From positions 2,703,521 through 2,767,520 of the forward strand of contig NZ_BLIZ01000001.1 in assembly GCF_019972315.1 (NCBI RefSeq): DNA of 64,000 nucleotides, in the 5' to 3' direction. The DNA comes from Geobacter sp. AOG1. GTDB taxonomy: Bacteria; Desulfobacterota; Desulfuromonadia; Geobacterales; Geobacteraceae. Positions 1 to 64,000 of this stretch are shown here, piece by piece. Each line of letters begins with the position of its first letter. Position 1 is the first letter of the stretch. A model generated the notes under the pieces. The model saw nothing but the letters and a program-made list of their open reading frames with translations. It ran no database searches and was not told the DNA's origin. Made by a program: the position numbers and the translations under genes.

Positions 1-1
1 C

Positions 2-388
2 CGCCTGAAGGGAATCCCTAAGATGTTGCAAAAAAAATATATGGATGCTTCCGATGACGGAGCTACCTTCAGGGAGGATGTCAGGCGGCTTATCAGATTC
101 ATGCACCTCAATCTCAACGATGTCATGCAAAGTGATGGTGGAGGCGATACGCTTCCAGCGGGCGCCTTTGATATTGTCCTCTGTCGAAATGTCATGATAT
201 ATTTTTCATCGGCCTGTCAGCAGCAATTGGTAAATTCTCTGTATCGTATCATTGCCCCCGGCGGATACCTGCTCACCGGTGATGCAGAGCCGCTCCATCT
301 GTTCAGGCATGACTTCACGCCGGTTCGTGAAGCCGGTTGCCTAATTTATCGAAAAACGGGGTCCAACGCGCATGACCAAGCTGTCTGA
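2..388 (+). CDS. cheR: CheR-type chemotaxis methyltransferase, C-terminal part (truncated by window edge)
   Basis: This is the end of a SAM-dependent methyltransferase of the CheR family, which methylates glutamates on chemoreceptors. The frame is already open at base 2, so the N-terminus lies outside the window. The visible part contains the family motif CRNVMIYF, followed by the usual ending in which a glycine-rich turn (APGGYLLTGDAE) precedes the last beta strands. The same CRNV.IYF motif occurs in the complete CheR at 2189-3043. The stop overlaps the start of the next gene by 17 bases, so the two are probably translationally coupled in one chemotaxis operon. Two CheR genes in one operon suggests either paralogous receptor methylation or a non-canonical target. 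Confidence 0.85.
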   Translation, partial: RLKGIPKMLQKKYMDASDDGATFREDVRRLIRFMHLNLNDVMQSDGGGDTLPAGAFDIVLCRNVMIYFSSACQQQLVNSLYRIIAPGGYLLTGDAEPLHLFRHDFTPVREAGCLIYRKTGSNAHDQAV

Positions 389-2189
389 TCGGTTCCGTTC
401 CAACGTTGCAATCCTGGAGGGTCGGCCGGTGATCGAACTCCTCCTCCTCGTCGGAGACGAATCGAAGGGGTGCAAACAGGAAGCTCTCGACATGCTCCTG
501 CTCCGTGATTTCGATACCATCTATCCCACACTGGAACATGGCGTCCGGAACAATGCTCTTGCCGACCTGCGTAACGGAGCCATGGAAGTGCTGGTTCATT
601 TCGGCCGGCAATCAGTCCCCCGGCTCGTTGAGCTGCTGCATGACAAGGACGAAGAAGTCCGCAATTTCAGCACGGTCATGCTGGGTGACATTGCCAGCCG
701 GGATGCTGTAGAGCCTCTTATCGCCGCACTCAATGACCCCGATGCCAATGTTCGGCATGGCGCTGCCGAAGCGCTCGGGAGAATCGGCGACCGTTCGGCC
801 CTGCTGCCGCTGCTCAAGCTTCTCAGGGAAGACTTCTGGCAACAGTATCCCGCTTTGGCCGCCATCCGCGAAATGCGTGACAATCGGGCAGTTCCCTACC
901 TGTTGCCGCTGGTGAACGACGAAATGCTGGGTGAACCGGCCATTGAGGCGCTGGCAACCATAGGAGACCCTCGGGCAGTGCCATCCCTTGTTGCTCTCCT
1001 TACGACAGCGTCGTCTTTACGATCCGCAGCGGCTGTACGGGCCATTTATTCCATCTGTACCGGTGAAGCGGAAAGGGGAGCGGGTGCTTTCACGTTGCAC
1101 CAGTCGCTGGAGCCGGTGACAGTTGTGGAGAAACTGCGCCAACTTGCCGGAGCTGAAGATGAGGCGACTGCAACAGCGGCGCGAGCCCTCCTGGATTTAC
1201 GCGATGGGATTCATAACCCACCGGCCGACAGTTCGATCTCTGCGGGTGCGATCGTCGGTGGTGAGCAAGGTGTCGGCCCAGGCATCGTGAATAACGTACA
1301 AGTACAGGCCTCCCTTGCGGATTTGGACTCAGGGGTACCTCTCGAAGTGGTGCTGAATCGGGCTCACTCCGCTGGCGCGAGTCTTGAGCAGGCAATTATC
1401 GATGCATTGGGTCGGAAAGGGACAAGCGATGCTGTCGAGGCCCTACTTGCTTTGCTGGAAAGGTTCGATAACCCGCGACATGTGGAATTCGCCATTGTAC
1501 ATGCGCTTGCGGCGGCAACGCCCTGCGGTCACATTGCCGGAAATGGCCTTAGACCATTTGCAAATCACCCGGACCCTGACATGCGCCGCCTTACCCTGCA
1601 GGCGTTGACCAGCCTCGACCCTGGCGAGGCGCTCCCAGCGGTTTTCCGTGCGGTTAACGATCCCCACTGGAGCGTAAGGATTGAAGCGCTGAAATTGCTG
1701 ACGGGTATTGGTGGTGATGAAGCCGTGGATTGTTTGCTGGCAGCACTTGTCGATACTGACGTTCTTGTACGCAAAAACGCTGTTGCCGGACTGGGGAAAC
1801 TGGGGAGCATGAAAGCCGTCGTCCCTCTGGTGAATTTGCTGTGCGACAAGGAAGTCGGTCGCGGGGCGTTCGATGCCCTCCTGGCACTCGGGGAAACGGC
1901 ATTGCCTGAACTTCACGCTTATGCAGGAAAAGGTTCGCTGGAGGTGCGCGAACGGGTCATTGACCTCGTCGGCAGATATGGTTCGAAATCAAGCATACCC
2001 GTTTTGGGCGAACTAGCGAACGATTCCCATCCCGCCATAAGGCTTGCCGTAATCCACGCATTCTGGAACTGCCACGATTCGTCGGTTTTGCCCGTACTTT
2101 CCCGTCTGCACGACAACGATCCAGATCCGGATGTGCGTCATGCTGCAATGGTCGTCAAATCGGGGCTTGACCGGGAAACGGAACGGTAA
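372..2189 (+). CDS. HEAT-repeat (PBS-lyase-like) protein in chemotaxis operon
   Basis: A 605-residue cytoplasmic protein made almost entirely of short alpha-helical HEAT/PBS-lyase-type repeats. Recurrent blocks such as DAVEPLIAALND, DANVRHGAAEALGRIGD, WSVRIEALKLLTGIGGDEAV and VLVRKNAVAGLGKLG show the roughly 31-residue period. A break near residues 240-310, rich in Gly, Ala and Ser, separates two repeat blocks. There is no signal peptide or membrane segment. It lies between two CheR genes and overlaps both neighbours (17 bases before, 1 base after), so it is part of the operon. HEAT proteins are scaffolds; here it may bind receptor or kinase components, but no partner can be read from the sequence. 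The start has only a weak ribosome site and was chosen by coupling to the upstream gene. Confidence 0.85.
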   Translation: MTKLSDRFRSNVAILEGRPVIELLLLVGDESKGCKQEALDMLLLRDFDTIYPTLEHGVRNNALADLRNGAMEVLVHFGRQSVPRLVELLHDKDEEVRNFSTVMLGDIASRDAVEPLIAALNDPDANVRHGAAEALGRIGDRSALLPLLKLLREDFWQQYPALAAIREMRDNRAVPYLLPLVNDEMLGEPAIEALATIGDPRAVPSLVALLTTASSLRSAAAVRAIYSICTGEAERGAGAFTLHQSLEPVTVVEKLRQLAGAEDEATATAARALLDLRDGIHNPPADSSISAGAIVGGEQGVGPGIVNNVQVQASLADLDSGVPLEVVLNRAHSAGASLEQAIIDALGRKGTSDAVEALLALLERFDNPRHVEFAIVHALAAATPCGHIAGNGLRPFANHPDPDMRRLTLQALTSLDPGEALPAVFRAVNDPHWSVRIEALKLLTGIGGDEAVDCLLAALVDTDVLVRKNAVAGLGKLGSMKAVVPLVNLLCDKEVGRGAFDALLALGETALPELHAYAGKGSLEVRERVIDLVGRYGSKSSIPVLGELANDSHPAIRLAVIHAFWNCHDSSVLPVLSRLHDNDPDPDVRHAAMVVKSGLDRETER

Positions 2190-3043
2190 TGACACTTCCT
2201 ACCAAGAGTGCCATGAATCCGGAGGAATTCCGGCTTATCCAGGAGTTCGTCAATGAACGCTTCGGCCTGGTCCTGGACGAAAACAAGGCGGGCTCTCTGG
2301 CGATTAAACTCGCGCCCCGTCTCGATGATTTGCACCTTGGCACCATTGCCGATTATTATTATCACCTGAAGTTCTCCCCCGATAACAGGACGGAGCATCT
2401 CAATTTCATCTCGTTGCTGACGAACAATGAAACCTACTTTTTCCGGGAGGACGCACAACTCAAGGTCTTTTCCGACTCCATACTTTCCTTTCTGAAAGAA
2501 AACAGAATGCGGCAAAAGGACCGGCGCATACGGATTGTTTCAGCCGGATGTTCCAGCGGGGAAGAGGCCTATACCCTGGCCATGCTGCTCCTGGAGTCGG
2601 GGCAGTTCGTCTGGGAGTGGGATGTGCAGATTGTCGGTATAGATATCGACCCGGCTGTCATTGCCAAGGCCGAGGCGGGGCTCTATGGCGGTCGGGCTCT
2701 TTCCGTAACTCCACCCCAACTGCTGGAGCGCTATTTCAGAAAAGAGGGTGACTGCTATCGTGTCAAGGAAGTGCTGCAGCGCATAACCAGTTTCCGTCAG
2801 GGGAATCTCCTCGAATTCGGGGACCACTTTGCCGAAGATTCCCTCGACATCATCTTCTGCCGCAATGTTATCATCTATTTCAATGACAGCACCGTGCAAA
2901 AAACGGTCGAGGGTTTCGCCCGGGCACTCCGCCCCGATGGGTATCTTTTTCTCGGTCACTCCGAATCACTGGCCAGAATCACTAAGATTTACGAACCGCT
3001 TCGCTTCCCCGGAGCCGTTATCTACAAAATGAGGGACAGATGA
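2189..3043 (+). CDS. cheR: CheR chemotaxis protein methyltransferase
   Basis: A complete CheR of 284 residues, the normal family length. It transfers methyl groups from S-adenosylmethionine to receptor glutamates. The N-terminal helical domain contains the conserved NNETYFFRE segment. The SAM-binding domain follows with AGCSSGEEAYTLA near residue 120, then D.DP, and CRNVIIYF near residue 226. The start overlaps the preceding stop by one base (TAATG) and the stop overlaps CheB in an ATGA arrangement, so methylase and methylesterase are coupled. It is clearly divergent from the truncated CheR at the window start. A later in-frame ATG at 2213 is an alternative start. Confidence 0.95.
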   Translation: MTLPTKSAMNPEEFRLIQEFVNERFGLVLDENKAGSLAIKLAPRLDDLHLGTIADYYYHLKFSPDNRTEHLNFISLLTNNETYFFREDAQLKVFSDSILSFLKENRMRQKDRRIRIVSAGCSSGEEAYTLAMLLLESGQFVWEWDVQIVGIDIDPAVIAKAEAGLYGGRALSVTPPQLLERYFRKEGDCYRVKEVLQRITSFRQGNLLEFGDHFAEDSLDIIFCRNVIIYFNDSTVQKTVEGFARALRPDGYLFLGHSESLARITKIYEPLRFPGAVIYKMRDR

Positions 3044-4098
3044 ACTCTTCCAGAGAGCAACAAAAAATCCAGGTACTGGTCGTCGATGACTCGGCCTTTG
3101 TCAGGCGGGCGCTCATAAGGATGCTCGATAATCACCCTCTCATCCAGATTGTCGATGTCGCGTCCGACGGAGAAATGGCCATCAGACTGGTTAAGAAGCT
3201 CCGCCCTGACGTAGTGACTCTCGACATAAGGATGCCGATACTGGACGGTTTATCGGCCCTGGAACGGATCATGGCGGAATGCCCGACGCCGGTGATCATG
3301 CTCAGTTCCCTGACGGAAAAAGGAGGAGAGAACACCCTGAGAGCCCTTGAACTTGGGGCGGTCGATTTCATCGACAAGTCGGCGGCTGGCGGTCCCATGG
3401 ATATAACGGGGATCACCAACGAGCTTGTCGCCAAAATAATGGTTGCCGCGAAGGTCGAGTTGCGCAAGTTGCAAGCGTCCCCGCGGGAAATCCGGTCTGA
3501 GCGCTCTAGCCGTCCACATGTCGCCTCGGCCGGGACGGAACTCGTCCTCATAGGCACTTCTACCGGTGGTCCCCCCGCGCTACAGCAGGTTTTGACCGCT
3601 CTTCCCGCCGGGTTTCCCTGTCCCATACTCATCGTCCAGCATATGCCGGTGGGATTTACTGCCTCGCTTGCGGAAAGGCTCGATAGACTCTGTGCCCTCA
3701 ACGTGAAGGAAGCGGAGAATGGTGAATCTCTCGTGAGGGGTACCGCCTACCTTGCACCGGCAGGCCAGCACCTCAAGGTGACCAGGGAGGGTGGCGTGTT
3801 ACGGGCAAAGCTTGACCTGGAGCCCAAGGGGGCTCTCCACAGGCCGTCGGTCGACACATTGCTGGAAACGGCTGCTGCAGCCTGTGGCGAAAAATGCCTG
3901 GCTGCGGTTCTCACGGGGATGGGAAGAGATGGAGCGGTCGGCGCTGCCGCGCTGGCCGGGGTAGGGGGGCGGATTGTGGTGGAATCGGAGGAATCGGCCA
4001 TCGTGTTCGGTATGCCGAAGGCTGTACTGGAAACGGTGAAATCGGCCACCGTAGTGCCATTGCACAAGGTGGCAATGACGTTGATGGATATGGTGTGA
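3040..4098 (+). CDS. cheB: CheB chemotaxis response regulator methylesterase/deamidase
   Basis: A 352-residue CheB with the standard two domains. The N-terminal receiver begins VLVVDDSAFVRR and has the phospho-acceptor Asp in VVTLDIRMP. The C-terminal methylesterase carries the catalytic serine in GTSTGGP, the histidine in QHMP and the aspartate in GMGRDGA. It removes methyl groups from receptors (and deamidates glutamines) when phosphorylated by CheA. It overlaps cheR by four bases (ATGA) and is the last gene of this operon; the next gene, infA, is convergent. Confidence 0.97.
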   Translation: MNSSREQQKIQVLVVDDSAFVRRALIRMLDNHPLIQIVDVASDGEMAIRLVKKLRPDVVTLDIRMPILDGLSALERIMAECPTPVIMLSSLTEKGGENTLRALELGAVDFIDKSAAGGPMDITGITNELVAKIMVAAKVELRKLQASPREIRSERSSRPHVASAGTELVLIGTSTGGPPALQQVLTALPAGFPCPILIVQHMPVGFTASLAERLDRLCALNVKEAENGESLVRGTAYLAPAGQHLKVTREGGVLRAKLDLEPKGALHRPSVDTLLETAAAACGEKCLAAVLTGMGRDGAVGAAALAGVGGRIVVESEESAIVFGMPKAVLETVKSATVVPLHKVAMTLMDMV

Positions 4099-4117
4099 GG
4101 GAGTTGCCTGGACAAAT

Positions 4118-4143
4118 GCCCAACGCGCCTTTCGTCGTTGGGC
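4118..4143. terminator. Inverted repeat between convergent cheB and infA
   Basis: GCCCAACG at 4118-4125 pairs perfectly with CGTTGGGC at 4136-4143 around a 10-base loop. It sits between the convergent ends of cheB and infA. There is no good T-run on either side, so it is at best a weak bidirectional terminator or an mRNA 3'-end stabiliser. Confidence 0.45.
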
Positions 4144-4168
4144 ACCGTAAGCCGGTGGGGTTGGCGGG

Positions 4169-4387
4169 TTATTTTACGCGATAGGTGATGCGCCCTCTCG
4201 ACAAGTCGTAGGGTGAAAGTTCAACGGTGACCTTGTCACCGGGAAGGATCTTGATGAAGTATTTTCGCATCTTGCCGGAAATGTGGGCCAGCACGATGTG
4301 ATCGTTTTCAAGTTTTACCCGGAACATGGCATTGGGAAGGGGCTCTATGACCGTTCCTTCAACTTCAATAGCTTCTTCTTTACTCAT
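4169..4387 (-). CDS. infA: Translation initiation factor IF-1
   Basis: A 72-residue single OB-fold protein, the exact usual length. It binds the ribosomal A site during initiation with IF-2 and IF-3. It begins [13 protein letters not shown], with the conserved VEGTV..PLPNAMF.V.LEN core and the HISGKMRK basic stretch, and ends with [16 protein letters not shown] ribosome site precedes the ATG. It is monocistronic here and convergent with cheB. Confidence 0.98.
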
Positions 4388-4440
4388 TTATAGTGCTCCT
4401 CGCGTGATAGTGTGTCCGTAAAGTCCTCTCAAACTTCGCC

Positions 4441-4469
4441 ACTCTACAAGTATTCGGATAAAATTGCAA
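4441..4469 (-). promoter_or_regulatory. Candidate sigma70 promoter of infA
   Basis: Read on the minus strand there is TTGCAA (4464-4469), a 17-base spacer, then TAGAGT (4441-4446). Each hexamer matches 4 of 6 consensus positions. It lies about 55-80 bases before the infA start codon. Confidence 0.45.
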
Positions 4470-4575
4470 GCCGGAATTAATCTGCAAGAGCTGTGTTTTC
4501 CGGGGAAAAACCCTTTACAAGCAGAGGCAAACCGTATTATTTTCCACGGACATTCAGTGGAAAGGACGTGGTTTC

Positions 4576-4974
4576 ATGACTGAACTCCTCAGGAGTATCC
4601 CCCTTGCCAACGGTCTTACCGTCTACGTATTCGATCACACCCGTCACTATTATGGCGATTTCTACAAGGTTGGGCTGGAATTTTCCTGTACCGTGCAACT
4701 TCTTGACGCATACTTTACCGATCGGCAGGCATTTGACGATGCACGCCGCATCCTGGGAGATGCGGTGTCTTATCGTCGCGACGTCGAGCAGATGGGCGTA
4801 CCAGCCAGCGAAATAGAGCACGTCAGGGAAAAACTTATCAATAACTTCATCGGCCATTCTCTTCCCTATTTCGCCGCCCCTGAGTTTCCTAAAAAACTTG
4901 TGGTTGGCGAATTGAGAAAATCCCAGCGAAAGGGAACACGACTCGCAATCCCTCCCTCAAAAGCCGATGCGTGA
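4576..4974 (+). CDS. Conserved hypothetical protein upstream of RNA methyltransferase
   Basis: A 132-residue soluble protein that I do not recognise as a named family. It is rich in aromatic and charged residues in its first half (TVYVFDHTRHYYGDFYKV) and ends in a basic tail. There is no signal peptide or transmembrane segment. The coding frame is well supported by its position: its last 8 bases overlap the start of the methyltransferase gene, so the two are likely coupled. A role tied to RNA modification is possible but is inferred only from this overlap. Confidence 0.7.
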   Translation: MTELLRSIPLANGLTVYVFDHTRHYYGDFYKVGLEFSCTVQLLDAYFTDRQAFDDARRILGDAVSYRRDVEQMGVPASEIEHVREKLINNFIGHSLPYFAAPEFPKKLVVGELRKSQRKGTRLAIPPSKADA

Positions 4975-6292
4975 GGCGTTACTTGCCATCGAGAAATTGA
5001 CCTTCGGAGGAGCCGGACTCGGCCGGCTGGACGGCCAGGCCTGCTTCGTGCCGTTCACGGCCCCTGGAGACGAAGCGCGTATCAGGATAACCAAGGCGAA
5101 ACGCTCCTACCTCGAAGGCGAGGTTCTCGAACTGCTTCAGCCATCCACCCTCAGGGCACCACCACCCTGCCCGGTTTTCGGCTCGTGCGGCGGTTGCAAC
5201 TGGCAGCACCTGGAATACCCTGCCCAGATTGCTGCCAAGGGGGACATTTTTGCCGATCTCCTCTGGAGGGGGGGGAAGGTGGAGCGTGGCGTGATCCTGC
5301 CGGCGCTCGCAGCGCCAAATCCCTATGGGTATCGCTCCCGGGTACAACTCAAGCTGCGACTTGCGGCAGGCACATTACACATGGGCTTCTACCGTGGTGG
5401 CACCCACTACGTCGTTGCCATTCCCGGGAAATGCGCCATTGCCGATCCCGTCATCAACCGCCTCATCACCGAACTGCGCCTGCTCCTGCGGGAATTTCCG
5501 TCAGCCGACAGGCTCCCACAGATCGACATTGCAGTAGGCGACGATGGCTTGGCAATTCTTATTTTCCACTTCATAGGCGACCATCCTGCCGAACTCCATG
5601 ATTTCCTCGTTCAACGACTGTCCATGCTCCCGTCAGCCGCAGGCATCTTTCTCCAGTCAGGCAGAAAATCGACCCTTACTCGTGTGGCAGGGATCGAAAA
5701 GCTCTCCTACAGGGTTCCGTCCGGGTTTTTGCCGGACCTCCCGGAGACGGTTCTGTCGTTCAGTAGGGGAGGTTTTTCCCAGGTAAATTACCGTCAGAAC
5801 CTGGCACTCCTTTCCACCGTGGCGGCATGGCTCGCGCCGAGCGGTACGGAGCGGTTGCTGGATATTTACTGTGGCAACGGCAACTTTTCCCTTCCCCTTG
5901 CCCGTTACGTGTCCAGTGTTGTCGGCATCGAGGAATATGAACCCTCCATTGACGACGCGCGCTGGAATGCCTTGGCCAACGGGATCGACAATGCCCTATT
6001 TCGATGCCAGGCGGCCATGGCCGGTATCCAGGCCCTGGTTGCTGCCGGTGAATCCTTTGACCTCGTACTGCTTGACCCACCCCGGTCCGGTGCGGCCGAC
6101 ATAATTGCCCATTTGCACGCGTTGTCTCCCCGTGCCATAGCCTACGTCTCCTGCGACCCTGCGACCCTTGCCAGGGATATTGGTCTCCTGCGTGCCCACG
6201 GTTATACCGTCACGAAGAGCCGGCCCATCGATATGTTTCCCCAGACGTATCATATAGAAAGTGTTACATTGTTCGAGCCGTGCACGAAATAG
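4967..6292 (+). CDS. rlmD: 23S rRNA (uracil-5-)-methyltransferase, RlmD/RumA family
   Basis: A 441-residue class I SAM methyltransferase of the TrmA/RumA family, forming 5-methyluridine in 23S rRNA. The N-terminus is a TRAM-like RNA-binding domain (GGAGLGRLDGQ..FVPFTAPGD). An iron-sulfur motif follows (C-x5-C-x2-C in CPVFGSCGGC) with a fourth cysteine in GKCAIA. The catalytic domain has DIYCGNGNFSLPLA, LLDPPRSGA and the nucleophile cysteine in YVSCDPATLARD. Length is normal. Which uridine is targeted cannot be told from sequence alone; RlmD is the likeliest because of the Fe-S motif. Confidence 0.9.
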   Translation: MREALLAIEKLTFGGAGLGRLDGQACFVPFTAPGDEARIRITKAKRSYLEGEVLELLQPSTLRAPPPCPVFGSCGGCNWQHLEYPAQIAAKGDIFADLLWRGGKVERGVILPALAAPNPYGYRSRVQLKLRLAAGTLHMGFYRGGTHYVVAIPGKCAIADPVINRLITELRLLLREFPSADRLPQIDIAVGDDGLAILIFHFIGDHPAELHDFLVQRLSMLPSAAGIFLQSGRKSTLTRVAGIEKLSYRVPSGFLPDLPETVLSFSRGGFSQVNYRQNLALLSTVAAWLAPSGTERLLDIYCGNGNFSLPLARYVSSVVGIEEYEPSIDDARWNALANGIDNALFRCQAAMAGIQALVAAGESFDLVLLDPPRSGAADIIAHLHALSPRAIAYVSCDPATLARDIGLLRAHGYTVTKSRPIDMFPQTYHIESVTLFEPCTK

Positions 6293-6333
6293 CACAATAG
6301 TGCTGCAATGCATTGGCAGAAAGGTGGTGCGAA

Positions 6334-7353
6334 ATGTTTGGCAGGTTTTTCAAGAGGGATTATCGATACTATATTAGCGAGGGTGAAAAGTACCTGGCTG
6401 CCGAACACTACGCCGATGCTCGCACCGCTTTTAACGAGGCCCTTGCTAAAATGGGCGGTGAGACTGTGGATAATGCCGCGCTGATAGCGGACGTCAAAAG
6501 TAAAATTGCCCTGGCGGGAAACAGATTGGGGTTTGTTAATCTGGCTGAGGCGGAACACGCCATCCAGAGCGGCAATATGGTCAAAGCACATGAACACATT
6601 CAGCTGGTCATGCATCTGGCAGAAGACGTAACCGCTAGGGAAAAGGCTGAAATATTACTCCAGCATATGACGGTGAACAGCCCGGCTGCCATTGTCGCCG
6701 AAACTTCTCCAGGGTGTGCCAGTTGCAATGGCATTTCTCATAAAACAGTTGAAAATAGCGATGTTAGCGAAGAACACCTTTCGCCGGCAGACAGATTTTT
6801 TCTGGCGGTACAGACGCTCCCCGGAGAGTTGCATCAGCGATATATGGTTTTGGGAGAGAAATTTGCATGCGCATACCTGTCCGCACACGGAGAGAACGAT
6901 GACAGTGCGTTAAGCCTGTTTCAGGAACTCAATGAAGCAGGTGAAAACGATATTTATCACTATGAAATTTCTCTTATCCATTATCGGCAGGGAGATTTAG
7001 CACGCTGCGAGTTGCATCTGCAGCGTGCTCTGGAGTTGAACGGGACAAATCCTCTCTGCTGGTTGGCGCTGGCTCAGCTCTATGTGGATGCCGGACGCTT
7101 TCAGGAAGCACTGGGGGTACTGGACCATATGGTGCTGGAAGGGTTCCTGTCTGACCAGGCGCGAACCCTGCAAGGTGATGTCTATCAGAGTATGGGAGCA
7201 GTCGATAGATCCATCGACTGTTATACCGAACTCCTGGCATCGCCGGGTACGGCACGAATTGCGGCGGAAAGGCTGGTGCCGCTTCTGGAAAGTCAGGGGC
7301 GCAGCGACGAGGCTGAGTTCCTGTTCAAGAAATATCTGAAGGGCTGCTGCTGA
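6334..7353 (+). CDS. TPR-repeat protein
   Basis: About 339 residues, predicted soluble, starting MFGRFFKRDYRYYISEGEKY. Tetratricopeptide-type helices are visible at both ends (YLAAEHYADARTAFNEAL near residue 20; LARCELHLQRALELNGTNPLCWLALAQLY and later blocks). I chose the ATG at 6334 because AAGGTGG precedes it by six bases; an upstream TTG in frame has no such site. TPR proteins mediate protein-protein contacts. A CxxC pair (CASC) occurs mid-protein but without a haem-type His. No partner is evident; it is followed after 99 bases by an HU-type gene. Confidence 0.8.
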   Translation: MFGRFFKRDYRYYISEGEKYLAAEHYADARTAFNEALAKMGGETVDNAALIADVKSKIALAGNRLGFVNLAEAEHAIQSGNMVKAHEHIQLVMHLAEDVTAREKAEILLQHMTVNSPAAIVAETSPGCASCNGISHKTVENSDVSEEHLSPADRFFLAVQTLPGELHQRYMVLGEKFACAYLSAHGENDDSALSLFQELNEAGENDIYHYEISLIHYRQGDLARCELHLQRALELNGTNPLCWLALAQLYVDAGRFQEALGVLDHMVLEGFLSDQARTLQGDVYQSMGAVDRSIDCYTELLASPGTARIAAERLVPLLESQGRSDEAEFLFKKYLKGCC

Positions 7354-7452
7354 AAAACGAGACCGATCCGCGTGATACGGTCCCGCCTCAGTTCACGGAC
7401 CGGTCACGCAGGGAGATTCCTGGTGCCGGTGGAGATACTACCGGGAGGGTAT

Positions 7453-7728
7453 ATGAATAAGTCTGAACTCATCGAGGCGCTGGCGGTTAAGAAGAACATT
7501 TCTTTCAAAAAAGCGGAAGAAATAATCAACACCATATTCGATTCGATGTCGTCTGCCATGCTGGCGGATGAACGGATCGAAATCCGTGGATTTGGCAGTT
7601 TTGTCGTCAAGGAATACAAGGCCTATACGGGGAGAAACCCGAAAACCGGTGAAGCCATTGCCGTAAGCCCCAAAAAACTGCCGTTTTTCAAGGTTGGTAA
7701 GGAACTGAAAGAAAGGGTTGCCGAATAA
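7453..7728 (+). CDS. HU/IHF-family DNA-binding protein
   Basis: A 91-residue histone-like protein. It starts MNKSELIEALA, has the family helix-turn segment, then IEIRGFGSFVVKEY and GRNPKTGEAI, and ends FKVGKELKERV. The proline in RNPKTG is the DNA-intercalating residue of the beta arm. The family bends or constrains DNA as a dimer. GGGAGGG lies just upstream of the ATG. Sequence alone does not settle HU versus IHF; the GRNPKTGEAI arm is typical of both. Confidence 0.93.
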   Translation: MNKSELIEALAVKKNISFKKAEEIINTIFDSMSSAMLADERIEIRGFGSFVVKEYKAYTGRNPKTGEAIAVSPKKLPFFKVGKELKERVAE

Positions 7729-7882
7729 CTTAAATATCAATCAATGTGCATCCCGTCGATTCATCATAAAACGTTTCTCCAACGTGTGCGGTTAATTAAA
7801 ATTAGTGTGCTAAAACTCCTTGAACTCTCCTTCGCAATCTGCTAACAGTAAGCAGAAAACATCTAGGCAGATCGACAACTTC

Positions 7883-9463
7883 ATGAAAAAAATTCTTTTT
7901 ATTAGCATAGGTGCGGTTCTCTTGTCCGCATCGTGTGCGTTTGCCAACCCCACGCAAAGTGGCGTGTCCGGCTTAATCACCGTACCGTCAGCCGACACAC
8001 TCGATTCCGGCAACCTGTGCATCGGGTTGTGGGGAGACCTGAGCAAGAATAAGGATTCTGGCAAGCACGCCGTGGTCATGCCAGCCGCCTTGACTCTTGG
8101 TATCGGCTCGTTCTGGGAGGTCTACGGTTCATATCCCAATCTTCTGTTCAACGATCAACAGGAGTTGGCAAACAAGGGAACCGCCAACCTGGGGACCAAG
8201 CTTCGTCTCTACGGTAAGCGGAACGCGAATTTCAAAGTGGCAACCGATTTCTTCGCCATGCGTCACGTATCGGACGATCCTGTCATTAACGGAGTCACGG
8301 ACGTCGGGGGAAGGTTGATCGCATCGTTCATCACTTCGCGGTTTGCCGTACACGGTTATGGCGGTTATCTTTCGCCGGGCAGTCAACCGGGAAAAACATC
8401 TGATAATCAGATTCTTTTCGGAGGGGGCATCGAGTTTTCCCCCACGTCCAGGACCAAGCTCACCGTGGAACTGACCGGCAGCCAGAACAGTAAATCGGGC
8501 ACCTCCTCGAAAGACGCCCCCGTAGAGGGTCTGGTCGGTTTCCAGTATTACGTTTCACCCCATCTTACCTTCAATGCCGGTGCTGGATCGCGGGTCAATT
8601 CAGTGGGTCCGGACTGGCGCGCTATCGTCGGTTTCACAACCTGTCAGGGTGTTGGCACCTATATAAAGCCGGTGCCTCGCCTGGTGCAGGAACCAGAGGC
8701 AAAACCCCTGGAAACGGCGAAGGTGGCCAAAATCGCGCCCATTTCTTCACTGCTACTGAAATCCACGGCCGTGACGCCGGTTAGCAAACTCGAATTACCC
8801 GTCGATCCCGACCGCGAAGAGATTGTGATCAAGCCGTTTGGTCAGGTAGTGATTCCCCCGCAGCCCCAACGAGCACAAGCATCACTACCCGTCATGCCCG
8901 TATTGCAGACCATGCCGGTTCTAACCCAGCAGGTTCCCGTTTCTCCGCGCAAGGAGGAAGTGCGCGTCACACCCCAGGAAGTTGTCACGACGAACAGCGA
9001 TCAGGTGGAAGGGCAAACCCCCCTTCTAGCCGTAGAGGTCAGGGGAGAGAAAGTCGAGGTCCTTTCCGGTGGTACGCCGAAGCTTCCGGAAACCGTGAAT
9101 GTCTATCGTAAATTCCGGTTCCCCGATGTCATGTTCGAATTTGGACAGATGGACCTGTCCGACGAGGTGAAGAGGTCTCTCTCCGAGGTTGCGGAGCAGA
9201 TCCGCGCCGACAAAAAGACAGCATATGTCAGGATTGACGGCCACACCGACAGTGTTGGCTCCGACAAGTACAATATGGACCTTTCTCTTAAGCGCGCCAT
9301 TGCCGTGGCAAACTATCTGATTACCCGGGAAGGAATTGACCCCAGAATGTTGTTCGTCAAGGGGATGGGGAAGACAAAGCTCCTCGCCGACAACGTGACC
9401 ACGGAAGGGCGCCGGATCAACCGCCGCTTTGAAATACTGTTTCTGGTTCCCAAGGGAAAATGA
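7883..9463 (+). CDS. OmpA-family outer membrane / peptidoglycan-binding protein
   Basis: About 526 residues. A cleavable signal peptide (MKKILFISIGAVLL..CAFA) supports the ATG at 7883. Residues ~20-250 look like a beta-barrel domain with many alternating aromatic strands. A Pro/Val-rich linker follows (~260-400), then a C-terminal OmpA/Pal domain with FEFGQMDLSDEV, IDGHTDSVGS and the diagnostic NRRFEILF near the end, which binds peptidoglycan. It is an outer membrane anchor or porin-like protein. Its stop overlaps the next start (ATGA), so it is in an operon with a short OmpA-like protein and a lipoprotein. Confidence 0.85.
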   Translation: MKKILFISIGAVLLSASCAFANPTQSGVSGLITVPSADTLDSGNLCIGLWGDLSKNKDSGKHAVVMPAALTLGIGSFWEVYGSYPNLLFNDQQELANKGTANLGTKLRLYGKRNANFKVATDFFAMRHVSDDPVINGVTDVGGRLIASFITSRFAVHGYGGYLSPGSQPGKTSDNQILFGGGIEFSPTSRTKLTVELTGSQNSKSGTSSKDAPVEGLVGFQYYVSPHLTFNAGAGSRVNSVGPDWRAIVGFTTCQGVGTYIKPVPRLVQEPEAKPLETAKVAKIAPISSLLLKSTAVTPVSKLELPVDPDREEIVIKPFGQVVIPPQPQRAQASLPVMPVLQTMPVLTQQVPVSPRKEEVRVTPQEVVTTNSDQVEGQTPLLAVEVRGEKVEVLSGGTPKLPETVNVYRKFRFPDVMFEFGQMDLSDEVKRSLSEVAEQIRADKKTAYVRIDGHTDSVGSDKYNMDLSLKRAIAVANYLITREGIDPRMLFVKGMGKTKLLADNVTTEGRRINRRFEILFLVPKGK

Positions 9464-9933
9464 TGCAACGGGTACTTGTTCCGGTTGTTATTGGCCTCAT
9501 GACGTGCCCCACTGTTGTCCGGTCTGAAGACCGTGGCGTCATGACGGATTGTCGGCCGGTAGGGACGGTGCGTGTAACAACAGCCAAGGGGCTCGATGTA
9601 AGAGCCAAAAAAGCGCTGGATGCCATGGCACCAAAACTCCGAACAGTTGGCAAGGATAGACTGCTCCGCATTGAAGGCCACGATGGTACCGACAGAAACG
9701 CGGAAGAGTCACTCTCCAACTCGCTCATGCTTGCCAAGAACGTGCAGATATATCTGGCTTCCCGGCATACTATCGACCTCGATGTCTACCTTGCCACCGC
9801 TGCCGATTCGGACAAGGGACGGACTGTCCGCATATATGTCTGCCCGAAGCAGTTCGTTGAGGAAAATCTCGATCTGCCACGAAATATCACCGACAGCAAA
9901 CGTGATTTCGACTCATCAGTCTCTGCTAAGTGA
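9460..9933 (+). CDS. Secreted short protein with degenerate OmpA-like domain
   Basis: A 157-residue protein with a signal peptide (cleavage likely after VVRS). The middle resembles the OmpA C-terminal domain of the preceding gene: RIEGHDGTDRNAEESLSNSLMLAKNVQIYL lines up in pattern with the IDGHTDSVGS segment and the following helix. The diagnostic Asn-Arg-Arg motif is missing. A pair of cysteines (DCRPV, YVCPK) could form a disulfide. It overlaps the OmpA gene by four bases. The function is unknown; it may be a diverged duplicate that no longer binds peptidoglycan. Confidence 0.7.
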   Translation: MMQRVLVPVVIGLMTCPTVVRSEDRGVMTDCRPVGTVRVTTAKGLDVRAKKALDAMAPKLRTVGKDRLLRIEGHDGTDRNAEESLSNSLMLAKNVQIYLASRHTIDLDVYLATAADSDKGRTVRIYVCPKQFVEENLDLPRNITDSKRDFDSSVSAK

Positions 9934-9962
9934 GGGGCTTACTCTCCGGGAGGTCACAAAAA

Positions 9963-10607
9963 ATGAAAATTTCCGCTTTTTTCATGGGAATGATAGTGGC
10001 GACGATTCTGGGTGGGTGCTCCTCCTTGAAGGTCCTTCCCGAGCAGGCAGGGGCGGGAGTCATAAACACCGCTGAAAACTCCCAGGCTATTGACAAGGAT
10101 GGAGTGTTGATCACGGTAAAAGCATCCGACGTCGATCTGCGCAACTATAATTTGGAGGGGACGGTATCGGCATTTTCGGTGCTTATCGACAACCGTACCG
10201 ACCACGAAGTGAGTTTCGGGAATGACTCGTTCGTTCTTCTGGACAATGATAACCGCCAGTATCTCCCCCTTACCCCCGAGAAAGTCAAGGAAATCCTCTC
10301 CAAAGATTCCTACTACCTGATTCCCTATCCCTATGTGGGCTTCTACTACCTGGAAGACTACGAGAAATCCTCGTCCTACAATACATTTAACTCCAGTGCT
10401 CCCTATTTCTACGATCTCTATCCCCAGGATATCTACACCAAGGCTTTGAGCGGTGAGTCCATCATTCCGAAAGCCAAGGTGGCCGGCCTCGTCTACTTCA
10501 AGATCGATCTCTCCACTGTTCAGGGTGTAAAACTGCTCGTGTTCAAGAAGGGGACCTCCCGTTCAGCCGTACCCGATTTCACGTTTCCGTTCAAAATCAG
10601 CAAGTAA
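9963..10607 (+). CDS. Predicted lipoprotein
   Basis: About 214 residues with a lipoprotein signal: a short hydrophobic stretch then LGGCSS, so the mature protein would be lipidated at Cys. The rest is a beta-rich domain with a Tyr-rich central part (DSYYLIPYPYVGFYYLEDY). The ATG at 9963 is preceded by GGGAGG. I do not recognise the family. It follows the OmpA-like pair by 29 bases and precedes the phosphate transporter by 18 bases, so it may be co-transcribed with both. Confidence 0.75.
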   Translation: MKISAFFMGMIVATILGGCSSLKVLPEQAGAGVINTAENSQAIDKDGVLITVKASDVDLRNYNLEGTVSAFSVLIDNRTDHEVSFGNDSFVLLDNDNRQYLPLTPEKVKEILSKDSYYLIPYPYVGFYYLEDYEKSSSYNTFNSSAPYFYDLYPQDIYTKALSGESIIPKAKVAGLVYFKIDLSTVQGVKLLVFKKGTSRSAVPDFTFPFKISK

Positions 10608-10625
10608 TCTGGGAGAGTTATACCG

Positions 10626-12326
10626 ATGCCTCTGACGTTTCTCTGGCAAGCACTGGGGGGGCTCGGTCTGTTCATCCTCGGAATGAAGTCCATGTCCGAG
10701 GGTTTGCAGAGGATCGCAGGGGAACGGCTACGCCAGACCCTGGAAAAAATCACCGGCAATCGCCTTACCGCAGCTCTCATGGGGAGCTGCCTCGCCTCCC
10801 TGCTTCAGTCCAGCAGCGCCGCCTCCATTATCATCGTCGGACTTCTCAATGCCGGCCTGCTCTCCGTGTACCAGGCCCTCGGCGTCCTTATGGGGACCGG
10901 CATCGGCACAACCCTCGCTATCCAGTTCATTGCCTTCAAAATTTCCCAGATCGCTCTGCCGGCAATTGCCCTTGGCGTACTCCTGAAATATTTCTGTAAG
11001 CGGAGACGTGTCGTCTACGTAGGGGAGTTGCTGCTTGGTGCGGGACTTATATTCTTTGGCCTCCAGCTCATGGAATCGGGCTTTGCTCCCGTCAAGCAGA
11101 GCGCTCTGTTCGAGGGGATACAGCACCCCCTGTTCAGCTGGCATATCAGTTCCGTTTTGCTTGGTGCACTCCTGACCTTTCTCATCCAGTCCGGCAGTGC
11201 AGTTATCGGAATTGTCATTGCCCTTGCCGGCAGTGGACTCATAGGATTCGAAAGCGGCGTCGCAATGGTCATCGGCGAGGTGCTCGGTACCTCCCTCATA
11301 ACCCTGGTTTCAACCATCGGTGGCACAATAGCCGCCAGGCGCAGTGCCATCATCTACTGCCTCATCAATGTCGTGGCCATTATCCTAGTTCTCATCGGGT
11401 TCCCTCTATTCCTTAAGGTGATTCATGCCCTTTCCCCCGGTGAAGCGGAATTTACCGTCTCCATCATCGGCAACGCTGACCCGCACTCTGCACTCAGCCG
11501 CCCTAACATAGCGCGTCACCTTGCCAATGCCCATACGATCTTTAGCGTTTTCAGCGTCCTGGTTTTTCTTCCACTTCTCGGGTTTTTTGCCCGGTCCGCC
11601 GGTCGTATCCTCCCCGGCGTCGAGGGGGGGCTCGATTACGAACCCCGTCCGAAGTTCATAGATACCCGTATTCTCAACACCCCATCCATAGCTCTCCTGC
11701 AGGCAAAGAACGAAACCAGGCGCATGGCGGCAATTGCCGAATCCATGTTCGAGGATGTAGTCAAGCAGTTTTACAAATACGATGCACGACGGACGATGCG
11801 GATCAGGCAGAAAGAAGAAGCCCTCGATGTCCTGCAGCGCGACATTTCCAATTTCCTCGTATCCCTGTCGAAGCAGTCCGTGGGACGGGACACGTTTAGC
11901 GACATATCGCTTCTGCTCCAGATAATCAGCAGCCTTGAACATATCGGTGACCAGAACGAGGCGGTGCTCGATTATCTCCGCCGTAAGAAGGAGGACAAGA
12001 TCATCTTTTCCGCATCTGCCATGACGGAATTGCGTAACCTTGCCGCGGTCGTCGGTGACCTGGTGAATAGTGCCGTCGCCTCCGTGCCGGAGGCGACAGG
12101 CAATGGTCTGACGACTGGTATCGATCTTCGCGACAAGGTAACCCAGCTCCAGGGCACTATGCTTGATAACCACATCAAACGTCTTACCGACGGGGATTGC
12201 ACGGTTATGGCAGGTTTGATCTACAGTGACATCGTGGGAGGTTTCACGAAAATCGCCGATGCCTGTATACAGATACTCAAAAGTGAACGGGAGTTTTTCG
12301 ATGCAGCATCTTCTGGCAGCCATTGA
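10626..12326 (+). CDS. Na/Pi cotransporter family protein with C-terminal PhoU-like domain
   Basis: A 566-residue membrane protein. Residues ~1-330 hold about eight or nine hydrophobic segments with two inverted repeats of the Na/Pi motif (GSCLASLLQSSSAASII near residue 50; LTFLIQSGSAVIGIVI near 185), where the QSSS and QSGSA signatures bind sodium and phosphate. The C-terminal ~200 residues form a PhoU-like helical domain (LLQIISSLEHIGDQNEAV). It would import phosphate driven by sodium. The last 26 bases overlap the exopolyphosphatase gene, linking phosphate uptake to polyphosphate metabolism. Confidence 0.9.
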   Translation: MPLTFLWQALGGLGLFILGMKSMSEGLQRIAGERLRQTLEKITGNRLTAALMGSCLASLLQSSSAASIIIVGLLNAGLLSVYQALGVLMGTGIGTTLAIQFIAFKISQIALPAIALGVLLKYFCKRRRVVYVGELLLGAGLIFFGLQLMESGFAPVKQSALFEGIQHPLFSWHISSVLLGALLTFLIQSGSAVIGIVIALAGSGLIGFESGVAMVIGEVLGTSLITLVSTIGGTIAARRSAIIYCLINVVAIILVLIGFPLFLKVIHALSPGEAEFTVSIIGNADPHSALSRPNIARHLANAHTIFSVFSVLVFLPLLGFFARSAGRILPGVEGGLDYEPRPKFIDTRILNTPSIALLQAKNETRRMAAIAESMFEDVVKQFYKYDARRTMRIRQKEEALDVLQRDISNFLVSLSKQSVGRDTFSDISLLLQIISSLEHIGDQNEAVLDYLRRKKEDKIIFSASAMTELRNLAAVVGDLVNSAVASVPEATGNGLTTGIDLRDKVTQLQGTMLDNHIKRLTDGDCTVMAGLIYSDIVGGFTKIADACIQILKSEREFFDAASSGSH

Positions 12327-13221
12327 CCTGGGAACGAATACCGCCCGGCTCCTCATCGGGAGACTTCAGCCCGACGGCACCGTGCAACCGGTATACATCA
12401 GTCGGCAGATAACGCGCCTCGGTGGCGGCTTCACCCGCGAATCAGGTATTTCGAACGAAGCACGGTCGCGTACCTTGGCAGCACTCCGCGACTTTGCCAC
12501 CGAGATGAGACGCCACGACGTGCAACGGTCGCGAGCCGTGGCGACCAGTGCCGTACGGGATGCCATCAATGGCCCGGACTTCTGCCGTGAGGTCTTTGAC
12601 ACTACAGGAATCAAACTTGATGTAATCGACGGTGAAGAAGAGGGGCGTCTTACCCTGCGGGGCGTCCTGGCAGGAATCGACGAGCGTCCGGCATCGCTTT
12701 TCGTCTTCGACGTGGGAGGGGGGAGCACCGAATATACCCTGTCCCATGGAGAAACGGCGTTGTTTACCCGGAGTCTTCCCCTCGGCGTGGTCAGGCTCAC
12801 CGAGGGGAAGGGGGAGAGCGGTGCTATGACCGACAAGATCGATCGTGAACTGGCAACACTGCGAGGGGAAATGGAGAGGCGGTCGCTATTGGATCATCTG
12901 GACAAGGCGGTGCTCGTGGGGACCGCTGGCACGGCCACGACCCTTGCTGCAATTAGTATGGGGATGGTCGACTACGACTATCGCCGGGTGAACAACCACG
13001 TCCTGACCCGGGCGGAAATCAGTTCCATCTTCCAACAGCTGCTCCCCTTGTCACCGGCGGAGCGGCTCATGGTGCCCGGCATGGAAAAGGGGAGGGAAGA
13101 CCTGATCATTGCCGGTTGCCTTCTCACTCTCAGGACCATGGAACTGTTCTGTTTCGACCGGATGAAAGTGAGCGATTTCGGACTGCTGGAAGGGGTTCTG
13201 ATGTCGGTGCACGAGCAATAA
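12301..13221 (+). CDS. ppx: Ppx/GppA-type exopolyphosphatase
   Basis: A 306-residue member of the ASKHA phosphotransferase superfamily, the short single-module form. It begins AAIDLGTNTARLL, the phosphate-1 loop, and has VFDVGGGSTEYTL (phosphate-2) and GTAGTATTLAAI. It hydrolyses terminal phosphate from polyphosphate or pppGpp; which cannot be told here. GGGAG seven bases before the ATG at 12301 sets the start inside the end of the transporter gene. A hairpin follows the stop immediately. Confidence 0.92.
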   Translation: MQHLLAAIDLGTNTARLLIGRLQPDGTVQPVYISRQITRLGGGFTRESGISNEARSRTLAALRDFATEMRRHDVQRSRAVATSAVRDAINGPDFCREVFDTTGIKLDVIDGEEEGRLTLRGVLAGIDERPASLFVFDVGGGSTEYTLSHGETALFTRSLPLGVVRLTEGKGESGAMTDKIDRELATLRGEMERRSLLDHLDKAVLVGTAGTATTLAAISMGMVDYDYRRVNNHVLTRAEISSIFQQLLPLSPAERLMVPGMEKGREDLIIAGCLLTLRTMELFCFDRMKVSDFGLLEGVLMSVHEQ

Positions 13222-13246
13222 AAGGGGGAGCGACAGTTCCCCCTTT
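13221..13246. terminator. Bidirectional hairpin terminator after ppx
   Basis: AAAGGGGGA at 13221-13229 pairs with TCCCCCTTT at 13238-13246 around an 8-base loop, followed by CTGTTTT on the plus strand. It lies between the convergent ppx and cytochrome genes and could serve both. Confidence 0.7.
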
Positions 13247-13260
13247 CTGTTTTCACCTGC

Positions 13261-13578
13261 CTAATTCCCTGGCCCGGCAAAGGTCTTCATGTACATGAGA
13301 AGGGATTGCATGTCGATTCCTGCGGAATCGAGGGGTTTCCCCTTGAGCGCCTTTTCGATGCACTTGTTTGCAATACCGGCCAGTTTCCCGTCGTCGAAGG
13401 TCGCTGCCCACTCCAGTTTCCGTCCACCGGGATGGCAGCTTGCGCAGCTTTTGCCATTGGTTCCGAGTTTCGTACTCTCGAACAACTCCCTCCCCCGTTC
13501 CAGTGTGGGACCATCTGCCGCCTGTGCAGCAACGGCAGCAGACATCAGAAATGCGGTTATCCAGGATCGCTTTTTCAT
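13261..13578 (-). CDS. Small periplasmic mono-haem cytochrome c
   Basis: A 105-residue secreted protein with a signal peptide ending AAQAAD. It has one haem-binding motif, CASCH, about residue 45, preceded by GRELFESTKLGTNGKS, the typical class I cytochrome c pattern. The C-terminal MQSLLMYMKTF offers methionines as the second axial ligand. GAGGAACCC before the ATG at 13578 decides the start. It would shuttle electrons in the periplasm. It is monocistronic as far as can be seen. Confidence 0.9.
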   Translation of the reverse strand: MKKRSWITAFLMSAAVAAQAADGPTLERGRELFESTKLGTNGKSCASCHPGGRKLEWAATFDDGKLAGIANKCIEKALKGKPLDSAGIDMQSLLMYMKTFAGPGN

Positions 13579-13680
13579 GGGTTCCTCCCTCATGTGACGT
13601 TTCGTTGAAGAGTATCTGAAAATCCGCACCTGTCAACCCTTTGCCGCTATCCTGATTTAGAAACCCGTTCTACAAAGCAG

Positions 13681-13709
13681 TTGACATAACAGCCCGTATT
13701 TTGTATAGT
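13681..13709 (+). promoter_or_regulatory. Near-consensus sigma70 promoter for the ior/paaK/liv cluster
   Basis: A perfect TTGACA (13681-13686), exactly 17 bases, then TATAGT (13704-13709, 5 of 6 matches). Transcription would start about 13716, leaving a leader of roughly 125 bases before iorA. It is the best sigma70 match I found in the window. Confidence 0.75.
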
Positions 13710-13842
13710 TTCGGCACCGTTACGGGGACCAGTTCCCTGTTTTTTCCGTGCAGTTGCTGTCCCGCTGGCGCTTCCGATAATCCCCGCACCGCCTGTCTGC
13801 CGGTAATCACACAGTTACTCTCGATTCCAAGGACCGTATCCC

Positions 13843-15597
13843 ATGCATGAAATTCTTTCCGGCAACGAGGCCATAGCCCGCGGTGCCCACGAAGCGGGTG
13901 TCAAAGTCGCAAGCGCCTACCCCGGCACACCCTCCACCGAAATTCTCGAGACCATCATCCAGTACAAGGAAATCGACGCCTCCTGGGCGCCCAACGAAAA
14001 AGTTGCCCTCGAAGTTGCAATCGGCGCCTCTTTCGGTGGCGGTAGGGCACTGGTTGCCATGAAACACGTCGGGGTCAACGTGGCTGCCGACCCGCTCTTC
14101 ACCCTTTCTTACACCGGGGTCAACGGCGGCCTGCTGCTGGTGGTGGCCGACGACCCGGAGATGCATTCTTCCCAGAACGAGCAGGACAGCCGCAACTACG
14201 CCAAGTTTGCAAAGGTCCCCCTGTTGGAGCCTTCCGATTCACGGGAATGCAAGGAATTCACCCGTCTCGCCTTTGAACTTTCAGAACGGTATGACACGCC
14301 AGTGATACTCCGGAGCACCACCCGTATCTCCCACGGCAAGTCCATAGTCGAGCTCGATGAGCCGGTGACCGGCCTCCCCGAGCCGAGACTCGTGAGAAAT
14401 TCCGCCAAACTGGTCATGCTTCCCGGTAATGCCAAGGTCCGTCACCCCCTCGTCGAGGAGCGGATGGCAAAACTGTCACGAGATGGATCGACCCTTGCCA
14501 TCAACCGTCTGGAACTGCGGGACACGAGCATAGGGATCATCACCTCTGGCGTGTGCTACCAGTATGTACGCGAGGTTCTCCCCGACGCCTCGACCCTCAA
14601 GCTGGGGATGGTCCACCCCTTGCCCCGCGATCTCATCCGCAAATTCGCAGCACAGGTCGACACTCTCTACGTGGTGGAGGAACTCGACCCCTTCATCGAG
14701 GAACAGGTCAAGGCCATGGGGATTGCCGTCACCGGCAAGGAAATTTTCTCCCTCTGCGGTGAACTGACACCGGGGCGCATCCGGAAAGCCTTCGGCCTGC
14801 CGGGTGTCGAAAACTCCGTTGTTGAGAAACTTCCGGGACGCCCCCCTAACATGTGCCCCGGCTGTCCCCATCGCGGCGTCTTCTTTGCCCTCAACCAGCT
14901 CAAGGCTTACGTCACCGGCGACATCGGTTGTTACACCCTCGGCTTCATGCCCCCCCTTTCAGCCATGGATACCTGTGTCTGCATGGGGGCCTCCATCGGC
15001 ACCGCCACCGGCGTGGTAAAGGTCGTGAGTGAGGAGGAGCGGAAGAAGGTAGTTGCTGTCATCGGAGATTCGACGTTCCTGCACACCGGCATCAACGGTC
15101 TCATGGACATGGTCTACAACAATGCGCCGGCGACGGTGGTCATTCTCGACAACCGGATCACTGCCATGACGGGGCGCCAGGAAAACCCTGCATCGGGCTT
15201 TACCCTTACGGACGAGCCTGCCCAACGGATCGACTTTCCCCTCCTTTGCAAGGCACTCGGGGTAAAACATATCCGGGTCGTCAATCCTCTCGACCTGGAG
15301 GAAACCAAACGGGTACTTAAGGAGGAGATGGCACGACCTGAGCCATCGGTCATCATCACCGACAAGCCATGCGTTCTGATCAAGCGGGAAGGGGTCTTCA
15401 CAAAAGGCCCGGTGTACCAGGTGGATGCGGAACAGTGCACCGGGTGCCGCGCCTGCCTCAAGATCGGTTGCCCTGCCATCGAATGGCAGCCCGGGGAAGG
15501 GAAGCAGGGGAAGGCGTTCATCGACCCGCTTCTTTGCACCGGCTGTGATGTCTGCCGCCAGTTGTGTAAATTCGACGCCATCGGGAGGTCAAAATGA
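13843..15597 (+). CDS. iorA: Indolepyruvate ferredoxin oxidoreductase, alpha subunit
   Basis: A 584-residue subunit that decarboxylates aryl-pyruvates (from Trp, Phe, Tyr) to aryl-acetyl-CoA while reducing ferredoxin. The N-terminal pyrimidine-binding domain starts SGNEAIARGAHEAGV with AYPGTPSTEI. The thiamine diphosphate site is GDSTFLHTGINGL..NN near residue 410. The C-terminus has two ferredoxin-type cysteine sets, CTGCRACLKIGC and CTGCDVCRQLC. The stop overlaps iorB by four bases. An adjacent aryl-CoA ligase and amino-acid transporter support an aromatic amino acid degradation role. Confidence 0.95.
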   Translation: MHEILSGNEAIARGAHEAGVKVASAYPGTPSTEILETIIQYKEIDASWAPNEKVALEVAIGASFGGGRALVAMKHVGVNVAADPLFTLSYTGVNGGLLLVVADDPEMHSSQNEQDSRNYAKFAKVPLLEPSDSRECKEFTRLAFELSERYDTPVILRSTTRISHGKSIVELDEPVTGLPEPRLVRNSAKLVMLPGNAKVRHPLVEERMAKLSRDGSTLAINRLELRDTSIGIITSGVCYQYVREVLPDASTLKLGMVHPLPRDLIRKFAAQVDTLYVVEELDPFIEEQVKAMGIAVTGKEIFSLCGELTPGRIRKAFGLPGVENSVVEKLPGRPPNMCPGCPHRGVFFALNQLKAYVTGDIGCYTLGFMPPLSAMDTCVCMGASIGTATGVVKVVSEEERKKVVAVIGDSTFLHTGINGLMDMVYNNAPATVVILDNRITAMTGRQENPASGFTLTDEPAQRIDFPLLCKALGVKHIRVVNPLDLEETKRVLKEEMARPEPSVIITDKPCVLIKREGVFTKGPVYQVDAEQCTGCRACLKIGCPAIEWQPGEGKQGKAFIDPLLCTGCDVCRQLCKFDAIGRSK

Positions 15598-16172
15598 GCG
15601 GCCAAATCACCAATATCCTCCTCGTCGGCGTGGGGGGGCAGGGTATCCTGCTCGCCTCGGAGATTCTGTCCGAAACCTTCATGCTGGCGGGATTTGACGT
15701 AAAAAAGAGCGAAATCCACGGCATGTCCCAACGGGGGGGGAGCGTTGTTTCCCATGTTCGCTACGGCAGGGAGGTGTTTTCCCCCATCGTTCCCGAAGGG
15801 GAGGGGGACATTCTTTTCGGTTTCGAACTGATGGAGACCTGCCGGGCACTTCCCCTCCTGAAGAAAGGGGGAAAGGTCGTTGCCAATGACCTGCGCATCC
15901 CACCTCCGTCGGTGCTGATGGGACAGGAAACCTATCCCGAGGGGCTTGCAGATCGGATCAGAACGGAATTCCCCGACTTGCTGCTGGTGGATGGCCAGCA
16001 ACTTGCCATGGACGCAGGAAATCCCCGTGTCGCCAACACGGTTCTGTTGGGAGCTGTTTCTAAACGGATCGATATCGCCGAAGATTACTGGCTCAAAGCC
16101 TTGGAGAAACTGGTGCCGAAAAAGGCGCTGGAAGTGAACCGGAAGGCATTCATGCTCGGTAGAAACCTGTAA
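15594..16172 (+). CDS. iorB: Indolepyruvate ferredoxin oxidoreductase, beta subunit
   Basis: A 192-residue gamma/beta-type subunit of 2-oxoacid ferredoxin oxidoreductases. It has the signatures VGVGGQGILLASEIL near the start, then KKSEIHGMSQRGGSVVSHVR, both typical of the CoA-binding and assembly subunit. It starts within the last codons of iorA (ATGA) with GGGAGG ahead. Together they form the IorAB enzyme. Confidence 0.95.
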   Translation: MSGQITNILLVGVGGQGILLASEILSETFMLAGFDVKKSEIHGMSQRGGSVVSHVRYGREVFSPIVPEGEGDILFGFELMETCRALPLLKKGGKVVANDLRIPPPSVLMGQETYPEGLADRIRTEFPDLLLVDGQQLAMDAGNPRVANTVLLGAVSKRIDIAEDYWLKALEKLVPKKALEVNRKAFMLGRNL

Positions 16173-16251
16173 TTCCAATTCCATATCAAGGCGCTGCCTC
16201 GGAACCTCAATCCTCGCCGCCTTGATATCATCCTTGATCTGGAATCGGAAT
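16172..16251. repeat. Large imperfect inverted repeat between iorB and paaK
   Basis: ATATCAAGGCG (16183-16193) pairs perfectly with CGCCTTGATAT (16218-16228). Outside it, ATTCCAATTCCA (16172-16183) matches TGGAATCGGAAT (16240-16251) with one mismatch after an 11-base insertion on the right. The transcript could form a long stem between iorB and the ligase gene, as an mRNA-stability element or a partial terminator. No T-run follows. Confidence 0.6.
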
Positions 16252-16276
16252 AAAAGAAGGGTGAGGAGTGATCGCC

Positions 16277-17581
16277 ATGATGTTCAACGAAGAGTTCGAA
16301 ACGCTCCCGCGTCCGGCGTTGGAGGCGCTCCAGTTGAAGCGGCTGCAATCGATGCTGGCGCGAGTGTACGCCAATGTCCCCTTTTACCGGACTGCCCTCG
16401 ACCGTGCCGGTATCCGTCCGGATGACGTCCGGTCCCTCCACGATCTGCAGCGTCTCCCCTTCACCACCAAGCAGAACATGCGCGACAGTTATCCTTACGG
16501 CCTGTTTGCGGCACCCCTGGAGGAGATCGTCCGCATCCATGCTTCCTCGGGGACGACCGGCAAACCGACGGTGGTAGGGTATACCCAGAAGGATATCGAG
16601 ACCTGGACCGAACTCATGGCCCGAACCTTCGTGACCGCCGGTGCCCACAAGGGTGACATCATCCACAATGCCTATGGTTACGGGCTCTTCACGGGAGGGC
16701 TCGGAGCCCATTACGGAGCCGAGCGTCTGGGGGCCTCGGTCATTCCCATCTCCGGCGGTAATACCAAGCGTCAGATCATGATCATGCAGGACTTCGGTTC
16801 CACGGTTCTCACCTGCACCCCCTCCTATGCCCTTTTCTTGGCCGAAGAGGCCAAGTCCGAAGGGGTCGATTTCAGGAACCTCAAGCTACGGATCGGCATT
16901 TTCGGTGCAGAGCCCTGGTCCGAGGCGATGCGGGCGGAGATCGAGGAAAAACTTAACCTCACGGCCCTCGATATCTACGGCCTGTCCGAAATCATGGGCC
17001 CCGGCGTGGCCCAGGAATGTTACGTGGCAAAATCGGGGCTCCATATCTGGGAAGACCACTTCATCCCGGAGATCATCGATCCCGAGACGTGCGAGGTAGT
17101 GCCGGAAGGGGTAAAAGGGGAACTGGTCATCACGACCATCACCAAGCAGGGAATCCCCCTTGTTCGCTACCGGACGCGGGACATCACGAGTATTACCTAC
17201 GAACCGTGCGCCTGCGGACGTACCCATGCCCGCCTCGCCCGGTTGAGCGGTCGCAGCGATGACATGATCATCATTCGCGGCGTCAACGTCTTCCCGTCGC
17301 AGATAGAATCGATTCTGGTCGGAATCGAAGGGGTGGAGCCCCACTACCTGCTCATTGTCGACCGTCAGGACAATCTGGACACCCTGGAAGTGCATGTCGA
17401 GGTCGACGAACGGCTCTTCTCCGACGAGATCAAAGTACTCCAGGCACTTTCCCGTAGTATCGAGAAAGAGATCAAGGATATGCTGGGAGTCACCTCCCGG
17501 GTCAAGCTTGTGGAACCCAAAACCATTCAGCGGAGCGAAGGTAAGGCTACGCGGGTGATCGACAACCGGAAACTGGTGTAG
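16277..17581 (+). CDS. paaK: Phenylacetate-CoA ligase family protein (copy 1)
   Basis: About 434 residues, an AMP-forming aryl-CoA ligase of the PaaK group. Signature motifs are [14 protein letters not shown] (ATP/AMP loop, near residue 95), [20 protein letters not shown] and RYRTRDIT with [20 protein letters not shown] near the C-terminal domain. It activates phenylacetate or related acids to the CoA thioester, or runs in reverse with IorAB products. GGAG eight bases before the ATG at 16277 was used for the start. A paralogue with the same layout lies at 24062-25369 on the far side of the transporter genes. Confidence 0.93.
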
Positions 17582-17646
17582 GGCGAATCTCGACATCGCC
17601 TATCTAACGTGCGGTCACAAGGATCGCCCCTACGAAGGAGAACACC

Positions 17647-18078
17647 ATGCACGTAGAGCAGATATCCATCTTCATCGAAAACAAATCGGGTCGTCTGGCG
17701 GAAGTCACTCGTATCCTTGGGGAAGCGGGGGTCAATATCCGTGCGCTGTCCCTGGCCGACACCTCTGACTTCGGCATCCTGAGACTCATCGTCAATGATC
17801 GGGAGAAGGCCCAGTCAGTCCTCAAGGAGAAAGGATTCACTGTCAGCAAGACCGACGTGGTTGCGGTAGAAGTGCCCGACCGGCCTGGCGGTCTCTCCCT
17901 GATACTGCAGACACTGGATGGTGAGAACATCAACGTCGAGTACATGTACGCTTTTGTGGAGCGGTGTGGCGAGAACGCGGTGATCATTTTCCGTTTCGAC
18001 GAAACCGATCGGGCAATAACAACCTTGCTGGCAAAGGGCTTTAATGTACTGGAAGGCGAACGTCTCTACGGGATGTGA
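17647..18078 (+). CDS. Tandem ACT-domain protein
   Basis: A 143-residue protein of two ACT domains. The first begins [36 protein letters not shown]; the second begins [30 protein letters not shown] domains bind amino acids as allosteric sensors. Small stand-alone ACT proteins of this type commonly sit beside paaK genes. It probably senses an amino acid or modulates the ligase. GAAGGAG precedes the ATG. Confidence 0.88.
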
Positions 18079-18095
18079 ACCTGCTTTGGAAATCC

Positions 18096-18146
18096 GGGAC
18101 CGGGGACTGGGGACCGGTAAACCCGGAACTTTGAACTTTGAACTTT
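18096..18146. repeat. Two adjacent 7-bp tandem repeat arrays
   Basis: Three units GGGACCG/GGGACTG/GGGACCG at 18096-18116 are followed by three exact units GAACTTT at 18126-18146. They lie in the spacer between the ACT gene and the first livK, just before its ribosome site. Related heptads occur at 21395-21415 and 23230-23254. Confidence 0.85.
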
Positions 18147-18163
18147 TTTCTAAGGGGGACAGG

Positions 18164-19303
18164 ATGAAAAAGCTTATTGCGGTAATGGTTGGTTGCGTGA
18201 CAATGATGCATGCCGGCCTGGCGCTGGCTGCCGGAACGGTCAGAATCGGCGCCCTGTTCTCAGTGACCGGTCCCGCTTCGTTCCTCGGCGAACCCGAGAA
18301 GAATACCCTGGAAATGCTCGTCAAAGAGATCAACGGCAAGGGTGGGATCAAGGGGACGAAGATCGAACTGGTAGTCTACGACACCCAGGGGGACAGCACC
18401 AAGGCCAAACAGTTGGTGAACAAGCTGATCAAGAACGACAAGGTCGTGGCCATTGTCGGTCCCAGCACCACCGGTGACACCATGGCCATCATAGAGGATG
18501 TGGAAAAGGCTGGCATCCCCCTTGTCTCCTGCGCGGCCGGCATCAAGATCACTGAGCCGGTGAAGAAATGGGTCTTCAAGACCCCCGCAAACGACCATGT
18601 GGCAGCAGAAAAGATATTCAACTACATGGCCGCAAAAAAACAGAAAAACATCGCTCTTTTGACCGTGTCCGACGCCTTCGGCTCCTCCGGCCGCGAGCAG
18701 TTGAAGACCCTGGCAAAGCAGAAGGGTTTTGCGATTGTGGCTGATGAAGTCTACGGGCCTAAGGATACGGACATGACCCCCCAGTTGACCAAAATCAAAG
18801 GGGCGAAGCCCGATGCCATCATCTGCTGGGGGACCAACCCCGGTCCCGCCGTGGTAACCCGTAACGTCAAGCAGCTGGGAATAAAAATACCGCTTTACCA
18901 GAGCCATGGTGTCGCCTCCAAGAAATACATCGAGCTGGCTGGCGCCGACAATGCCGAAGGGGTCCTGCTCCCCGCTGGAAAACTGGCCATCTACGATAAG
19001 CTGAAACATTCCGACCCGCAGCAGAAAGTGCTCAGGGAGTATGACAACGCCTACCGCAAGGCGTACAATGTGGAGGCATCCACCTTTGGCGGCTATGCCT
19101 ATGACGCGTTCCTGATGATCACGGAAGCGATAAGGAAAGGGGCGACCACTCCCGAGCAGATTCGCGCCAGTATTGAACAGGGCAAGAAACTGGTGGGTAT
19201 CTCCGGTGTCTTCAACATGTCCCACACCGACCACAACGGCCTTGACCTCTCCGCCTTCGAGATGGTCCGCATCACCAAAGGGGACTGGGAACTGGCCAAG
19301 TAA
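18164..19303 (+). CDS. livK: Branched-chain/aromatic amino acid ABC transporter, substrate-binding protein (copy 1)
   Basis: About 379 residues with a signal peptide (MKKLIAVMVGCV..ALAAG), a type I periplasmic binding protein of the LivJ/LivK family. The start at 18164 follows AAGGGGGA. The mature protein opens VRIGALFSVTGPASFLGEPEKN and has GPSTTGDTMAI and VSDAFGSSGREQLK. It captures amino acids in the periplasm for LivHMGF. It is followed after 29 bases by a close paralogue; 32- and 41-base stretches are identical between the two genes. Confidence 0.93.
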   Translation: MKKLIAVMVGCVTMMHAGLALAAGTVRIGALFSVTGPASFLGEPEKNTLEMLVKEINGKGGIKGTKIELVVYDTQGDSTKAKQLVNKLIKNDKVVAIVGPSTTGDTMAIIEDVEKAGIPLVSCAAGIKITEPVKKWVFKTPANDHVAAEKIFNYMAAKKQKNIALLTVSDAFGSSGREQLKTLAKQKGFAIVADEVYGPKDTDMTPQLTKIKGAKPDAIICWGTNPGPAVVTRNVKQLGIKIPLYQSHGVASKKYIELAGADNAEGVLLPAGKLAIYDKLKHSDPQQKVLREYDNAYRKAYNVEASTFGGYAYDAFLMITEAIRKGATTPEQIRASIEQGKKLVGISGVFNMSHTDHNGLDLSAFEMVRITKGDWELAK

Positions 19304-19332
19304 TCATTTCAACATTTTCACGGGAGAACGTC

Positions 19333-20496
19333 ATGAATCTGAGATCAATTCCGGGGATGTTCGTTGCAGTCCTCGCAACAATCCTTATCGGCGGTTCGGT
19401 GGTCTTTGCTGCAGAACCGATCAAGATCGGCGGCCTGTTCGCCATTACCGGCCCTGCCTCATTTCTGGGGGAACCGGAACGTAATACAGCCCAGATGGTA
19501 GTCGACGAGATCAACGCCGCCGGCGGGATCAAGGGGCGCAAGCTGCAGCTGATCGCCTACGACACCCAGGGGGACAGCACCAAGGCCAAGCAGCTGGTGA
19601 ACAAGCTGATCAAGAACGACAAGGTCGTGGCCATTATCGGCCCCAGCACGACCGGTGATACCATGGCGGTTATCGAGGACGTGCAGCGGGCCGGCATCCC
19701 GCTCGTTTCCTGCGCCGCCGGTAGCAAGATTACCGAACCGGTGAAGAAATGGGTATTCAAGACGGCCCAGAACGACAGCCTCGCAGTTGAGAAGATCTTC
19801 GACTATCTGAACAAAAAGAAGATAACAAAAGTTGCCATCCTGACAGTCTCCGACGGCTTCGGTTCCTCGGGACGGGAGCAGCTCAAGGCCAATGCGGCGA
19901 AATTCGGCATTCAGATCGTTGTCGATGACACGTACAATCCTAAGGATACGGACATGACTCCCCAGTTGACCAAGGTCCGTTCCAGCCAGGCCCAGGCTAT
20001 TGTCTGCTGGGGGACCAACCCTGGCCCCGCGGTTGTCGCCCGCAATGTCAAACAGTTGGGTATAAAACTGCCTCTCTTCATGAGTCATGGTGTTTCCTCC
20101 AAAAAGTTCATCGAGCTTGCCGGGGACGCCGCCGAGGGCATTATCCTGCCGTCCGGTCGGGTGATCGTCTCCGATGTGCTGCCCCACCATGACAAGCAGA
20201 AAAAGTCGCTCATCGCCTTTGTCAAGGATTATCAGAAGCATTTCAAAGTCGAAGGGGATCATTTCGGTGGTCACGCCTGGGATGCCGTCATGCTGCTGAA
20301 GGGGGCAATAGAGCGTGGTGGCGATAAACCTGCCGCTATTCGTGACGCCTTGGAAAAGACGACCAATTTCCCGGGGATCGGAGGGGTTTTCAATTTCTCG
20401 ACAACCGATCATGCCGGGTTGACCAAGGACGCTTTCGTCCTCGTCGAGATCAAGAAGAGGGACTGGTCGCTCGTCAGACAACCCGGAATCGAGTAA
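19333..20496 (+). CDS. livK: Branched-chain/aromatic amino acid ABC transporter, substrate-binding protein (copy 2)
   Basis: A 387-residue paralogue of the preceding gene, with its own signal peptide (MNLRSIPGMFVAVLA..VFAAEP). It shares the opening GLFAITGPASFLGEPERN and nearly all internal motifs. Differences concentrate in the C-terminal lobe and hinge (DYQKHFKVEGDHFGGHAWD), which suggests a different ligand preference. It lies two bases before livH, so it is the copy most tightly tied to the permease genes. Confidence 0.93.
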   Translation: MNLRSIPGMFVAVLATILIGGSVVFAAEPIKIGGLFAITGPASFLGEPERNTAQMVVDEINAAGGIKGRKLQLIAYDTQGDSTKAKQLVNKLIKNDKVVAIIGPSTTGDTMAVIEDVQRAGIPLVSCAAGSKITEPVKKWVFKTAQNDSLAVEKIFDYLNKKKITKVAILTVSDGFGSSGREQLKANAAKFGIQIVVDDTYNPKDTDMTPQLTKVRSSQAQAIVCWGTNPGPAVVARNVKQLGIKLPLFMSHGVSSKKFIELAGDAAEGIILPSGRVIVSDVLPHHDKQKKSLIAFVKDYQKHFKVEGDHFGGHAWDAVMLLKGAIERGGDKPAAIRDALEKTTNFPGIGGVFNFSTTDHAGLTKDAFVLVEIKKRDWSLVRQPGIE

Positions 20497-20498
20497 CG

Positions 20499-21383
20499 AT
20501 GCCGATTTTTGACCAACTGACCCAGTATCTCTTTTCCGGTTTTGCCACCGGTGCGATCTATGCCCTGATCGGCCTGGGTTTCGCAATTATCTACAATGCC
20601 ACTGGCATTATTAACTTTGCCCAGGGGGAGTTTGTCATGCTGGGGGGGATGTTTACCCTGTCACTCCTGGGCGTGGCTGGGCTCCCCCTGGCGATGGCAA
20701 TCCCCGGAGCCATTCTCCTCACCACCGTTGTGGGGGTGGTGTTCGAACGGCTGGCCATCAGACCTCTCAAATCGGCTACTCCCCTGAGCCTGGTTATCAT
20801 AACCATCGGCGGCAGTATCCTGATCCGCGGCATCGCCATGCTTGGCTGGGACAAGAACACCCACGCCCTGCCGGGGTTCAGCGGGGATGTGCCGATTGTG
20901 GTATTTGGCGCATCCCTCCTGCCGCAGCACCTCTGGATATTTGCCGTCACCTTTGTCGTCATCGGCGGCAGCAAGCTTTTCTTCAACTATACCATCAGCG
21001 GCAAGGCGATGCGGGCCTGCTCCTACAACAGTCGTGCTGCCAGTCTTATCGGTATCGACGTGCGGCGGATGGTCCTGTTTTCCTTTATCATCAGCTCTGC
21101 CATGGGATCCCTGGCGGGCATCATTATCGCCCCCCTGACCATGACCGCTTACGACGTAGGCATCATGCTCGGTCTCAAGGGGTTCTGCGCCGCCATCATC
21201 GGCGGCATGAGCAGCGGATTCGGTACAGTGCTCGGCGGGCTCCTCCTGGGTATACTGGAATCGCTTGGTGCCGGCCTGATCTCCTCGGGGTACAAGGATG
21301 CCATAGCCTTTGTCATACTGCTCCTGATCCTTTTTATCCGTCCCCAGGGGCTCTTCAAAAAAGCCGAAACGGAAAGGGTGTAA
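20499..21383 (+). CDS. livH: Branched-chain amino acid ABC transporter permease LivH
   Basis: A 294-residue inner membrane permease with about eight hydrophobic segments. It has the LivH hallmarks SGFATGAIYALIGLGFAIIYNATGIINFAQGE near the N-terminus, and MRACSYNSRAASLIGIDVRRM and KGFCAAIIGGMSSGFGTVLGG in the cytoplasmic coupling region. It forms the translocation pore with LivM. Confidence 0.95.
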   Translation: MPIFDQLTQYLFSGFATGAIYALIGLGFAIIYNATGIINFAQGEFVMLGGMFTLSLLGVAGLPLAMAIPGAILLTTVVGVVFERLAIRPLKSATPLSLVIITIGGSILIRGIAMLGWDKNTHALPGFSGDVPIVVFGASLLPQHLWIFAVTFVVIGGSKLFFNYTISGKAMRACSYNSRAASLIGIDVRRMVLFSFIISSAMGSLAGIIIAPLTMTAYDVGIMLGLKGFCAAIIGGMSSGFGTVLGGLLLGILESLGAGLISSGYKDAIAFVILLLILFIRPQGLFKKAETERV

Positions 21384-21394
21384 CCCCCGTAAAA

Positions 21395-21415
21395 GTGAAT
21401 GGTGAGGAGTGAGGG
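21395..21415. repeat. Three degenerate 7-bp repeats between livH and livM
   Basis: GTGAATG, GTGAGGA, GTGAGGG lie head to tail at 21395-21415, followed by purine-rich sequence with a similar period. They lie in the spacer ahead of livM and read through into an open frame upstream of its likely true start. Confidence 0.6.
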
Positions 21416-21465
21416 TAAAAAGTGACCTTTTACCTGAAGTCCCTAGCCCGACTTGCAGAGGTATC

Positions 21466-22419
21466 GTGAAGCGCGAACTGTTAAAACTCCTTATACTTGC
21501 CCTGCTGGCAGCCATTCTCCCCGTGCTTCTTTCCGGAAGCTATCTGCTGAATGTTCTGATTTTCGTCGGCATCCACACCATGCTGGCGGTTGCACTGAAT
21601 CTTCTTCTCGGTTTTGCCGGCCAGATATCCCTCGGGCACGCCGGTTTCTTCGGACTGGGCGCGTATGCATCGGGGATCCTGACCTCCACTTACGGCATCA
21701 ACCCCTGGATTGCCATGGCAACTGCAGCTGCGGCCGTTACCTTACTGGCCTTCGCCGTCGGGTTCCCGATCCTGAAACTGAAGGGTCACTACCTGGCCAT
21801 GGCTACCCTCGGCCTCGGCATCATATTCTTTATCGTATTTAACGAAGCGGTAAACCTGACGGGTGGCCCATCGGGCCTTTCCGGCATACCGAATTTGAAG
21901 GTGGGAGGCCTGACCTTCGACAATGACCTGAAGAACTACGGCCTCATCTGGCTGTTTACCCTCGGAACCATCCTTCTGTCGGTAAACCTCGCCAACTCCC
22001 GCATCGGGCGGGCACTGCGGGCAATCCACGATTCGGAGGTCGCCGCACGTGTCATGGGAGTCAATGCCCGACTCCTGAAGGTTCAGATTTTTGCCCTTTC
22101 CGCCTGTATCTCCACCATTGCCGGCAGTCTCTACGCCCACACCATGGGGTTCATATCTCCCACGTCCTTCGGGTTCAATTTTTCCATCGAACTCGTCACC
22201 ATGGTAATCATCGGGGGACTGGGGAGCATCTACGGTTCCCTCATCGGTGCCTTCATCCTGACCATCCTCCCGGAAGCGCTGCGAACATTCCAGGATTACG
22301 ACATCATCATCTACGGACTCATTCTGATTCTCATGACCATGTATCTCCCTGGCGGGCTCGTACGGGGCATTCCGGGCCTTCTGGCCAGACTCCGGCCTGC
22401 CGGAAAGCAGGAAGGGTAG
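21466..22419 (+). CDS. livM: Branched-chain amino acid ABC transporter permease LivM
   Basis: About 317 residues with eight or more membrane segments. Typical LivM motifs are MLAVALNLLLGFAGQISLGHAGFFGLGAYA and RALRAIHDSEVAARVMGVNARLLKVQIF. I chose the GTG at 21466, which has AGAGG just upstream, over the earlier in-frame start at 21409, because that one lies in the heptad repeat and would add a non-hydrophobic leader. It pairs with LivH. Confidence 0.92.
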   Translation: MKRELLKLLILALLAAILPVLLSGSYLLNVLIFVGIHTMLAVALNLLLGFAGQISLGHAGFFGLGAYASGILTSTYGINPWIAMATAAAAVTLLAFAVGFPILKLKGHYLAMATLGLGIIFFIVFNEAVNLTGGPSGLSGIPNLKVGGLTFDNDLKNYGLIWLFTLGTILLSVNLANSRIGRALRAIHDSEVAARVMGVNARLLKVQIFALSACISTIAGSLYAHTMGFISPTSFGFNFSIELVTMVIIGGLGSIYGSLIGAFILTILPEALRTFQDYDIIIYGLILILMTMYLPGGLVRGIPGLLARLRPAGKQEG

Positions 22420-22423
22420 GGAG

Positions 22424-23176
22424 ATGCTGGAGATACGGTCAATCACCCAGGTTTTCGGCGGCCTCACCGCCCTGCTGGACGTTTCCTTTACCCTCCGGCA
22501 GGGGGAGATAACCGGCGTCATCGGGCCCAACGGCGCGGGTAAGACCACCCTGTTCAACATCATAAGCGGAATCTACCGGCAGACATCCGGACAGATTCTC
22601 CTGAAAGACAAGAATATTTCGGGATTCCCCCCCGAACGGCTCGCGCGGCTCGGAATCGTGCGCACATTCCAGAACATTGAGCTATTCGGCCAGATGACCG
22701 TTCTGGAAAACGTCAAGGTGGGGCTCCATACGAAAAGCGGCTGCGGTATATTCTCCTGCTCGTTCAAGCTCCCGTGGCACGTGGTCGAGGAAAAACGGAT
22801 AACGGAATCCGCCCGCCACTGGCTCGATTTTTGCGGCATAAGCGACCTTGCCGACCAGCGTGCCGACAGCCTCCCCTTTGGCAAGGGACGCCTTCTGGAA
22901 ATCGCCCGTGCCTTGGCTTCGGAACCGCAGATAATGTTCATGGACGAACCGGCCGCTGGGCTCAATAGCCGCGAAACTCAGGATCTCGCAACCCTCATCC
23001 GGAAGATCCGGGAGGCGGGCACCACCGTTGTGCTGGTTGAACATGATATGGAACTGGTTATGGATGTGTGCGACCGCATCCTGGTGCTCAATCTCGGCGA
23101 GAAGCTGGCCGAGGGTACACCGCGGGAAATCCAGGAGAATCAGGCAGTGATCGCGGCATACTTGGGAGAAGGCTGA
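22424..23176 (+). CDS. livG: Branched-chain amino acid ABC transporter ATP-binding protein LivG
   Basis: A 250-residue ATPase. Walker A is GPNGAGKTT near residue 35, the Walker B aspartate is in IMFMDEPAAGLN, and the switch histidine is in VLVEHDMELVM. The signature loop is divergent (DSLPFGKGRLLEIARALA in place of a plain LSGGQ), as is usual for LivG. A GGGTAGGGAG ribosome site precedes the ATG four bases after livM. Confidence 0.95.
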   Translation: MLEIRSITQVFGGLTALLDVSFTLRQGEITGVIGPNGAGKTTLFNIISGIYRQTSGQILLKDKNISGFPPERLARLGIVRTFQNIELFGQMTVLENVKVGLHTKSGCGIFSCSFKLPWHVVEEKRITESARHWLDFCGISDLADQRADSLPFGKGRLLEIARALASEPQIMFMDEPAAGLNSRETQDLATLIRKIREAGTTVVLVEHDMELVMDVCDRILVLNLGEKLAEGTPREIQENQAVIAAYLGEG

Positions 23177-23229
23177 AAACTGGTTCAACGTTCTACGTTC
23201 AAGGTTCCAAGTTAACTACTTGAAACATC

Positions 23230-23254
23230 GAACATTGAACATTGAACATTGAAC
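23230..23254. repeat. 7-bp tandem repeat array between livG and livF
   Basis: Three exact GAACATT units at 23230-23250 plus a partial GAAC follow a looser run of TTC-AA motifs from about 23183. The unit differs by one base from the GAACTTT array at 18126-18146. Confidence 0.85.
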
Positions 23255-23260
23255 GGATTT

Positions 23261-24004
23261 ATGCTCAAGATAACGAACATCAATACCTTCTACGGGCAGG
23301 TTCACGCCCTGAAGAACATCTCTCTCCACCTTACCGCGGGTGAGATCGTGACTCTCATCGGTGCCAACGGTGCGGGGAAAACCACTATTCTCAACTCCAT
23401 CTCGGCCGTGACGCCGGTGAAAGGGGGAGAGATACACTTTGCCGGCACCCCAATCCAGGGATTGCCCCCCGACCGGGTTGTCAGCCTCGGCATCTCTCAG
23501 GTACCGGAAGGCAGGCAGGTATTCAAGCCGCTGTCGGTGGAAGACAATCTGGAACTCGGTGCCTATCTCCGTTTCCGTGCCCGGGAGGGGAGGGGGGCTA
23601 TCCGCCACGACCTGGAGGAGATATACACCCTCTTTCCGCGCCTGAAGGAGCGCCGCCGCCAGATGGCCGGGACTCTGTCCGGGGGCGAACAACAGATGCT
23701 GGCCATCGGCAGGGCACTCATGGCAAGGCCGAAACTGCTTCTTCTCGACGAACCCTCCATGGGACTCGCACCGCTGGTGGTACAGGAGATCTTCGGAGTA
23801 ATCGACAAGCTGCGCCGGGAAAAGGGAACAACCGTGCTCCTTGTGGAGCAGAATGCAAAAGCAGCCTTGAAGATGGCGGACCGTGGATACGTGCTGGAAA
23901 CAGGTAAAGTGATACTCGAAGGAAGTGCTTCTGAGTTGCTGGAAAATAAGGAAGTACAGCGTGCCTATCTCGGCAGGGACAAAAAAGAAGTGTGGGAACG
24001 ATGA
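23261..24004 (+). CDS. livF: Branched-chain amino acid ABC transporter ATP-binding protein LivF
   Basis: About 247 residues. Walker A is GANGAGKTT, the signature is TLSGGEQQMLAIGRALM, Walker B is LLLLDEPSMGLAP, and the H-loop region reads VLLVEQNAKAALK, with the Gln usual for LivF. It partners LivG. The start at 23261 lies directly after the GAACATT array, with only a weak ribosome site. Confidence 0.95.
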   Translation: MLKITNINTFYGQVHALKNISLHLTAGEIVTLIGANGAGKTTILNSISAVTPVKGGEIHFAGTPIQGLPPDRVVSLGISQVPEGRQVFKPLSVEDNLELGAYLRFRAREGRGAIRHDLEEIYTLFPRLKERRRQMAGTLSGGEQQMLAIGRALMARPKLLLLDEPSMGLAPLVVQEIFGVIDKLRREKGTTVLLVEQNAKAALKMADRGYVLETGKVILEGSASELLENKEVQRAYLGRDKKEVWER

Positions 24005-24061
24005 TACTGTAGGCAATGGATGACACGAGGCACGAGTAACTTAATTTCGTGAGGTACACAT

Positions 24062-25369
24062 ATGCAGCAACTGATCTGGGAAGCCGAATACGAGTGCATG
24101 CCGCGGGAAGACCTGGCTCAACTCCAGCTGGAGCGTTTGCAGGCAACCCTTAACCGTGCCTACAAAAATGTCACCTGTTACCGGAACAAGTTCAACGAGT
24201 TGGGGATTGTCCCCGAGGACGTGCAGTCCCTTGACGATCTTCGGAAACTCCCCTTCACCACCAAGGAGGACCTGCGTCTCAACTACCCCTATGGCATGTT
24301 CGCCGTCCCCCTGCGTGAAGTGGTGCGCATTCATTCATCCTCCGGCACCACGGGCAAACCGACGGTGGTCGGCTATACGCGCCATGACATCAAGACCTGG
24401 TCGAACCTGGTCGCCCGGTTCATGACCGCAGCCGGTGTGACCCACGACGACGTGGTGCAGATCGCCTTCGGCTACGGCCTGTTCACCGGTGCCTTCGGGC
24501 TTCATTACGCTGCCGAGACCATCGGTGCCTCGGTCATCCCCATGAGTTCCGGCAATACCGAAAAACAGATCATGATCATGCAGGATTACCGATCAACCGC
24601 TCTCGTCTGTACCCCCAGTTACGCCATTACGCTCGCGGACCGGATGGAGAAGATGGGGATCGATCCTAAAACGCTTTCTCTCAAGATCGGTCTGTTCGGC
24701 GGCGAGCCTTGGTCCGACGCCATGCGCCGCGAGATCGAGGAGCGTCTCCATATCAGCGCAACGGACAACTACGGGTTGTCGGAGGTCATTGGCCCGGGGG
24801 TTGCCGGAGAGTGCCAGGAAAAGTGCGGCATGCATATCTTCGAGGATGCCTTCATCCCCGAAATCATCGACCCGGAGACCTGCCAGATCCTCCCTCCGGG
24901 GAGCGTCGGTGAACTGGTCCTCACCACCATCAACAAGGAAGCATTTCCCATGATCCGCTACCGTACCCGGGACATCACCTCTCTCGACTATACTCCGTGC
25001 AGTTGTGGCAGAACCATGGTGAGGATGAAGAAAACCATGGGGCGTTCCGACGACATGCTCATCATCAAAGGGGTCAACGTCTTCCCGTCCCAGATCGAGG
25101 AGGTCCTCTTCGCCATCGAAGGGTGCGAGCCCCATTACCAACTGGTAGTGGATCGGCAGGGGGCGCTTGATATTCTCGAAGTGCGCATCGAGGTAACGGA
25201 AAATATCTTCTTCGACGAGATGAAAAAACAGAAAACGTTCCTGGAGACGATTGAAAAACGGATCGAATCGACCCTGGGGGTCAGTGCCACGGTCAAACTG
25301 GTGGAGCCGAACAGCATTCCGCGCCATGAAGGGAAGGCTGACCGGGTGATCGACAAACGGACGCTGTGA
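24062..25369 (+). CDS. paaK: Phenylacetate-CoA ligase family protein (copy 2)
   Basis: A 435-residue PaaK-type aryl-CoA ligase, paralogous along its length to the copy at 16277. Motifs are [70 protein letters not shown]. Both copies share the cysteine pair CSCGR/CACGR in the hinge. GTGAGG precedes the ATG. It is the last gene of the ior/paaK/liv cluster. Two ligases flanking one transporter suggest different aryl acids, or one enzyme per direction. Confidence 0.93.
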
Positions 25370-25685
25370 CCGAAAAGTTACTGACAATTTCTGATTCTGC
25401 CATATAACGGATGTCCGCTCTGCCGATTCCACCTGGTGAACCTGGTTACGCCGAGCCAGTTCTGCGTTTGCAAACCCTTCACCATCCTCGTAGGACCACG
25501 TCGTACCACCTCTTCCGGTGACACCTCTTAAATTCTTCCTGAACATCCGACGGTAAAAACAGACAGACGCCCACCTTCGCTTCCCGAATAGGTTGCTATC
25601 ATTTCATAAGGTTTGCCCCACTGCGTCAACCCGAGCAGTCTGCAGAAGTCGATTCGCTTCACAACCATCGGGCAAGGAGGATGAA
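25370..25685. other. Intergenic region with no confident gene
   Basis: Between paaK copy 2 and the lipoprotein gene there are 316 bases. I see no strong promoter or terminator. On the minus strand an open stretch (about 25405-25520) reads like coding sequence (GFANAELARRNQVHQVE) but has no start context or stop of its own and runs into the antisense of paaK. It may be a remnant of a mobile or repeated element. The end holds AAGGAGG at 25673-25679, the ribosome site for the next gene. Confidence 0.4.
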
Positions 25686-27944
25686 ATGAAAAAGTGCGTA
25701 CTGTTGTATCAGCTGTTTGTTGCCGTACTCGCGATATCGGTGATGGCCATGGCCGGTTGCGGCGGCGGAGGCGGAGGCGGCACGGCCCCAGCCGCCAGTA
25801 CCCAGGTGGTCAGCAAAGGGGCCATTACCAAGCTGGGGAGCATCTTTGTCAACGGGGTCGAATACGATACCACCGGCACCACCGTCACCATGGAAAATCC
25901 TGATGATTCCGCTGGCGGTCTTAAAGTCGGCATGGTCGTGACCGTCAAGGGGACATTAAGTGACAGTACCCACGCCAAGGCGACCAGCGTCACGTTTGCC
26001 GATAACCTGACGGGACCGATAGCTTCCTTTGATGGAACTGCCGGCACCATGACGGTTCTGGGGCAGACGGTCAAATTCGATTCGTCGACCGTCTTCGACA
26101 ACTTCCCGACACAGGGGACAAGCAGTGTCCTCCCGGGGCAGATGGTCCAGGTGAGCGGGTTTACCAATGCGGACGGCTCAATTCAGGCGACCCGCATCGA
26201 GCGTCATACGCCCGATTGGACGCAGACGACGACCGTTGAACTGAAGGGGACCATAGGCACCATGAATGGGGCTGTATTTACCATTGGGGGGATGACTGTC
26301 GATGCTACCGGTCTGACCCTGCCGGCCGGAACCGTGGCAGGCTCGTTCGTTAAGGCCGAGGGGAAACTGTTGGCGTTTAGCAGTACAACCCTCAAGGCGA
26401 CAAGCGTCTCATCATACAATGATGGGATCGAGACCGAGGGGGGGACCAGGAATCATATGGATGTGGAAGGGTACGTCCGGAACCTTTCGGGCACCACGTT
26501 CATGGTGGGTGGCACACTCGTCAACGCAGGGACTCTTTCCCTTGCCGGGATTGCCAACGGTGTGAAGGTGGAAGTGGAAGGCGTGTTCGCCAACGGTGTC
26601 CTGATCGCGAGTAAAATAACCATCGAGGGTGCCGTCGTCCCGACGACCGTTCCCGCCGCCCCTGTCGTCAGTGCCGTCGCCGGCATGAACCAGGTGACTG
26701 TCTCCTGGAATGGCGTCAGCGGAGCGACATCGTACAACATCTACTGGTCGACGACTGCAGGGGTAACCCCGGCCACAGGGACCAAAATAGCCAATGCAAC
26801 TTCTCCCTACGTGCAGACAGGGCTGACCGCCGGCACCACCTATTATTACGTGGTGACAGCGGTAAACAGCGTTGGCGAGAGCGCTCCGTCGGCCCAGGTT
26901 TCTGCGATACCGACCAGTGCTCCGACCGTACCGGCGGCTCCCATCGGAGTGTCAGCTGTCGGCGGGGCCAACCAGGTGACTGTCTCCTGGGCTGCCGTTG
27001 CCGGTGCGACATCATATAATATTTACTGGTCAACGACCTCGGGAGTGACCCCTGCTACGGGAACCAAAATAACCGGTGCTGCGTCCCCCTATGTACAGAC
27101 CGGCCTGACCGCTGCTACTGCATACTACTATGTCGTCACAGCAGTTAATGCCGCCGGAGAAAGCGCTCCCTCGGCCCAGGTTTCGGCGACCACAGCTTCA
27201 GCCGCGGTGTTGCCGGCGCCGACCGGGGTAACCGCCGTCGGCGGTACCGGCCAAGTGACCATTACCTGGAGTCCCGTCACCGGCGCGACCTCGTACAACA
27301 TCTACTGGTCAACGACCACAGGGGTAACTCCTCTTACCGGTACACTGATTGCCAACGCAACCTCTCCCTATATGCAAACGGGACGGACTGCATCGACAAC
27401 GTACTACTACGTCGTTACGGCGGTTAACGCCGCCGGCGAAAGCGCCCCCTCCGCCCAGGCTTCGGCAACCACTGCCGCAGCGCCTCAGCCGCCGGCCGCG
27501 CCGACAGGTGTCACTGCTGTGGGAGGAACAAACCAGGTGACCGTTTCCTGGGCTGTAGTCACCGGTGCAACATCATATAATATCTACTGGTCAACCACAT
27601 CGGGAGTAACTCCCGCTACGGGAACCAAAATAACCGGTGTTACGTCACCCTATATCCAGACCGGTCTTGCCGCATCGACCACTTACTATTACGTGGTTAC
27701 AGCCGTGAATGCTGTCGGTGAAAGTGCACCGTCGGCCCAGGTTTCGGCTACGACTGCTGCACCGGCCCTGGATGGACTGACCCTGTATAACACAAACTGT
27801 TCAGGCTGCCATGGACCGCCATCCGCGCTGCCGGGCAGGACCGCAGCCCAGATACAGGCTGCGATCAACTCTAATATCGGTGGGATGGGATTCCTGTCAT
27901 TTCTGACTCCTGCCCAGATCCAGGCGATTGCCAGCATCCTCTGA
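25686..27944 (+). CDS. Large lipoprotein: DUF5666-like regions, four fibronectin III repeats, C-terminal cytochrome c
   Basis: About 752 residues. The start follows AAGGAGG and a lipoprotein signal ends MAGC, followed by a poly-Gly run, so it should be anchored by a lipidated Cys. Residues ~35-320 contain several beta-rich units typical of DUF5666 (GAITKLGSIFVNGVEYDT; GTIGTMNGAVFTIGG). Four fibronectin type III repeats of about 90 residues follow, each with VTVSW..V.GATSYNIYWSTT and TYYYVVTAVN..GESAPSAQ. The last ~55 residues contain one haem motif, CSGCH, with GGMGF as possible distal Met. It looks like a surface-exposed electron-transfer or adhesion protein with a terminal haem on a long stalk. 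Confidence 0.85.
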   Translation: MKKCVLLYQLFVAVLAISVMAMAGCGGGGGGGTAPAASTQVVSKGAITKLGSIFVNGVEYDTTGTTVTMENPDDSAGGLKVGMVVTVKGTLSDSTHAKATSVTFADNLTGPIASFDGTAGTMTVLGQTVKFDSSTVFDNFPTQGTSSVLPGQMVQVSGFTNADGSIQATRIERHTPDWTQTTTVELKGTIGTMNGAVFTIGGMTVDATGLTLPAGTVAGSFVKAEGKLLAFSSTTLKATSVSSYNDGIETEGGTRNHMDVEGYVRNLSGTTFMVGGTLVNAGTLSLAGIANGVKVEVEGVFANGVLIASKITIEGAVVPTTVPAAPVVSAVAGMNQVTVSWNGVSGATSYNIYWSTTAGVTPATGTKIANATSPYVQTGLTAGTTYYYVVTAVNSVGESAPSAQVSAIPTSAPTVPAAPIGVSAVGGANQVTVSWAAVAGATSYNIYWSTTSGVTPATGTKITGAASPYVQTGLTAATAYYYVVTAVNAAGESAPSAQVSATTASAAVLPAPTGVTAVGGTGQVTITWSPVTGATSYNIYWSTTTGVTPLTGTLIANATSPYMQTGRTASTTYYYVVTAVNAAGESAPSAQASATTAAAPQPPAAPTGVTAVGGTNQVTVSWAVVTGATSYNIYWSTTSGVTPATGTKITGVTSPYIQTGLAASTTYYYVVTAVNAVGESAPSAQVSATTAAPALDGLTLYNTNCSGCHGPPSALPGRTAAQIQAAINSNIGGMGFLSFLTPAQIQAIASIL

Positions 27945-27964
27945 TCTCCTCCGTCTGCATTACA

Positions 27965-28001
27965 CTGCCGGAAGCGGGTCCTCCCAGGCCCCTTCCGGCA
28001 G
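27965..28001 (+). terminator. Hairpin after the FN3/cytochrome lipoprotein
   Basis: CTGCCGGAAG at 27965-27974 pairs perfectly with CTTCCGGCAG at 27992-28001, followed by CATCTTTATT. The T-run is interrupted, so termination may be partial. The bases from 28002 to 28215 are AT-rich and carry no gene that I can see; TTGAAA-17-TAAGGT at 28154-28182 is a weak promoter candidate for the riboswitch transcript. Confidence 0.65.
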
Positions 28002-28215
28002 CATCTTTATTGTCCATCCCACCTCTTAACTTTCCTCCGACTTCATTACCCGACGCTCGTTTGTAACGCGAAGCCTGCCTGGCGACGGTAACCTGTTGCA
28101 GTGGCAGATTCATATAGAATCTGTTTTATTAGTGTTATTCAAATGTTTTTTTCTTGAAATTATTTTGTGGAACGAGTAAGGTAGCACTACTTACATTGTC
28201 TACAAAATCATCACT

Positions 28216-28302
28216 AGATACACGATAATACTAAACTATCCGCGAGGATAGGGCGGAAAGCCCACAGGGTCTCACCGAGACAGCCGGGTTACCGAAATAT
28301 CT
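28216..28302 (+). ncRNA. GEMM-I (class Ib) cyclic dinucleotide riboswitch aptamer, predicted 3',3'-cGAMP type
   Basis: The segment aligns base for base in its core with the GEMM-I aptamer. P1 is AGATA (28216-28220) with TATCT (28298-28302). The CACG element at 28221-28224 is followed by P2 with a GCGA tetraloop (TATCC-GCGA-GGATA, 28237-28250), then GGGCGGAAAGCC with the intercalating A at 28257. P3 is GTCTC-ACC-GAGAC, then the CCGGGTTACCGA segment containing the ligand-contacting C near 28292. The position equivalent to G20 of the c-di-GMP riboswitch Vc2 is A (28230). That change is known from Geobacter GEMM-Ib riboswitches that prefer cyclic AMP-GMP. The downstream gene is a cytochrome, the usual target of that class. 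Confidence 0.92.
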
Positions 28303-28331
28303 CAAACCAGATGTTCGGACCCGGCTTTTTT
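28283..28331 (+). terminator. Riboswitch expression platform: intrinsic terminator competing with aptamer
   Basis: GCCGGGT (28283-28289) and CCGAA (28292-28296) pair with TTCGG (28314-28318) and ACCCGGC (28319-28325), followed by six T at 28326-28331. The 5' arm is the 3' part of the aptamer, so ligand-stabilised P1 would prevent this stem. That makes it a transcriptional ON switch for the cytochrome gene at 28364. Confidence 0.9.
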
Positions 28332-28363
28332 GTGTCCGCTATCTGCGAGAAAAAGGAGAAAAA

Positions 28364-29644
28364 ATGAGGAAGATAGCAGCGTTTTTTTGTTTTTCGTTCG
28401 CCCTTGCCGCATTGTTTACCTGGATTCCGAAAGCCGATGCGACGTCCACCCTGTATTCCACCAACTGCTCAGGGTGCCATGGTACGACACCTACTACCTG
28501 CGCGGGGTGTCATGCACACGGTGTCCACTCAAGCAGCGCAAAAACCGGAATCAACCTGACCGGCGTGACAAACAAGACAACCTATGCCCCCGGAGAGACG
28601 GTAAGCGTCACCATCAACGGCGGCTACCGTTCCGGATGGGTGCGCGCGATTCTCTATGATCAAAACATGGTAGAGAAGGCACGAAGCACCGGACCTACCG
28701 GAGAAGGCGGTGGCGCAAGTTTCCCGATTACCCTGACTGCCCCGGCGCCGACGACGCCCGGTACCTATACCTGGAACGTCTCCTGGTACGGCAATCAGTA
28801 TGACATTGCCACTGCCACCTTCGGCTCCCGCTGGACCCCCGATGCAAACAACCCTGACCACGGACAAGAGATCGTCAGCACCAACGCCTTTACCGTAGGC
28901 ACAGTGATTACTCCTGCAAAGATCGGGGTCTTCAACAATGGAACATGGTTCCTCGATGGGAATGGCAATGGCGCGTGGGACGGCTCGACCACTGATCGGC
29001 AACTGGTCTTCGGCTTCCCTGGTGCGATTCCGGTAACAGGCGACTGGAACGGGAGCGGCACTTCCAAAATCGGCGTTTTCGACAAGGGGACATGGTATCT
29101 CGACCTGAACGGCAATGGTGTCTGGGATGGCGCGCCGTCTGACAAAAACATTATTTTCGGCGCCGGACTCGCCGGGGCGGTTCCCGTAACCGGCGACTGG
29201 ACCGGAACCGGTACCACCAAGGTCGGCGTGTATGTTAACGGTAAATGGTACCTCGATCTTAACGGCAATGGTGTCTGGGACGGTGAAACGGTTGACGGAC
29301 TCTATACCTTCGGGGATGGTCTCGCGGGTGCCGTTCCCGTAACCGGCGACTGGACCGGAGATGGCACGACAAAGATCGGCGTGTATGTGAACGGCGTCTG
29401 GTACCTCGATTATAACAACAACAAGGTATGGGACGGCCCCTCTGCTGACCGTCAGTACTACTTCGGCTTTAATGGAGCGTTGCCGGTGACAGGCGACTGG
29501 AACGCGGACGGCAAAACGGAGATCGGTACCTTCAACAACGGGGTATGGTATCTTGACCTGAATGGCGACGGTACCTGGAATGGAACGCCGACCGACGTCA
29601 CTTACAGCTTCGGTACCGGAACTCCGGTAGCGGGGAAATGGTAA
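28364..29644 (+). CDS. Secreted di-haem protein with five-repeat C-terminal module, riboswitch controlled
   Basis: A 426-residue secreted protein; signal peptide MRKIAAFFCFSFALAA..ADA. Two haem motifs sit close together near residues 35 and 48 (CSGCH and CAGCH, then HAHGVH). A beta-sandwich-like domain of ~110 residues follows (TYAPGETVSVTI, GGYRSGWVRAILYD, GTYTWNVSWYG), vaguely like reeler-type domains. From about residue 186 (28919-29641) there are five tandem repeats of ~48 residues with K.GV...G.WYLD.NGNG.WDG and VPVTGDW.G.GT. The last repeat ends in GKW, as in one multicopper oxidase of this window. AAGGAG precedes the ATG. It probably acts outside the cell in electron transfer; transcription depends on the riboswitch upstream. 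Confidence 0.88.
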   Translation: MRKIAAFFCFSFALAALFTWIPKADATSTLYSTNCSGCHGTTPTTCAGCHAHGVHSSSAKTGINLTGVTNKTTYAPGETVSVTINGGYRSGWVRAILYDQNMVEKARSTGPTGEGGGASFPITLTAPAPTTPGTYTWNVSWYGNQYDIATATFGSRWTPDANNPDHGQEIVSTNAFTVGTVITPAKIGVFNNGTWFLDGNGNGAWDGSTTDRQLVFGFPGAIPVTGDWNGSGTSKIGVFDKGTWYLDLNGNGVWDGAPSDKNIIFGAGLAGAVPVTGDWTGTGTTKVGVYVNGKWYLDLNGNGVWDGETVDGLYTFGDGLAGAVPVTGDWTGDGTTKIGVYVNGVWYLDYNNNKVWDGPSADRQYYFGFNGALPVTGDWNADGKTEIGTFNNGVWYLDLNGDGTWNGTPTDVTYSFGTGTPVAGKW

Positions 29645-29679
29645 GCTTTAGTTGAATAGTTGAAAACTGCTTAACAAGT

Positions 29680-29716
29680 ACAGGGTGTGTTGCGTTTGCA
29701 GCACACCCTGTTTTTT
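29680..29716 (+). terminator. Strong intrinsic terminator
   Basis: CAGGGTGTG with an inner TGC pairs with GCA and CACACCCTG (29681-29710), around a GTTT loop, followed by TTTTTT at 29711-29716. It ends the riboswitch-cytochrome transcript; the next gene is convergent. Confidence 0.92.
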
Positions 29717-29768
29717 ATGTAGTACTAAAACTCTGCTCCGTTAGTCCTCCGGGCAGGTCGTCTTAATT

Positions 29769-31400
29769 TCAGTACCGGTAGCGGAGTTCGAACTTCGCCA
29801 GATGATTTGTACGATCCTGGTTCCCCACCAGGTCCATATTATCGATGTGTTCCACCCCGTACATCATCTGGGCGTCAAAATCGCCGTACACCGGCACTGT
29901 CCAGAATACTCTCCCCGCGTTCTTCCTCTCCACTGCCTGCCCGGGTAGCAGGCCGAATGTGCCGCGTTCCGTGAAGAAATATTCAAGTGCCACGTTGTTC
30001 CTCGCATCGAACCAGTGGGCGTAGCGGAAGAAATAATCTTCAACAGCACCCCCCTGTGAGTGACCGAAGGTCATGTTGTGGTAGAGAAACCCTTCCGGAA
30101 ACTTGTTCTTGTCGCTCCAATAGAGGATATTGTTACCTCTGAAATATTCGAAACGGAATTCGTTCCTGCCGTCTGCCGTCAGCATGGGGATATGGACGCC
30201 GGCAAGGTAGCTCTCCACGATGGGCCAGAACGTAGCGGCATCGCAACCGGAAAGCTCTCCGTACAGTTCGGTGTTGCGCAGCCACGGAATGCGGTAACGG
30301 GCCTCGAAACCGGCATTAGCCTTCGAATTATCCGAAGACGTTCCACCCACGAGCCCTTTCATCCAGGCAGACAGGCTGTTATCCGTACCGGGTCCCCCCT
30401 GCATCCTCCCCAGATTCAATCCGATTTCAAAGTTCTCAGTCGGCTTCATACTGAGCTTCAGGGCATAGAACCACGGCTGATGTTCCTGCCCGTCGACAAA
30501 AGTTCTGTCCAGCCGTGAAAAAATGAAAGCATACTTCATGTCTCCGAGCCACGACAGCCAGTCGACGCGAAACGGCTCGGGGCTCGACAATTTTACGAAA
30601 TCGAGGTTACGGGCATTATTGGTCAGGGTTATCGCCCCCCGGTATCCCAACCCCAGCCAGTTTTCGTCCCTCCCCACTTCCAGTTCCAGGCTTTGCCCCC
30701 CCACCTTGAGGTATCCCCGGTTGAGCCTCAGAGTTGCATCGGACCGGGTAATCAGCAACGATGGCTCCAGGAGCGCCGCCATCTTGTCCAGCACATACCC
30801 CTCGGCAGCCCACCGCACCTCACCGTTGTTCCCTTTGCGGTAGACGACGCCATCGTTGTTCTCGAAAAGTGGCGTGCCTTCCGTGCCATGGAGCTGGACA
30901 GGGGAAGGGTAGGGGTATGCTGGCCGCAGACCCTGGCCGATGCCGAATACACCGTCGTTTCCGGGGTCATGGACCTGCCGCTCATAACTGCGTGGTTTGC
31001 CGTCGAGATAGACGTAGCGGAGAAGGACAGATGACGCGGGGTTGAAATCGAACAGCGGAGCTTCTTTCGCGGGTTCCTGCTTCAGGGCCACCTCGCGCTT
31101 GAGCAGTTCCCGTCCCCTCTCAATCAGGTCGACGGCGAAAACCGGTGCGTCACCATGCGCCTGAACATTCCCTTCGGCTTCCAGAAGGAGTCGCGTGGCT
31201 TCGGCCTTCGAATAGGGCTTGATTCCCCTGACATCCGAGTGAATCAGTCCCATGCCGGCCAGCTTGTCCAGATAAGCATAGAGTGGGCTGTCCAGGGAAA
31301 TATTGGTAGAAGAAAGGGCGGCACAATCATCGATGCAGCAGGCAGTTGTAATTATGGCCACGGTCAATGCGATAATCAGTGGTTGGCGAAGGTAACTCAT
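29769..31400 (-). CDS. wzi: Capsule assembly Wzi family outer membrane protein
   Basis: A 543-residue protein with a hydrophobic leader. The N-terminal part has the conserved SPLYAYLDKLAGMGLIHSD..GIKPYSKAEA segment of Wzi-type proteins, followed by a beta-barrel with many aromatic strands ending in FELRYRY, a typical C-terminal beta-barrel strand. Wzi proteins bind exported polysaccharide at the outer membrane and hold it on the surface. It is the last gene of the minus-strand polysaccharide locus, so it may attach that polymer. Confidence 0.88.
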   Translation of the reverse strand: MSYLRQPLIIALTVAIITTACCIDDCAALSSTNISLDSPLYAYLDKLAGMGLIHSDVRGIKPYSKAEATRLLLEAEGNVQAHGDAPVFAVDLIERGRELLKREVALKQEPAKEAPLFDFNPASSVLLRYVYLDGKPRSYERQVHDPGNDGVFGIGQGLRPAYPYPSPVQLHGTEGTPLFENNDGVVYRKGNNGEVRWAAEGYVLDKMAALLEPSLLITRSDATLRLNRGYLKVGGQSLELEVGRDENWLGLGYRGAITLTNNARNLDFVKLSSPEPFRVDWLSWLGDMKYAFIFSRLDRTFVDGQEHQPWFYALKLSMKPTENFEIGLNLGRMQGGPGTDNSLSAWMKGLVGGTSSDNSKANAGFEARYRIPWLRNTELYGELSGCDAATFWPIVESYLAGVHIPMLTADGRNEFRFEYFRGNNILYWSDKNKFPEGFLYHNMTFGHSQGGAVEDYFFRYAHWFDARNNVALEYFFTERGTFGLLPGQAVERKNAGRVFWTVPVYGDFDAQMMYGVEHIDNMDLVGNQDRTNHLAKFELRYRY

Positions 31401-31464
31401 GCAATTCCTTCCTCATGGCCCTTAAGGCTGAGATATGTCTACGTTGACCAGAGTCGTGTACATC

Positions 31465-32238
31465 TCAAAAAAATTTCCAGCCCCACTTGTTGAAATACAC
31501 AATAGCACTTCGTATGTGGACCAATGTCATTTCCATGCTTTTGTATGAAGCCCGTTCCCATAAGTGAGTTATGGCGGTCTTGGGATAGTAGACGGTCCGG
31601 TAGCCGGCCTGTTGGATCTTTCTACTTAAATCCGCATCCTCCAAATACATGAAGTATCGGTCATCGAAACCGCCAACCGCCTCAAGTGCCTCGGTACGAC
31701 AGAACATGAAACTGCCGGATAGGAACTCTACCTCACAAATTTCCTCATAACCCACATCTTTCATCTCGTAGCGATCAAGTCTGCGCCGCACGAAGCGATG
31801 CATCGCCTGAGGTATGAAGCGACGGGCAACTAGGTCAAACACATTGGGATACCTTTTGTTCAAAAACTGAATCGTTCCATCTTCGTTCAATATCTTGGGA
31901 CAGACGATACCTATGTCCGGATTCTGGTCCATGAAAGAAAAGAGTGATTCTATGGCTGTAGATGGGGCTATGACATCCGGATTAATTACAACGTGATATC
32001 TGCTTTCGGAACATTCTTGAATCGCCTTGTTATGCCCTCGACCATAACCTGCGTTACAACCATAAAAATGGTATTTAACCGGCAAGTCGTTTACATAATG
32101 CTTCAGCTCTTGCGTTGGTGAGTTATCCACAATGTGAAGTTCAATATCCAATGAGCACGACAATATACTCTCTACTGCTCTTCTGAGCATGTCAGGCCGG
32201 TTGTTATAAACAACAATTGAAGCTGTGCAGTCGAGCAT
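31465..32238 (-). CDS. Family 2 glycosyltransferase
   Basis: About 257 residues, a GT-A fold inverting glycosyltransferase of the rhamnosyltransferase type. It opens TASIVVYNNRPDMLRRAVESIL, has NAGYGRGHNKAI, the metal-binding region reading NPDV, and FLSGSFMFCRTEALEAVGGFDDRYFMYLEDADLSRKI, the acceptor/nucleotide signature of this group. I use the start at 32238, preceded by TGGGGA. It would add a sugar, probably rhamnose or similar, to the lipid-linked repeat unit. Confidence 0.88.
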   Translation of the reverse strand: MLDCTASIVVYNNRPDMLRRAVESILSCSLDIELHIVDNSPTQELKHYVNDLPVKYHFYGCNAGYGRGHNKAIQECSESRYHVVINPDVIAPSTAIESLFSFMDQNPDIGIVCPKILNEDGTIQFLNKRYPNVFDLVARRFIPQAMHRFVRRRLDRYEMKDVGYEEICEVEFLSGSFMFCRTEALEAVGGFDDRYFMYLEDADLSRKIQQAGYRTVYYPKTAITHLWERASYKSMEMTLVHIRSAIVYFNKWGWKFF

Positions 32239-32316
32239 TGTATCCCCACTCCGCAATACCATGAATCATTATCATTTTTCCGGAATGCCTTGCGATGGCA
32301 GGCAAGGGAACATGTA

Positions 32317-33075
32317 TCAAAGTGCTGTTTTTTTGAGTCCATCCACGATCAAGGAGTCTATTCTGTCTATATAACTCAGGTCTGAAATAAGCTCTTGCTC
32401 AGGGCACTGTTTATAGCTGTCCGGAATCGATGACGGATCGTTCTTTATATACTGGCCCAACTTGTCGCAGTAACGCAGAGGGATTGGTTCAAACCCGGCG
32501 AATCTGAGCAGTTCTCCAAAGGAATATACCGACCAGCGCGTCTTGTGCTTGCCGGGATCGTTAAATGGCAATTTTGAGTCAGGGAAACCCACATCCTCGG
32601 GCAATTCATACGTTCGCAGGTCCGCATCGGGTACGCATGTCCTGATGACCCCGAACGGCTTGAGGACTCGATAACATTCCTGCATTAAGGATAACGCCTC
32701 ATCGAAGAACAGGTGCTCAAAAAAATGTTCCGAATAGATGAAATCCAGGGAATTGTCATCGAAAGGCAGACGGTCTCCCTTAGTATAATAGAACTCCCTG
32801 AAGTTGGTTGCACTATAGAGATCATTGATCTTTGCATTCCAGTCAGACGTCTTGTTCCTCTTGCCGATTAGCAGTTGAAACGCTTTTGTCATTATGAAGG
32901 ACAAGCTGTTTCTCTTGAAGACCTCACAAAGATAGGAAAGGGTATACCCCCTTGAAGTTACCCTCTCGTTTTCCGGATCACCAAAGTGGAGCCAGCTCTT
33001 ATCAAGGAATATTTTGCGGATTTCCGGTTTTAGATTCTCAAGCCGTGAAGTGCCCAACTGTAACCGGGTGATCAT
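32317..33075 (-). CDS. SAM-dependent methyltransferase (class I)
   Basis: A 252-residue soluble protein. The recognisable part is the second half of the Rossmann core: LPFDDNSLDFIYSEHFFEHLFFDEALSLMQECYRVLKPFGVIR, the post-I to motif III pattern of methyltransferase type 11. A canonical GxGxG motif I is not visible, and the N-terminal sequence (LHFGDPENERVTSRGY) is short, so the nucleotide-binding part is atypical. It probably methylates a sugar or acts in polymer modification. AGGAAAGG precedes the ATG. Confidence 0.78.
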   Translation of the reverse strand: MITRLQLGTSRLENLKPEIRKIFLDKSWLHFGDPENERVTSRGYTLSYLCEVFKRNSLSFIMTKAFQLLIGKRNKTSDWNAKINDLYSATNFREFYYTKGDRLPFDDNSLDFIYSEHFFEHLFFDEALSLMQECYRVLKPFGVIRTCVPDADLRTYELPEDVGFPDSKLPFNDPGKHKTRWSVYSFGELLRFAGFEPIPLRYCDKLGQYIKNDPSSIPDSYKQCPEQELISDLSYIDRIDSLIVDGLKKTAL

Positions 33076-33175
33076 TACACAATCCTTTCCTCACTTGCAA
33101 ATCCCTAAAAGTTGTAACTCTGGCATAGGGATAAAAGAAGCTCTGGTATTCCGGCGATTGATAGTTCAGAACGAA

Positions 33176-34294
33176 TCAAGCATTTGGAGCATTGGCCATC
33201 AGTTTTCCTCCCAACAGCAAATCGAACAACTGCTTCCAGTCTTGGGCAAACGGCTCTTGCACCTCCACCCTGCGATTCCCGTCGTAGACAAGCAACCGGT
33301 CCATGAACCCCTGCATGCAGGCCGCAAGCTGGAGAGAATCATCCGGATCGTAGAATTTCACCTGGTCGAAATCGCCGATCGTTTCGTGGGCATAGGGCAG
33401 ATCAGGCAGCAGCATCGGCTTGTTGAATGCTTTGAACTCACTGATCGGCAGTCCCCATGTTTCCAGCTTGGAGGAAAAGATCAGCGCATCGACCTGTCGA
33501 TACATTGTGATGACTTCGTCTCTCGATTTGAGCCCAACGAAAGAAATCGTCGGAATATCTTTGTAGTTGGCAACGACATGGCGTGCATATTTGTTTTCTT
33601 CTCCATTGACCGTCAAGATAACCTCAAAGTCTGTCCGACCCTGAACATACAGTAGCTTTGCAGCTTCAGCCACTGTCTCGATATTCTTGAAGACCCGGGG
33701 AAAGGCCGGATAGAAAAAAATTGTTTTGGCGTTATTTGCCGGGCAGGAAGGGGCAGATGTAATCTGCTGTGCACTCGGGTACGCTACCACCACATTTCTG
33801 ATACCGTACATCTTTTGAAATGCATCCCTGATCCAATTCTGTTGAACAATAACGAAGGTGTTTTTGCGAATATTTATGCGGTAAAGATACTTATAAAACA
33901 GGCTGAAAAGGGCTACTTGATAACTAAACAAGAAGGAACGAAGTGAAAATGGATAGAACGGAGACGGGTTATGGCAATAAACCGCACGGATGTCGGCGTC
34001 TACATTAGGAGTGATGTCGTGCAATGATAGCCATAGATACGGCTTTAGGCGACGTGATACGAAAAAGAAGTGGATATATTCATAATACAGGCGATAAGCC
34101 CAGTTTTTTCTCGATTTCTTATAGTCCACATATTCAATATTGCATACATTCAGTAAGGATTTATCATGTACCAACGCGATGATTCTATAGTGATCCGACA
34201 TATTTTCAGATAGATATTCGAGGCATTCTTTCAGTATGGTTAAAGGACCGCCTTCAAAAAAATTAACGGCCGACACCACGATGGTTTTTTTCAT
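33176..34294 (-). CDS. Family 4-type glycosyltransferase
   Basis: About 372 residues with a GT-B fold. The N-terminal Rossmann domain starts TIVVSAVNFFEGGPLTILKECLEYL. The C-terminal domain has FVGLKSRDEVITMYRQVDALIFSSKLETWGLPISEFKAFNKPML, where the ExxxxGLP.SE..A signature binds the sugar nucleotide. I chose the ATG at 34294 over the GTG at 34306. Its coding end is AT-rich compared with the flanking genome. It overlaps the end of the acetyltransferase gene by four bases. Confidence 0.87.
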   Translation of the reverse strand: MKKTIVVSAVNFFEGGPLTILKECLEYLSENMSDHYRIIALVHDKSLLNVCNIEYVDYKKSRKNWAYRLYYEYIHFFFVSRRLKPYLWLSLHDITPNVDADIRAVYCHNPSPFYPFSLRSFLFSYQVALFSLFYKYLYRINIRKNTFVIVQQNWIRDAFQKMYGIRNVVVAYPSAQQITSAPSCPANNAKTIFFYPAFPRVFKNIETVAEAAKLLYVQGRTDFEVILTVNGEENKYARHVVANYKDIPTISFVGLKSRDEVITMYRQVDALIFSSKLETWGLPISEFKAFNKPMLLPDLPYAHETIGDFDQVKFYDPDDSLQLAACMQGFMDRLLVYDGNRRVEVQEPFAQDWKQLFDLLLGGKLMANAPNA

Positions 34295-34899
34295 ACAGAT
34301 TCCCACTTGGCTGTTTCAAAGTTATAGCATTTGACCACCTTTGCAGGTGAACCGACAGCGATGGAATTTGCGGGAATACTCTTTGTGACGACCGACATCG
34401 TTCCTATGATTGATCCGCTTCCGATGGTAACACCCGGCAACACGGAAACAAACTCACCGATCCACACATTGTCTTCAATGGTCACCGATGAAAACGAAAG
34501 CTCTCGATCTTTAGGGATCGTTAGGGGGCTATCGTGGCGATCGTTGAGACCATAGAAACCATGACTGTGGTCAGAGATAAACACTTTGCTCGCAATGAGC
34601 ACATTATTACCGATTTTTACGGAGTTGGTTGCGCCAATATGGACATAGTCGTTAACTTCTACATTATCTCCAATCTCAAGACACACTTTTCCATGAATCG
34701 AAAAGGCATCCAGGCGCATGCCAACGCCCGAAGTGAAGTTATTCCCTAATGCAATATACTTCTTGCCACGGATATATACGGGACGTCGTATAATTCTTAT
34801 TTTGTTCTTCCAATAGAGCATTGCATCAATACGAGTAATCAGCACATCCATTGCCAATCTGACAATCCCGCTAAGTCCGTATCTCTCTAATAGAGTCAT
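34291..34899 (-). CDS. Hexapeptide-repeat O-acyltransferase (WbbJ/maltose acetyltransferase-like)
   Basis: A 202-residue left-handed beta-helix acyltransferase. Isoleucine-patch hexapeptides are clear from residue ~65 (EIGDNVEVNDYVHIGATNSVKIGNNVLIASKVFISDHSHG and TIEDNVWIGEFVSVLPGVTIGSGSIIGTMSVV). The histidine in SDHSHG is the usual catalytic region. It transfers acetyl from acetyl-CoA to a sugar of the repeat unit. The start is preceded by AGGATT. Confidence 0.9.
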   Translation of the reverse strand: MTLLERYGLSGIVRLAMDVLITRIDAMLYWKNKIRIIRRPVYIRGKKYIALGNNFTSGVGMRLDAFSIHGKVCLEIGDNVEVNDYVHIGATNSVKIGNNVLIASKVFISDHSHGFYGLNDRHDSPLTIPKDRELSFSSVTIEDNVWIGEFVSVLPGVTIGSGSIIGTMSVVTKSIPANSIAVGSPAKVVKCYNFETAKWESV

Positions 34900-34945
34900 A
34901 ATAATCCTGTCGTGTGAATCCAGGTTAAAACATCCAACCGGAAGG

Positions 34946-36646
34946 CTAATAGGTTATCGGTTCGATCGTTGCGGATATATACACCTGATTCGGAGATCCT
35001 GCCTTGACCTTTAACGCGATGCCGCCTCCCGTTCCCGTCCCGCTCGTTGCCCCGATGGTTACATCGTTTCCCGCATAGGACCCCACCCCCTTCATTCCAC
35101 TCGGGACAAGGTCGATGTCCTGATGTCCCGTGCCATCGTTATACTCAAGATGCAGCCTCACGTCCGTGGCAGCCTTGACGACACGGTAATAATAGTGGAC
35201 CTTATAGAGGATGAGGTGCTCTCCACGTACATTCCATGGCTTAAGATAAGCCACCTGTGTGTCCCTGGTCGTGGCTATCGGCATCTCCCTTACGCTATTG
35301 GCGGTCTGGTCATCCGCCGCGTTCACGCGGTTTTTGATAGTCGCCCCCGAAGTAAGAGACGCGATCTGGCTGTAGTTCTTGAGTACGAATTTCTTCCCTT
35401 TAACAAAACTGTCCTGCGTAGAGGTAATGTTGGTGTTCCCTGAGTCGATAATGACGTCTTCACTGAAGAAATTGCCCATGCTGTTTATAATGAGCCCCCC
35501 CCCGATTATCTTGCACGGAGCATTTGCCGAGTTCCCGAGCATGTTGATCGGGTAAGGATTGCCGGTGTCCGCCGTATTGCGCAGGAACCAATCCGTCTGT
35601 TCGGCCTGGTTATTGATCATGGTAAGCGGGCCAAAAATGTGTATTTTGACGAACGTATTATCGGGCTTGCCGCTCACGCCGCCCCCGGCATTTGTGTCGA
35701 GCGAAACAGTCCCCGACCGTTCAAGATAAACGCCTGTATCTAGGTAGTTAAAGCTATTGTTCGCTATCCTCCAGAAGTCGGTGTTCTGCGAGACGAGATG
35801 GATGTCGATGTTGCATTCGTTGAACACATTCTGGCTGACCTCTACGTGGTCGCACTCCCATCCGTTCGCATAGGTAAGCTCATGTGCATAGATACCCTTA
35901 TCGAGTCGATAAAAATCATTTGCCTTGATCAGCATGTCCTTGGAATACCGCGGTGCGTCGCCAGCCATCTCAATCCCATATTGACCGGCCTTCGTTGTTG
36001 CCGCACAAAAACCGATGTTCTCGATAGTGATGTGTTTTACGTACTCACCGATGAATAGTGCTGCACCGCTCGCCCGGCGATTATACAGGATGGCGCCGAT
36101 ACCAGCAGACGATATCGCACGACCTGCTCCCTTAAGGGTGATGCCTGATTTCATCTTAACGGGAGCGCTCTCGATGTAATAGGTTCTGGTCAGAACTACA
36201 TCGCCGGCACTGACTGCATCAATGGCGGCATTGATCGCATTTTCGTCGTTCTTTCCCGCTACCCCCCACCATTCGGGGTATACTTCTTTCAGACTGCCCG
36301 CTCCGAATAGAGTCCGTCCTCCTCCCCGGAACACCTGGTGCAGACCTGCTGAAAAGGGACCGCTGATCGTAATTGTGGCCGACGGGGCCAGCACGATCAC
36401 ACCACCCTGAACAACCTCTATCTGGACGTCTGCAGGCAGATTAAGCGATCCATTAATGGTGTTCGTGGGGATGGAAATCAGTATCTTTCTCCCCCGCGCG
36501 GCAGTTACCGCGGCAGTGAGATCGCCCTTATGATCGCGGACGTCAACCCAGCCAGTTTCCGCATGCAGTTCACCATACTGGCACAATATAGAAAGACAGA
36601 CCATGGCAACGAGAGTAAGTCTCCGGCGGAACGCCCCATCGATCAT
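34946..36646 (-). CDS. Secreted right-handed beta-helix (pectate-lyase-like) protein
   Basis: About 566 residues with a signal peptide (LTLVAMVCLSILCQYGELHAET), start at 36646 with AGAGGAG ahead. The N-terminal third has NAINAAIDAVSAGDVVLTRTYYIESAPVKMKSGITLKGAGR, typical of pectate lyase/tailspike-type beta helices, and the centre has short repeating strands. The C-terminal ~120 residues look like a separate beta-sandwich. Such proteins cleave, epimerise or bind polysaccharides. Placed inside the export locus, it is probably a periplasmic or secreted polymer-modifying enzyme or polymer-binding protein; no catalytic residues could be assigned. Confidence 0.75.
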   Translation of the reverse strand: MIDGAFRRRLTLVAMVCLSILCQYGELHAETGWVDVRDHKGDLTAAVTAARGRKILISIPTNTINGSLNLPADVQIEVVQGGVIVLAPSATITISGPFSAGLHQVFRGGGRTLFGAGSLKEVYPEWWGVAGKNDENAINAAIDAVSAGDVVLTRTYYIESAPVKMKSGITLKGAGRAISSAGIGAILYNRRASGAALFIGEYVKHITIENIGFCAATTKAGQYGIEMAGDAPRYSKDMLIKANDFYRLDKGIYAHELTYANGWECDHVEVSQNVFNECNIDIHLVSQNTDFWRIANNSFNYLDTGVYLERSGTVSLDTNAGGGVSGKPDNTFVKIHIFGPLTMINNQAEQTDWFLRNTADTGNPYPINMLGNSANAPCKIIGGGLIINSMGNFFSEDVIIDSGNTNITSTQDSFVKGKKFVLKNYSQIASLTSGATIKNRVNAADDQTANSVREMPIATTRDTQVAYLKPWNVRGEHLILYKVHYYYRVVKAATDVRLHLEYNDGTGHQDIDLVPSGMKGVGSYAGNDVTIGATSGTGTGGGIALKVKAGSPNQVYISATIEPITY

Positions 36647-36690
36647 TGCTGCTCCTCTGAAGTCGGTGTTAAACGCGAACAGGCTATTTC

Positions 36691-37788
36691 TCATACGGTA
36701 AGCCCTTTCCTGGCAGGAAAATAGCCGACCGCAGCTTCATAGACCTCGTCAACGCCAATAGACAGAATACAGGCCATCTTGTTATCAATGCAGATCTCCT
36801 TCATGCATCCTTCGCATGGCAATGAATATCTGAACACCGTATGGCCCGGTCCGTAGGGATACCATAATCCGGGATAATCCCGCGCTGAATAAAGACCGAT
36901 GCACTTCACACCAACGGACACCGCCATATGTAATGTGCCGGTGTCATTCCCTATATACAAAGCGCATCGCTCCAAAGCAGCCAGTGCTTCGCGAACACCG
37001 AGGTTTCCGGCTGCTACATACCCGCGTCCCCATTGGGAGATCAATTCCTGCCCTATGGCGGCATCTTCGGGCCCGCCAAAAACAACCGGCCAGACATCAT
37101 GGGTATCAATCAATCGCTGCACGAGCTCCTTGAATCGTTCTTTCGGCCAGACCTTCGCCGGCATTTTTGATCCTGGACCGATCGCGATCCACGTACGTCC
37201 TCCGTCTGCCGGTTCATTCTTTGCAAACCTGTCAACCGCAGCCCTCTCGCTGGCAGATATATTTAAATATCTGCCACTTTCTCCTGAAGCGGGCACTACT
37301 AACCCTGAGTCAGCAAGTCGAGCCAGCAACTGGTCGCTTACATGCGTAACCATCGGCAGTGGATGACTAAGAACGCTTTGCTGTTTCATAACAAAGCCTG
37401 ACATGCCGAAAATGTTCTTTATCCCGGCACTCTTGAAAAATAATCTATCACGTTTAAGTCGAGGATTATTAGCTCCCGATGGGAATAAGTACATCAAGGC
37501 ATCAAACCTTTGTCTCCTCAACAGAACAAGCAGTTCGATCATTCGAATTGAACGCAAGGCCTTGCCAAGAAATGAGCGGTCATAGAGGTAATAAATATAT
37601 TCATCTACCAGGTCGCTCCCCCGCAGGATTTCTTCGCACTGCACACGCTTTTCCCCGTTTTGGATATCCGTAAGCAAGGTAATACGGGCATGCGGGTAAT
37701 TATCACGAACAGCCTTAAAAGCGGGCAACGCAACTAGCGTGTCGCCGAGAGATCCGATATGGTAAATCAATATTTTTCTATAAGACAT
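36691..37788 (-). CDS. Family 9 glycosyltransferase (heptosyltransferase-like)
   Basis: A 365-residue GT-B enzyme of the ADP-heptose:LPS heptosyltransferase family. It starts KILIYHIGSLGDTLVALPAFKAVRDNYPHARITLLTD, the family opening, and has AIGPGSKMPAKVWPKERFKELVQRL and LYIGNDTGTLHMAVSVGVKCIGLY, the nucleotide-sugar site. It ends with CEGCMKEI..NKMACI, a cysteine-containing segment also seen in other members. It is a locus glycosyltransferase with a heptose or related donor. Confidence 0.87.
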   Translation of the reverse strand: MSYRKILIYHIGSLGDTLVALPAFKAVRDNYPHARITLLTDIQNGEKRVQCEEILRGSDLVDEYIYYLYDRSFLGKALRSIRMIELLVLLRRQRFDALMYLFPSGANNPRLKRDRLFFKSAGIKNIFGMSGFVMKQQSVLSHPLPMVTHVSDQLLARLADSGLVVPASGESGRYLNISASERAAVDRFAKNEPADGGRTWIAIGPGSKMPAKVWPKERFKELVQRLIDTHDVWPVVFGGPEDAAIGQELISQWGRGYVAAGNLGVREALAALERCALYIGNDTGTLHMAVSVGVKCIGLYSARDYPGLWYPYGPGHTVFRYSLPCEGCMKEICIDNKMACILSIGVDEVYEAAVGYFPARKGLTV

Positions 37789-37806
37789 GCTTTTGCTCTA
37801 AAGATG

Positions 37807-38604
37807 TTAACCATTGACGTGAAGTTTATTCGCAAAACAATAGACATCCGTATACTTTTTACTGTCCGCGAGCAACTCTGTAAATCCAAGTGAATTGATT
37901 TTATCGATTAAAAGACCTTTCTGGATTTTTGGATTATCATGGATTTCCATCACTAAATACCTAACCATGGATAGATTATCACATCCTTTATGTAACAATA
38001 CGTCGTATTCCGCGCCTTCTATGTCCATTTTCAAAATATCTACTACAGAAACAAATTGCGCTTCAAATAAAGTATCCAAGGTCACCGTAGGTATTTTATA
38101 TTTTATTTTTTTACCGTTAACAGGCTGTTCTCCTTGGTATATTGAATCGGATGTACTTCCGGCACCAAGCAGCAAATCGATTGTGCCAACTGAATTTGTT
38201 AATGCAACATTTATACATTCACAAGTACAGTTGAAATTTGAAAATATGTTATATCTAAGACGATTGAACGTATTAGGATTCATTTCAACACAAACAATCT
38301 TTTTGAATTCATACCCTTCTATTTTAAAAAGTAGAGGGAAACCGCCTCCGTTGGCACCTATATCCAATAACGTGATATCCCCAGTCAACTTGATAACGGG
38401 TAAATACTGTCGGTACATGTCCGAGACGATGCATTCTCTTGTACCGGTAGCATCACCTCCTGCATAGTCTACGATAAACCTGGTATCGTTCATTACATAC
38501 AAGTCCTCGGTGCAGCGAAACAGCAATCGATTCACTATCAGCTGCCATCTATTGGTAAAAGCCATCATAGCTCTCAAGCCTGATATTTTAGTTGCAATGC
38601 TCAT
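37807..38604 (-). CDS. FkbM-family methyltransferase
   Basis: About 265 residues. The SAM-binding site is TLLDIGANGGGFPLLFK, followed by VCVEMNPNTFNRLRYNI and VDILKMDIEGAEYDVLLH, the FkbM signature. It would O-methylate a sugar residue. This gene is strikingly AT-rich, more than its neighbours, which suggests recent acquisition. The start at 38604 was chosen for the AAAAGG upstream; an in-frame start at 38661 exists but has no ribosome site. Confidence 0.87.
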   Translation of the reverse strand: MSIATKISGLRAMMAFTNRWQLIVNRLLFRCTEDLYVMNDTRFIVDYAGGDATGTRECIVSDMYRQYLPVIKLTGDITLLDIGANGGGFPLLFKIEGYEFKKIVCVEMNPNTFNRLRYNIFSNFNCTCECINVALTNSVGTIDLLLGAGSTSDSIYQGEQPVNGKKIKYKIPTVTLDTLFEAQFVSVVDILKMDIEGAEYDVLLHKGCDNLSMVRYLVMEIHDNPKIQKGLLIDKINSLGFTELLADSKKYTDVYCFANKLHVNG

Positions 38605-38662
38605 TACATTAACCTTTTCCCTACCAAGACCATGTCTTGTTTGAAGTATGCTGCCAGTCAAT

Positions 38663-40195
38663 TTATAAGCGCTTTTTCAGTGCGATCCACACAATAAAGG
38701 CAGCACCGAAAACAAGCGGCAAATCCCGGAATTTAGCCAGGAATTGACCCACACTCGCTTCCAGTCCCAATGCAAAGATGATGCACAGCGGCGCCAGCGG
38801 ATGCGTGGCCAGACGATCCGCAGAAAGCAGCCAAACGCAAAACAGTGTCCATACTATACCAATGAGTCCAAACGACAGGATGCCTGCCATATAGCCATAA
38901 TTCCCCACAAATTCGAAGGGAATGCTGACCCCCATATTCGTCATATAATCGTCAGGATCGACTGCCCCGAGATAGCGGCCGAAGAAGTTGCCCATGTTCA
39001 TGTCCGGTTTGTCGGGGTAGATCGCACGCGGCACAAGAGACAGCATCCCCTCGGAAATGGTGTTGTCCCATGGCCCGTTAAACAACGAACTCTCCTCAGC
39101 AATACCATTAGCTAATAGAAATATTCCTCTGAACGGCGACTCGATGTTCACTTCATGATCTCTCATCTCATCCATCACTATGCCACTGTCCAGCCCTATT
39201 TTAAATAATTCGGCACGCTCTTCCGTTGTTGATATTTTTGCAATTTCTGCCACGTATCGCATGTTGTTGACGAATGGCTCGATGATAAAGAGGTAGGATA
39301 GGGCAAGAACGGCGACAAGGATGTACGGTACCTTCTGTCTCCAGACAAACATGACGATGAAAATGAGAGCGAATCCTTGAACAATCGCGCCTTTCCAACC
39401 GGAAGTAAATGCGGTGATAGTGTTGAAAATTATCAAGCCAACCGCAATCATCTTGAATTTGAGAGTATGCGGTAGAACAGGCCCTGCAAGATAACCCATG
39501 ACGCCGACTGTTGCAAAAATCGCAATTGCGCCTATAGCCTCAAGGGCCGAGACAAACCAGTTCTCACTGACTGTCCCGCCAAGATAGCTGATGGTCTGAT
39601 TGCCGACGATCCCAAATCGCGCAAGAACGGCAATAACGAGTGCCAGTACCCCACCGACAAGCCAGTAGGCAAGCAGGGTCTTCTGCCGGTAGAGAAGTCC
39701 GTCGGGCATGAGAAAGGATGCGTGGTTGATTCTGCCGCGGCACCAGTGCATCGTTCTATTTGCGCTGAATGCATATACTTGTATGCCAAGCGCAACGACC
39801 CAGAGCGCTTCACCACCTGAAGCTACGTACCTTGAAAGCATATCCGGATCACTTCTCTTCACTGCGAAAAAGACCGCCAGGCTCGGACCGACGGCGAACC
39901 ACCAATGAAACAGCAAAACAACTGCCTGAATGGGGTTAAGAAGGGGTTTGTCTCTCAGTTGGAAGAGGGCAAGATACGTCCCGTAGGCAAGAGCGTACTG
40001 ACCGGAAAGCACCAGGAAGTTTGCATCATCGGCGATTCTGCCCAGGAACAGAATCAGGAATGCCGGTGCGAAGCAAAAGGCAATAATGTACCAGCGGAAA
40101 ACCCAGGGTTGGGCTAATTCATCCACGCCCCGGCTGAATTCCAGATTGTTTTTTATCAGTTGATAATCATTCATACCGGTGCCATTAGTATTCAC
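38663..40195 (-). CDS. Polytopic membrane protein, probable Wzy-type polysaccharide polymerase
   Basis: A 510-residue integral membrane protein with about 11 or 12 hydrophobic segments and a larger soluble loop near residues 330-410 (VNIESPFRGIFLLANGIAEESSLFNGPWDNTISEGMLSLVPRAIYPDKPD). That large periplasmic-type loop late in the sequence is the layout of O-antigen polymerases, which show little sequence conservation. The GTG at 40195 overlaps the upstream stop (GTGA). The call rests on topology and on being the only such protein in a locus with Wzx and Wzz. Confidence 0.75.
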   Translation of the reverse strand: MNTNGTGMNDYQLIKNNLEFSRGVDELAQPWVFRWYIIAFCFAPAFLILFLGRIADDANFLVLSGQYALAYGTYLALFQLRDKPLLNPIQAVVLLFHWWFAVGPSLAVFFAVKRSDPDMLSRYVASGGEALWVVALGIQVYAFSANRTMHWCRGRINHASFLMPDGLLYRQKTLLAYWLVGGVLALVIAVLARFGIVGNQTISYLGGTVSENWFVSALEAIGAIAIFATVGVMGYLAGPVLPHTLKFKMIAVGLIIFNTITAFTSGWKGAIVQGFALIFIVMFVWRQKVPYILVAVLALSYLFIIEPFVNNMRYVAEIAKISTTEERAELFKIGLDSGIVMDEMRDHEVNIESPFRGIFLLANGIAEESSLFNGPWDNTISEGMLSLVPRAIYPDKPDMNMGNFFGRYLGAVDPDDYMTNMGVSIPFEFVGNYGYMAGILSFGLIGIVWTLFCVWLLSADRLATHPLAPLCIIFALGLEASVGQFLAKFRDLPLVFGAAFIVWIALKKRL

Positions 40196-41169
40196 CGTAA
40201 GTAGCGTGGCATAAAGGTATGATTACCTGCTGCGCCAAGCGGTGCAGTAATGCCATCGTAAACAGCCATGACCAGGGCGCCAATTTTTTCGAACCGGCCG
40301 AGAGCCAGCAACCCTGCAGCATGATAAGCCAGACCTGCAACAACAGCCAAAGACGCAATGCATGTCTGGAGGACATTTGTCGAATGTTTACGTATCAGGT
40401 ACAGCCTGTTGCGGCTGGTTATGTATATGCTGAATGGGGAAGTTGTACCCCGTGTTTTTTGATTTTTCAGTTTGTTCACCGTAGCCGAAAGATGATGCCG
40501 GATGACAGCCTGGGGCAGGTAATGCAGCCGTAATTTTTCTTTTTGGGCACGAATGCACCAGTCGCTGTCTTCGCCGTATGCAAAAAAATGGTTGTCGAAC
40601 AAGCCAATGCGCTCAATAGCAGCCCGACGGACAAACATGCAACACCCCGAGATAAAGGGTACATCTTCGATCATATCATACTGTCCAGCATCCTCTTCCC
40701 CCTCACCCCGGTGCCGGCTTTGAAACGTCCACGTGCTATACGTTGCACCGGCGTACCAGATAAGTCTGTCAGTCTCTGCATACAGAATCTTGCCGGAGCA
40801 GGCGGACACATCGGGATGAATGTCCATATAGCTCTTCAGAGTTGACAAACAATTTTCGTCGATCGTTGTGTCGTTGTTCAATATCCAGATGTAATCGCAG
40901 CCGGATGACATGAGCCTGCTGATGCCGATGTTGTTGGCCCCGGTAAAGCCGGCATTCTCCTGGTTACGGATGAGCTCGAGGTCGGGGAACCTGTCCGCGA
41001 TGAGAGCAACCGAATGATCGCGTGATGCATTGTCCACGACAACGATGCGGTCAGGTTTGACGGTCCCGGCATAAAGCGACTCAATACAGGGGATCGTAAG
41101 CTCCGCTCCGTTCCAGTTGACCAGCACGACACCGACCGTCCGAGTTGTTTTGGCTGATTGCATGTTCAT
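40192..41169 (-). CDS. Family 2 glycosyltransferase
   Basis: About 325 residues. It starts VGVVLVNWNGAELTIPCIESLYAG, has NAGFTGANNIGISRLMSSGCDYIWILNNDTTID, where the Asp residues bind the nucleotide and metal, then FISGCCMFVRRAAIERIGLFDNHFFAYGEDSDWCIRA. A C-terminal hydrophobic stretch (LAVVAGLAYHAAGLLALGRF) may anchor it to the membrane. AAGG and overlap with the previous gene's end support the ATG at 41169. It is paralogous in layout to the enzyme at 31465. Confidence 0.88.
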   Translation of the reverse strand: MNMQSAKTTRTVGVVLVNWNGAELTIPCIESLYAGTVKPDRIVVVDNASRDHSVALIADRFPDLELIRNQENAGFTGANNIGISRLMSSGCDYIWILNNDTTIDENCLSTLKSYMDIHPDVSACSGKILYAETDRLIWYAGATYSTWTFQSRHRGEGEEDAGQYDMIEDVPFISGCCMFVRRAAIERIGLFDNHFFAYGEDSDWCIRAQKEKLRLHYLPQAVIRHHLSATVNKLKNQKTRGTTSPFSIYITSRNRLYLIRKHSTNVLQTCIASLAVVAGLAYHAAGLLALGRFEKIGALVMAVYDGITAPLGAAGNHTFMPRYLR

Positions 41170-41170
41170 G

Positions 41171-42124
41171 TTAAGCAACCTTGTGAAAATAATACGACGC
41201 CTGGTCTCCAGCATGTCGCGCATTCAGTAACGCTGCCTGCCTGCTATATTCCGCAATCTGTTCCACAGAAAATATCGACTTCTCCGGGTGAACGGCATGT
41301 GATCTCTCACTAGCCAATGTTATGTCGCGCACGTATTGTTCGCTTGCCCAGAATTGGCTTGCTGTGGAGTCGTAGACGATCTTGCTGGTTTCGTATCCCT
41401 GCTCCGCAGCCAGTCTGCACAGACCTTCTTCGGAAAATATTACGAAATGGCGCGGGGCGTCCAGTTGGAACCAATTCCTCCCGTATGTTAGCCAAGCATG
41501 GGAACCTGCCAATGGGACCCTGACCAATAGTTTTCCGCCCGGTTTCAGTAACCTGCTGAAATGACCGAAGGCGTCCCGTGGTGCAGCCATATGTTCCAGG
41601 CAATGATGCAGCATGATACAGTCGTAACTACCGCTGGTTTCCTCAAGCGACTGCTTTAATACCCGTGCGCCGTTGGGGAAGGTGAGCGATTTCCTGATAT
41701 ACGGGTCAATACCGGTTGCCAGAAAACCGGCCCCCTGGAGATTGACAACAAGAGCTCCACCGCCACTGCCGACCTCAAGAATACTGGCGCCAAAGGGTAA
41801 TGACAGATTTTGCAACCATTCGATGTATGGCGGCGCTGGAAGAATCCTGGAAAGGAAATAACCGACAATGCCAGGCTGCCCCAGGTAGTAGAGGTCCCGC
41901 TTGCCCTTAAGGTATCCGTAGAGCCGGTTGTAAGTCCTTACTGTATAGGAATAATATGTTTCCGGATAATAGCGCTCCATATTATCCGGCAAGTCGACAA
42001 TCGAAAGGCTCCTGCACACGCTGCACTCGATGTACTCAAACTCATCCCCCAGGCCAAAGTATTTCTCCTGAAAAACATGACGCTGATTATTCTGCGTATT
42101 GCCGCAAACCCTGCAGGCATCCAT
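41171..42124 (-). CDS. Zinc-ribbon methyltransferase (Methyltransf_23 type)
   Basis: A 317-residue protein. The N-terminus has two CxxC pairs (CRVCG, CSVCRSLSI), a zinc ribbon seen in sugar C-methyltransferase-like proteins. The methyltransferase core has SILEVGSGGGALVVNLQGAGFLATGIDPYI (motif I and II), CIMLHHCLEHMAAPRDAFGHFSRLLKPGGKLLVRVP. It probably modifies a nucleotide-linked or lipid-linked sugar. AAGGTAG precedes the ATG. A second protein of the same type follows upstream in the operon. Confidence 0.87.
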   Translation of the reverse strand: MDACRVCGNTQNNQRHVFQEKYFGLGDEFEYIECSVCRSLSIVDLPDNMERYYPETYYSYTVRTYNRLYGYLKGKRDLYYLGQPGIVGYFLSRILPAPPYIEWLQNLSLPFGASILEVGSGGGALVVNLQGAGFLATGIDPYIRKSLTFPNGARVLKQSLEETSGSYDCIMLHHCLEHMAAPRDAFGHFSRLLKPGGKLLVRVPLAGSHAWLTYGRNWFQLDAPRHFVIFSEEGLCRLAAEQGYETSKIVYDSTASQFWASEQYVRDITLASERSHAVHPEKSIFSVEQIAEYSRQAALLNARHAGDQASYYFHKVA

Positions 42125-42128
42125 AACG

Positions 42129-43142
42129 CTACCTTATGGGCCGCAGCACGGCTGCGCAAATCGGCCCCTGTGCACCAAGCCATCTGTCATTTGTGACCAT
42201 AACCGACCTGATCTTGCGAAGTAAAGCCAGGAAGCCTGATTGTTCCATAATTCTCTGTAAAGGAGTGACGGGCCGTAGGCATTGACTGACGGATAACTTA
42301 CCATCTGCGTCGAAGATCGATTGTCTGCTGAGTAGGGGGCTACCCGGTATTTTCCGCCGGTAAAAGGTAGTATAAAACGGTTCAAAGTCGACAAATGCAA
42401 TAGTACAGTTGTGCCGTTTTGCCAGACATTTCATGGCTTCCTCGCCAAACCACCAGAGATGCACGGGCGGCAGTTCTGTCTCCCAGGTCCCATCGGGATA
42501 CGCAGATTTATTCGGAGTCGTAACGATTAGCTCGCCATTCGGCGTAAGAAGCGATAGGACCTCGGAAATGAATGCATGGACGTCAGGTAGGTGCTCGATC
42601 AGCTGGTTCATTATTATCGCATCATACCGCTGTGATTGAGCCTTTAGTTCTTCCAGCGTTTTGTTGGCATAGTAGGGGCCGTAGTTCTCAAGCGCCCAGG
42701 CCACTGCCTGGGGAGAGATGTCGACCCCAGTGACGCTGAAGCCATCTTGGGACAGAGCGTAGGTAAAGTACCCCATGCCGCAGCCAACCTCAAGAATAGT
42801 AAGTCTCCCCTCAGCATTCCTTCTTTCCCGGAGGTGTCGGGCCACCGCCCAGTAGGATTCTTCCTGTCGGCTCAAATAATCCAGCGCCCGTTTCTGGTTG
42901 AGCACTTCATGGGCATAGTGATAGTAGCGGTTATAACCCGGCACATGTTGGATGTTATCGTAAATATGTCCATAGATAGCATCTTCGACTGCGAGTGGAG
43001 ATGCAAAAGAGGAGAAACAGCCTTCGCATTCGTAGATGGTGTATTTTGGGCCTTCCTGATAACCAGGCGCGGATTCCGTGACTACATGAACAGCATGTCC
43101 ACATAGGGAACAATTCTCGCTCATCTTTGCCGTTGGCGCCAT
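42129..43142 (-). CDS. Zinc-ribbon methyltransferase (Methyltransf_23 type)
   Basis: A 337-residue protein with an N-terminal zinc ribbon (CSLCG and CEGCF) and a class I methyltransferase domain: LTILEVGCGMGYFTYALSQDGFSVTGVDISPQAV, then AIIMNQLIEHLPDVHAFISEVLSLLTPNGELIVTTPN. It has the same architecture as the neighbouring gene but is clearly divergent. Its start abuts the stop of the flippase gene (TGA then ATG), so they are coupled. Probable sugar methylation. Confidence 0.88.
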   Translation of the reverse strand: MAPTAKMSENCSLCGHAVHVVTESAPGYQEGPKYTIYECEGCFSSFASPLAVEDAIYGHIYDNIQHVPGYNRYYHYAHEVLNQKRALDYLSRQEESYWAVARHLRERRNAEGRLTILEVGCGMGYFTYALSQDGFSVTGVDISPQAVAWALENYGPYYANKTLEELKAQSQRYDAIIMNQLIEHLPDVHAFISEVLSLLTPNGELIVTTPNKSAYPDGTWETELPPVHLWWFGEEAMKCLAKRHNCTIAFVDFEPFYTTFYRRKIPGSPLLSRQSIFDADGKLSVSQCLRPVTPLQRIMEQSGFLALLRKIRSVMVTNDRWLGAQGPICAAVLRPIR

Positions 43143-44447
43143 TCAAGCCTTCCGTCGATTTAGTATCATAATTACCACAAAATAGAGCAGGAAGCTTATC
43201 AGTAGCGCCAACCCGAGACCTAGCGCCCCCAGCTCGATCAACATCCAGCTCAAAATGACCAGGGCAACACCCCAGAAACCGTTTGCAAGGAGATTGGTCC
43301 ACATGCGACCGTCCGCTGTCCACGATGTTATAACGGGTGCCTGTATGATCTGTGCAAACGTTGCCAACTGTACTACAACAAACACCGGCCACTGGGCCAT
43401 GTAACTTTTCCCATAGAGAGCCATGATGAGCGGACTCAAAACCGTCATACCCATTAAAAAAGGCACCGCGATGATGATATTTGTTTTCAGGTAAAGCAAT
43501 TTAGCGGATTCTTGCCGGTCGCTCGATGTGCGTGATGACATGATCGGGAGAAAGACCTGTGCCGCGATGCCGGGTAAAAAGAGCAGTAATTGTCGCCACT
43601 GGGTAACAATATTGTAGGTGGCCATCTCGGAGAAGCCGCCCGGTTGATTCACCAACATTGCATTGCATGCCCATGCAGCTGGCGTAACCAGGGTGTTAGC
43701 CAGCATGGTCGGCAAGCTGAACCGCCAGAGAACGGACCATTCACGCACACTGTTACGGTAATCAGGCATGATTCCCTTGTCCCTGGTTACTACGCCCAGA
43801 GCGCGTGCGCCCAGATAGCAGGAAATGACTGCGGCTATGTTGTAACCCCACAACGCTCCCGTCATGCCGTTCAGCGTGACACCGGCTGTAACGGTAAGTA
43901 TGCTGACAATGCCTGAATAAATATTTACCTTGGACAGCCCCTGGAACGCTTCGAAGCCGGCCAGCGCTCCGCTTTGGGCACCACTCAATGAGCTTGCCAC
44001 AAGGCTGATTGAGGCTACCTGCAAGAAGGTCGTCAAATGCGGTGCCGATAGAATATGTGTCGCTATCAACGAAGAACCGAGCAGCAGTGTTACCGTCATC
44101 AAGCTGCCAAAGGCAATTGCAAGAATGATTGCCAGGGCAAGAATTCTTCCCGTGCGGGTAGGATCGGTCCGGAATGTCTCGGCAACATGTTTTGTCGCTG
44201 TCAGACCGGCGCCAAAACCGGCAAAGACACCAAAGGTCAGGATCGTACTCTGGATAATGCTGAATTCGCCAAACGACTCTTTGCCAAGCGCTCTTGAAAT
44301 GATGATCGAAATAATGAGTCCGGCAGAGCGTCCCGCGATAGTTGTCAATAAGTTCCAAAAAAGTCCAGATCTGATCCGTCTGTCTGCAAGCAGAGATTTT
44401 ATGGTTGCATATACACCGGAATTTTTAATCGCGTGAGTGAAAATCAT
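43143..44447 (-). CDS. wzx: Polysaccharide flippase, Wzx/MATE-like
   Basis: About 434 residues and some twelve hydrophobic segments, a member of the polysaccharide transport (PST/RfbX) family. The N-terminus reads GLFWNLLTTIAGRSAGLIISIIISRALGKESFGEFSII, the usual first helix and loop of Wzx. It flips undecaprenyl-linked repeat units to the periplasmic face. I chose the ATG at 44447; an in-frame TTG at 44504 would add 19 residues and has no clear ribosome site. Confidence 0.88.
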   Translation of the reverse strand: MIFTHAIKNSGVYATIKSLLADRRIRSGLFWNLLTTIAGRSAGLIISIIISRALGKESFGEFSIIQSTILTFGVFAGFGAGLTATKHVAETFRTDPTRTGRILALAIILAIAFGSLMTVTLLLGSSLIATHILSAPHLTTFLQVASISLVASSLSGAQSGALAGFEAFQGLSKVNIYSGIVSILTVTAGVTLNGMTGALWGYNIAAVISCYLGARALGVVTRDKGIMPDYRNSVREWSVLWRFSLPTMLANTLVTPAAWACNAMLVNQPGGFSEMATYNIVTQWRQLLLFLPGIAAQVFLPIMSSRTSSDRQESAKLLYLKTNIIIAVPFLMGMTVLSPLIMALYGKSYMAQWPVFVVVQLATFAQIIQAPVITSWTADGRMWTNLLANGFWGVALVILSWMLIELGALGLGLALLISFLLYFVVIMILNRRKA

Positions 44448-44539
44448 GGGTTTGCGTGTGAACCCTGTAAAATATAGGAAGGTTATAAAAAGGCGCCTTA
44501 CCAATCTGCAAGAGCTATTGTGCCTCTACATACTCGGAT

Positions 44540-45718
44540 CTATACGTAATTTTTTAATAGGTCGAGCTTTTCTCTGTTTCCGGGGTCATTAATAGTTTTA
44601 TTACGATACTCCATAAAGAAAGCCGCGAGGATGGCTAAAAAGAAGCTCATGAAAGCTGTAGTGGCAATCAAGTTCAACCGGTTCGGTTTTACCTTTTTCT
44701 CCGGAGGCAGGGCCTTATCCAGAACCTGTATTATTGCCGCATCTCTTGCCTCGTCAATTTTGGCAATTTCGTACTGCTTTGCCAGGAGTTCATAAAGGGT
44801 TTCGTTGTATTTGACATCCCTTATTTTCCGTAGGGATCCGGCCCCTGCTTCAGGCATTTTACCCGTTGGCACGAGCGTGTCGGAGTTGCTTCCCTTTTTC
44901 GATTGCAGTTTTGCAAGCTGTTCTTGCAGGCCGCGAAGCTCCTCTTCTACTTGCTGCCGATCGGGATTTCGCTGCGTAGCGTGGGTCTTCAGTACTTTGA
45001 GTTCAACCTCTTTTGCCGCAATCTGAGCATGTAAACGGGCAATTGAATCGATTAAGGCTTTTGCCTGCTCTTTTATCTCAATTACGCCCGTCTGCTCCTG
45101 ATAACCTTTCAAAGATTCTTCGGAACGTGTGAGCGCTGTTTTTACGTTCTTAAGCTGCTCCTCGAAGAAAAGCCTTCGTTGCGATGCTTCGGTTAGCGCG
45201 ATGTTCTGCGTTACATCTTTCAACTCCTCGATAAGGGCGTTAGTCATATCCGCGGACCGTTTAGGGTCCCTATCTTCAACTCCTAGAGCGATAATGCTAC
45301 TTTTCTTGTCGTCCTTGATTTTTAAGGCCTTCGAGAATTCGCGACGAGCATCTTCACGATATTTGACATTGTACACAACAAGCAAATTAAACCTGTCAAC
45401 CATCCGGTCGAGGACAGTCCTGCTCTTTAGCAGGCCGATGTAGAGATCATTCGTGGTTTTCATCCCGACGAGACCTGGCGAAACGCCGAGACCTCCTAGC
45501 TGGTTCAGCAACTGTGACGCTGCTCCTCCAGAAGCCTGCTGGGGCGGCAATATCCTCGCTTCGGCCTTGTAAATCTTGGGTATCAACAGGCTTACGATCG
45601 CCGACAGCACTACTGCTGCCACGGTGGTCCACACGATAAGCCGTTTCCATTTCAGCAGGACAATGAGATAGTCCAAGATCGTGACATTCGGCTGCTGCAC
45701 AGCTTCTTCTTCCGGCAT
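44540..45718 (-). CDS. wzz: Polysaccharide chain-length determinant (Wzz/GumC-type)
   Basis: A 392-residue inner membrane protein. One hydrophobic segment near the N-terminus (LIVWTTVAAVVLSAIVSLLIP) follows the typical TILDYLIVLLKWKR leader. A long coiled-coil central part (about residues 170-290) precedes a second membrane helix (LIATTAFMSFFLAILAAFFMEY) and the Pro-rich element PPEKKVKPNRL before it. There is no C-terminal tyrosine kinase domain. It controls chain length in the periplasm. GGAG precedes the ATG. Confidence 0.9.
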   Translation of the reverse strand: MPEEEAVQQPNVTILDYLIVLLKWKRLIVWTTVAAVVLSAIVSLLIPKIYKAEARILPPQQASGGAASQLLNQLGGLGVSPGLVGMKTTNDLYIGLLKSRTVLDRMVDRFNLLVVYNVKYREDARREFSKALKIKDDKKSSIIALGVEDRDPKRSADMTNALIEELKDVTQNIALTEASQRRLFFEEQLKNVKTALTRSEESLKGYQEQTGVIEIKEQAKALIDSIARLHAQIAAKEVELKVLKTHATQRNPDRQQVEEELRGLQEQLAKLQSKKGSNSDTLVPTGKMPEAGAGSLRKIRDVKYNETLYELLAKQYEIAKIDEARDAAIIQVLDKALPPEKKVKPNRLNLIATTAFMSFFLAILAAFFMEYRNKTINDPGNREKLDLLKNYV

Positions 45719-45730
45719 CTGCTCTCCTTG

Positions 45731-47890
45731 TTAAAACACGACAATCAGGACGCCGGCGGTCACGGCGATCTGGTACAGGATCTGCGTTATATCTTTGAAA
45801 TTGCGCATCCAGGCGACCCGTTCGATCTGCTCGGGAACAACGACAGTGTCTCCGGAGCCCAGGTGTTCACCGAAACCGAGGAAGCTCCCTCCCGCCTTGA
45901 TCGCGGTCCCGTTCGCCTGCAGGATAAAGGTGTTTCCCTTGTCCGCATTCGAGGTGCAACCGCCGGCGAGATTCACATAGTAGTCGTATTCCTTGCTTTG
46001 CTCATAGACAAAGGCGCTCTGGTTGTAGACCGAGCCGATTACCTGGACGGTTTTGGGATCCGACGGGACGGTAATGATATCACCCTGTTCGAGTTCGATG
46101 TCGTACGCTGATCCCCGGAACGTTGCCATTTCCGTGATGTTCAGGGCAATCCGCCCCTTGGCTCTGACGTTCTTGAGCTGTGCAATGAACTGCCGTTTTT
46201 GTTCCAGTTCCAGTTGGACCATGCGTGCATCGTCCGGGGAGGATGCAGTAGCAACCTGGGCAGTTCCAGAACCGCTCAGTTCTCGCTCAAGGCGTTCCAC
46301 CATCTCCTGTATCTGCCGTTGCTGCTGTTCTCGAACTCTTTCCCGGGTAAACATGGCACCGCGCAAATACGCGCGCCCGGTGTAACCGCCGGCTCTCTCG
46401 ATGACTGATGACAATGTTTCGCCCTGTTTGAACGTATAGGTTCCGGGATACCTGACTTCCCCGTTGAGCGTCACGGTCCGGTAGAGGTTCCATTCGGGGA
46501 CGGTACGCACCAGCAGGTAATCGTTCATCTGCAGAGTCACATCGTGCTGGGGGTCGCCCTGCATCGCCTTGACAAGGTCGATAACGAAGATCTCGGTCTT
46601 TGGCCCTGACTGAGTCACCGTTACCCGTGTCACCTCCGCCTGGCTGGATGTATAGTAAAGCATTCCACCTGTCAGGGAGAGGATGTCACTGACTTTTGTC
46701 ACGCCGGGGACGACGCCATATTCACCGGGATGGGCGACCGCACCGGTAATGGTAACGGTCTTGGCGGTATCGGCGACCGCGAATATCTTTGCCAGGTCAC
46801 CATCTTGGAGAATAAAGTTCTTTTCAGGTTTTTTTTCTATGTCGATAAGGTCGCCCTCGAACATCATCCTGGCATGGTGATCCTCGATTCGCTGCACCTG
46901 TACCCGACCTTTAAAGGCAATGCCGGTGATGCCGCCGGCCATTTCGATAAGATCAAGAAGGCGGGTTTCGCCTTTCAGTTCGTAAATCGCGGGGGTCTTG
47001 ACGTTTCCCGCTATTCCCACGAGTGGCCCGACCGGCGCGATGAAGATAACGTCTTCCGGCATGAGCCGGATATCTTTGGTCTTGTCCCCCTGTAACAGGA
47101 AGTCATAGAGATCGAAGGTAACCACGGTCTTGCCGTTCCTTTTGACCTGGATGTTCCGCATAGAGCCGGTCTTGGATGGCCCGCCCCCCTCGAACAGGGC
47201 GTTGATAATGGTCGAGAACGAAGATATGGTGTACGCCCCCGGCCGCTGAGCATTGCCCACAACATAAACATGAATGGTCCTGAGAGGACCCATGCTGACG
47301 TTCATCTCGAAGCCGGTATAGTATTTCGAAAAATTTTTGTGCAGGAGCTCTTTCAACTCCCGGAAGGAAAGCCCGGTGACACCAAACACTCCGACCTTCG
47401 GCAGGCTGATGTTGCCGTCGTTGTTAACAACGACATTCCAACTCCCCTCGAACTTTCCCCACACATCGATCTTGATCGCGTCGCCAGGGCCAACGACATA
47501 ATCCGGCCCTACCGGCACATTCAGAAGCGGCGCAAAGGTAGAAGGGGGCTTCTCGAAGAGTTCATAACCAAACTGCTTGATGTCAAGGGATGCAGACGCC
47601 GTAGCCTTCCCGGAGACGTACTTCTCAAATTCAGACGGTGCTTTTTTCTCCGGGGACTCTGTACCAGAAGTGTTTTCAAATCCTTTTTCATGCTGTAAAG
47701 CCGGTGGTTGCTCAATAGCGACCAAGGGGGCTGCCGATTTTTGCTGACCGCTTGATTGTGAGGCAGACGATGTCGACGGAGTTGGAAACGCAGGACCATA
47801 CCCAGCTATGGCAAAAGGTATGCAGTGCAAAAACGAAGTGAGGGCGAATAGGGCGAATACTCTGACGACCAGTTTGCGTTGTCTTCTCAT
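45731..47890 (-). CDS. wza: Polysaccharide export outer membrane protein, Wza/SLBB family
   Basis: A 719-residue protein, about twice the length of Wza. A signal peptide is followed by a low-complexity linker, then the polysaccharide export domain (GPDYVVGPGDAIKIDVWGKFEGSWNVVVNNDGNISLPKVG, residue ~125 on). Several SLBB beta-grasp domains come next (RPGAYTISSFSTIINALFEGGG; KTPAIYELKGETRLLDLIEMAGG; HPGEYGVVPGVTKVSDILSLTGG; YPGTYTFKQGETLSSVIERAGG). A coiled-coil stretch and a C-terminal hydrophobic helix follow. It forms the outer part of the export channel. It leads the minus-strand polysaccharide operon. Confidence 0.9.
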   Translation of the reverse strand: MRRQRKLVVRVFALFALTSFLHCIPFAIAGYGPAFPTPSTSSASQSSGQQKSAAPLVAIEQPPALQHEKGFENTSGTESPEKKAPSEFEKYVSGKATASASLDIKQFGYELFEKPPSTFAPLLNVPVGPDYVVGPGDAIKIDVWGKFEGSWNVVVNNDGNISLPKVGVFGVTGLSFRELKELLHKNFSKYYTGFEMNVSMGPLRTIHVYVVGNAQRPGAYTISSFSTIINALFEGGGPSKTGSMRNIQVKRNGKTVVTFDLYDFLLQGDKTKDIRLMPEDVIFIAPVGPLVGIAGNVKTPAIYELKGETRLLDLIEMAGGITGIAFKGRVQVQRIEDHHARMMFEGDLIDIEKKPEKNFILQDGDLAKIFAVADTAKTVTITGAVAHPGEYGVVPGVTKVSDILSLTGGMLYYTSSQAEVTRVTVTQSGPKTEIFVIDLVKAMQGDPQHDVTLQMNDYLLVRTVPEWNLYRTVTLNGEVRYPGTYTFKQGETLSSVIERAGGYTGRAYLRGAMFTRERVREQQQRQIQEMVERLERELSGSGTAQVATASSPDDARMVQLELEQKRQFIAQLKNVRAKGRIALNITEMATFRGSAYDIELEQGDIITVPSDPKTVQVIGSVYNQSAFVYEQSKEYDYYVNLAGGCTSNADKGNTFILQANGTAIKAGGSFLGFGEHLGSGDTVVVPEQIERVAWMRNFKDITQILYQIAVTAGVLIVVF

Positions 47891-48054
47891 AGAGGCGTAG
47901 ATCCAGTCCCATAGCAGTTATTTTATCCTAGTAGGATATCCGGTATCAGTATACTTAATGAATTTAAAAAAACAACCTTATCCAAGTGTGCGAATGTATT
48001 AAATCGAGTTTGTTTCGGAAGAACTGGCGCATTAGTGTGGCCTCTGCCACAAAA

Positions 48055-48082
48055 AGCCCCGCTCCTGTTGCGGAGCGGGGCT
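48055..48082 (-). terminator. Intrinsic terminator downstream of multicopper oxidase B
   Basis: AGCCCCGCTCC (48055-48065) pairs with GGAGCGGGGCT (48072-48082) around a 6-base loop. On the minus strand five T follow the stem. It separates the oxidase unit from the polysaccharide operon. The remaining bases to wza (47891-48054) are AT-rich, with a small palindrome TCCTAGTAGGA near 47927, and probably hold the wza promoter. Confidence 0.9.
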
Positions 48083-48114
48083 GTATAAATGTGTTCAATC
48101 AGGGCTACGTGGCC

Positions 48115-51100
48115 TTATTGCCAATTACCCGTGACCGGGGTCGACCCGGTAATTCCAAAGATGGCATTGGTATCCGCAGGGGGATTCCATGCGCCATTAC
48201 CGTCCGTATCCATATACCAGATCGAATTGGATGGGTCGTAGACACCGATCTTTGTTTTCCCGCTGCCATCCCAATCGCCGGTTACCGGTTTGACGCCGGC
48301 AAAGCCGAAGGTATACAGTTTATCGATTGCCGGATTCCAGACGCCATCGCCGTCATAATCCAGGTGCCAGGTGAAGGTGGCGGGGTCGTAGTATCCGACC
48401 TTGGTTCTACCGTCGCCGTTCCAATCCCCTGTGACCGGGATGACGCCCGGAGCTCCGAAGGTATACAGATAATCTTTCATCGGATCATTGTTCCAGACAC
48501 CATCACCGTTAGCGTCCAGATACCACTTGAAGGTGACGGGATCATACACGCCGATCCTGGTTATGCTGCCGAGGCCGCTCCAGTTTCCTGATACAGGTAT
48601 GGAGCCGGTGACACCGAAGTAATATATCCTGTCTGCTGTTGTGCCACTCCAGGCGCTATCACCGCTCATATCCAGATACCAGGTGAAAGTAGCCGGGTTA
48701 TAGGTGCCAACCTGGGTGACACCGCTGCCGTTCCAGTCTCCCGCGACCGGGATGTCGCCCGGCGTACCGAAAAAGAGGGTCTTGTCGGTGGGGGTTCCGT
48801 CCCATGCCTTGTTGCCAGAGACATCCAGATACCAGTCAGTACCTTTGAACGTGCCAATTTTAGCCGGCGCAACAACCCGGTAAGGCCGCATCATCTCGTT
48901 GTCTTCATGCTCGATGATGTGGCAATGCCAGACATACGTTCCCGCGATATTAAACTGGGCCTTGATCCGAGTGACCTGGCCGGGGAGGGCGAGCACGGTG
49001 TCTTTGTAGCCCATTTCGTTGGGCTGCGGCGTGGTCGTCATTCCCACAGTTGGATCAGGCACCAGGGTGCCGGGGATGAGGTTCTGCCGATTGACCACTT
49101 CGAAGCGTACCAGATGCACATGGACCGGATGGGCATCTGCGGTGGTATTGTAGATTTCCCAGGTTTCGGTACTGTTCAGTAGTGGCAGCTCGGTAAGCGG
49201 GTCAGACCACGTCATCGGCAAGGAGACGAGGCTGTTGGCAGACAGTGTCCCCAGCAGCGGTTGGCGGGGGCCAACCGGTATGGCGATGTTGCCTGCCGTG
49301 ACAACCGCTGCCAGAGCACAGTTGCTCGCGAAATTGGGATCCCCGGCGACGGTGCTGAAGAGTGTGCCGGCGATCGCCCCGGTGAGCGGGTCGACTTCTA
49401 CGCAAACTTGGGTTGAGTCCAGTTCATTGAGGGACACCTTGCGGGGTTTGGGCACCGAAGCACCGAGTGCGGTTTCGGCCGGGAGGACCAGGTTCTGCAC
49501 CGCTGTAGTGGTTCCATCGCTTGGCAAAACCGGAACGACGGTGCTATCCACGATGAAGTCCATCACCTGGCCAGAGGTGAGCGGGTCGGCCGGTACGTAG
49601 AGCGCAAGATTGGCCGGGAAACCCTGGAAGGGGGAGTCGGGCGCCGTGTTGAGTAGGCGAACATGAGTACCGTTGGCCAGACCGGTAAAATCGACAATTA
49701 CGTCGGCTCGTTCGGCCGGACCCAATAGCAGGCCCTGTTCCGTTGAGGGGGCAGCCACGGGCGCCGAAATGGCACCTCCGCCTCCCGGATAAGTTGCCGT
49801 GAAACCTTTGGTGATCTTGACAACCTTGGGGAGGAAGCCCTGATCGCCGCCGATCTGGTAGAAGGGGACTTCAGTGGTGGTCGTGACGTCGTCTGCCGTA
49901 CCCCATTTGCCGTCCGGACCGGCAGTCACGACGAACATCGAGAGGTTGAGCGTCCGCGAGTCGCAGCCGTCCAGAAGGCGGAAACGGTATTTGGTCGGGG
50001 CCACGGTGAGTTGCGGCCAGGTCGTGCCGTTGACCACCATGGTGTTGAAGAATGCTTCGGGATTGGCGATGCCGGAGATGTCAGAGGGACCGGCCGGCGT
50101 ACCGGTGCCGCCGATATACGGCCCGGTAAAGCCGTCGAAGAAGGCTCGGGTGGACGGATAGAAAAGCTTGGCCTGGGTTGCTCCCGTCGAAGTCGGCAGC
50201 GTATTCCCCAGGGCATCAGCCCAATCGAAGGAACGGTCCTGAATAGCGATCGGAATCTCGCGGATGACGTTGCGGGTTGCGGGGGTCAGGTTCGGATCCT
50301 GTCCAGCGGTTGGCGCAGGGCCGGGCAGGACGCCAGTTGCCGTGTCGTTCGCGCCTCCCCGGATCAGCCAGAAACCGGCCGGACCGGCATAAACGTTCAG
50401 ACGGGTCATGCCGAGGGTATGGTCATGATACCAGATCGTCGTGGCTGGCTGGCTGTTGAGATAGCTGTAATACGCCGAGCCGGGAATGGAATTGCTGTTG
50501 TTGGCCTGGGTATAGACAGAACCGCGCTCGACGTAGTTTGCCGGGATTCCCTTGGTGCCGGGAGTTCCGGGCAGCCACCAGGCCTCGGGATAGCCGTCGC
50601 TGTGCGGCAACACATGGGCTCCGTGGACATGGGTTACCATCGGGACCGGGCCGGTGTAGGGAGCGGCATTCAAGGTATGGCAGTCGGTCATGTTGGGGGT
50701 CATCGGCATGGTACAGCCTATGCCGGTCGGGTTTGCCCAATGCACAGTCTGGTCGACACTGAACAGGTGCGGGAGGAAATTACAGGCCGCGATGGTCTTG
50801 CTGGGAGATGCCGCACAGGCGACCGGATCGGCGACCAGGTCGTTGATCCAGCGCACCGAGGTGGCAATGTTCGAGGTGTTTTCCACGGTAAAGGCAGGAT
50901 AGTTGAAGGACGAGTTGGCGGCCGGCGCGACCCCTGCCGCTCCTCCCGGAATCGCCGTTGAATCTGGTTGCGGGTCCGCAGCCCGGCCGTAACTCCAGAC
51001 AGTGGACGCCGGGAAGGGGCCTACTGTCGCCGGCGCCGTCCCCAATGGATTTGGGAAGCTGCTTCCCCAGATGCCCCCCGGCAGAATCTGCTGTTTGAAC

Positions 51101-51324
51101 TGGCGGACAGCGATATCATAATTGGCGGCAGGGGCCGGTGAATCGTCGCTCGTGGGCATCACCGGCGGGATAACCAGCGGCGTCACGTACTTGGGGATGC
51201 TCGTCGGGTCGACGGTGCCACCCGGTACCGGCACGGCGTAAGCGATGGAAGCGGTGCTCAGGCCTATGACGGCAAGAACGGCAATGGCCCTGAATCTTTC
51301 GTACCATCGTGGATATTCTTCCAT
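48115..51324 (-). CDS. Secreted multicopper oxidase with C-terminal five-repeat module (MCO-B)
   Basis: A 1069-residue protein with a signal peptide (RFRAIAVLAVIGLSTASIAYA), start after AAAGGAGGT. All four copper-ligand clusters are visible: HVHGAH, WYHDHTLGM, HPVHVHLV and the type 1/3 set WHCHIIEHEDNEMM. It is therefore a complete three-domain oxidase of the OmpB/CotA-like type. Inserts between the copper motifs make it much longer than ordinary laccases (~500 residues). The last ~248 residues (48118-48861) are five tandem repeats, K.G.Y.P..F.WYLD..GDG.W and VTGDWNG.G, the variant with an inserted Pro-Ala-Thr loop. It probably oxidises metal or phenolic substrates at the cell surface. Confidence 0.92.
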   Translation of the reverse strand: MEEYPRWYERFRAIAVLAVIGLSTASIAYAVPVPGGTVDPTSIPKYVTPLVIPPVMPTSDDSPAPAANYDIAVRQFKQQILPGGIWGSSFPNPLGTAPATVGPFPASTVWSYGRAADPQPDSTAIPGGAAGVAPAANSSFNYPAFTVENTSNIATSVRWINDLVADPVACAASPSKTIAACNFLPHLFSVDQTVHWANPTGIGCTMPMTPNMTDCHTLNAAPYTGPVPMVTHVHGAHVLPHSDGYPEAWWLPGTPGTKGIPANYVERGSVYTQANNSNSIPGSAYYSYLNSQPATTIWYHDHTLGMTRLNVYAGPAGFWLIRGGANDTATGVLPGPAPTAGQDPNLTPATRNVIREIPIAIQDRSFDWADALGNTLPTSTGATQAKLFYPSTRAFFDGFTGPYIGGTGTPAGPSDISGIANPEAFFNTMVVNGTTWPQLTVAPTKYRFRLLDGCDSRTLNLSMFVVTAGPDGKWGTADDVTTTTEVPFYQIGGDQGFLPKVVKITKGFTATYPGGGGAISAPVAAPSTEQGLLLGPAERADVIVDFTGLANGTHVRLLNTAPDSPFQGFPANLALYVPADPLTSGQVMDFIVDSTVVPVLPSDGTTTAVQNLVLPAETALGASVPKPRKVSLNELDSTQVCVEVDPLTGAIAGTLFSTVAGDPNFASNCALAAVVTAGNIAIPVGPRQPLLGTLSANSLVSLPMTWSDPLTELPLLNSTETWEIYNTTADAHPVHVHLVRFEVVNRQNLIPGTLVPDPTVGMTTTPQPNEMGYKDTVLALPGQVTRIKAQFNIAGTYVWHCHIIEHEDNEMMRPYRVVAPAKIGTFKGTDWYLDVSGNKAWDGTPTDKTLFFGTPGDIPVAGDWNGSGVTQVGTYNPATFTWYLDMSGDSAWSGTTADRIYYFGVTGSIPVSGNWSGLGSITRIGVYDPVTFKWYLDANGDGVWNNDPMKDYLYTFGAPGVIPVTGDWNGDGRTKVGYYDPATFTWHLDYDGDGVWNPAIDKLYTFGFAGVKPVTGDWDGSGKTKIGVYDPSNSIWYMDTDGNGAWNPPADTNAIFGITGSTPVTGNWQ

Positions 51325-51368
51325 GTACTACCTCCTTTAAAAATGATGTCTTGATACCCAATTATCAC

Positions 51369-51394
51369 CATTCCGGCGTAGCTTTACCGGAATG
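51369..51394. repeat. Short inverted repeat between FKBP-3 and MCO-B
   Basis: CATTCCGG (51369-51376) pairs with CCGGAATG (51387-51394) around a 10-base loop, in the 113-base spacer before the MCO-B start. With no T-run it is more likely an mRNA processing or stability hairpin, or a partial attenuator, than a full terminator. Confidence 0.5.
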
Positions 51395-51437
51395 AAGCGA
51401 ACAAACCGTGTCAACCCTTCTGCTCCAGATATGTAGT

Positions 51438-52232
51438 TCATTTGGTAGGTATGGCAGAAAGCAGTTCCAATTCATAGATCACGACCCCCTGCTCATCCAT
51501 GGTGTCACGGGCTCCGGAAGCAGTGCCGGGCGGAATGACGATCTGCCATTTCGATCCTTCAGGCATGAGTGGCAGGACCTCCTGTAGAGCCGGAAGCGCC
51601 TTGGCCAGGGAGACGGTTCTCGGGATGCCACTGTCGTACGTATTGCCGAGCTCCTTGCCGTCTACCCGTGAGATGCGATAATTGACCTTGACATCATCTT
51701 TAAGGGTGGGTTTTTTGCCGCTCCCCTCGCGGATTATCTTGTACTGCACGCCGTCCGGCAGGCTCTTCACCCCCTCCCGTCCGGCGTTTTCCTTCAAAAA
51801 GGCCGCGCTTGCCTGACGATACTCCGCGGTCTTTTGTCGGGCGCTTGCCTGATCAGCAGCCACTATTTTCTTTTTCAGTTCTCTCAGAGTGTTGTTCATC
51901 TCGTCTTTGGACAACGAAGGCTCATGTTGCTTGAGAGCGTCCTGGACACCCTGCACCAAGGCCTCGGGATCGAGCTCCACGCCCTGTGACCTGAAGTCGC
52001 CGCCAATCTGGTAACCGACGCTGTAGTTGATTTTACCTGTCTCCCCCTTGAGCTCTTGCCTGTCGGCGGCCGATACTGCGCAGGGCACCAGAATCAATCC
52101 CAAAATTCCGAGCAATACGCACCTTTTTCTGTCGCTTTTCCCTGCCTGGTACGAGTCGGCATGTTTGGCGTCAGTCTCTTCCCACGGGATCTGAGTATTC
52201 AGGTTCCATCCCCGATGATAATAGCGGATCAT
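51438..52232 (-). CDS. FKBP-type peptidyl-prolyl isomerase, periplasmic (FKBP-3)
   Basis: 264 residues. A start with GGAGGGA ahead gives a long N-terminus (about 30 residues) before a hydrophobic signal ending AVSAA. An FKBP N-terminal dimerisation domain follows (KINYSVGYQIGGDFRSQGVELDPEALVQGVQDAL), then an FKBP domain (LPDGVQYKIIREGSGKKPTLKDDVKVNYRISRVDGKEL). The FKBP domain is divergent: the usual Y.G...DG..FDSS reads ISRVDGKELGNTYDSG. It catalyses proline isomerisation in the periplasm as a foldase. It sits directly upstream of MCO-B, whose sequence is very proline-rich, so helping it fold is an attractive inference. Confidence 0.87.
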   Translation of the reverse strand: MIRYYHRGWNLNTQIPWEETDAKHADSYQAGKSDRKRCVLLGILGLILVPCAVSAADRQELKGETGKINYSVGYQIGGDFRSQGVELDPEALVQGVQDALKQHEPSLSKDEMNNTLRELKKKIVAADQASARQKTAEYRQASAAFLKENAGREGVKSLPDGVQYKIIREGSGKKPTLKDDVKVNYRISRVDGKELGNTYDSGIPRTVSLAKALPALQEVLPLMPEGSKWQIVIPPGTASGARDTMDEQGVVIYELELLSAIPTK

Positions 52233-52275
52233 GCAGAGTCCCTCCTCAAATTATATGTGTCAGAAGCATCAACAG

Positions 52276-52608
52276 TTATTGCCCTTCCCGTGTCGATCCA
52301 TTCTCCTGCAACAGCTTGTTTCGAACGATAATTGCAGCCTTGACACGCGATCTGGACATGCGGCCGAATCTGGGTGTATTGGCTGTATCCGCAGGATGAT
52401 TCTGTAGTGCAGTCTGGCGCGGAGATGCCGGTTCTGTAGAGGCCGTCGGTTGGTCCGTAGCCGAGGGCTGGTGCGGGGCAGGTTCGAGTTTTTCATCTCC
52501 GGTACATACCGCCAGGTAATGATCCGGATATTCTTTAACCCAACAGTCGGTATCTGCAAAGAGCAGTTGAGGCAGTAAAACCATCACGGCCACGATGATT
52601 GTTTTCAT
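52276..52608 (-). CDS. Small secreted protein of unknown function
   Basis: About 110 residues, signal peptide MKTIIVAVMVLLPQLLFA, start after GAGGAGA. The first part (DTDCWVKEYPDHYLAVCTGDEK) has two cysteines 14 residues apart, likely a disulfide. The middle is Pro/Thr/Ala-rich and the end is basic. It has no known family that I recognise. It lies between two FKBP genes in the oxidase cluster, so it is probably exported along with them. Confidence 0.65.
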   Translation of the reverse strand: MKTIIVAVMVLLPQLLFADTDCWVKEYPDHYLAVCTGDEKLEPAPHQPSATDQPTASTEPASPRQTALQNHPADTANTPRFGRMSRSRVKAAIIVRNKLLQENGSTREGQ

Positions 52609-52806
52609 GGGTGTCTCCTCAACGCCTGACAGTCTTGCAGTTTGTACATTATGCTGAACACAAAGTGGTCTGCGGCTTGATTCAGCCGAAGTGCGATAAC
52701 TCACTGATAGACAAAGTATATTTGGGCATTTAATTTTGCATATTTGGTGTATGTCTATTTATTTTATAGGGAATTTCCCATAAACAAGAAGGGCTTTGTC
52801 CTATAA

Positions 52807-53472
52807 CTATTTCTTAACCTCAAGAAGCTCCACATCGAATGCCAAGGGAGATCCCGGCGGGATGACGCTGCCCACACCGGTTTCACCATAGGCGAGCGTT
52901 GCCGGGCATACCAGCTTGGCTTTACCGCCCGGTTTCATTTTCTGCAGCCCTTCCTTCCAGCAGGCAATTACGCCGTCCAACCTGAACTCCGTCGGGGTGC
53001 CACGCTTATAGGAACTATCGAACTCTTTCCCATCCGGGAGCATGCCACGGTAGTTAACCTTTACCGTGTCGGTCGGTCCTGGCGATGTTCCGCTCCCCTC
53101 GGCAAGCGAAAGGTAGATCAGCCCGGAATCGGTTTTCACCGCGCCCTTTTCCTTGGCGGCTTTCTCTAGGAATTCCTTGTTCAGCGGGGCCATTTTCTCC
53201 GCCTGGGCCTTGATGCGTGTACGGGCCAGTTCCTGAACCTTTTCGCTGTAGGCACTGAGTTCAACTTCGGGTTTCGTGCCCGTGACGCCGTCGGTTACAC
53301 CTCGTTTCACGACCTCCAGCTCGGCAGGAGTGAGGTTGAATACCGCCAACTGACGGGCTACGGTCAGACCGACGGCATAGAGGGTTTTCTCCACGTCCAT
53401 CTTAGGCGGTTCCCCGGCAAAAGCGGGAGAAGAGAGCAGGGCTATCAGGACGGTAACGATGAGTCTGTGCAT
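52807..53472 (-). CDS. fkpA: FKBP-type peptidyl-prolyl isomerase, periplasmic (FKBP-2)
   Basis: About 221 residues, signal peptide MHRLIVTVLIALLSSPAFA, start after AAAGGAG. An FKBP-type N-terminal helical domain (KTLYAVGLTVARQLAVFNLTPAELEVVKRGVTDG) precedes a well conserved FKBP domain (TDTVKVNYRGMLPDGKEFDSSYKRGTPTEFRLDGVIACWKEGLQKMKPGGKAKLVCPATLAYGETGVGSVIPPGSPLAFDVELL). All active-site aromatic positions look intact except that VIPGW is VIACW. It resembles FkpA/Mip foldases. It lies immediately downstream of MCO-A. Confidence 0.9.
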   Translation of the reverse strand: MHRLIVTVLIALLSSPAFAGEPPKMDVEKTLYAVGLTVARQLAVFNLTPAELEVVKRGVTDGVTGTKPEVELSAYSEKVQELARTRIKAQAEKMAPLNKEFLEKAAKEKGAVKTDSGLIYLSLAEGSGTSPGPTDTVKVNYRGMLPDGKEFDSSYKRGTPTEFRLDGVIACWKEGLQKMKPGGKAKLVCPATLAYGETGVGSVIPPGSPLAFDVELLEVKK

Positions 53473-53521
53473 GTTTTCACTCCTTTGATAGTTGTGTTTG
53501 TCAGGGTCTGGCGGCATGATT

Positions 53522-53561
53522 GTGAAAAGGGTGCGTCCCGCTGGAGACGCACCCTTTTCAC
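53522..53561 (-). terminator. Hairpin downstream of multicopper oxidase A
   Basis: GTGAAAAGGGTGCGTC (53522-53537) pairs perfectly over 16 bases with GACGCACCCTTTTCAC (53546-53561). In minus-strand orientation the 3' arm contains TTTT within the stem. It lies between MCO-A and FKBP-2 and would reduce, not necessarily stop, read-through into the following genes. Confidence 0.8.
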
Positions 53562-53583
53562 GTTTACTGCATACAACCAGATG

Positions 53584-56500
53584 CTACCATTTGCCGATGA
53601 TCGGTGCAGCTCCGGCCAAACCAGCTCCGAATGTATAGCTGCCATCGGTAGGCGTGCCGTTCCATACTCCGTTGCCGTTCAAGTCGAGATACCAGGTTTG
53701 ATTGGCAAACATGCCGATCTTCGTGGTTCCCGTTCCTGTCCAGTCACCAGTCACCGGTACGGCTCCCGTGAGACCGGCGCCAAAAGTATAGGCACCGTCA
53801 GTTGGCGTTCCGTCCCATGCTCCGTTGCCGTTCAAGTCAAGATACCAGGTCCCGTTGGCATATAGGCCAATCTTCGTGGTTCCCGTTCCTGTCCAGTCGC
53901 CAGTCACCGGTACGACTCCCGTGAGACCGGTGCCAAAAGCGTAGATGCCGTCTGTTGGCGTTCCGTCCCATACTCCGTTGCCGTTCAGGTCAAGATACCA
54001 CAGTCCGTTGCCATACACGCCGATCTTCGTGGTTCCGTTCCCGGTCCAGTCTCCGGTGACCGGTATGGCACCTGCGATACCGACACCGAAACTGTAGGTT
54101 GTGTTACTGGTACCCAAGGTGCCGTTTCCGGCCATGTCGAGTATCCAGGTACCGTTATTGTACACGCCGATCTTGGTGCTACCGCTGCCATTCCAGTCAC
54201 CGCTTACCGGAATGTCACCAGTTGTGCCGAAAGTATAGAACTTGTCAATAGCTGGATCCCATGTGCTATTGCCCGTTGCATCGAGATACCACTGACCGTT
54301 AAGGAATACGCCAACACGGTCATTGGGCTTGAAGACAACCGGCCGCATCATGTCGTTCTCTTCATGGCCCAGGAGGTGGCAGTGCCAAACATACTCGTGT
54401 CCGAAGCTGGCAATTTGGTTGGTGACAGTCATCGGGGTACCAGTCAAGGGGTCAACGCCGGTGAATTGCGTTGTGGTACCCAGCGGCATGGTCACGTCAA
54501 GCGGTCGGACGCTGTCAGGAAGCGGGAAGGGTACCGGCGCTGTCTTCGGTCTCAAGGCAACTACGATGTCTTCCAGCGGATGCATCCTGACGGTGTCTTT
54601 CCACCCCAGTTCGTTGGCATCGGGGGGTCTTATGGCACCGTCCCAGCCGACCCGGTTGATTATCTGTACATCGGTCAGGTGGAAGTGGATGGCATGGGTG
54701 TCCACGCCGTTATGGGTGATTTTCCAAAGCTGGGGCTTGCCATTGGCGAGGTGCTCGGTAGGAGGGTCTATGTACCCCAGGGGGATCGTCGTCTGGATCA
54801 GGGCACTGGTAAATGGCAGTTCAACCCCCAGTGTGGCATTCATCCGTCCATAATCCGGGGTGAAGAGTTCCTGAATGGCCTTCGGCTGCATCGGCATCGT
54901 TACCGGTGCGGTTGCGCCGACCGGAGTGAAGGTCAGGGAAGTGGCCGAGATTGTTGAATACGTGTCAGTAGCTGCGTGATACGCCCCGGGGTAACCCGTC
55001 TGCGGAACCACCGGCGCGGGCTGCGACGCCGCATAGATCGTCGGTAGCGCCGCGGTTAACGGTGCCGAATTGAAGGGCACCGGAGTAGCTGCCGCTACCC
55101 GGAACTGCATGATGGTACGGGTATTGGGGCCGTAGCCGGCCTTTGTCGAAGGTGCGCCACCCATCCAGGTATTGTCCGGGCTGCCCGTGTAGTAGTCGAT
55201 GCGCGGGTCGAACGCCGGCACCGGCGCGGGGGCGTCGTTGTACAGGATGACGGTCTTGCCGGCATAGGCGGAGAAGTCGACGATGACGTCGGCCCGCTCA
55301 GCCGGACCCAGGAAGAGCGCCTTGTCCAGCACATTCAGTACCACGATGTTCCTGCGATTATATTCATAGTTGACCGGCTGGGGATCGATCACGGCAGGCG
55401 CCGGCAAAAGACCGCCTTCGGTGCCTATCTGGATCATCGACGGGCCAGCCGTCGCTGGATCGGGCACACCTCCAGCCCTTGAATCCGTGGGCCAGGTTGG
55501 AGGGAAACAGCCAACCGGTGTTCCGGGGGCTCCGGTGCAGGTGCAGTTTGTCGTGACGGTTGCACTGCAGGCCGGTCGAGGGACTGCCGGAACCATCTTG
55601 ACTTCCTTTTGATACCCGGGATTCGGCAGGCCGGTCACGGGATCAAACGGGGTAAGGGTAGGGTCGGCGGTAAATAACGACAGGTTGAACATCCGGTCGT
55701 TGGCTGCGTTCAGGATCCGCAAACGATATGCCTGCGGTTGCACGTCGAGATACGGATAGGCCGTGCCGTTGACGACAGCCGTGTCCATGAAACTTTCAGG
55801 CACGCCGGACACGTTAAATGTCGGCAGTCCGGGGAACTGGACGGGGAACACCGGCCAGAACCAGGGGCCGTAATCCCACCGGCCATAATTGTTCGCGCCA
55901 GTCAGGTCCGGGTTGGTCGGCCACTGGTTGGTCTCGTACACATGGGGGAACCAGAGATCGCCATACACGCCCCATTTGGGGTTGGTCCACTTCGCATCCT
56001 GGACGGCCACGTCCTGGGGGACGAAGGTCTTGTCCTGGATGATCAGGGGGATGAGGTGAGCAAGATCATTTGCCGGGTCAGTCAAAGTGGCCGGGTTGCT
56101 GATAGTTCCCGGCACACCGGCAGTCTTCAGCGAGGCTTCTTCCGTCGGATCTACGATAACATAACCTGCTGCCTCGCCGGCATAGACATTGAGGCGCGTG
56201 ATCCCATAGGAATGGTCGTGGTAGAACATCAGCCTGCCGCTCTGGTTGTTGGTGTAGTAATACGTTGATACACCGGCCGGCTCGATCCCACCGTCCATGT
56301 CGGGAACGTTATGCAGACTGTCACCTTTGAGGTAGGTAGTAGACGTTTCTCCTGCTGGTGTAATCCACTGGTGAGGAGTCCCGTCGCTGATCCACGGAGT
56401 GTGCCCACCATGAAGATGGAGATCTGCCCGGTTCTGCGTGTAGGCATTCGTCCCGTCGGGGCCCATCCCTGCCCCCATGTACGTGGTGTCCACCGGTATG

Positions 56501-57099
56501 AAGAGGTCGCCCGCACCGTTAGCGCCAAGTTCGTTGAAGAACTTGATACGTACCGGCTTGTTCTTCGTGGCAAGGATCAGAGGTCCCAGGTAATGCGATG
56601 AATGGTCCGTACCATTTTTCTGGTAATACCCCCTGAGCTTGGTGCCGGTTCCCAATGTATCAGTTGTGAGGGGGAGGTCCGAGTGCATCCGTGCCCGGTA
56701 GTCCTTCAGTCCAATCTCGTAATAATCGGACCCAGAATACAAAGCGGTGTCCGGCGTTGCAATGGGGATGTACTGCCCCAAGTTGTTTGCACCCAGGGCG
56801 GTGCCGGCTGGTCGTGCACCGGCCCCCAGACCTGGCAGCGCGTCAACGAACTTCCTGAGTGGTGTGCCGGAATTGCTGGAAGCGCTGCTGTAGTTGCCGA
56901 GAGCGTTGACGTACTTCCAGTTACCTGCCGGGCTGTTGGCGTAGAATGTACCTCCGCTGGGCGTCGCGGATGCCGGGTAGTCGGGCGGCGGCGGCGTCGC
57001 CCTGGTCCCCGGTCCCGCCTGGACCGGCATAACCCCCAAGGAAAGGGCAGCTAGCGCCAGTACCAGGCTCATAATGATTGAAAATCGTTGTCTGTCCAT
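53584..57099 (-). CDS. Secreted multicopper oxidase with C-terminal five-repeat module (MCO-A, OmpB-like)
   Basis: About 1171 residues; signal peptide ending VMPVQAG, start at 57099 after AAAGGAGG. Copper-binding clusters are all present: LHLHGGH (~residue 228), FYHDHSYGI (~294), HAIHFHLTD, and WHCHLLGHEENDMM before the repeat module. It belongs to the very large secreted oxidases typified by Geobacter OmpB, which that organism needs for growth on insoluble Fe(III) oxide. The last ~244 residues (53587-54318) are five tandem repeats (KIG.Y.NG.WYLDLNGNGVWDGTPTDG.Y.FG and VPVTGDWTGTGTT), the canonical form shared with the riboswitch-controlled cytochrome. It is probably extracellular or outer-surface, acting on metal or phenolic substrates. 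Confidence 0.93.
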   Translation of the reverse strand: MDRQRFSIIMSLVLALAALSLGVMPVQAGPGTRATPPPPDYPASATPSGGTFYANSPAGNWKYVNALGNYSSASSNSGTPLRKFVDALPGLGAGARPAGTALGANNLGQYIPIATPDTALYSGSDYYEIGLKDYRARMHSDLPLTTDTLGTGTKLRGYYQKNGTDHSSHYLGPLILATKNKPVRIKFFNELGANGAGDLFIPVDTTYMGAGMGPDGTNAYTQNRADLHLHGGHTPWISDGTPHQWITPAGETSTTYLKGDSLHNVPDMDGGIEPAGVSTYYYTNNQSGRLMFYHDHSYGITRLNVYAGEAAGYVIVDPTEEASLKTAGVPGTISNPATLTDPANDLAHLIPLIIQDKTFVPQDVAVQDAKWTNPKWGVYGDLWFPHVYETNQWPTNPDLTGANNYGRWDYGPWFWPVFPVQFPGLPTFNVSGVPESFMDTAVVNGTAYPYLDVQPQAYRLRILNAANDRMFNLSLFTADPTLTPFDPVTGLPNPGYQKEVKMVPAVPRPACSATVTTNCTCTGAPGTPVGCFPPTWPTDSRAGGVPDPATAGPSMIQIGTEGGLLPAPAVIDPQPVNYEYNRRNIVVLNVLDKALFLGPAERADVIVDFSAYAGKTVILYNDAPAPVPAFDPRIDYYTGSPDNTWMGGAPSTKAGYGPNTRTIMQFRVAAATPVPFNSAPLTAALPTIYAASQPAPVVPQTGYPGAYHAATDTYSTISATSLTFTPVGATAPVTMPMQPKAIQELFTPDYGRMNATLGVELPFTSALIQTTIPLGYIDPPTEHLANGKPQLWKITHNGVDTHAIHFHLTDVQIINRVGWDGAIRPPDANELGWKDTVRMHPLEDIVVALRPKTAPVPFPLPDSVRPLDVTMPLGTTTQFTGVDPLTGTPMTVTNQIASFGHEYVWHCHLLGHEENDMMRPVVFKPNDRVGVFLNGQWYLDATGNSTWDPAIDKFYTFGTTGDIPVSGDWNGSGSTKIGVYNNGTWILDMAGNGTLGTSNTTYSFGVGIAGAIPVTGDWTGNGTTKIGVYGNGLWYLDLNGNGVWDGTPTDGIYAFGTGLTGVVPVTGDWTGTGTTKIGLYANGTWYLDLNGNGAWDGTPTDGAYTFGAGLTGAVPVTGDWTGTGTTKIGMFANQTWYLDLNGNGVWNGTPTDGSYTFGAGLAGAAPIIGKW

Positions 57100-57137
57100 G
57101 AATCCTCCTTTGAATTGCGTGTGCATGTTCCGTTTCC

Positions 57138-57377
57138 CTAGTTCGTACCGTCGGTCTGCGCCTGTTGTCTGATTTTCTTCATTTCTTCAACTTCGATCTT
57201 TGCCTGATTGCGTTTGGACAATACGGTCTTCTTCGGCGCCTGGTTGGTGCTCCGTTTGTCCTGCTCGATCAGTTTCTTCTGCGGGGTCCCGGAAGCGTGG
57301 TTCGGTCCTGCATTTACCGTTGCAACCAGCAGAACCGAGAGAACTGTCCCGGTTGCCAATGCCATTAATTTTCCCAT
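57138..57377 (-). CDS. Small secreted basic protein
   Basis: 79 residues; signal peptide MGKLMALATGTVLSVLLVA, start after AGGAGA. The mature part is highly charged with many Lys/Gln (KRNQAKIEVEEMKKIRQQAQ), probably a single helix. No family is recognised. It lies 38 bases before MCO-A in the same orientation, so it is likely co-expressed and possibly a chaperone-like or metal-handling partner. Confidence 0.65.
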   Translation of the reverse strand: MGKLMALATGTVLSVLLVATVNAGPNHASGTPQKKLIEQDKRSTNQAPKKTVLSKRNQAKIEVEEMKKIRQQAQTDGTN

Positions 57378-57434
57378 GTTCTTTTCTCCTTTCAGTGTGC
57401 AAGTGTAGCGAGCAACCTACAATCCCGTTGACAT

Positions 57435-59243
57435 TCACTTGATGGCGAGGAGTTCCACCTCGACGACGATCGTTTCATTCGGACCGACAGGCGACCCGAT
57501 GAGGCTGGTCCGTCCCCGTTCCCCGTACCCAAGTCGGGGAGGGATGTAGAGCTGCCACATGGAGCCCACCGGCATAAGTTTTAACGCTTCACTCAAACCG
57601 GGGATGCCGCCCCCTTCCCGGACGCTAAAGGTTACCGGTCGTTCGGGATAGGATCGATCGAATTCAGCACCATTCAGAAGGGTACCGCGGTAGTTGCACA
57701 GAACGAAGTCACCATCCGTGGGCATCTTGCCAGAACCTGCCTTGAGTACCTTATACTGCAGACCGCTCGGCAGTGTCACCACCCCTTCCTTCGTTTTGTT
57801 TTCCGCCAGGAACGCCTGCCCCTCCTTAGCCGCCACTATCGGGGCCACCTTCTGTTTTCGTATCACCTCGGTCTGAACGGCGGCCATTGTTTTGCGAAGT
57901 TCTTCTTCGGTCATAAGGAGCTTGCCGCCAGCGAGCGCATCTTTCATGCCTTGAGTCAAGATGTCCAGATCGATCTCGGTTCCCTGCTGTTTGAAGTTCC
58001 TCACCACATTGACCCCGATACTGTAATTCACCTTGTCTTGCACAGTCTTGAGAACCGTCGGCTCCTCGGCCAATACTTGCGCGGCCAGCAGCACGACGCC
58101 AAGAACTACCATCCATTTCAGGGGCATTGTCACTCCTTTGCGGGCAAAATCAGGTCTGGCTGTGCCATAGCGGGCAAATCCAACCGCATCCGTTCCCGTG
58201 CTGGCCGGAAGTGGTAGATCTGGACCGCCTTCTCGTACCGCGACTCGCTGTGTTAGGCTTGAAGCGAACAGGCACAGGAATGACGAGGTGTACAGCACGA
58301 CGGATAGATACGACGCCGATGTCCGGTTTGTCAGGAAAAGCGCAATACAGCCGAATGCCGCCGTAACCGACCAGAACAGGAGCGTCACGTTCATCGATGA
58401 AATGTTGTTGCGCACCATCAGGTAATGCAGGTGAAGATTGTCCGCCTGGAACGGATTTTTTCCATTCAGGAGCCGCACCAGCAGCACCCGGAGCGTATCG
58501 AATATGGGAAGGAGGAGCACCAGCACCGGGAACATCGAATCCACCGATGAGGTCGCATCCTGTGTCAGTCGCACGGCCACGAAGGAAAGAGAGAAGCCGA
58601 GGAAAAGACTCCCCGTGTCCCCCATGAAGATTCTGGCCCGGGGGAAGTTGTACAGGAGAAAGGCACTCAAGGCTCCCACAAAGGCGAAGCAGATGACTGC
58701 GACCATGACGTTGCCTGCAAGGAGAGCGGCAATCCCCAAGAACAGGAAACCCAGGAGCGAAACGCCACCGGCAAGTCCGTCGAGACCGTCGAGGAGATTA
58801 ATCGCGTTGGTGATGCCAATGATGCTGACATAGGTGAAGGGAATGCTGAGCAACCCGAGGTCCACCCGCCCCAGTGATCCGTAGAAGCCAATGTGGTGAA
58901 TGGTGATATCTCCGCCGAATATGACTATCGTGGCGGCTACCGCCATAACGGCAAATTTCATTTTCCAGCCAAGTGAGATGAGGTCATCCATTATTCCCAT
59001 GGCGATCAGAAGGAACGACGCGACAATGAATGGCGTCAGGGTGTTGCTCCCGTTTTCGATGAATAGAAAGGGGAGCACACCGGCAAAAAAAGCCACCCCT
59101 CCCCACCGGGGAGTTGTCTTGTCATGCAGTCGCCGCTCTCCAGGTACATCCAGGCACCTGCAAGCCGTTGCGCAACGGATGACACGCGGCGTGATGATGG
59201 CAGTGAGCAGAAATGAAGCGAGGCAGGGGATGACGAATTTCAT
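57435..59243 (-). CDS. WecA/MraY-like sugar-phosphate transferase fused in frame to an FKBP isomerase
   Basis: One uninterrupted frame of about 602 residues encodes two proteins. Residues ~1-330 form a polytopic polyprenyl-phosphate N-acetylhexosaminyl-1-phosphate transferase: MGIMDDLISLG (catalytic Asp pair), NAINLLDGLDGLAGG, FMGDTGSLFLGF and DNLHLHYLM. It would start polysaccharide repeat units on undecaprenyl phosphate. After a ~40-residue hydrophilic linker comes MPLKWMVVLGVVLLAAQVLA, a signal-like helix, then an FKBP N-terminal domain (VNYSIGVNVVRNFKQQG) and an FKBP domain (KVLKAGSGKMPTDGDFVLCNYRGTLLNGAEFDRSY). A strong internal ribosome site at 58133-58139 could start the isomerase alone at 58127. 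Start of the transferase at 59243 follows GGAGG. Confidence 0.85.
   Translation of the reverse strand: MKFVIPCLASFLLTAIITPRVIRCATACRCLDVPGERRLHDKTTPRWGGVAFFAGVLPFLFIENGSNTLTPFIVASFLLIAMGIMDDLISLGWKMKFAVMAVAATIVIFGGDITIHHIGFYGSLGRVDLGLLSIPFTYVSIIGITNAINLLDGLDGLAGGVSLLGFLFLGIAALLAGNVMVAVICFAFVGALSAFLLYNFPRARIFMGDTGSLFLGFSLSFVAVRLTQDATSSVDSMFPVLVLLLPIFDTLRVLLVRLLNGKNPFQADNLHLHYLMVRNNISSMNVTLLFWSVTAAFGCIALFLTNRTSASYLSVVLYTSSFLCLFASSLTQRVAVREGGPDLPLPASTGTDAVGFARYGTARPDFARKGVTMPLKWMVVLGVVLLAAQVLAEEPTVLKTVQDKVNYSIGVNVVRNFKQQGTEIDLDILTQGMKDALAGGKLLMTEEELRKTMAAVQTEVIRKQKVAPIVAAKEGQAFLAENKTKEGVVTLPSGLQYKVLKAGSGKMPTDGDFVLCNYRGTLLNGAEFDRSYPERPVTFSVREGGGIPGLSEALKLMPVGSMWQLYIPPRLGYGERGRTSLIGSPVGPNETIVVEVELLAIK
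58125..58139 (-). promoter_or_regulatory. Internal ribosome site and start for the FKBP half of the fusion
   Basis: AAAGGAG (58133-58139, read on the minus strand) lies five bases before an ATG at 58127, in frame with the whole frame. From it a standard 230-residue secreted FKBP with a signal peptide would be made. It suggests two separate genes whose boundary lost the transferase stop codon, or dual expression. Confidence 0.65.
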
Positions 59244-59424
59244 TGCGGAATTCCTCCCAGAACCCGTCGGAGCTTGCTCGTGTAAACGTGGGAAAAGTTG
59301 TTTGGTACAGGAAACAGGGGGGAACAGCACCTGTTTATATTTTGTAATTGTAGTAACTATACGCGAAAACCATCGTTCGTAAATTCGGCGGTTATCCGTA
59401 TTTTTCATAAGTGTTCAAGATACA

Positions 59425-59569
59425 GCCTCATAGGTATTTGTGAGCTGCAGAATACCTAGTTTGTCCTACTGTCTAGTATAAAGATTGCGTCGTCGGATGC
59501 AAGGGTAGAGCATATAGCGTGATTGATAGGACAAACTCGTAGCATAATCAGCATTAGTACCTATGAGGC
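59425..59569. repeat. Nested dyad symmetry in the divergent control region
   Basis: GCCTCATAGGTA (59425-59436) is repeated in inverted form at 59558-59569. Inside it AGTTTGTCCTA (59458-59468) is repeated inverted at 59527-59537. Spacers between inner and outer arms are 21 and 20 bases, so both halves are the same composite element, pointing away from the centre. They are probably binding sites for a regulator controlling the divergent WecA/FKBP unit (minus) and histidine kinase (plus). The rest of the 59244-59833 intergenic stretch carries no gene that I can support. Confidence 0.75.
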
Positions 59570-59759
59570 ACTGGCAGACTATCCTAGTAAAAAAACGGAC
59601 ACCTGCACATATCGTCCCCGGAAACAGCCTGTTATTATCCCTAAGGAAAGATTTGCATACAAACCAGATTCCCGCGAAAACCATTGCGGGAACGACAAGA
59701 CGGAGAGCTCCTTTGCCTGCCCTTATGAAGACACCGGGCGGACGATACAGCATTGTCAG

Positions 59760-59788
59760 GGGACAAACGGGCTGCCATCCGGTATACT
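59760..59788 (+). promoter_or_regulatory. Candidate promoter for histidine kinase operon
   Basis: GGGACA (59760-59765, 4 of 6 matches) and TATACT (59783-59788, 5 of 6) are separated by 17 bases. Transcription would start about 40 bases before the kinase start. Confidence 0.4.
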
Positions 59789-59833
59789 TAGACGTTGTGC
59801 ATGTGTGTGCGCAGCAGGTATGCGAGGTGAACA

Positions 59834-61165
59834 TTGGTTACGGACAGTGAGAGAGACGTGTCAACCACCGGCACCGAAATGAAGTTCCCGAAGGGAAAGC
59901 GCCCTGTCCTCCCCCTGCCGGCACTGTCTTCTCCTCGGACAGAGGACGAGACCCAGATGCAGTTGCATGAACTTGAAGCGCAGAGGATCGAACTGGAGAT
60001 GCGAAATGCCGAGCTTCTCCAGGCCATGAACGAAACAGAGAAGGTCCTGCAAAAATACAGTGACCTGTTCGATAATGCACCGGTTGGCGGCGTTATCATG
60101 GGGCGAAACGGAATGATTCGCACCGTCAATCATGTTGGTGCCCAAATTCTGGGGGGCGGACGATCCGACCTGATTGGCCGACGGTTAGAACATTTTATCC
60201 CGGATTCCGCACGTTCGATCTTCACGGAATTTCTCGGGAACATGCTCACGGGGGGGCAGAAAGCTACCTGCGAAGTTGAACGCTCGCGAGAGGGGAATCG
60301 GTCTATTATCCTTTTCGAGGGGGTTTGTCATGCGGTTGAGGACGAGTGTCGCATCGCAATGATCGACATCACCGACCGGAAATTGTCAGAAATGGGCAAT
60401 CAGAAGCAGCGTCTGCAGGAGTTGTCCGGAGAGTTGGCCCGTGCAAACCGGGAGCATCACCAGGAGATCTTCAGGCATAAACAATGGGAGGAGACACTGA
60501 ACGTTTCCCTGAGTCAACAGCGGAAACTCGCGTCCCATCTCATGTCCGTCCGGGAGGAAGAGCGAACGGCGGTTGCCCGGGAAATCCACGACGAACTGGG
60601 CCAGATGCTGGCGGCCCTCCAGTTGAACGTGTCGCTCATGGCACAGGAATACCGTGACCACGCACAGCTTGTCGCCAGGACTAAAGCGATGGAAAACCTG
60701 ATCACCGCCTCCATCATGACCGTCCAGCGGATCTCCTCGGAACTGCGACCGGTAATGCTCGATATACTGGGGCTTGCCGATGCCATTGAGTGGCAGGCCA
60801 AAGAATTCCAGAAGAGGAGCGGGATTCCCTGCAAATCCATCGTTCTCCTCGCAGAGAAGAAGCTGGACCGCGACGTGTCTACGGCGGTCTACCGGATATT
60901 CCAGGAAGCGTTGAGCAACGTCATTCGCCACTCGGGTGCCACCAGTGTCCAGGTGAACCTGGTGGAACGGAAGGGGTGTCTGACGCTGACGGTACGCGAC
61001 GATGGTCGAGGAATTACCGAAAGGGAGAAGAAAGACGTGCAGTCCTTTGGCGTCGCCGGGATGCGGGAGCGCGCCGAGGCGTACGGAGGAAAGTTGAGAG
61101 TCTGCGGCTCTCCGCAACGGGGGACCGCAGTGTTTGCAAGAATTCCGTTACCAGGGAAGGAGTAA
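59834..61165 (+). CDS. PAS-containing sensor histidine kinase, NarX/HisKA_3 type
   Basis: 443 residues, no membrane segment, so a cytoplasmic sensor. The N-terminal part has a coiled-coil (ELEAQRIELEMRNAELLQAMNE) and a PAS domain (LFDNAPVGGVIMGRNGMIRTVNHVGAQILG). The HisKA_3 dimerisation domain has EEERTAVAREIHDELGQMLAALQLN with the phosphorylatable His. The ATPase domain follows (ALSNVIRHSGATSVQ, VRDDGRGI, GVAGMRERAEAYGG). The start used is a TTG with GAGGTGA close upstream; an ATG at 59879 is an alternative without a ribosome site. It pairs with the response regulator next door. Confidence 0.9.
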   Translation: MVTDSERDVSTTGTEMKFPKGKRPVLPLPALSSPRTEDETQMQLHELEAQRIELEMRNAELLQAMNETEKVLQKYSDLFDNAPVGGVIMGRNGMIRTVNHVGAQILGGGRSDLIGRRLEHFIPDSARSIFTEFLGNMLTGGQKATCEVERSREGNRSIILFEGVCHAVEDECRIAMIDITDRKLSEMGNQKQRLQELSGELARANREHHQEIFRHKQWEETLNVSLSQQRKLASHLMSVREEERTAVAREIHDELGQMLAALQLNVSLMAQEYRDHAQLVARTKAMENLITASIMTVQRISSELRPVMLDILGLADAIEWQAKEFQKRSGIPCKSIVLLAEKKLDRDVSTAVYRIFQEALSNVIRHSGATSVQVNLVERKGCLTLTVRDDGRGITEREKKDVQSFGVAGMRERAEAYGGKLRVCGSPQRGTAVFARIPLPGKE

Positions 61166-61169
61166 CTGC

Positions 61170-61802
61170 ATGCCCACCAGGATACTTGTGGCAGATGATC
61201 ACGCCATCTTCAGGGAAGGACTCAAGCAGGTTATCGGCTCCACAGTCGACATGACCGTTGTCGACGAGGCGATCAATGGCCAGGAGCTTCTGAACAAGAT
61301 ACAGAGCAACGAGTACGACCTGGTGATCCTCGATATTTCCATGCCCGGCAGGAACGGGCTCGATGTCCTTGTGGAGATGAAAAACATAAAGCCAAAACTA
61401 CCGGTCCTCGTCATGAGCATGCACCCCGAGGAGCAGTATGCGCTCCGCGCCTACAAATCGGGAGCATCCGGCTACCTGACCAAGGGTAGTCCCTCCCACG
61501 ACCTCATCGATGCGCTGCAGAAAATTTCGCTGGGGAAAAAATACGTGAGTTCCGCCCTGGCGGAATCGCTCGTCAACGGACTCAGCGAGAACAATCAGCA
61601 AGATCTTATCCACAGTCTCTCCAACCGGGAATACCAAGTGATGAGCCTGATCGCTTCCGGCAAGCCGGTCGGCAAGATCGCCGTCGAACTGTCACTGAGC
61701 GTCAAGACCGTCAGTACCTACCGTGCCCACATTCTTCGCAAGCTGAACATGAAAAACAACGCGGAACTCACCCGGTTCGTCATAGAAAACAAGTTGCTCT
61801 AA
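61170..61802 (+). CDS. NarL/FixJ-family response regulator
   Basis: 210 residues. The receiver domain starts RILVADDHAIFREGL with the phosphorylation Asp in LVILDISMPG, and the C-terminal LuxR-type helix-turn-helix has LSNREYQVMSLIASGKPVGKIAVELSLSVKTVSTYRAHI. It begins five bases after the kinase stop with AAGGAG. Its targets are unknown; the 145-bp dyad upstream of its operon is a candidate operator. Confidence 0.95.
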   Translation: MPTRILVADDHAIFREGLKQVIGSTVDMTVVDEAINGQELLNKIQSNEYDLVILDISMPGRNGLDVLVEMKNIKPKLPVLVMSMHPEEQYALRAYKSGASGYLTKGSPSHDLIDALQKISLGKKYVSSALAESLVNGLSENNQQDLIHSLSNREYQVMSLIASGKPVGKIAVELSLSVKTVSTYRAHILRKLNMKNNAELTRFVIENKLL

Positions 61803-61826
61803 TAGCTCTATACGGCAGGTGGAGGT

Positions 61827-62597
61827 ATGTCACATACCCAATCCATAGTTATTGTTTCCGACCGTAAGTACGCCGACCTGTTGAGCCCTCTGACGATCGA
61901 TAACGCGCGCATCGTGCATTTGCATGCGGGCGGATCTGAGCTCATCGCCGCCATGGAGCCCAACGAACCCGACATCGTCATCCTGGACTGCGGCGCTGAC
62001 GCCAATGGCGGGATAACCATTCTCCAAGAACTCAAAACTCTGCGTAACGACCTGCCGGTTATCTTCCTGACCGATGCCAGTTCCGAGGAAACTGTCCTCA
62101 AGGCATTCAAGGGGGGAGCCCGGGAGTATTTCCGCAAACCGGTCGATCTGCTCGAACTCCAACAGACGGTTGAGCGTATCCTTTTTCTTCGCAGGGGAGG
62201 GCGGGAAAGCAGGGGTTCCCTGAAAGAGTTCGCTCCAGATTTCACCGGGATGCCGGGCAACCTCCCTCCCAACCTTCCCTCTGCAATCAGCCGTGCGGTC
62301 ATGCATATCCATGACAATTTCAACGGTACTCTTTATCTCGATGACCTGGCTCGGGCAGCCCATCTCAGCAAATTTCACTTCTGTCGTAACTTCAAGCATT
62401 ATATCGGGGTAAGCCCGATGCGATTTGTGAACATGGTCAAGATCAGGAAGGCGGAAGCCCTGCTGCTGCAGGCCGATGTCACGATTTCGACCGTGGCCTA
62501 TAATCTCGGATTCAACGACCAGAGCGAATTCACCCGGCAGTTCAAGAGCATTATCGGCGTCTCCCCATCGGCATACCGGCGTTCCCGCCTCTACTGA
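61827..62597 (+). CDS. Response regulator with AraC-type DNA-binding domain
   Basis: 256 residues. An N-terminal receiver-like domain has the Asp in DIVILDCGAD and KPVD near its end, but the usual acidic pair at the start is replaced (VSDRK), so phosphorylation may differ. The C-terminal AraC/XylS domain has two helix-turn-helix units (LYLDDLARAAHLSKFHFCRNFKHYIGVSPMRFVN; ISTVAYNLGFNDQSEFTRQFKSIIGVSPSAYRR). It starts 24 bases after the NarL-type regulator with GGTGGAGG, so three regulators share a likely operon. Confidence 0.9.
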   Translation: MSHTQSIVIVSDRKYADLLSPLTIDNARIVHLHAGGSELIAAMEPNEPDIVILDCGADANGGITILQELKTLRNDLPVIFLTDASSEETVLKAFKGGAREYFRKPVDLLELQQTVERILFLRRGGRESRGSLKEFAPDFTGMPGNLPPNLPSAISRAVMHIHDNFNGTLYLDDLARAAHLSKFHFCRNFKHYIGVSPMRFVNMVKIRKAEALLLQADVTISTVAYNLGFNDQSEFTRQFKSIIGVSPSAYRRSRLY

Positions 62598-62613
62598 TCT
62601 CTTCTCACCCACT

Positions 62614-62644
62614 AAAAAGAGGGGAGGGCTAAACCCCTCCCCTC
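62614..62644 (-). terminator. Intrinsic terminator of the second di-haem protein gene
   Basis: GAGGGGAGGG (62619-62628) pairs with CCCTCCCCTC (62635-62644). Read on the minus strand the stem is followed by TTTTT (62614-62618), downstream of the cytochrome gene; on the plus strand there is no T-run. Confidence 0.88.
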
Positions 62645-62670
62645 GGTCCTTCCCTACGAAGCGCAGTCGA

Positions 62671-63885
62671 TCATTGCCGCACAGTAGTTACCGCCGTTGC
62701 CTGGTCGACGTCCGCATCATTGTCAACAACGGTGACAGTCCAGGTTATATCCCCCAATACGGTAGGTCTGAACGGCGGGAATTTGAACATGACCGTTTCG
62801 GCCGGCGGCACGGAGACGTTGATGGTCTCGCTGTAGACCTGGTTGCCGTTCTGCATGCCGACCAGGGTTGCCGTGGAAGTTCCAGGCCCGGTCCCCTCGT
62901 TGAAGAGCAAGAGGTGGAAATTGACCGAGTTCGCCTTACCCTTTTCCTTCAGTTTGATCTCTTTTGTTGCCATAAACTTCTGGATGTCGAAGTCGAACTC
63001 GGTAAGTGGTGGAGTGGTGACGCCGCTCCCTGTCAGATTCAAAACGGCCGGGTTGGTGACCGGGTCGTTGCTGGTGATGTTCAGGCAGCCGGTATCGGTC
63101 CCCGTATCCACTGGCGCGTAGGCTACCGACAGGGTCTGGCTGCTTCCCGGGGTGACCGTGAACGGCGCCGGTGGCGACCAGGTAAACTCCGTGCTGGTCC
63201 CGGTGCAGAGGGCGATGGCGGTTATGCTGAGATCTGCGGTGCCCGTGTTTTGCACCAGGGTTGTCAGGGTTGCGGACCCGCCGGTGAGGATGGAGCCGAA
63301 ATTCAGCGATGCCGGATTAAGAGCGATACTCGGCGTCGGTACCGGGGTTACCGCGACCGTAAAGGAGTTGGTACTGACGATTTCCTGGCCGTGTTCTGGG
63401 TTGTTCGGATCGGGTGTCCAGCGCGGGCCGAAGAAGGCGCCGCTGGCGTCGAACTGGTTGCCGTACCAGGCGACATTCCAGGTGTACGTTCCCGCAGCCG
63501 CAGGTGCCGGTGCTGTCAGGGTGATCGGGTAACCGGGGCCGCCACCAATACCGGCCGGGCCGGTACTTCTTGCCAGTTCAACCATGTTCTGGTCATAAAG
63601 GATCGCGCGAATCCATCCTGTCCGGTAGCCGCCGGTAATGTTGACGCTCACCGTTTCGCCGGGCGCATAAGTCTGTTTGTCGGTCGTGCCCGCGACATTT
63701 ATGTCGCTTTTTGTGCTGTCCGTGTGAACGCCGTGGGCGTGGCAGCCATTGCAGGTGGCAGTCGCGCCATGACAGCCGGCACAGTTGGTAGTGTAGAAAC
63801 CCGAAAATGCATTTGCGTTAGGCACCCACGACATCCAGGCGGCCAGCGCCAGGATGCAACAGAATACCAAAGATGCTTTTTTCAT
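62671..63885 (-). CDS. Secreted di-haem protein with choice-of-anchor-D (ASH-like) domain
   Basis: About 404 residues; signal peptide ending NANA, start at 63885 after AAAGGAG. Two haem motifs (CAGCH, CNGCH, then HAHGVH) open the mature protein, followed by the same beta domain as in the riboswitch-controlled protein (TYAPGETVSVNI, GGYRTGWIRAILYD, GTYTWNVAWYG). Instead of the five repeats, the C-terminus has an ASPM/SPD-2/hydin-like beta domain (LNPASLNFGSILTGGSATLTTLVQNTGTADLSI, SNDPVTNPAVLNLTGSGV) and a further beta domain. It is a clear paralogue with a swapped C-terminal half. Probably extracellular. Confidence 0.88.
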   Translation of the reverse strand: MKKASLVFCCILALAAWMSWVPNANAFSGFYTTNCAGCHGATATCNGCHAHGVHTDSTKSDINVAGTTDKQTYAPGETVSVNITGGYRTGWIRAILYDQNMVELARSTGPAGIGGGPGYPITLTAPAPAAAGTYTWNVAWYGNQFDASGAFFGPRWTPDPNNPEHGQEIVSTNSFTVAVTPVPTPSIALNPASLNFGSILTGGSATLTTLVQNTGTADLSITAIALCTGTSTEFTWSPPAPFTVTPGSSQTLSVAYAPVDTGTDTGCLNITSNDPVTNPAVLNLTGSGVTTPPLTEFDFDIQKFMATKEIKLKEKGKANSVNFHLLLFNEGTGPGTSTATLVGMQNGNQVYSETINVSVPPAETVMFKFPPFRPTVLGDITWTVTVVDNDADVDQATAVTTVRQ

Positions 63886-64000
63886 GATTATTTCTCCTTT
63901 TGACGGTTGCGATCGTAACGAGCTCAATTGATGCCGATTGTGTGACCCACTGGACTCACCTCCTTTTGTAGTGCGACGGTTGCACAGAGAACTGGTCGTA
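63886..64000 (-). other. Leader region at the window end with a possible mini-ORF
   Basis: Ahead of the second di-haem gene, a strong AGGAGGT (63958-63964 read on the minus strand) precedes a GTG at 63950 that would code eight residues (VGHTIGIN) before a stop at 63924. It may be a leader peptide or the end of sequence outside the window. No riboswitch is seen in the 115 bases available. Confidence 0.25.

Follow-up and report, generated by a model that had tools for sequence, protein, structure and literature searches.

A GEMM-Ib leader predicted to act as a cGAMP-responsive ON switch precedes a putative di-haem protein gene in Geobacter sp. AOG1

The window analysed here is a stretch of 64,000 nt from the Geobacter sp. 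AOG1 genome, in which a structured leader on the plus strand precedes a gene for a protein of 426 aa. The leader holds the sole match to any Rfam family at gathering score in the whole window. The next gene in the ORF list (29769-31400) lies on the opposite strand, and as the gene behind the leader is followed by a hairpin with a T run at 29680-29716, it is probably monocistronic. A simple promoter scan of 27940-28420 did not find any sigma-70-like promoter. The features of the locus, all on the plus strand, are:

28216..28302, + strand, GEMM-Ib aptamer including the outer helix P1a (RF01051 match, pairing check and pair counts on 35 leaders)
28216-28220/28298-28302, + strand, P1a (5/5 pairs)
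28230, + strand, A, the cGAMP-favouring base at the Vc2 G20 position (alignment; A20G selectivity change in the homologue Gmet_0970)
28231-28232/28255-28256, + strand, P1b-like pairs
28236-28241/28246-28251, + strand, P2 with GCGA loop
between 28259 and 28290, + strand, P3
28282..28331, + strand, intrinsic terminator of 17 bp, built from three segments, with T run T28326-T28331 (pairing, folds and the 35 leaders)
28292, + strand, C at the place of Gs riboswitch C75, which pairs with the ligand G; it also opens the inner terminator helix (alignment; analogous pilM C75-G102 pair)
28354..28358, + strand, Shine-Dalgarno-like AGGAG ahead of the start codon at 28364 (sequence reading)
28364..29644, + strand, regulated gene, 426 aa, two CxxCH, hydrophobic N-terminus, Ig-like domain and five propeller-like repeats (sequence and structure model)
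29680..29716, + strand, terminator-like hairpin with T run, 3' of the gene (fold and sequence)

The Rfam covariance model RF01051 (c-di-GMP-I, GEMM-I) matched 28220-28296 on the plus strand with 45 bits against a gathering score of 35 bits (E 1.4e-05 for the window), and the alignment was full length (columns 1-87). Columns 1-43 aligned without gaps, which places A28230 in column 11 and A28257 in column 38, the columns that we take to be Vc2 G20 and A47, and the P2 loop reads GCGA, a GNRA loop. The overall fold, A47 and the GNRA loop are thus shared with GEMM-Ia (c-di-GMP-I) aptamers of the Vc2 type, whereas the window element has A for G at position 20 followed by C-U for G-C. P1a and the terminator extend beyond the RF01051 match and both are present, in agreement with the extent of 28216-28331 in the original prediction, which had also rested on the gap-free core, the A at G20, the retained A47 and the GNRA loop found here.

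With the numbering of ligand contacts printed for the Gs cGAMP riboswitch in PMC6274999, the letters G8, A9, A11, A12, A14, C15, G40, A41 and A42 of the Gs structure were all present in the window aptamer at a single fixed offset (9/9), and the equivalent of C75, assigned by its position before CGAA, is C28292, giving 10/10 ligand-contact letters. The described Geobacter GEMM-Ib elements, Gs1761 (pgcA), Gm0970 and G. metallireducens pilM, are like the window element in Rfam family, A20 and the ten contact letters, and in having a terminator that sequesters the ligand-pairing C; the P2 span of 26 nt is common to all of these and to the Gs riboswitch. They are also alike in placement before surface and cytochrome genes, and differ in that the window element regulates another gene and that its ligand is here a prediction. 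In the homologue Gmet_0970, an A20G variant was c-di-GMP-selective (PMC6456294). The GEMM-Ib identity proposed originally is hence carried by the ten contact letters, A at position 20 (A28230) among them, and we suggest, from these letters and the published homologues, that the element is best read as GEMM-Ib with a predicted preference for cGAMP, as had been proposed.

Sensitivity to both dinucleotides is reported for omcST, an element of G. sulfurreducens (PMC6456294), and one Rfam family covers both aptamer kinds, so the window aptamer might be dual or c-di-GMP-preferring despite its A20, in which case the gene would follow c-di-GMP or both messengers. We consider this unlikely, as the contact letters agree throughout with those of the cGAMP riboswitch, the Gs1761 and Gm0970 homologues are about 1200-fold and 1600-fold cGAMP-selective (PMC6456294, PMC8835794), and the core of the window subtype is close to the cores of 15 other elements of the same genome.

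To look at conservation we aligned 35 GEMM-Ib leaders, the 16 of the AOG1 genome and 19 chosen from other genomes. P2 pairs in all cells of the alignment, with two-sided changes in 4 of its 6 pairs. Over the whole aptamer 94.9% of cells pair, which is above every one of 500 shuffles, while the count of further pair types in the aptamer was not above shuffles among these 35 leaders (487/500 as high). The riboswitch is retained before all three orthologues found (L054, L055 and L056), whose proteins are 90, 86 and 76% identical to the AOG1 protein, and upstream of the riboswitch the DNA is partly alike for the closest orthologue and different for the other two.

The terminator is formed by an outer segment (28282-28289/28319-28326, 8/8 pairs), the inner helix that starts with C28292 (28292-28296/28314-28318, 5/5) and a third segment next to the loop (28299-28302/28309-28312, 4/4). 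Drawn from the window and laid over the 35 leaders, it pairs in 86.1% of cells versus 30-46% when slid; its covariation is weak, with one pair changed on both sides and 474/500 shuffles as high. When the tails were folded singly, 34 of the 35 rows gave a hairpin of -13.9 to -34.7 kcal/mol, the remaining row being unparsed. It should be noted that a simple terminator scan did not report the terminator at 28282-28331, which folding does show, as the pattern of the scan takes loops of 3-8 and here 29 folded bases separate the outer arms. We also considered that the terminator might belong to the upstream gene; against this, the stop of that gene is already at 27944, and part of the hairpin is made of aptamer bases.

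The terminator occupies the 3' arms of P3 and P1a plus C28292, so aptamer and terminator are mutually exclusive; a shared 3' arm and a terminator ending in a T run were part of the original prediction and both are found. In minimum-energy folds P1a is present in transcripts ending at 28303, 28308 and 28312 and gone at 28318, and the whole outer terminator stem appears in the transcript ending at 28326. Equilibrium folding gives -43.4 kcal/mol for the complete leader and -24.9 kcal/mol with the aptamer enforced. A gap of this size is common in ON switches that are decided during transcription. It could also be taken to mean a real aptamer on a non-working switch, such as a relic in which termination always occurs, the more so as P1a is only 5 bp and a clear promoter was not found. 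Such a relic seems very unlikely to us, given an aptamer nearly unchanged before three orthologous genes behind differing upstream DNA, an intact gene whose orthologous proteins have kept 76-90% identity, and similar terminators in the other leaders.

The pilM element of G. metallireducens is an ON switch in which the terminator sequesters C75 by a C75-G102 pair (PMC9262584). From this precedent and the overlap of aptamer and terminator we infer that ligand should switch transcription on, and the proposed ON direction is accordingly kept as the one expected from the shared bases and the folds. Termination promoted by ligand is extremely improbable; both directions exist among GEMM-I riboswitches (PMC9262584), but here both structures need C28292 and the same 3' arms (P3 and P1a) and so exclude each other, and the pilM and pgcA homologues switch ON. 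The leader is therefore best read as a GEMM-Ib transcriptional ON switch of the kind described for Geobacter (PMC6456294, PMC9262584). Once cGAMP is bound, the aptamer with its helices P1a, P2 and P3 would retain the 3' arm and C28292, the terminator would be blocked and RNA polymerase would read through into the gene at 28364-29644. With the ligand absent, the same bases would form the 17-bp terminator and transcription would end at the T run. Taken as a whole, we find it highly probable that a cGAMP-responsive GEMM-Ib ON leader of a di-haem gene is the best explanation of the locus.

The regulated protein gave no match to Pfam or NCBIfam. It has two CxxCH and a hydrophobic N-terminus, which bears out the earlier view of a secreted di-haem protein to the extent that it is a putative di-haem protein and probably exported, as judged from its sequence. 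The structure model has a mean pLDDT of 82.6 and a pTM of 0.66; the five repeat blades are mostly above 90, residues 42-62 are under 50 and the haem segment is modelled at low confidence. An alignment-based PDB sequence search gave two matches, at E 0.002 and E 0.12, the former a partial match (profile 13-47) to a cytochrome c555 construct. Structure comparison covered the pdb libraries only, and in these Foldseek returned 5/1439 at E 0.001 or better, the best including fungal PVL-type lectins and Ig-like chains. VIA-align 2 gave Z 10.9 against 9oee_A (217 residues, 4.0 A, 18% identity) and Z 9.8-10.8 against PVL-type lectins. From the model we propose propeller-like and Ig-like folds and claim no more than that. 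The protein probably belongs to the cell surface or the matrix, where it would serve electron transfer or adhesion.

As had been pointed out from the sequence, each of the two copper-oxidase genes of the window also carries the repeat module (protein residues about 180-426), one with 54% identity (about 48121-48879) and the other with 65% (about 53830-54321). These genes, at 48115-51324 and 53584-57126 on the minus strand, encode multicopper-oxidase-like proteins with the propeller-like repeat module C-terminal. The Rfam scan of the window did not place any GEMM-I near them.

The AOG1 assembly holds 19 GEMM-I, with A at position 20 in 17 and G in 2, and 16 of the elements are of the GEMM-Ib subtype of the window. 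A GEMM-Ib-with-tail model, searched at E 1e-8 or better with stricter filters, had matches in 93 of 97 Geobacterales genomes among the best matches listed, so the class is routine in the group. The one A20 copy outside this subtype (L010, 2824446-2824522 of the AOG1 genome, minus strand) combines A20 with a GEMM-Ia-like scaffold before a six-CxxCH gene, and its ligand is hard to predict.

Genes behind GEMM-Ib in AOG1 include pilM (second reading frame), an L,D-transpeptidase with SPOR, a DUF4382 protein and a three-CxxCH cytochrome with fn3, which is in line with the cGAMP regulon of G. sulfurreducens (PMC6456294). That regulon, with GacA, GSU1937 and 17 GEMM-I, is like the AOG1 set in having tandem copies and in having pilM, an L,D-transpeptidase and a three-CxxCH cytochrome behind GEMM-Ib; the targets that the sections consulted give for it do not include a protein with di-haem, Ig-like and propeller parts. 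GacA and GSU1937, the latter with GGDDF, are reported as cGAMP synthases in G. sulfurreducens (PMC8835794). In AOG1 we read the Hypr position by eye and by pattern in a GGDEF set of 21 rows, two of which are one protein. Serine occupies it in L043 (GHLVGS, GGDEY, with a response-regulator-like N-terminus) and in L051 (GYIRAS, GGDDF), and the position was not readable in L050. Both species thus have two serine-type GGDEF proteins, one with GGDDF. A further GGDEF protein (L044, 36785-37255 of the AOG1 genome) has threonine (GHFAGT) at the substrate-specificity position, where aspartate is usual and Hypr proteins have serine. The two proteins with Hypr-type serine would be the source of cGAMP, and the product of the window gene would be induced alongside pilM, the three-CxxCH cytochrome and the L,D-transpeptidase.

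The regulated protein had been called a new type of target. Its gene does differ from the genes of the published elements, and cytochromes are already known as targets; the claim was nevertheless overstated in view of its relatives. Besides the window gene we found 32 matches to the N-terminal di-haem module. An Rfam scan of 24 of these, from 22 other genomes, showed a same-strand GEMM-I 66-673 nt upstream in 19. The arrangement is single in 7 loci, double in 11 and triple in 1, and the 19 loci span 11 genera and four families. Five scanned relatives (L064, L071, L073, L081 and L082) have no upstream GEMM-I. By comparison, about 0.4% of 1.5-kb single-strand stretches in the AOG1 genome hold a GEMM-I, a chance expectation to be read with the relatedness of the loci in mind. 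Three loci with the repeat module only (L059, L060 and L072) showed no GEMM-I in their 1.5-kb flanks, and are a weak control, given how distant the repeats are from the start of the gene. The di-haem family is a regular, not a one-off, target of such sensors in related bacteria.

Further, beyond the 24 scanned, a di-haem-module gene of the AOG1 genome lies behind a double GEMM-I (L008 and L013). The window itself holds a paralogue of the module at about 63334-63885 (minus strand, 67% identity to residues 1-185), with no GEMM-I in the flanks scanned. Position 20 is A in 31 of the 32 aptamers of the 19 loci, the exception being the second aptamer of L063. This element (L063:2289-2364, minus strand) has G20 on a GEMM-Ib scaffold and follows an A20 copy in a tandem ahead of a di-haem gene; it is a natural counterpart to the engineered A20G variant. 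The portions of the riboswitch and organism literature available to us do not mention the di-haem module, and the protein has no name to search by.

Another arrangement in the AOG1 genome joins the two aptamer kinds, a GEMM-Ib terminator switch (L009), 116 nt, and then a GEMM-Ia with G20 (L001), behind which an 8-pair stem sets GUACCUC against the Shine-Dalgarno GGAGGUAC. A GEMM-Ia subtype model built from nine such copies found 11 copies in 10 of 97 genomes and 7 genera. GEMM-Ib lies upstream in nine of the 11, three of these nine having two GEMM-Ib, and L092 and L123 are copies without an upstream GEMM-Ib. The serial leaders, with one or two GEMM-Ib each, are:

L020, AOG1 genome 2518477-2518760, minus strand, GEMM-Ib terminator switch and then a G20 GEMM-Ia whose tail pairs with the Shine-Dalgarno
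L086, L115, L116, L117, L119, L120, L121 and L122, the same serial arrangement (GEMM-Ib, then Shine-Dalgarno-sequestering G20 GEMM-Ia)

From their sequences these leaders point to a possible serial gate, cGAMP and then c-di-GMP, on one mRNA. In the review of tandem riboswitches PMC9481103, Table 2, as far as available, is without a pair of c-AMP-GMP plus c-di-GMP-I, and the search behind that review used Rfam 12.2; as RF01051 matches both kinds here, such pairs may be counted there as same-ligand tandems. The serial two-messenger leaders are a more novel lead than the window riboswitch.

A joint reading has two parts. First, an exported di-haem plus Ig-like family whose C-termini vary (the window protein has propeller repeats and a paralogue has long repeated domains) would be a signature cGAMP output in Geobacterales, unrecognised as one family. 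Second, other leaders of the same genomes would read cGAMP at transcription, after which a c-di-GMP-type aptamer would gate translation of the same mRNA. We offer this joint reading tentatively, as one whose chances fall a little short of even.

The window sensor is in itself ordinary: it is well conserved, has a strong expression platform and adds one copy to a known riboswitch class for which structures and in vivo data already exist. The serial leaders, if confirmed, would be a natural two-messenger gate. The finding supplies a testable candidate and brings a family of uncharacterised and probably exported di-haem proteins into the signalling circuit by which Geobacter controls metal respiration.
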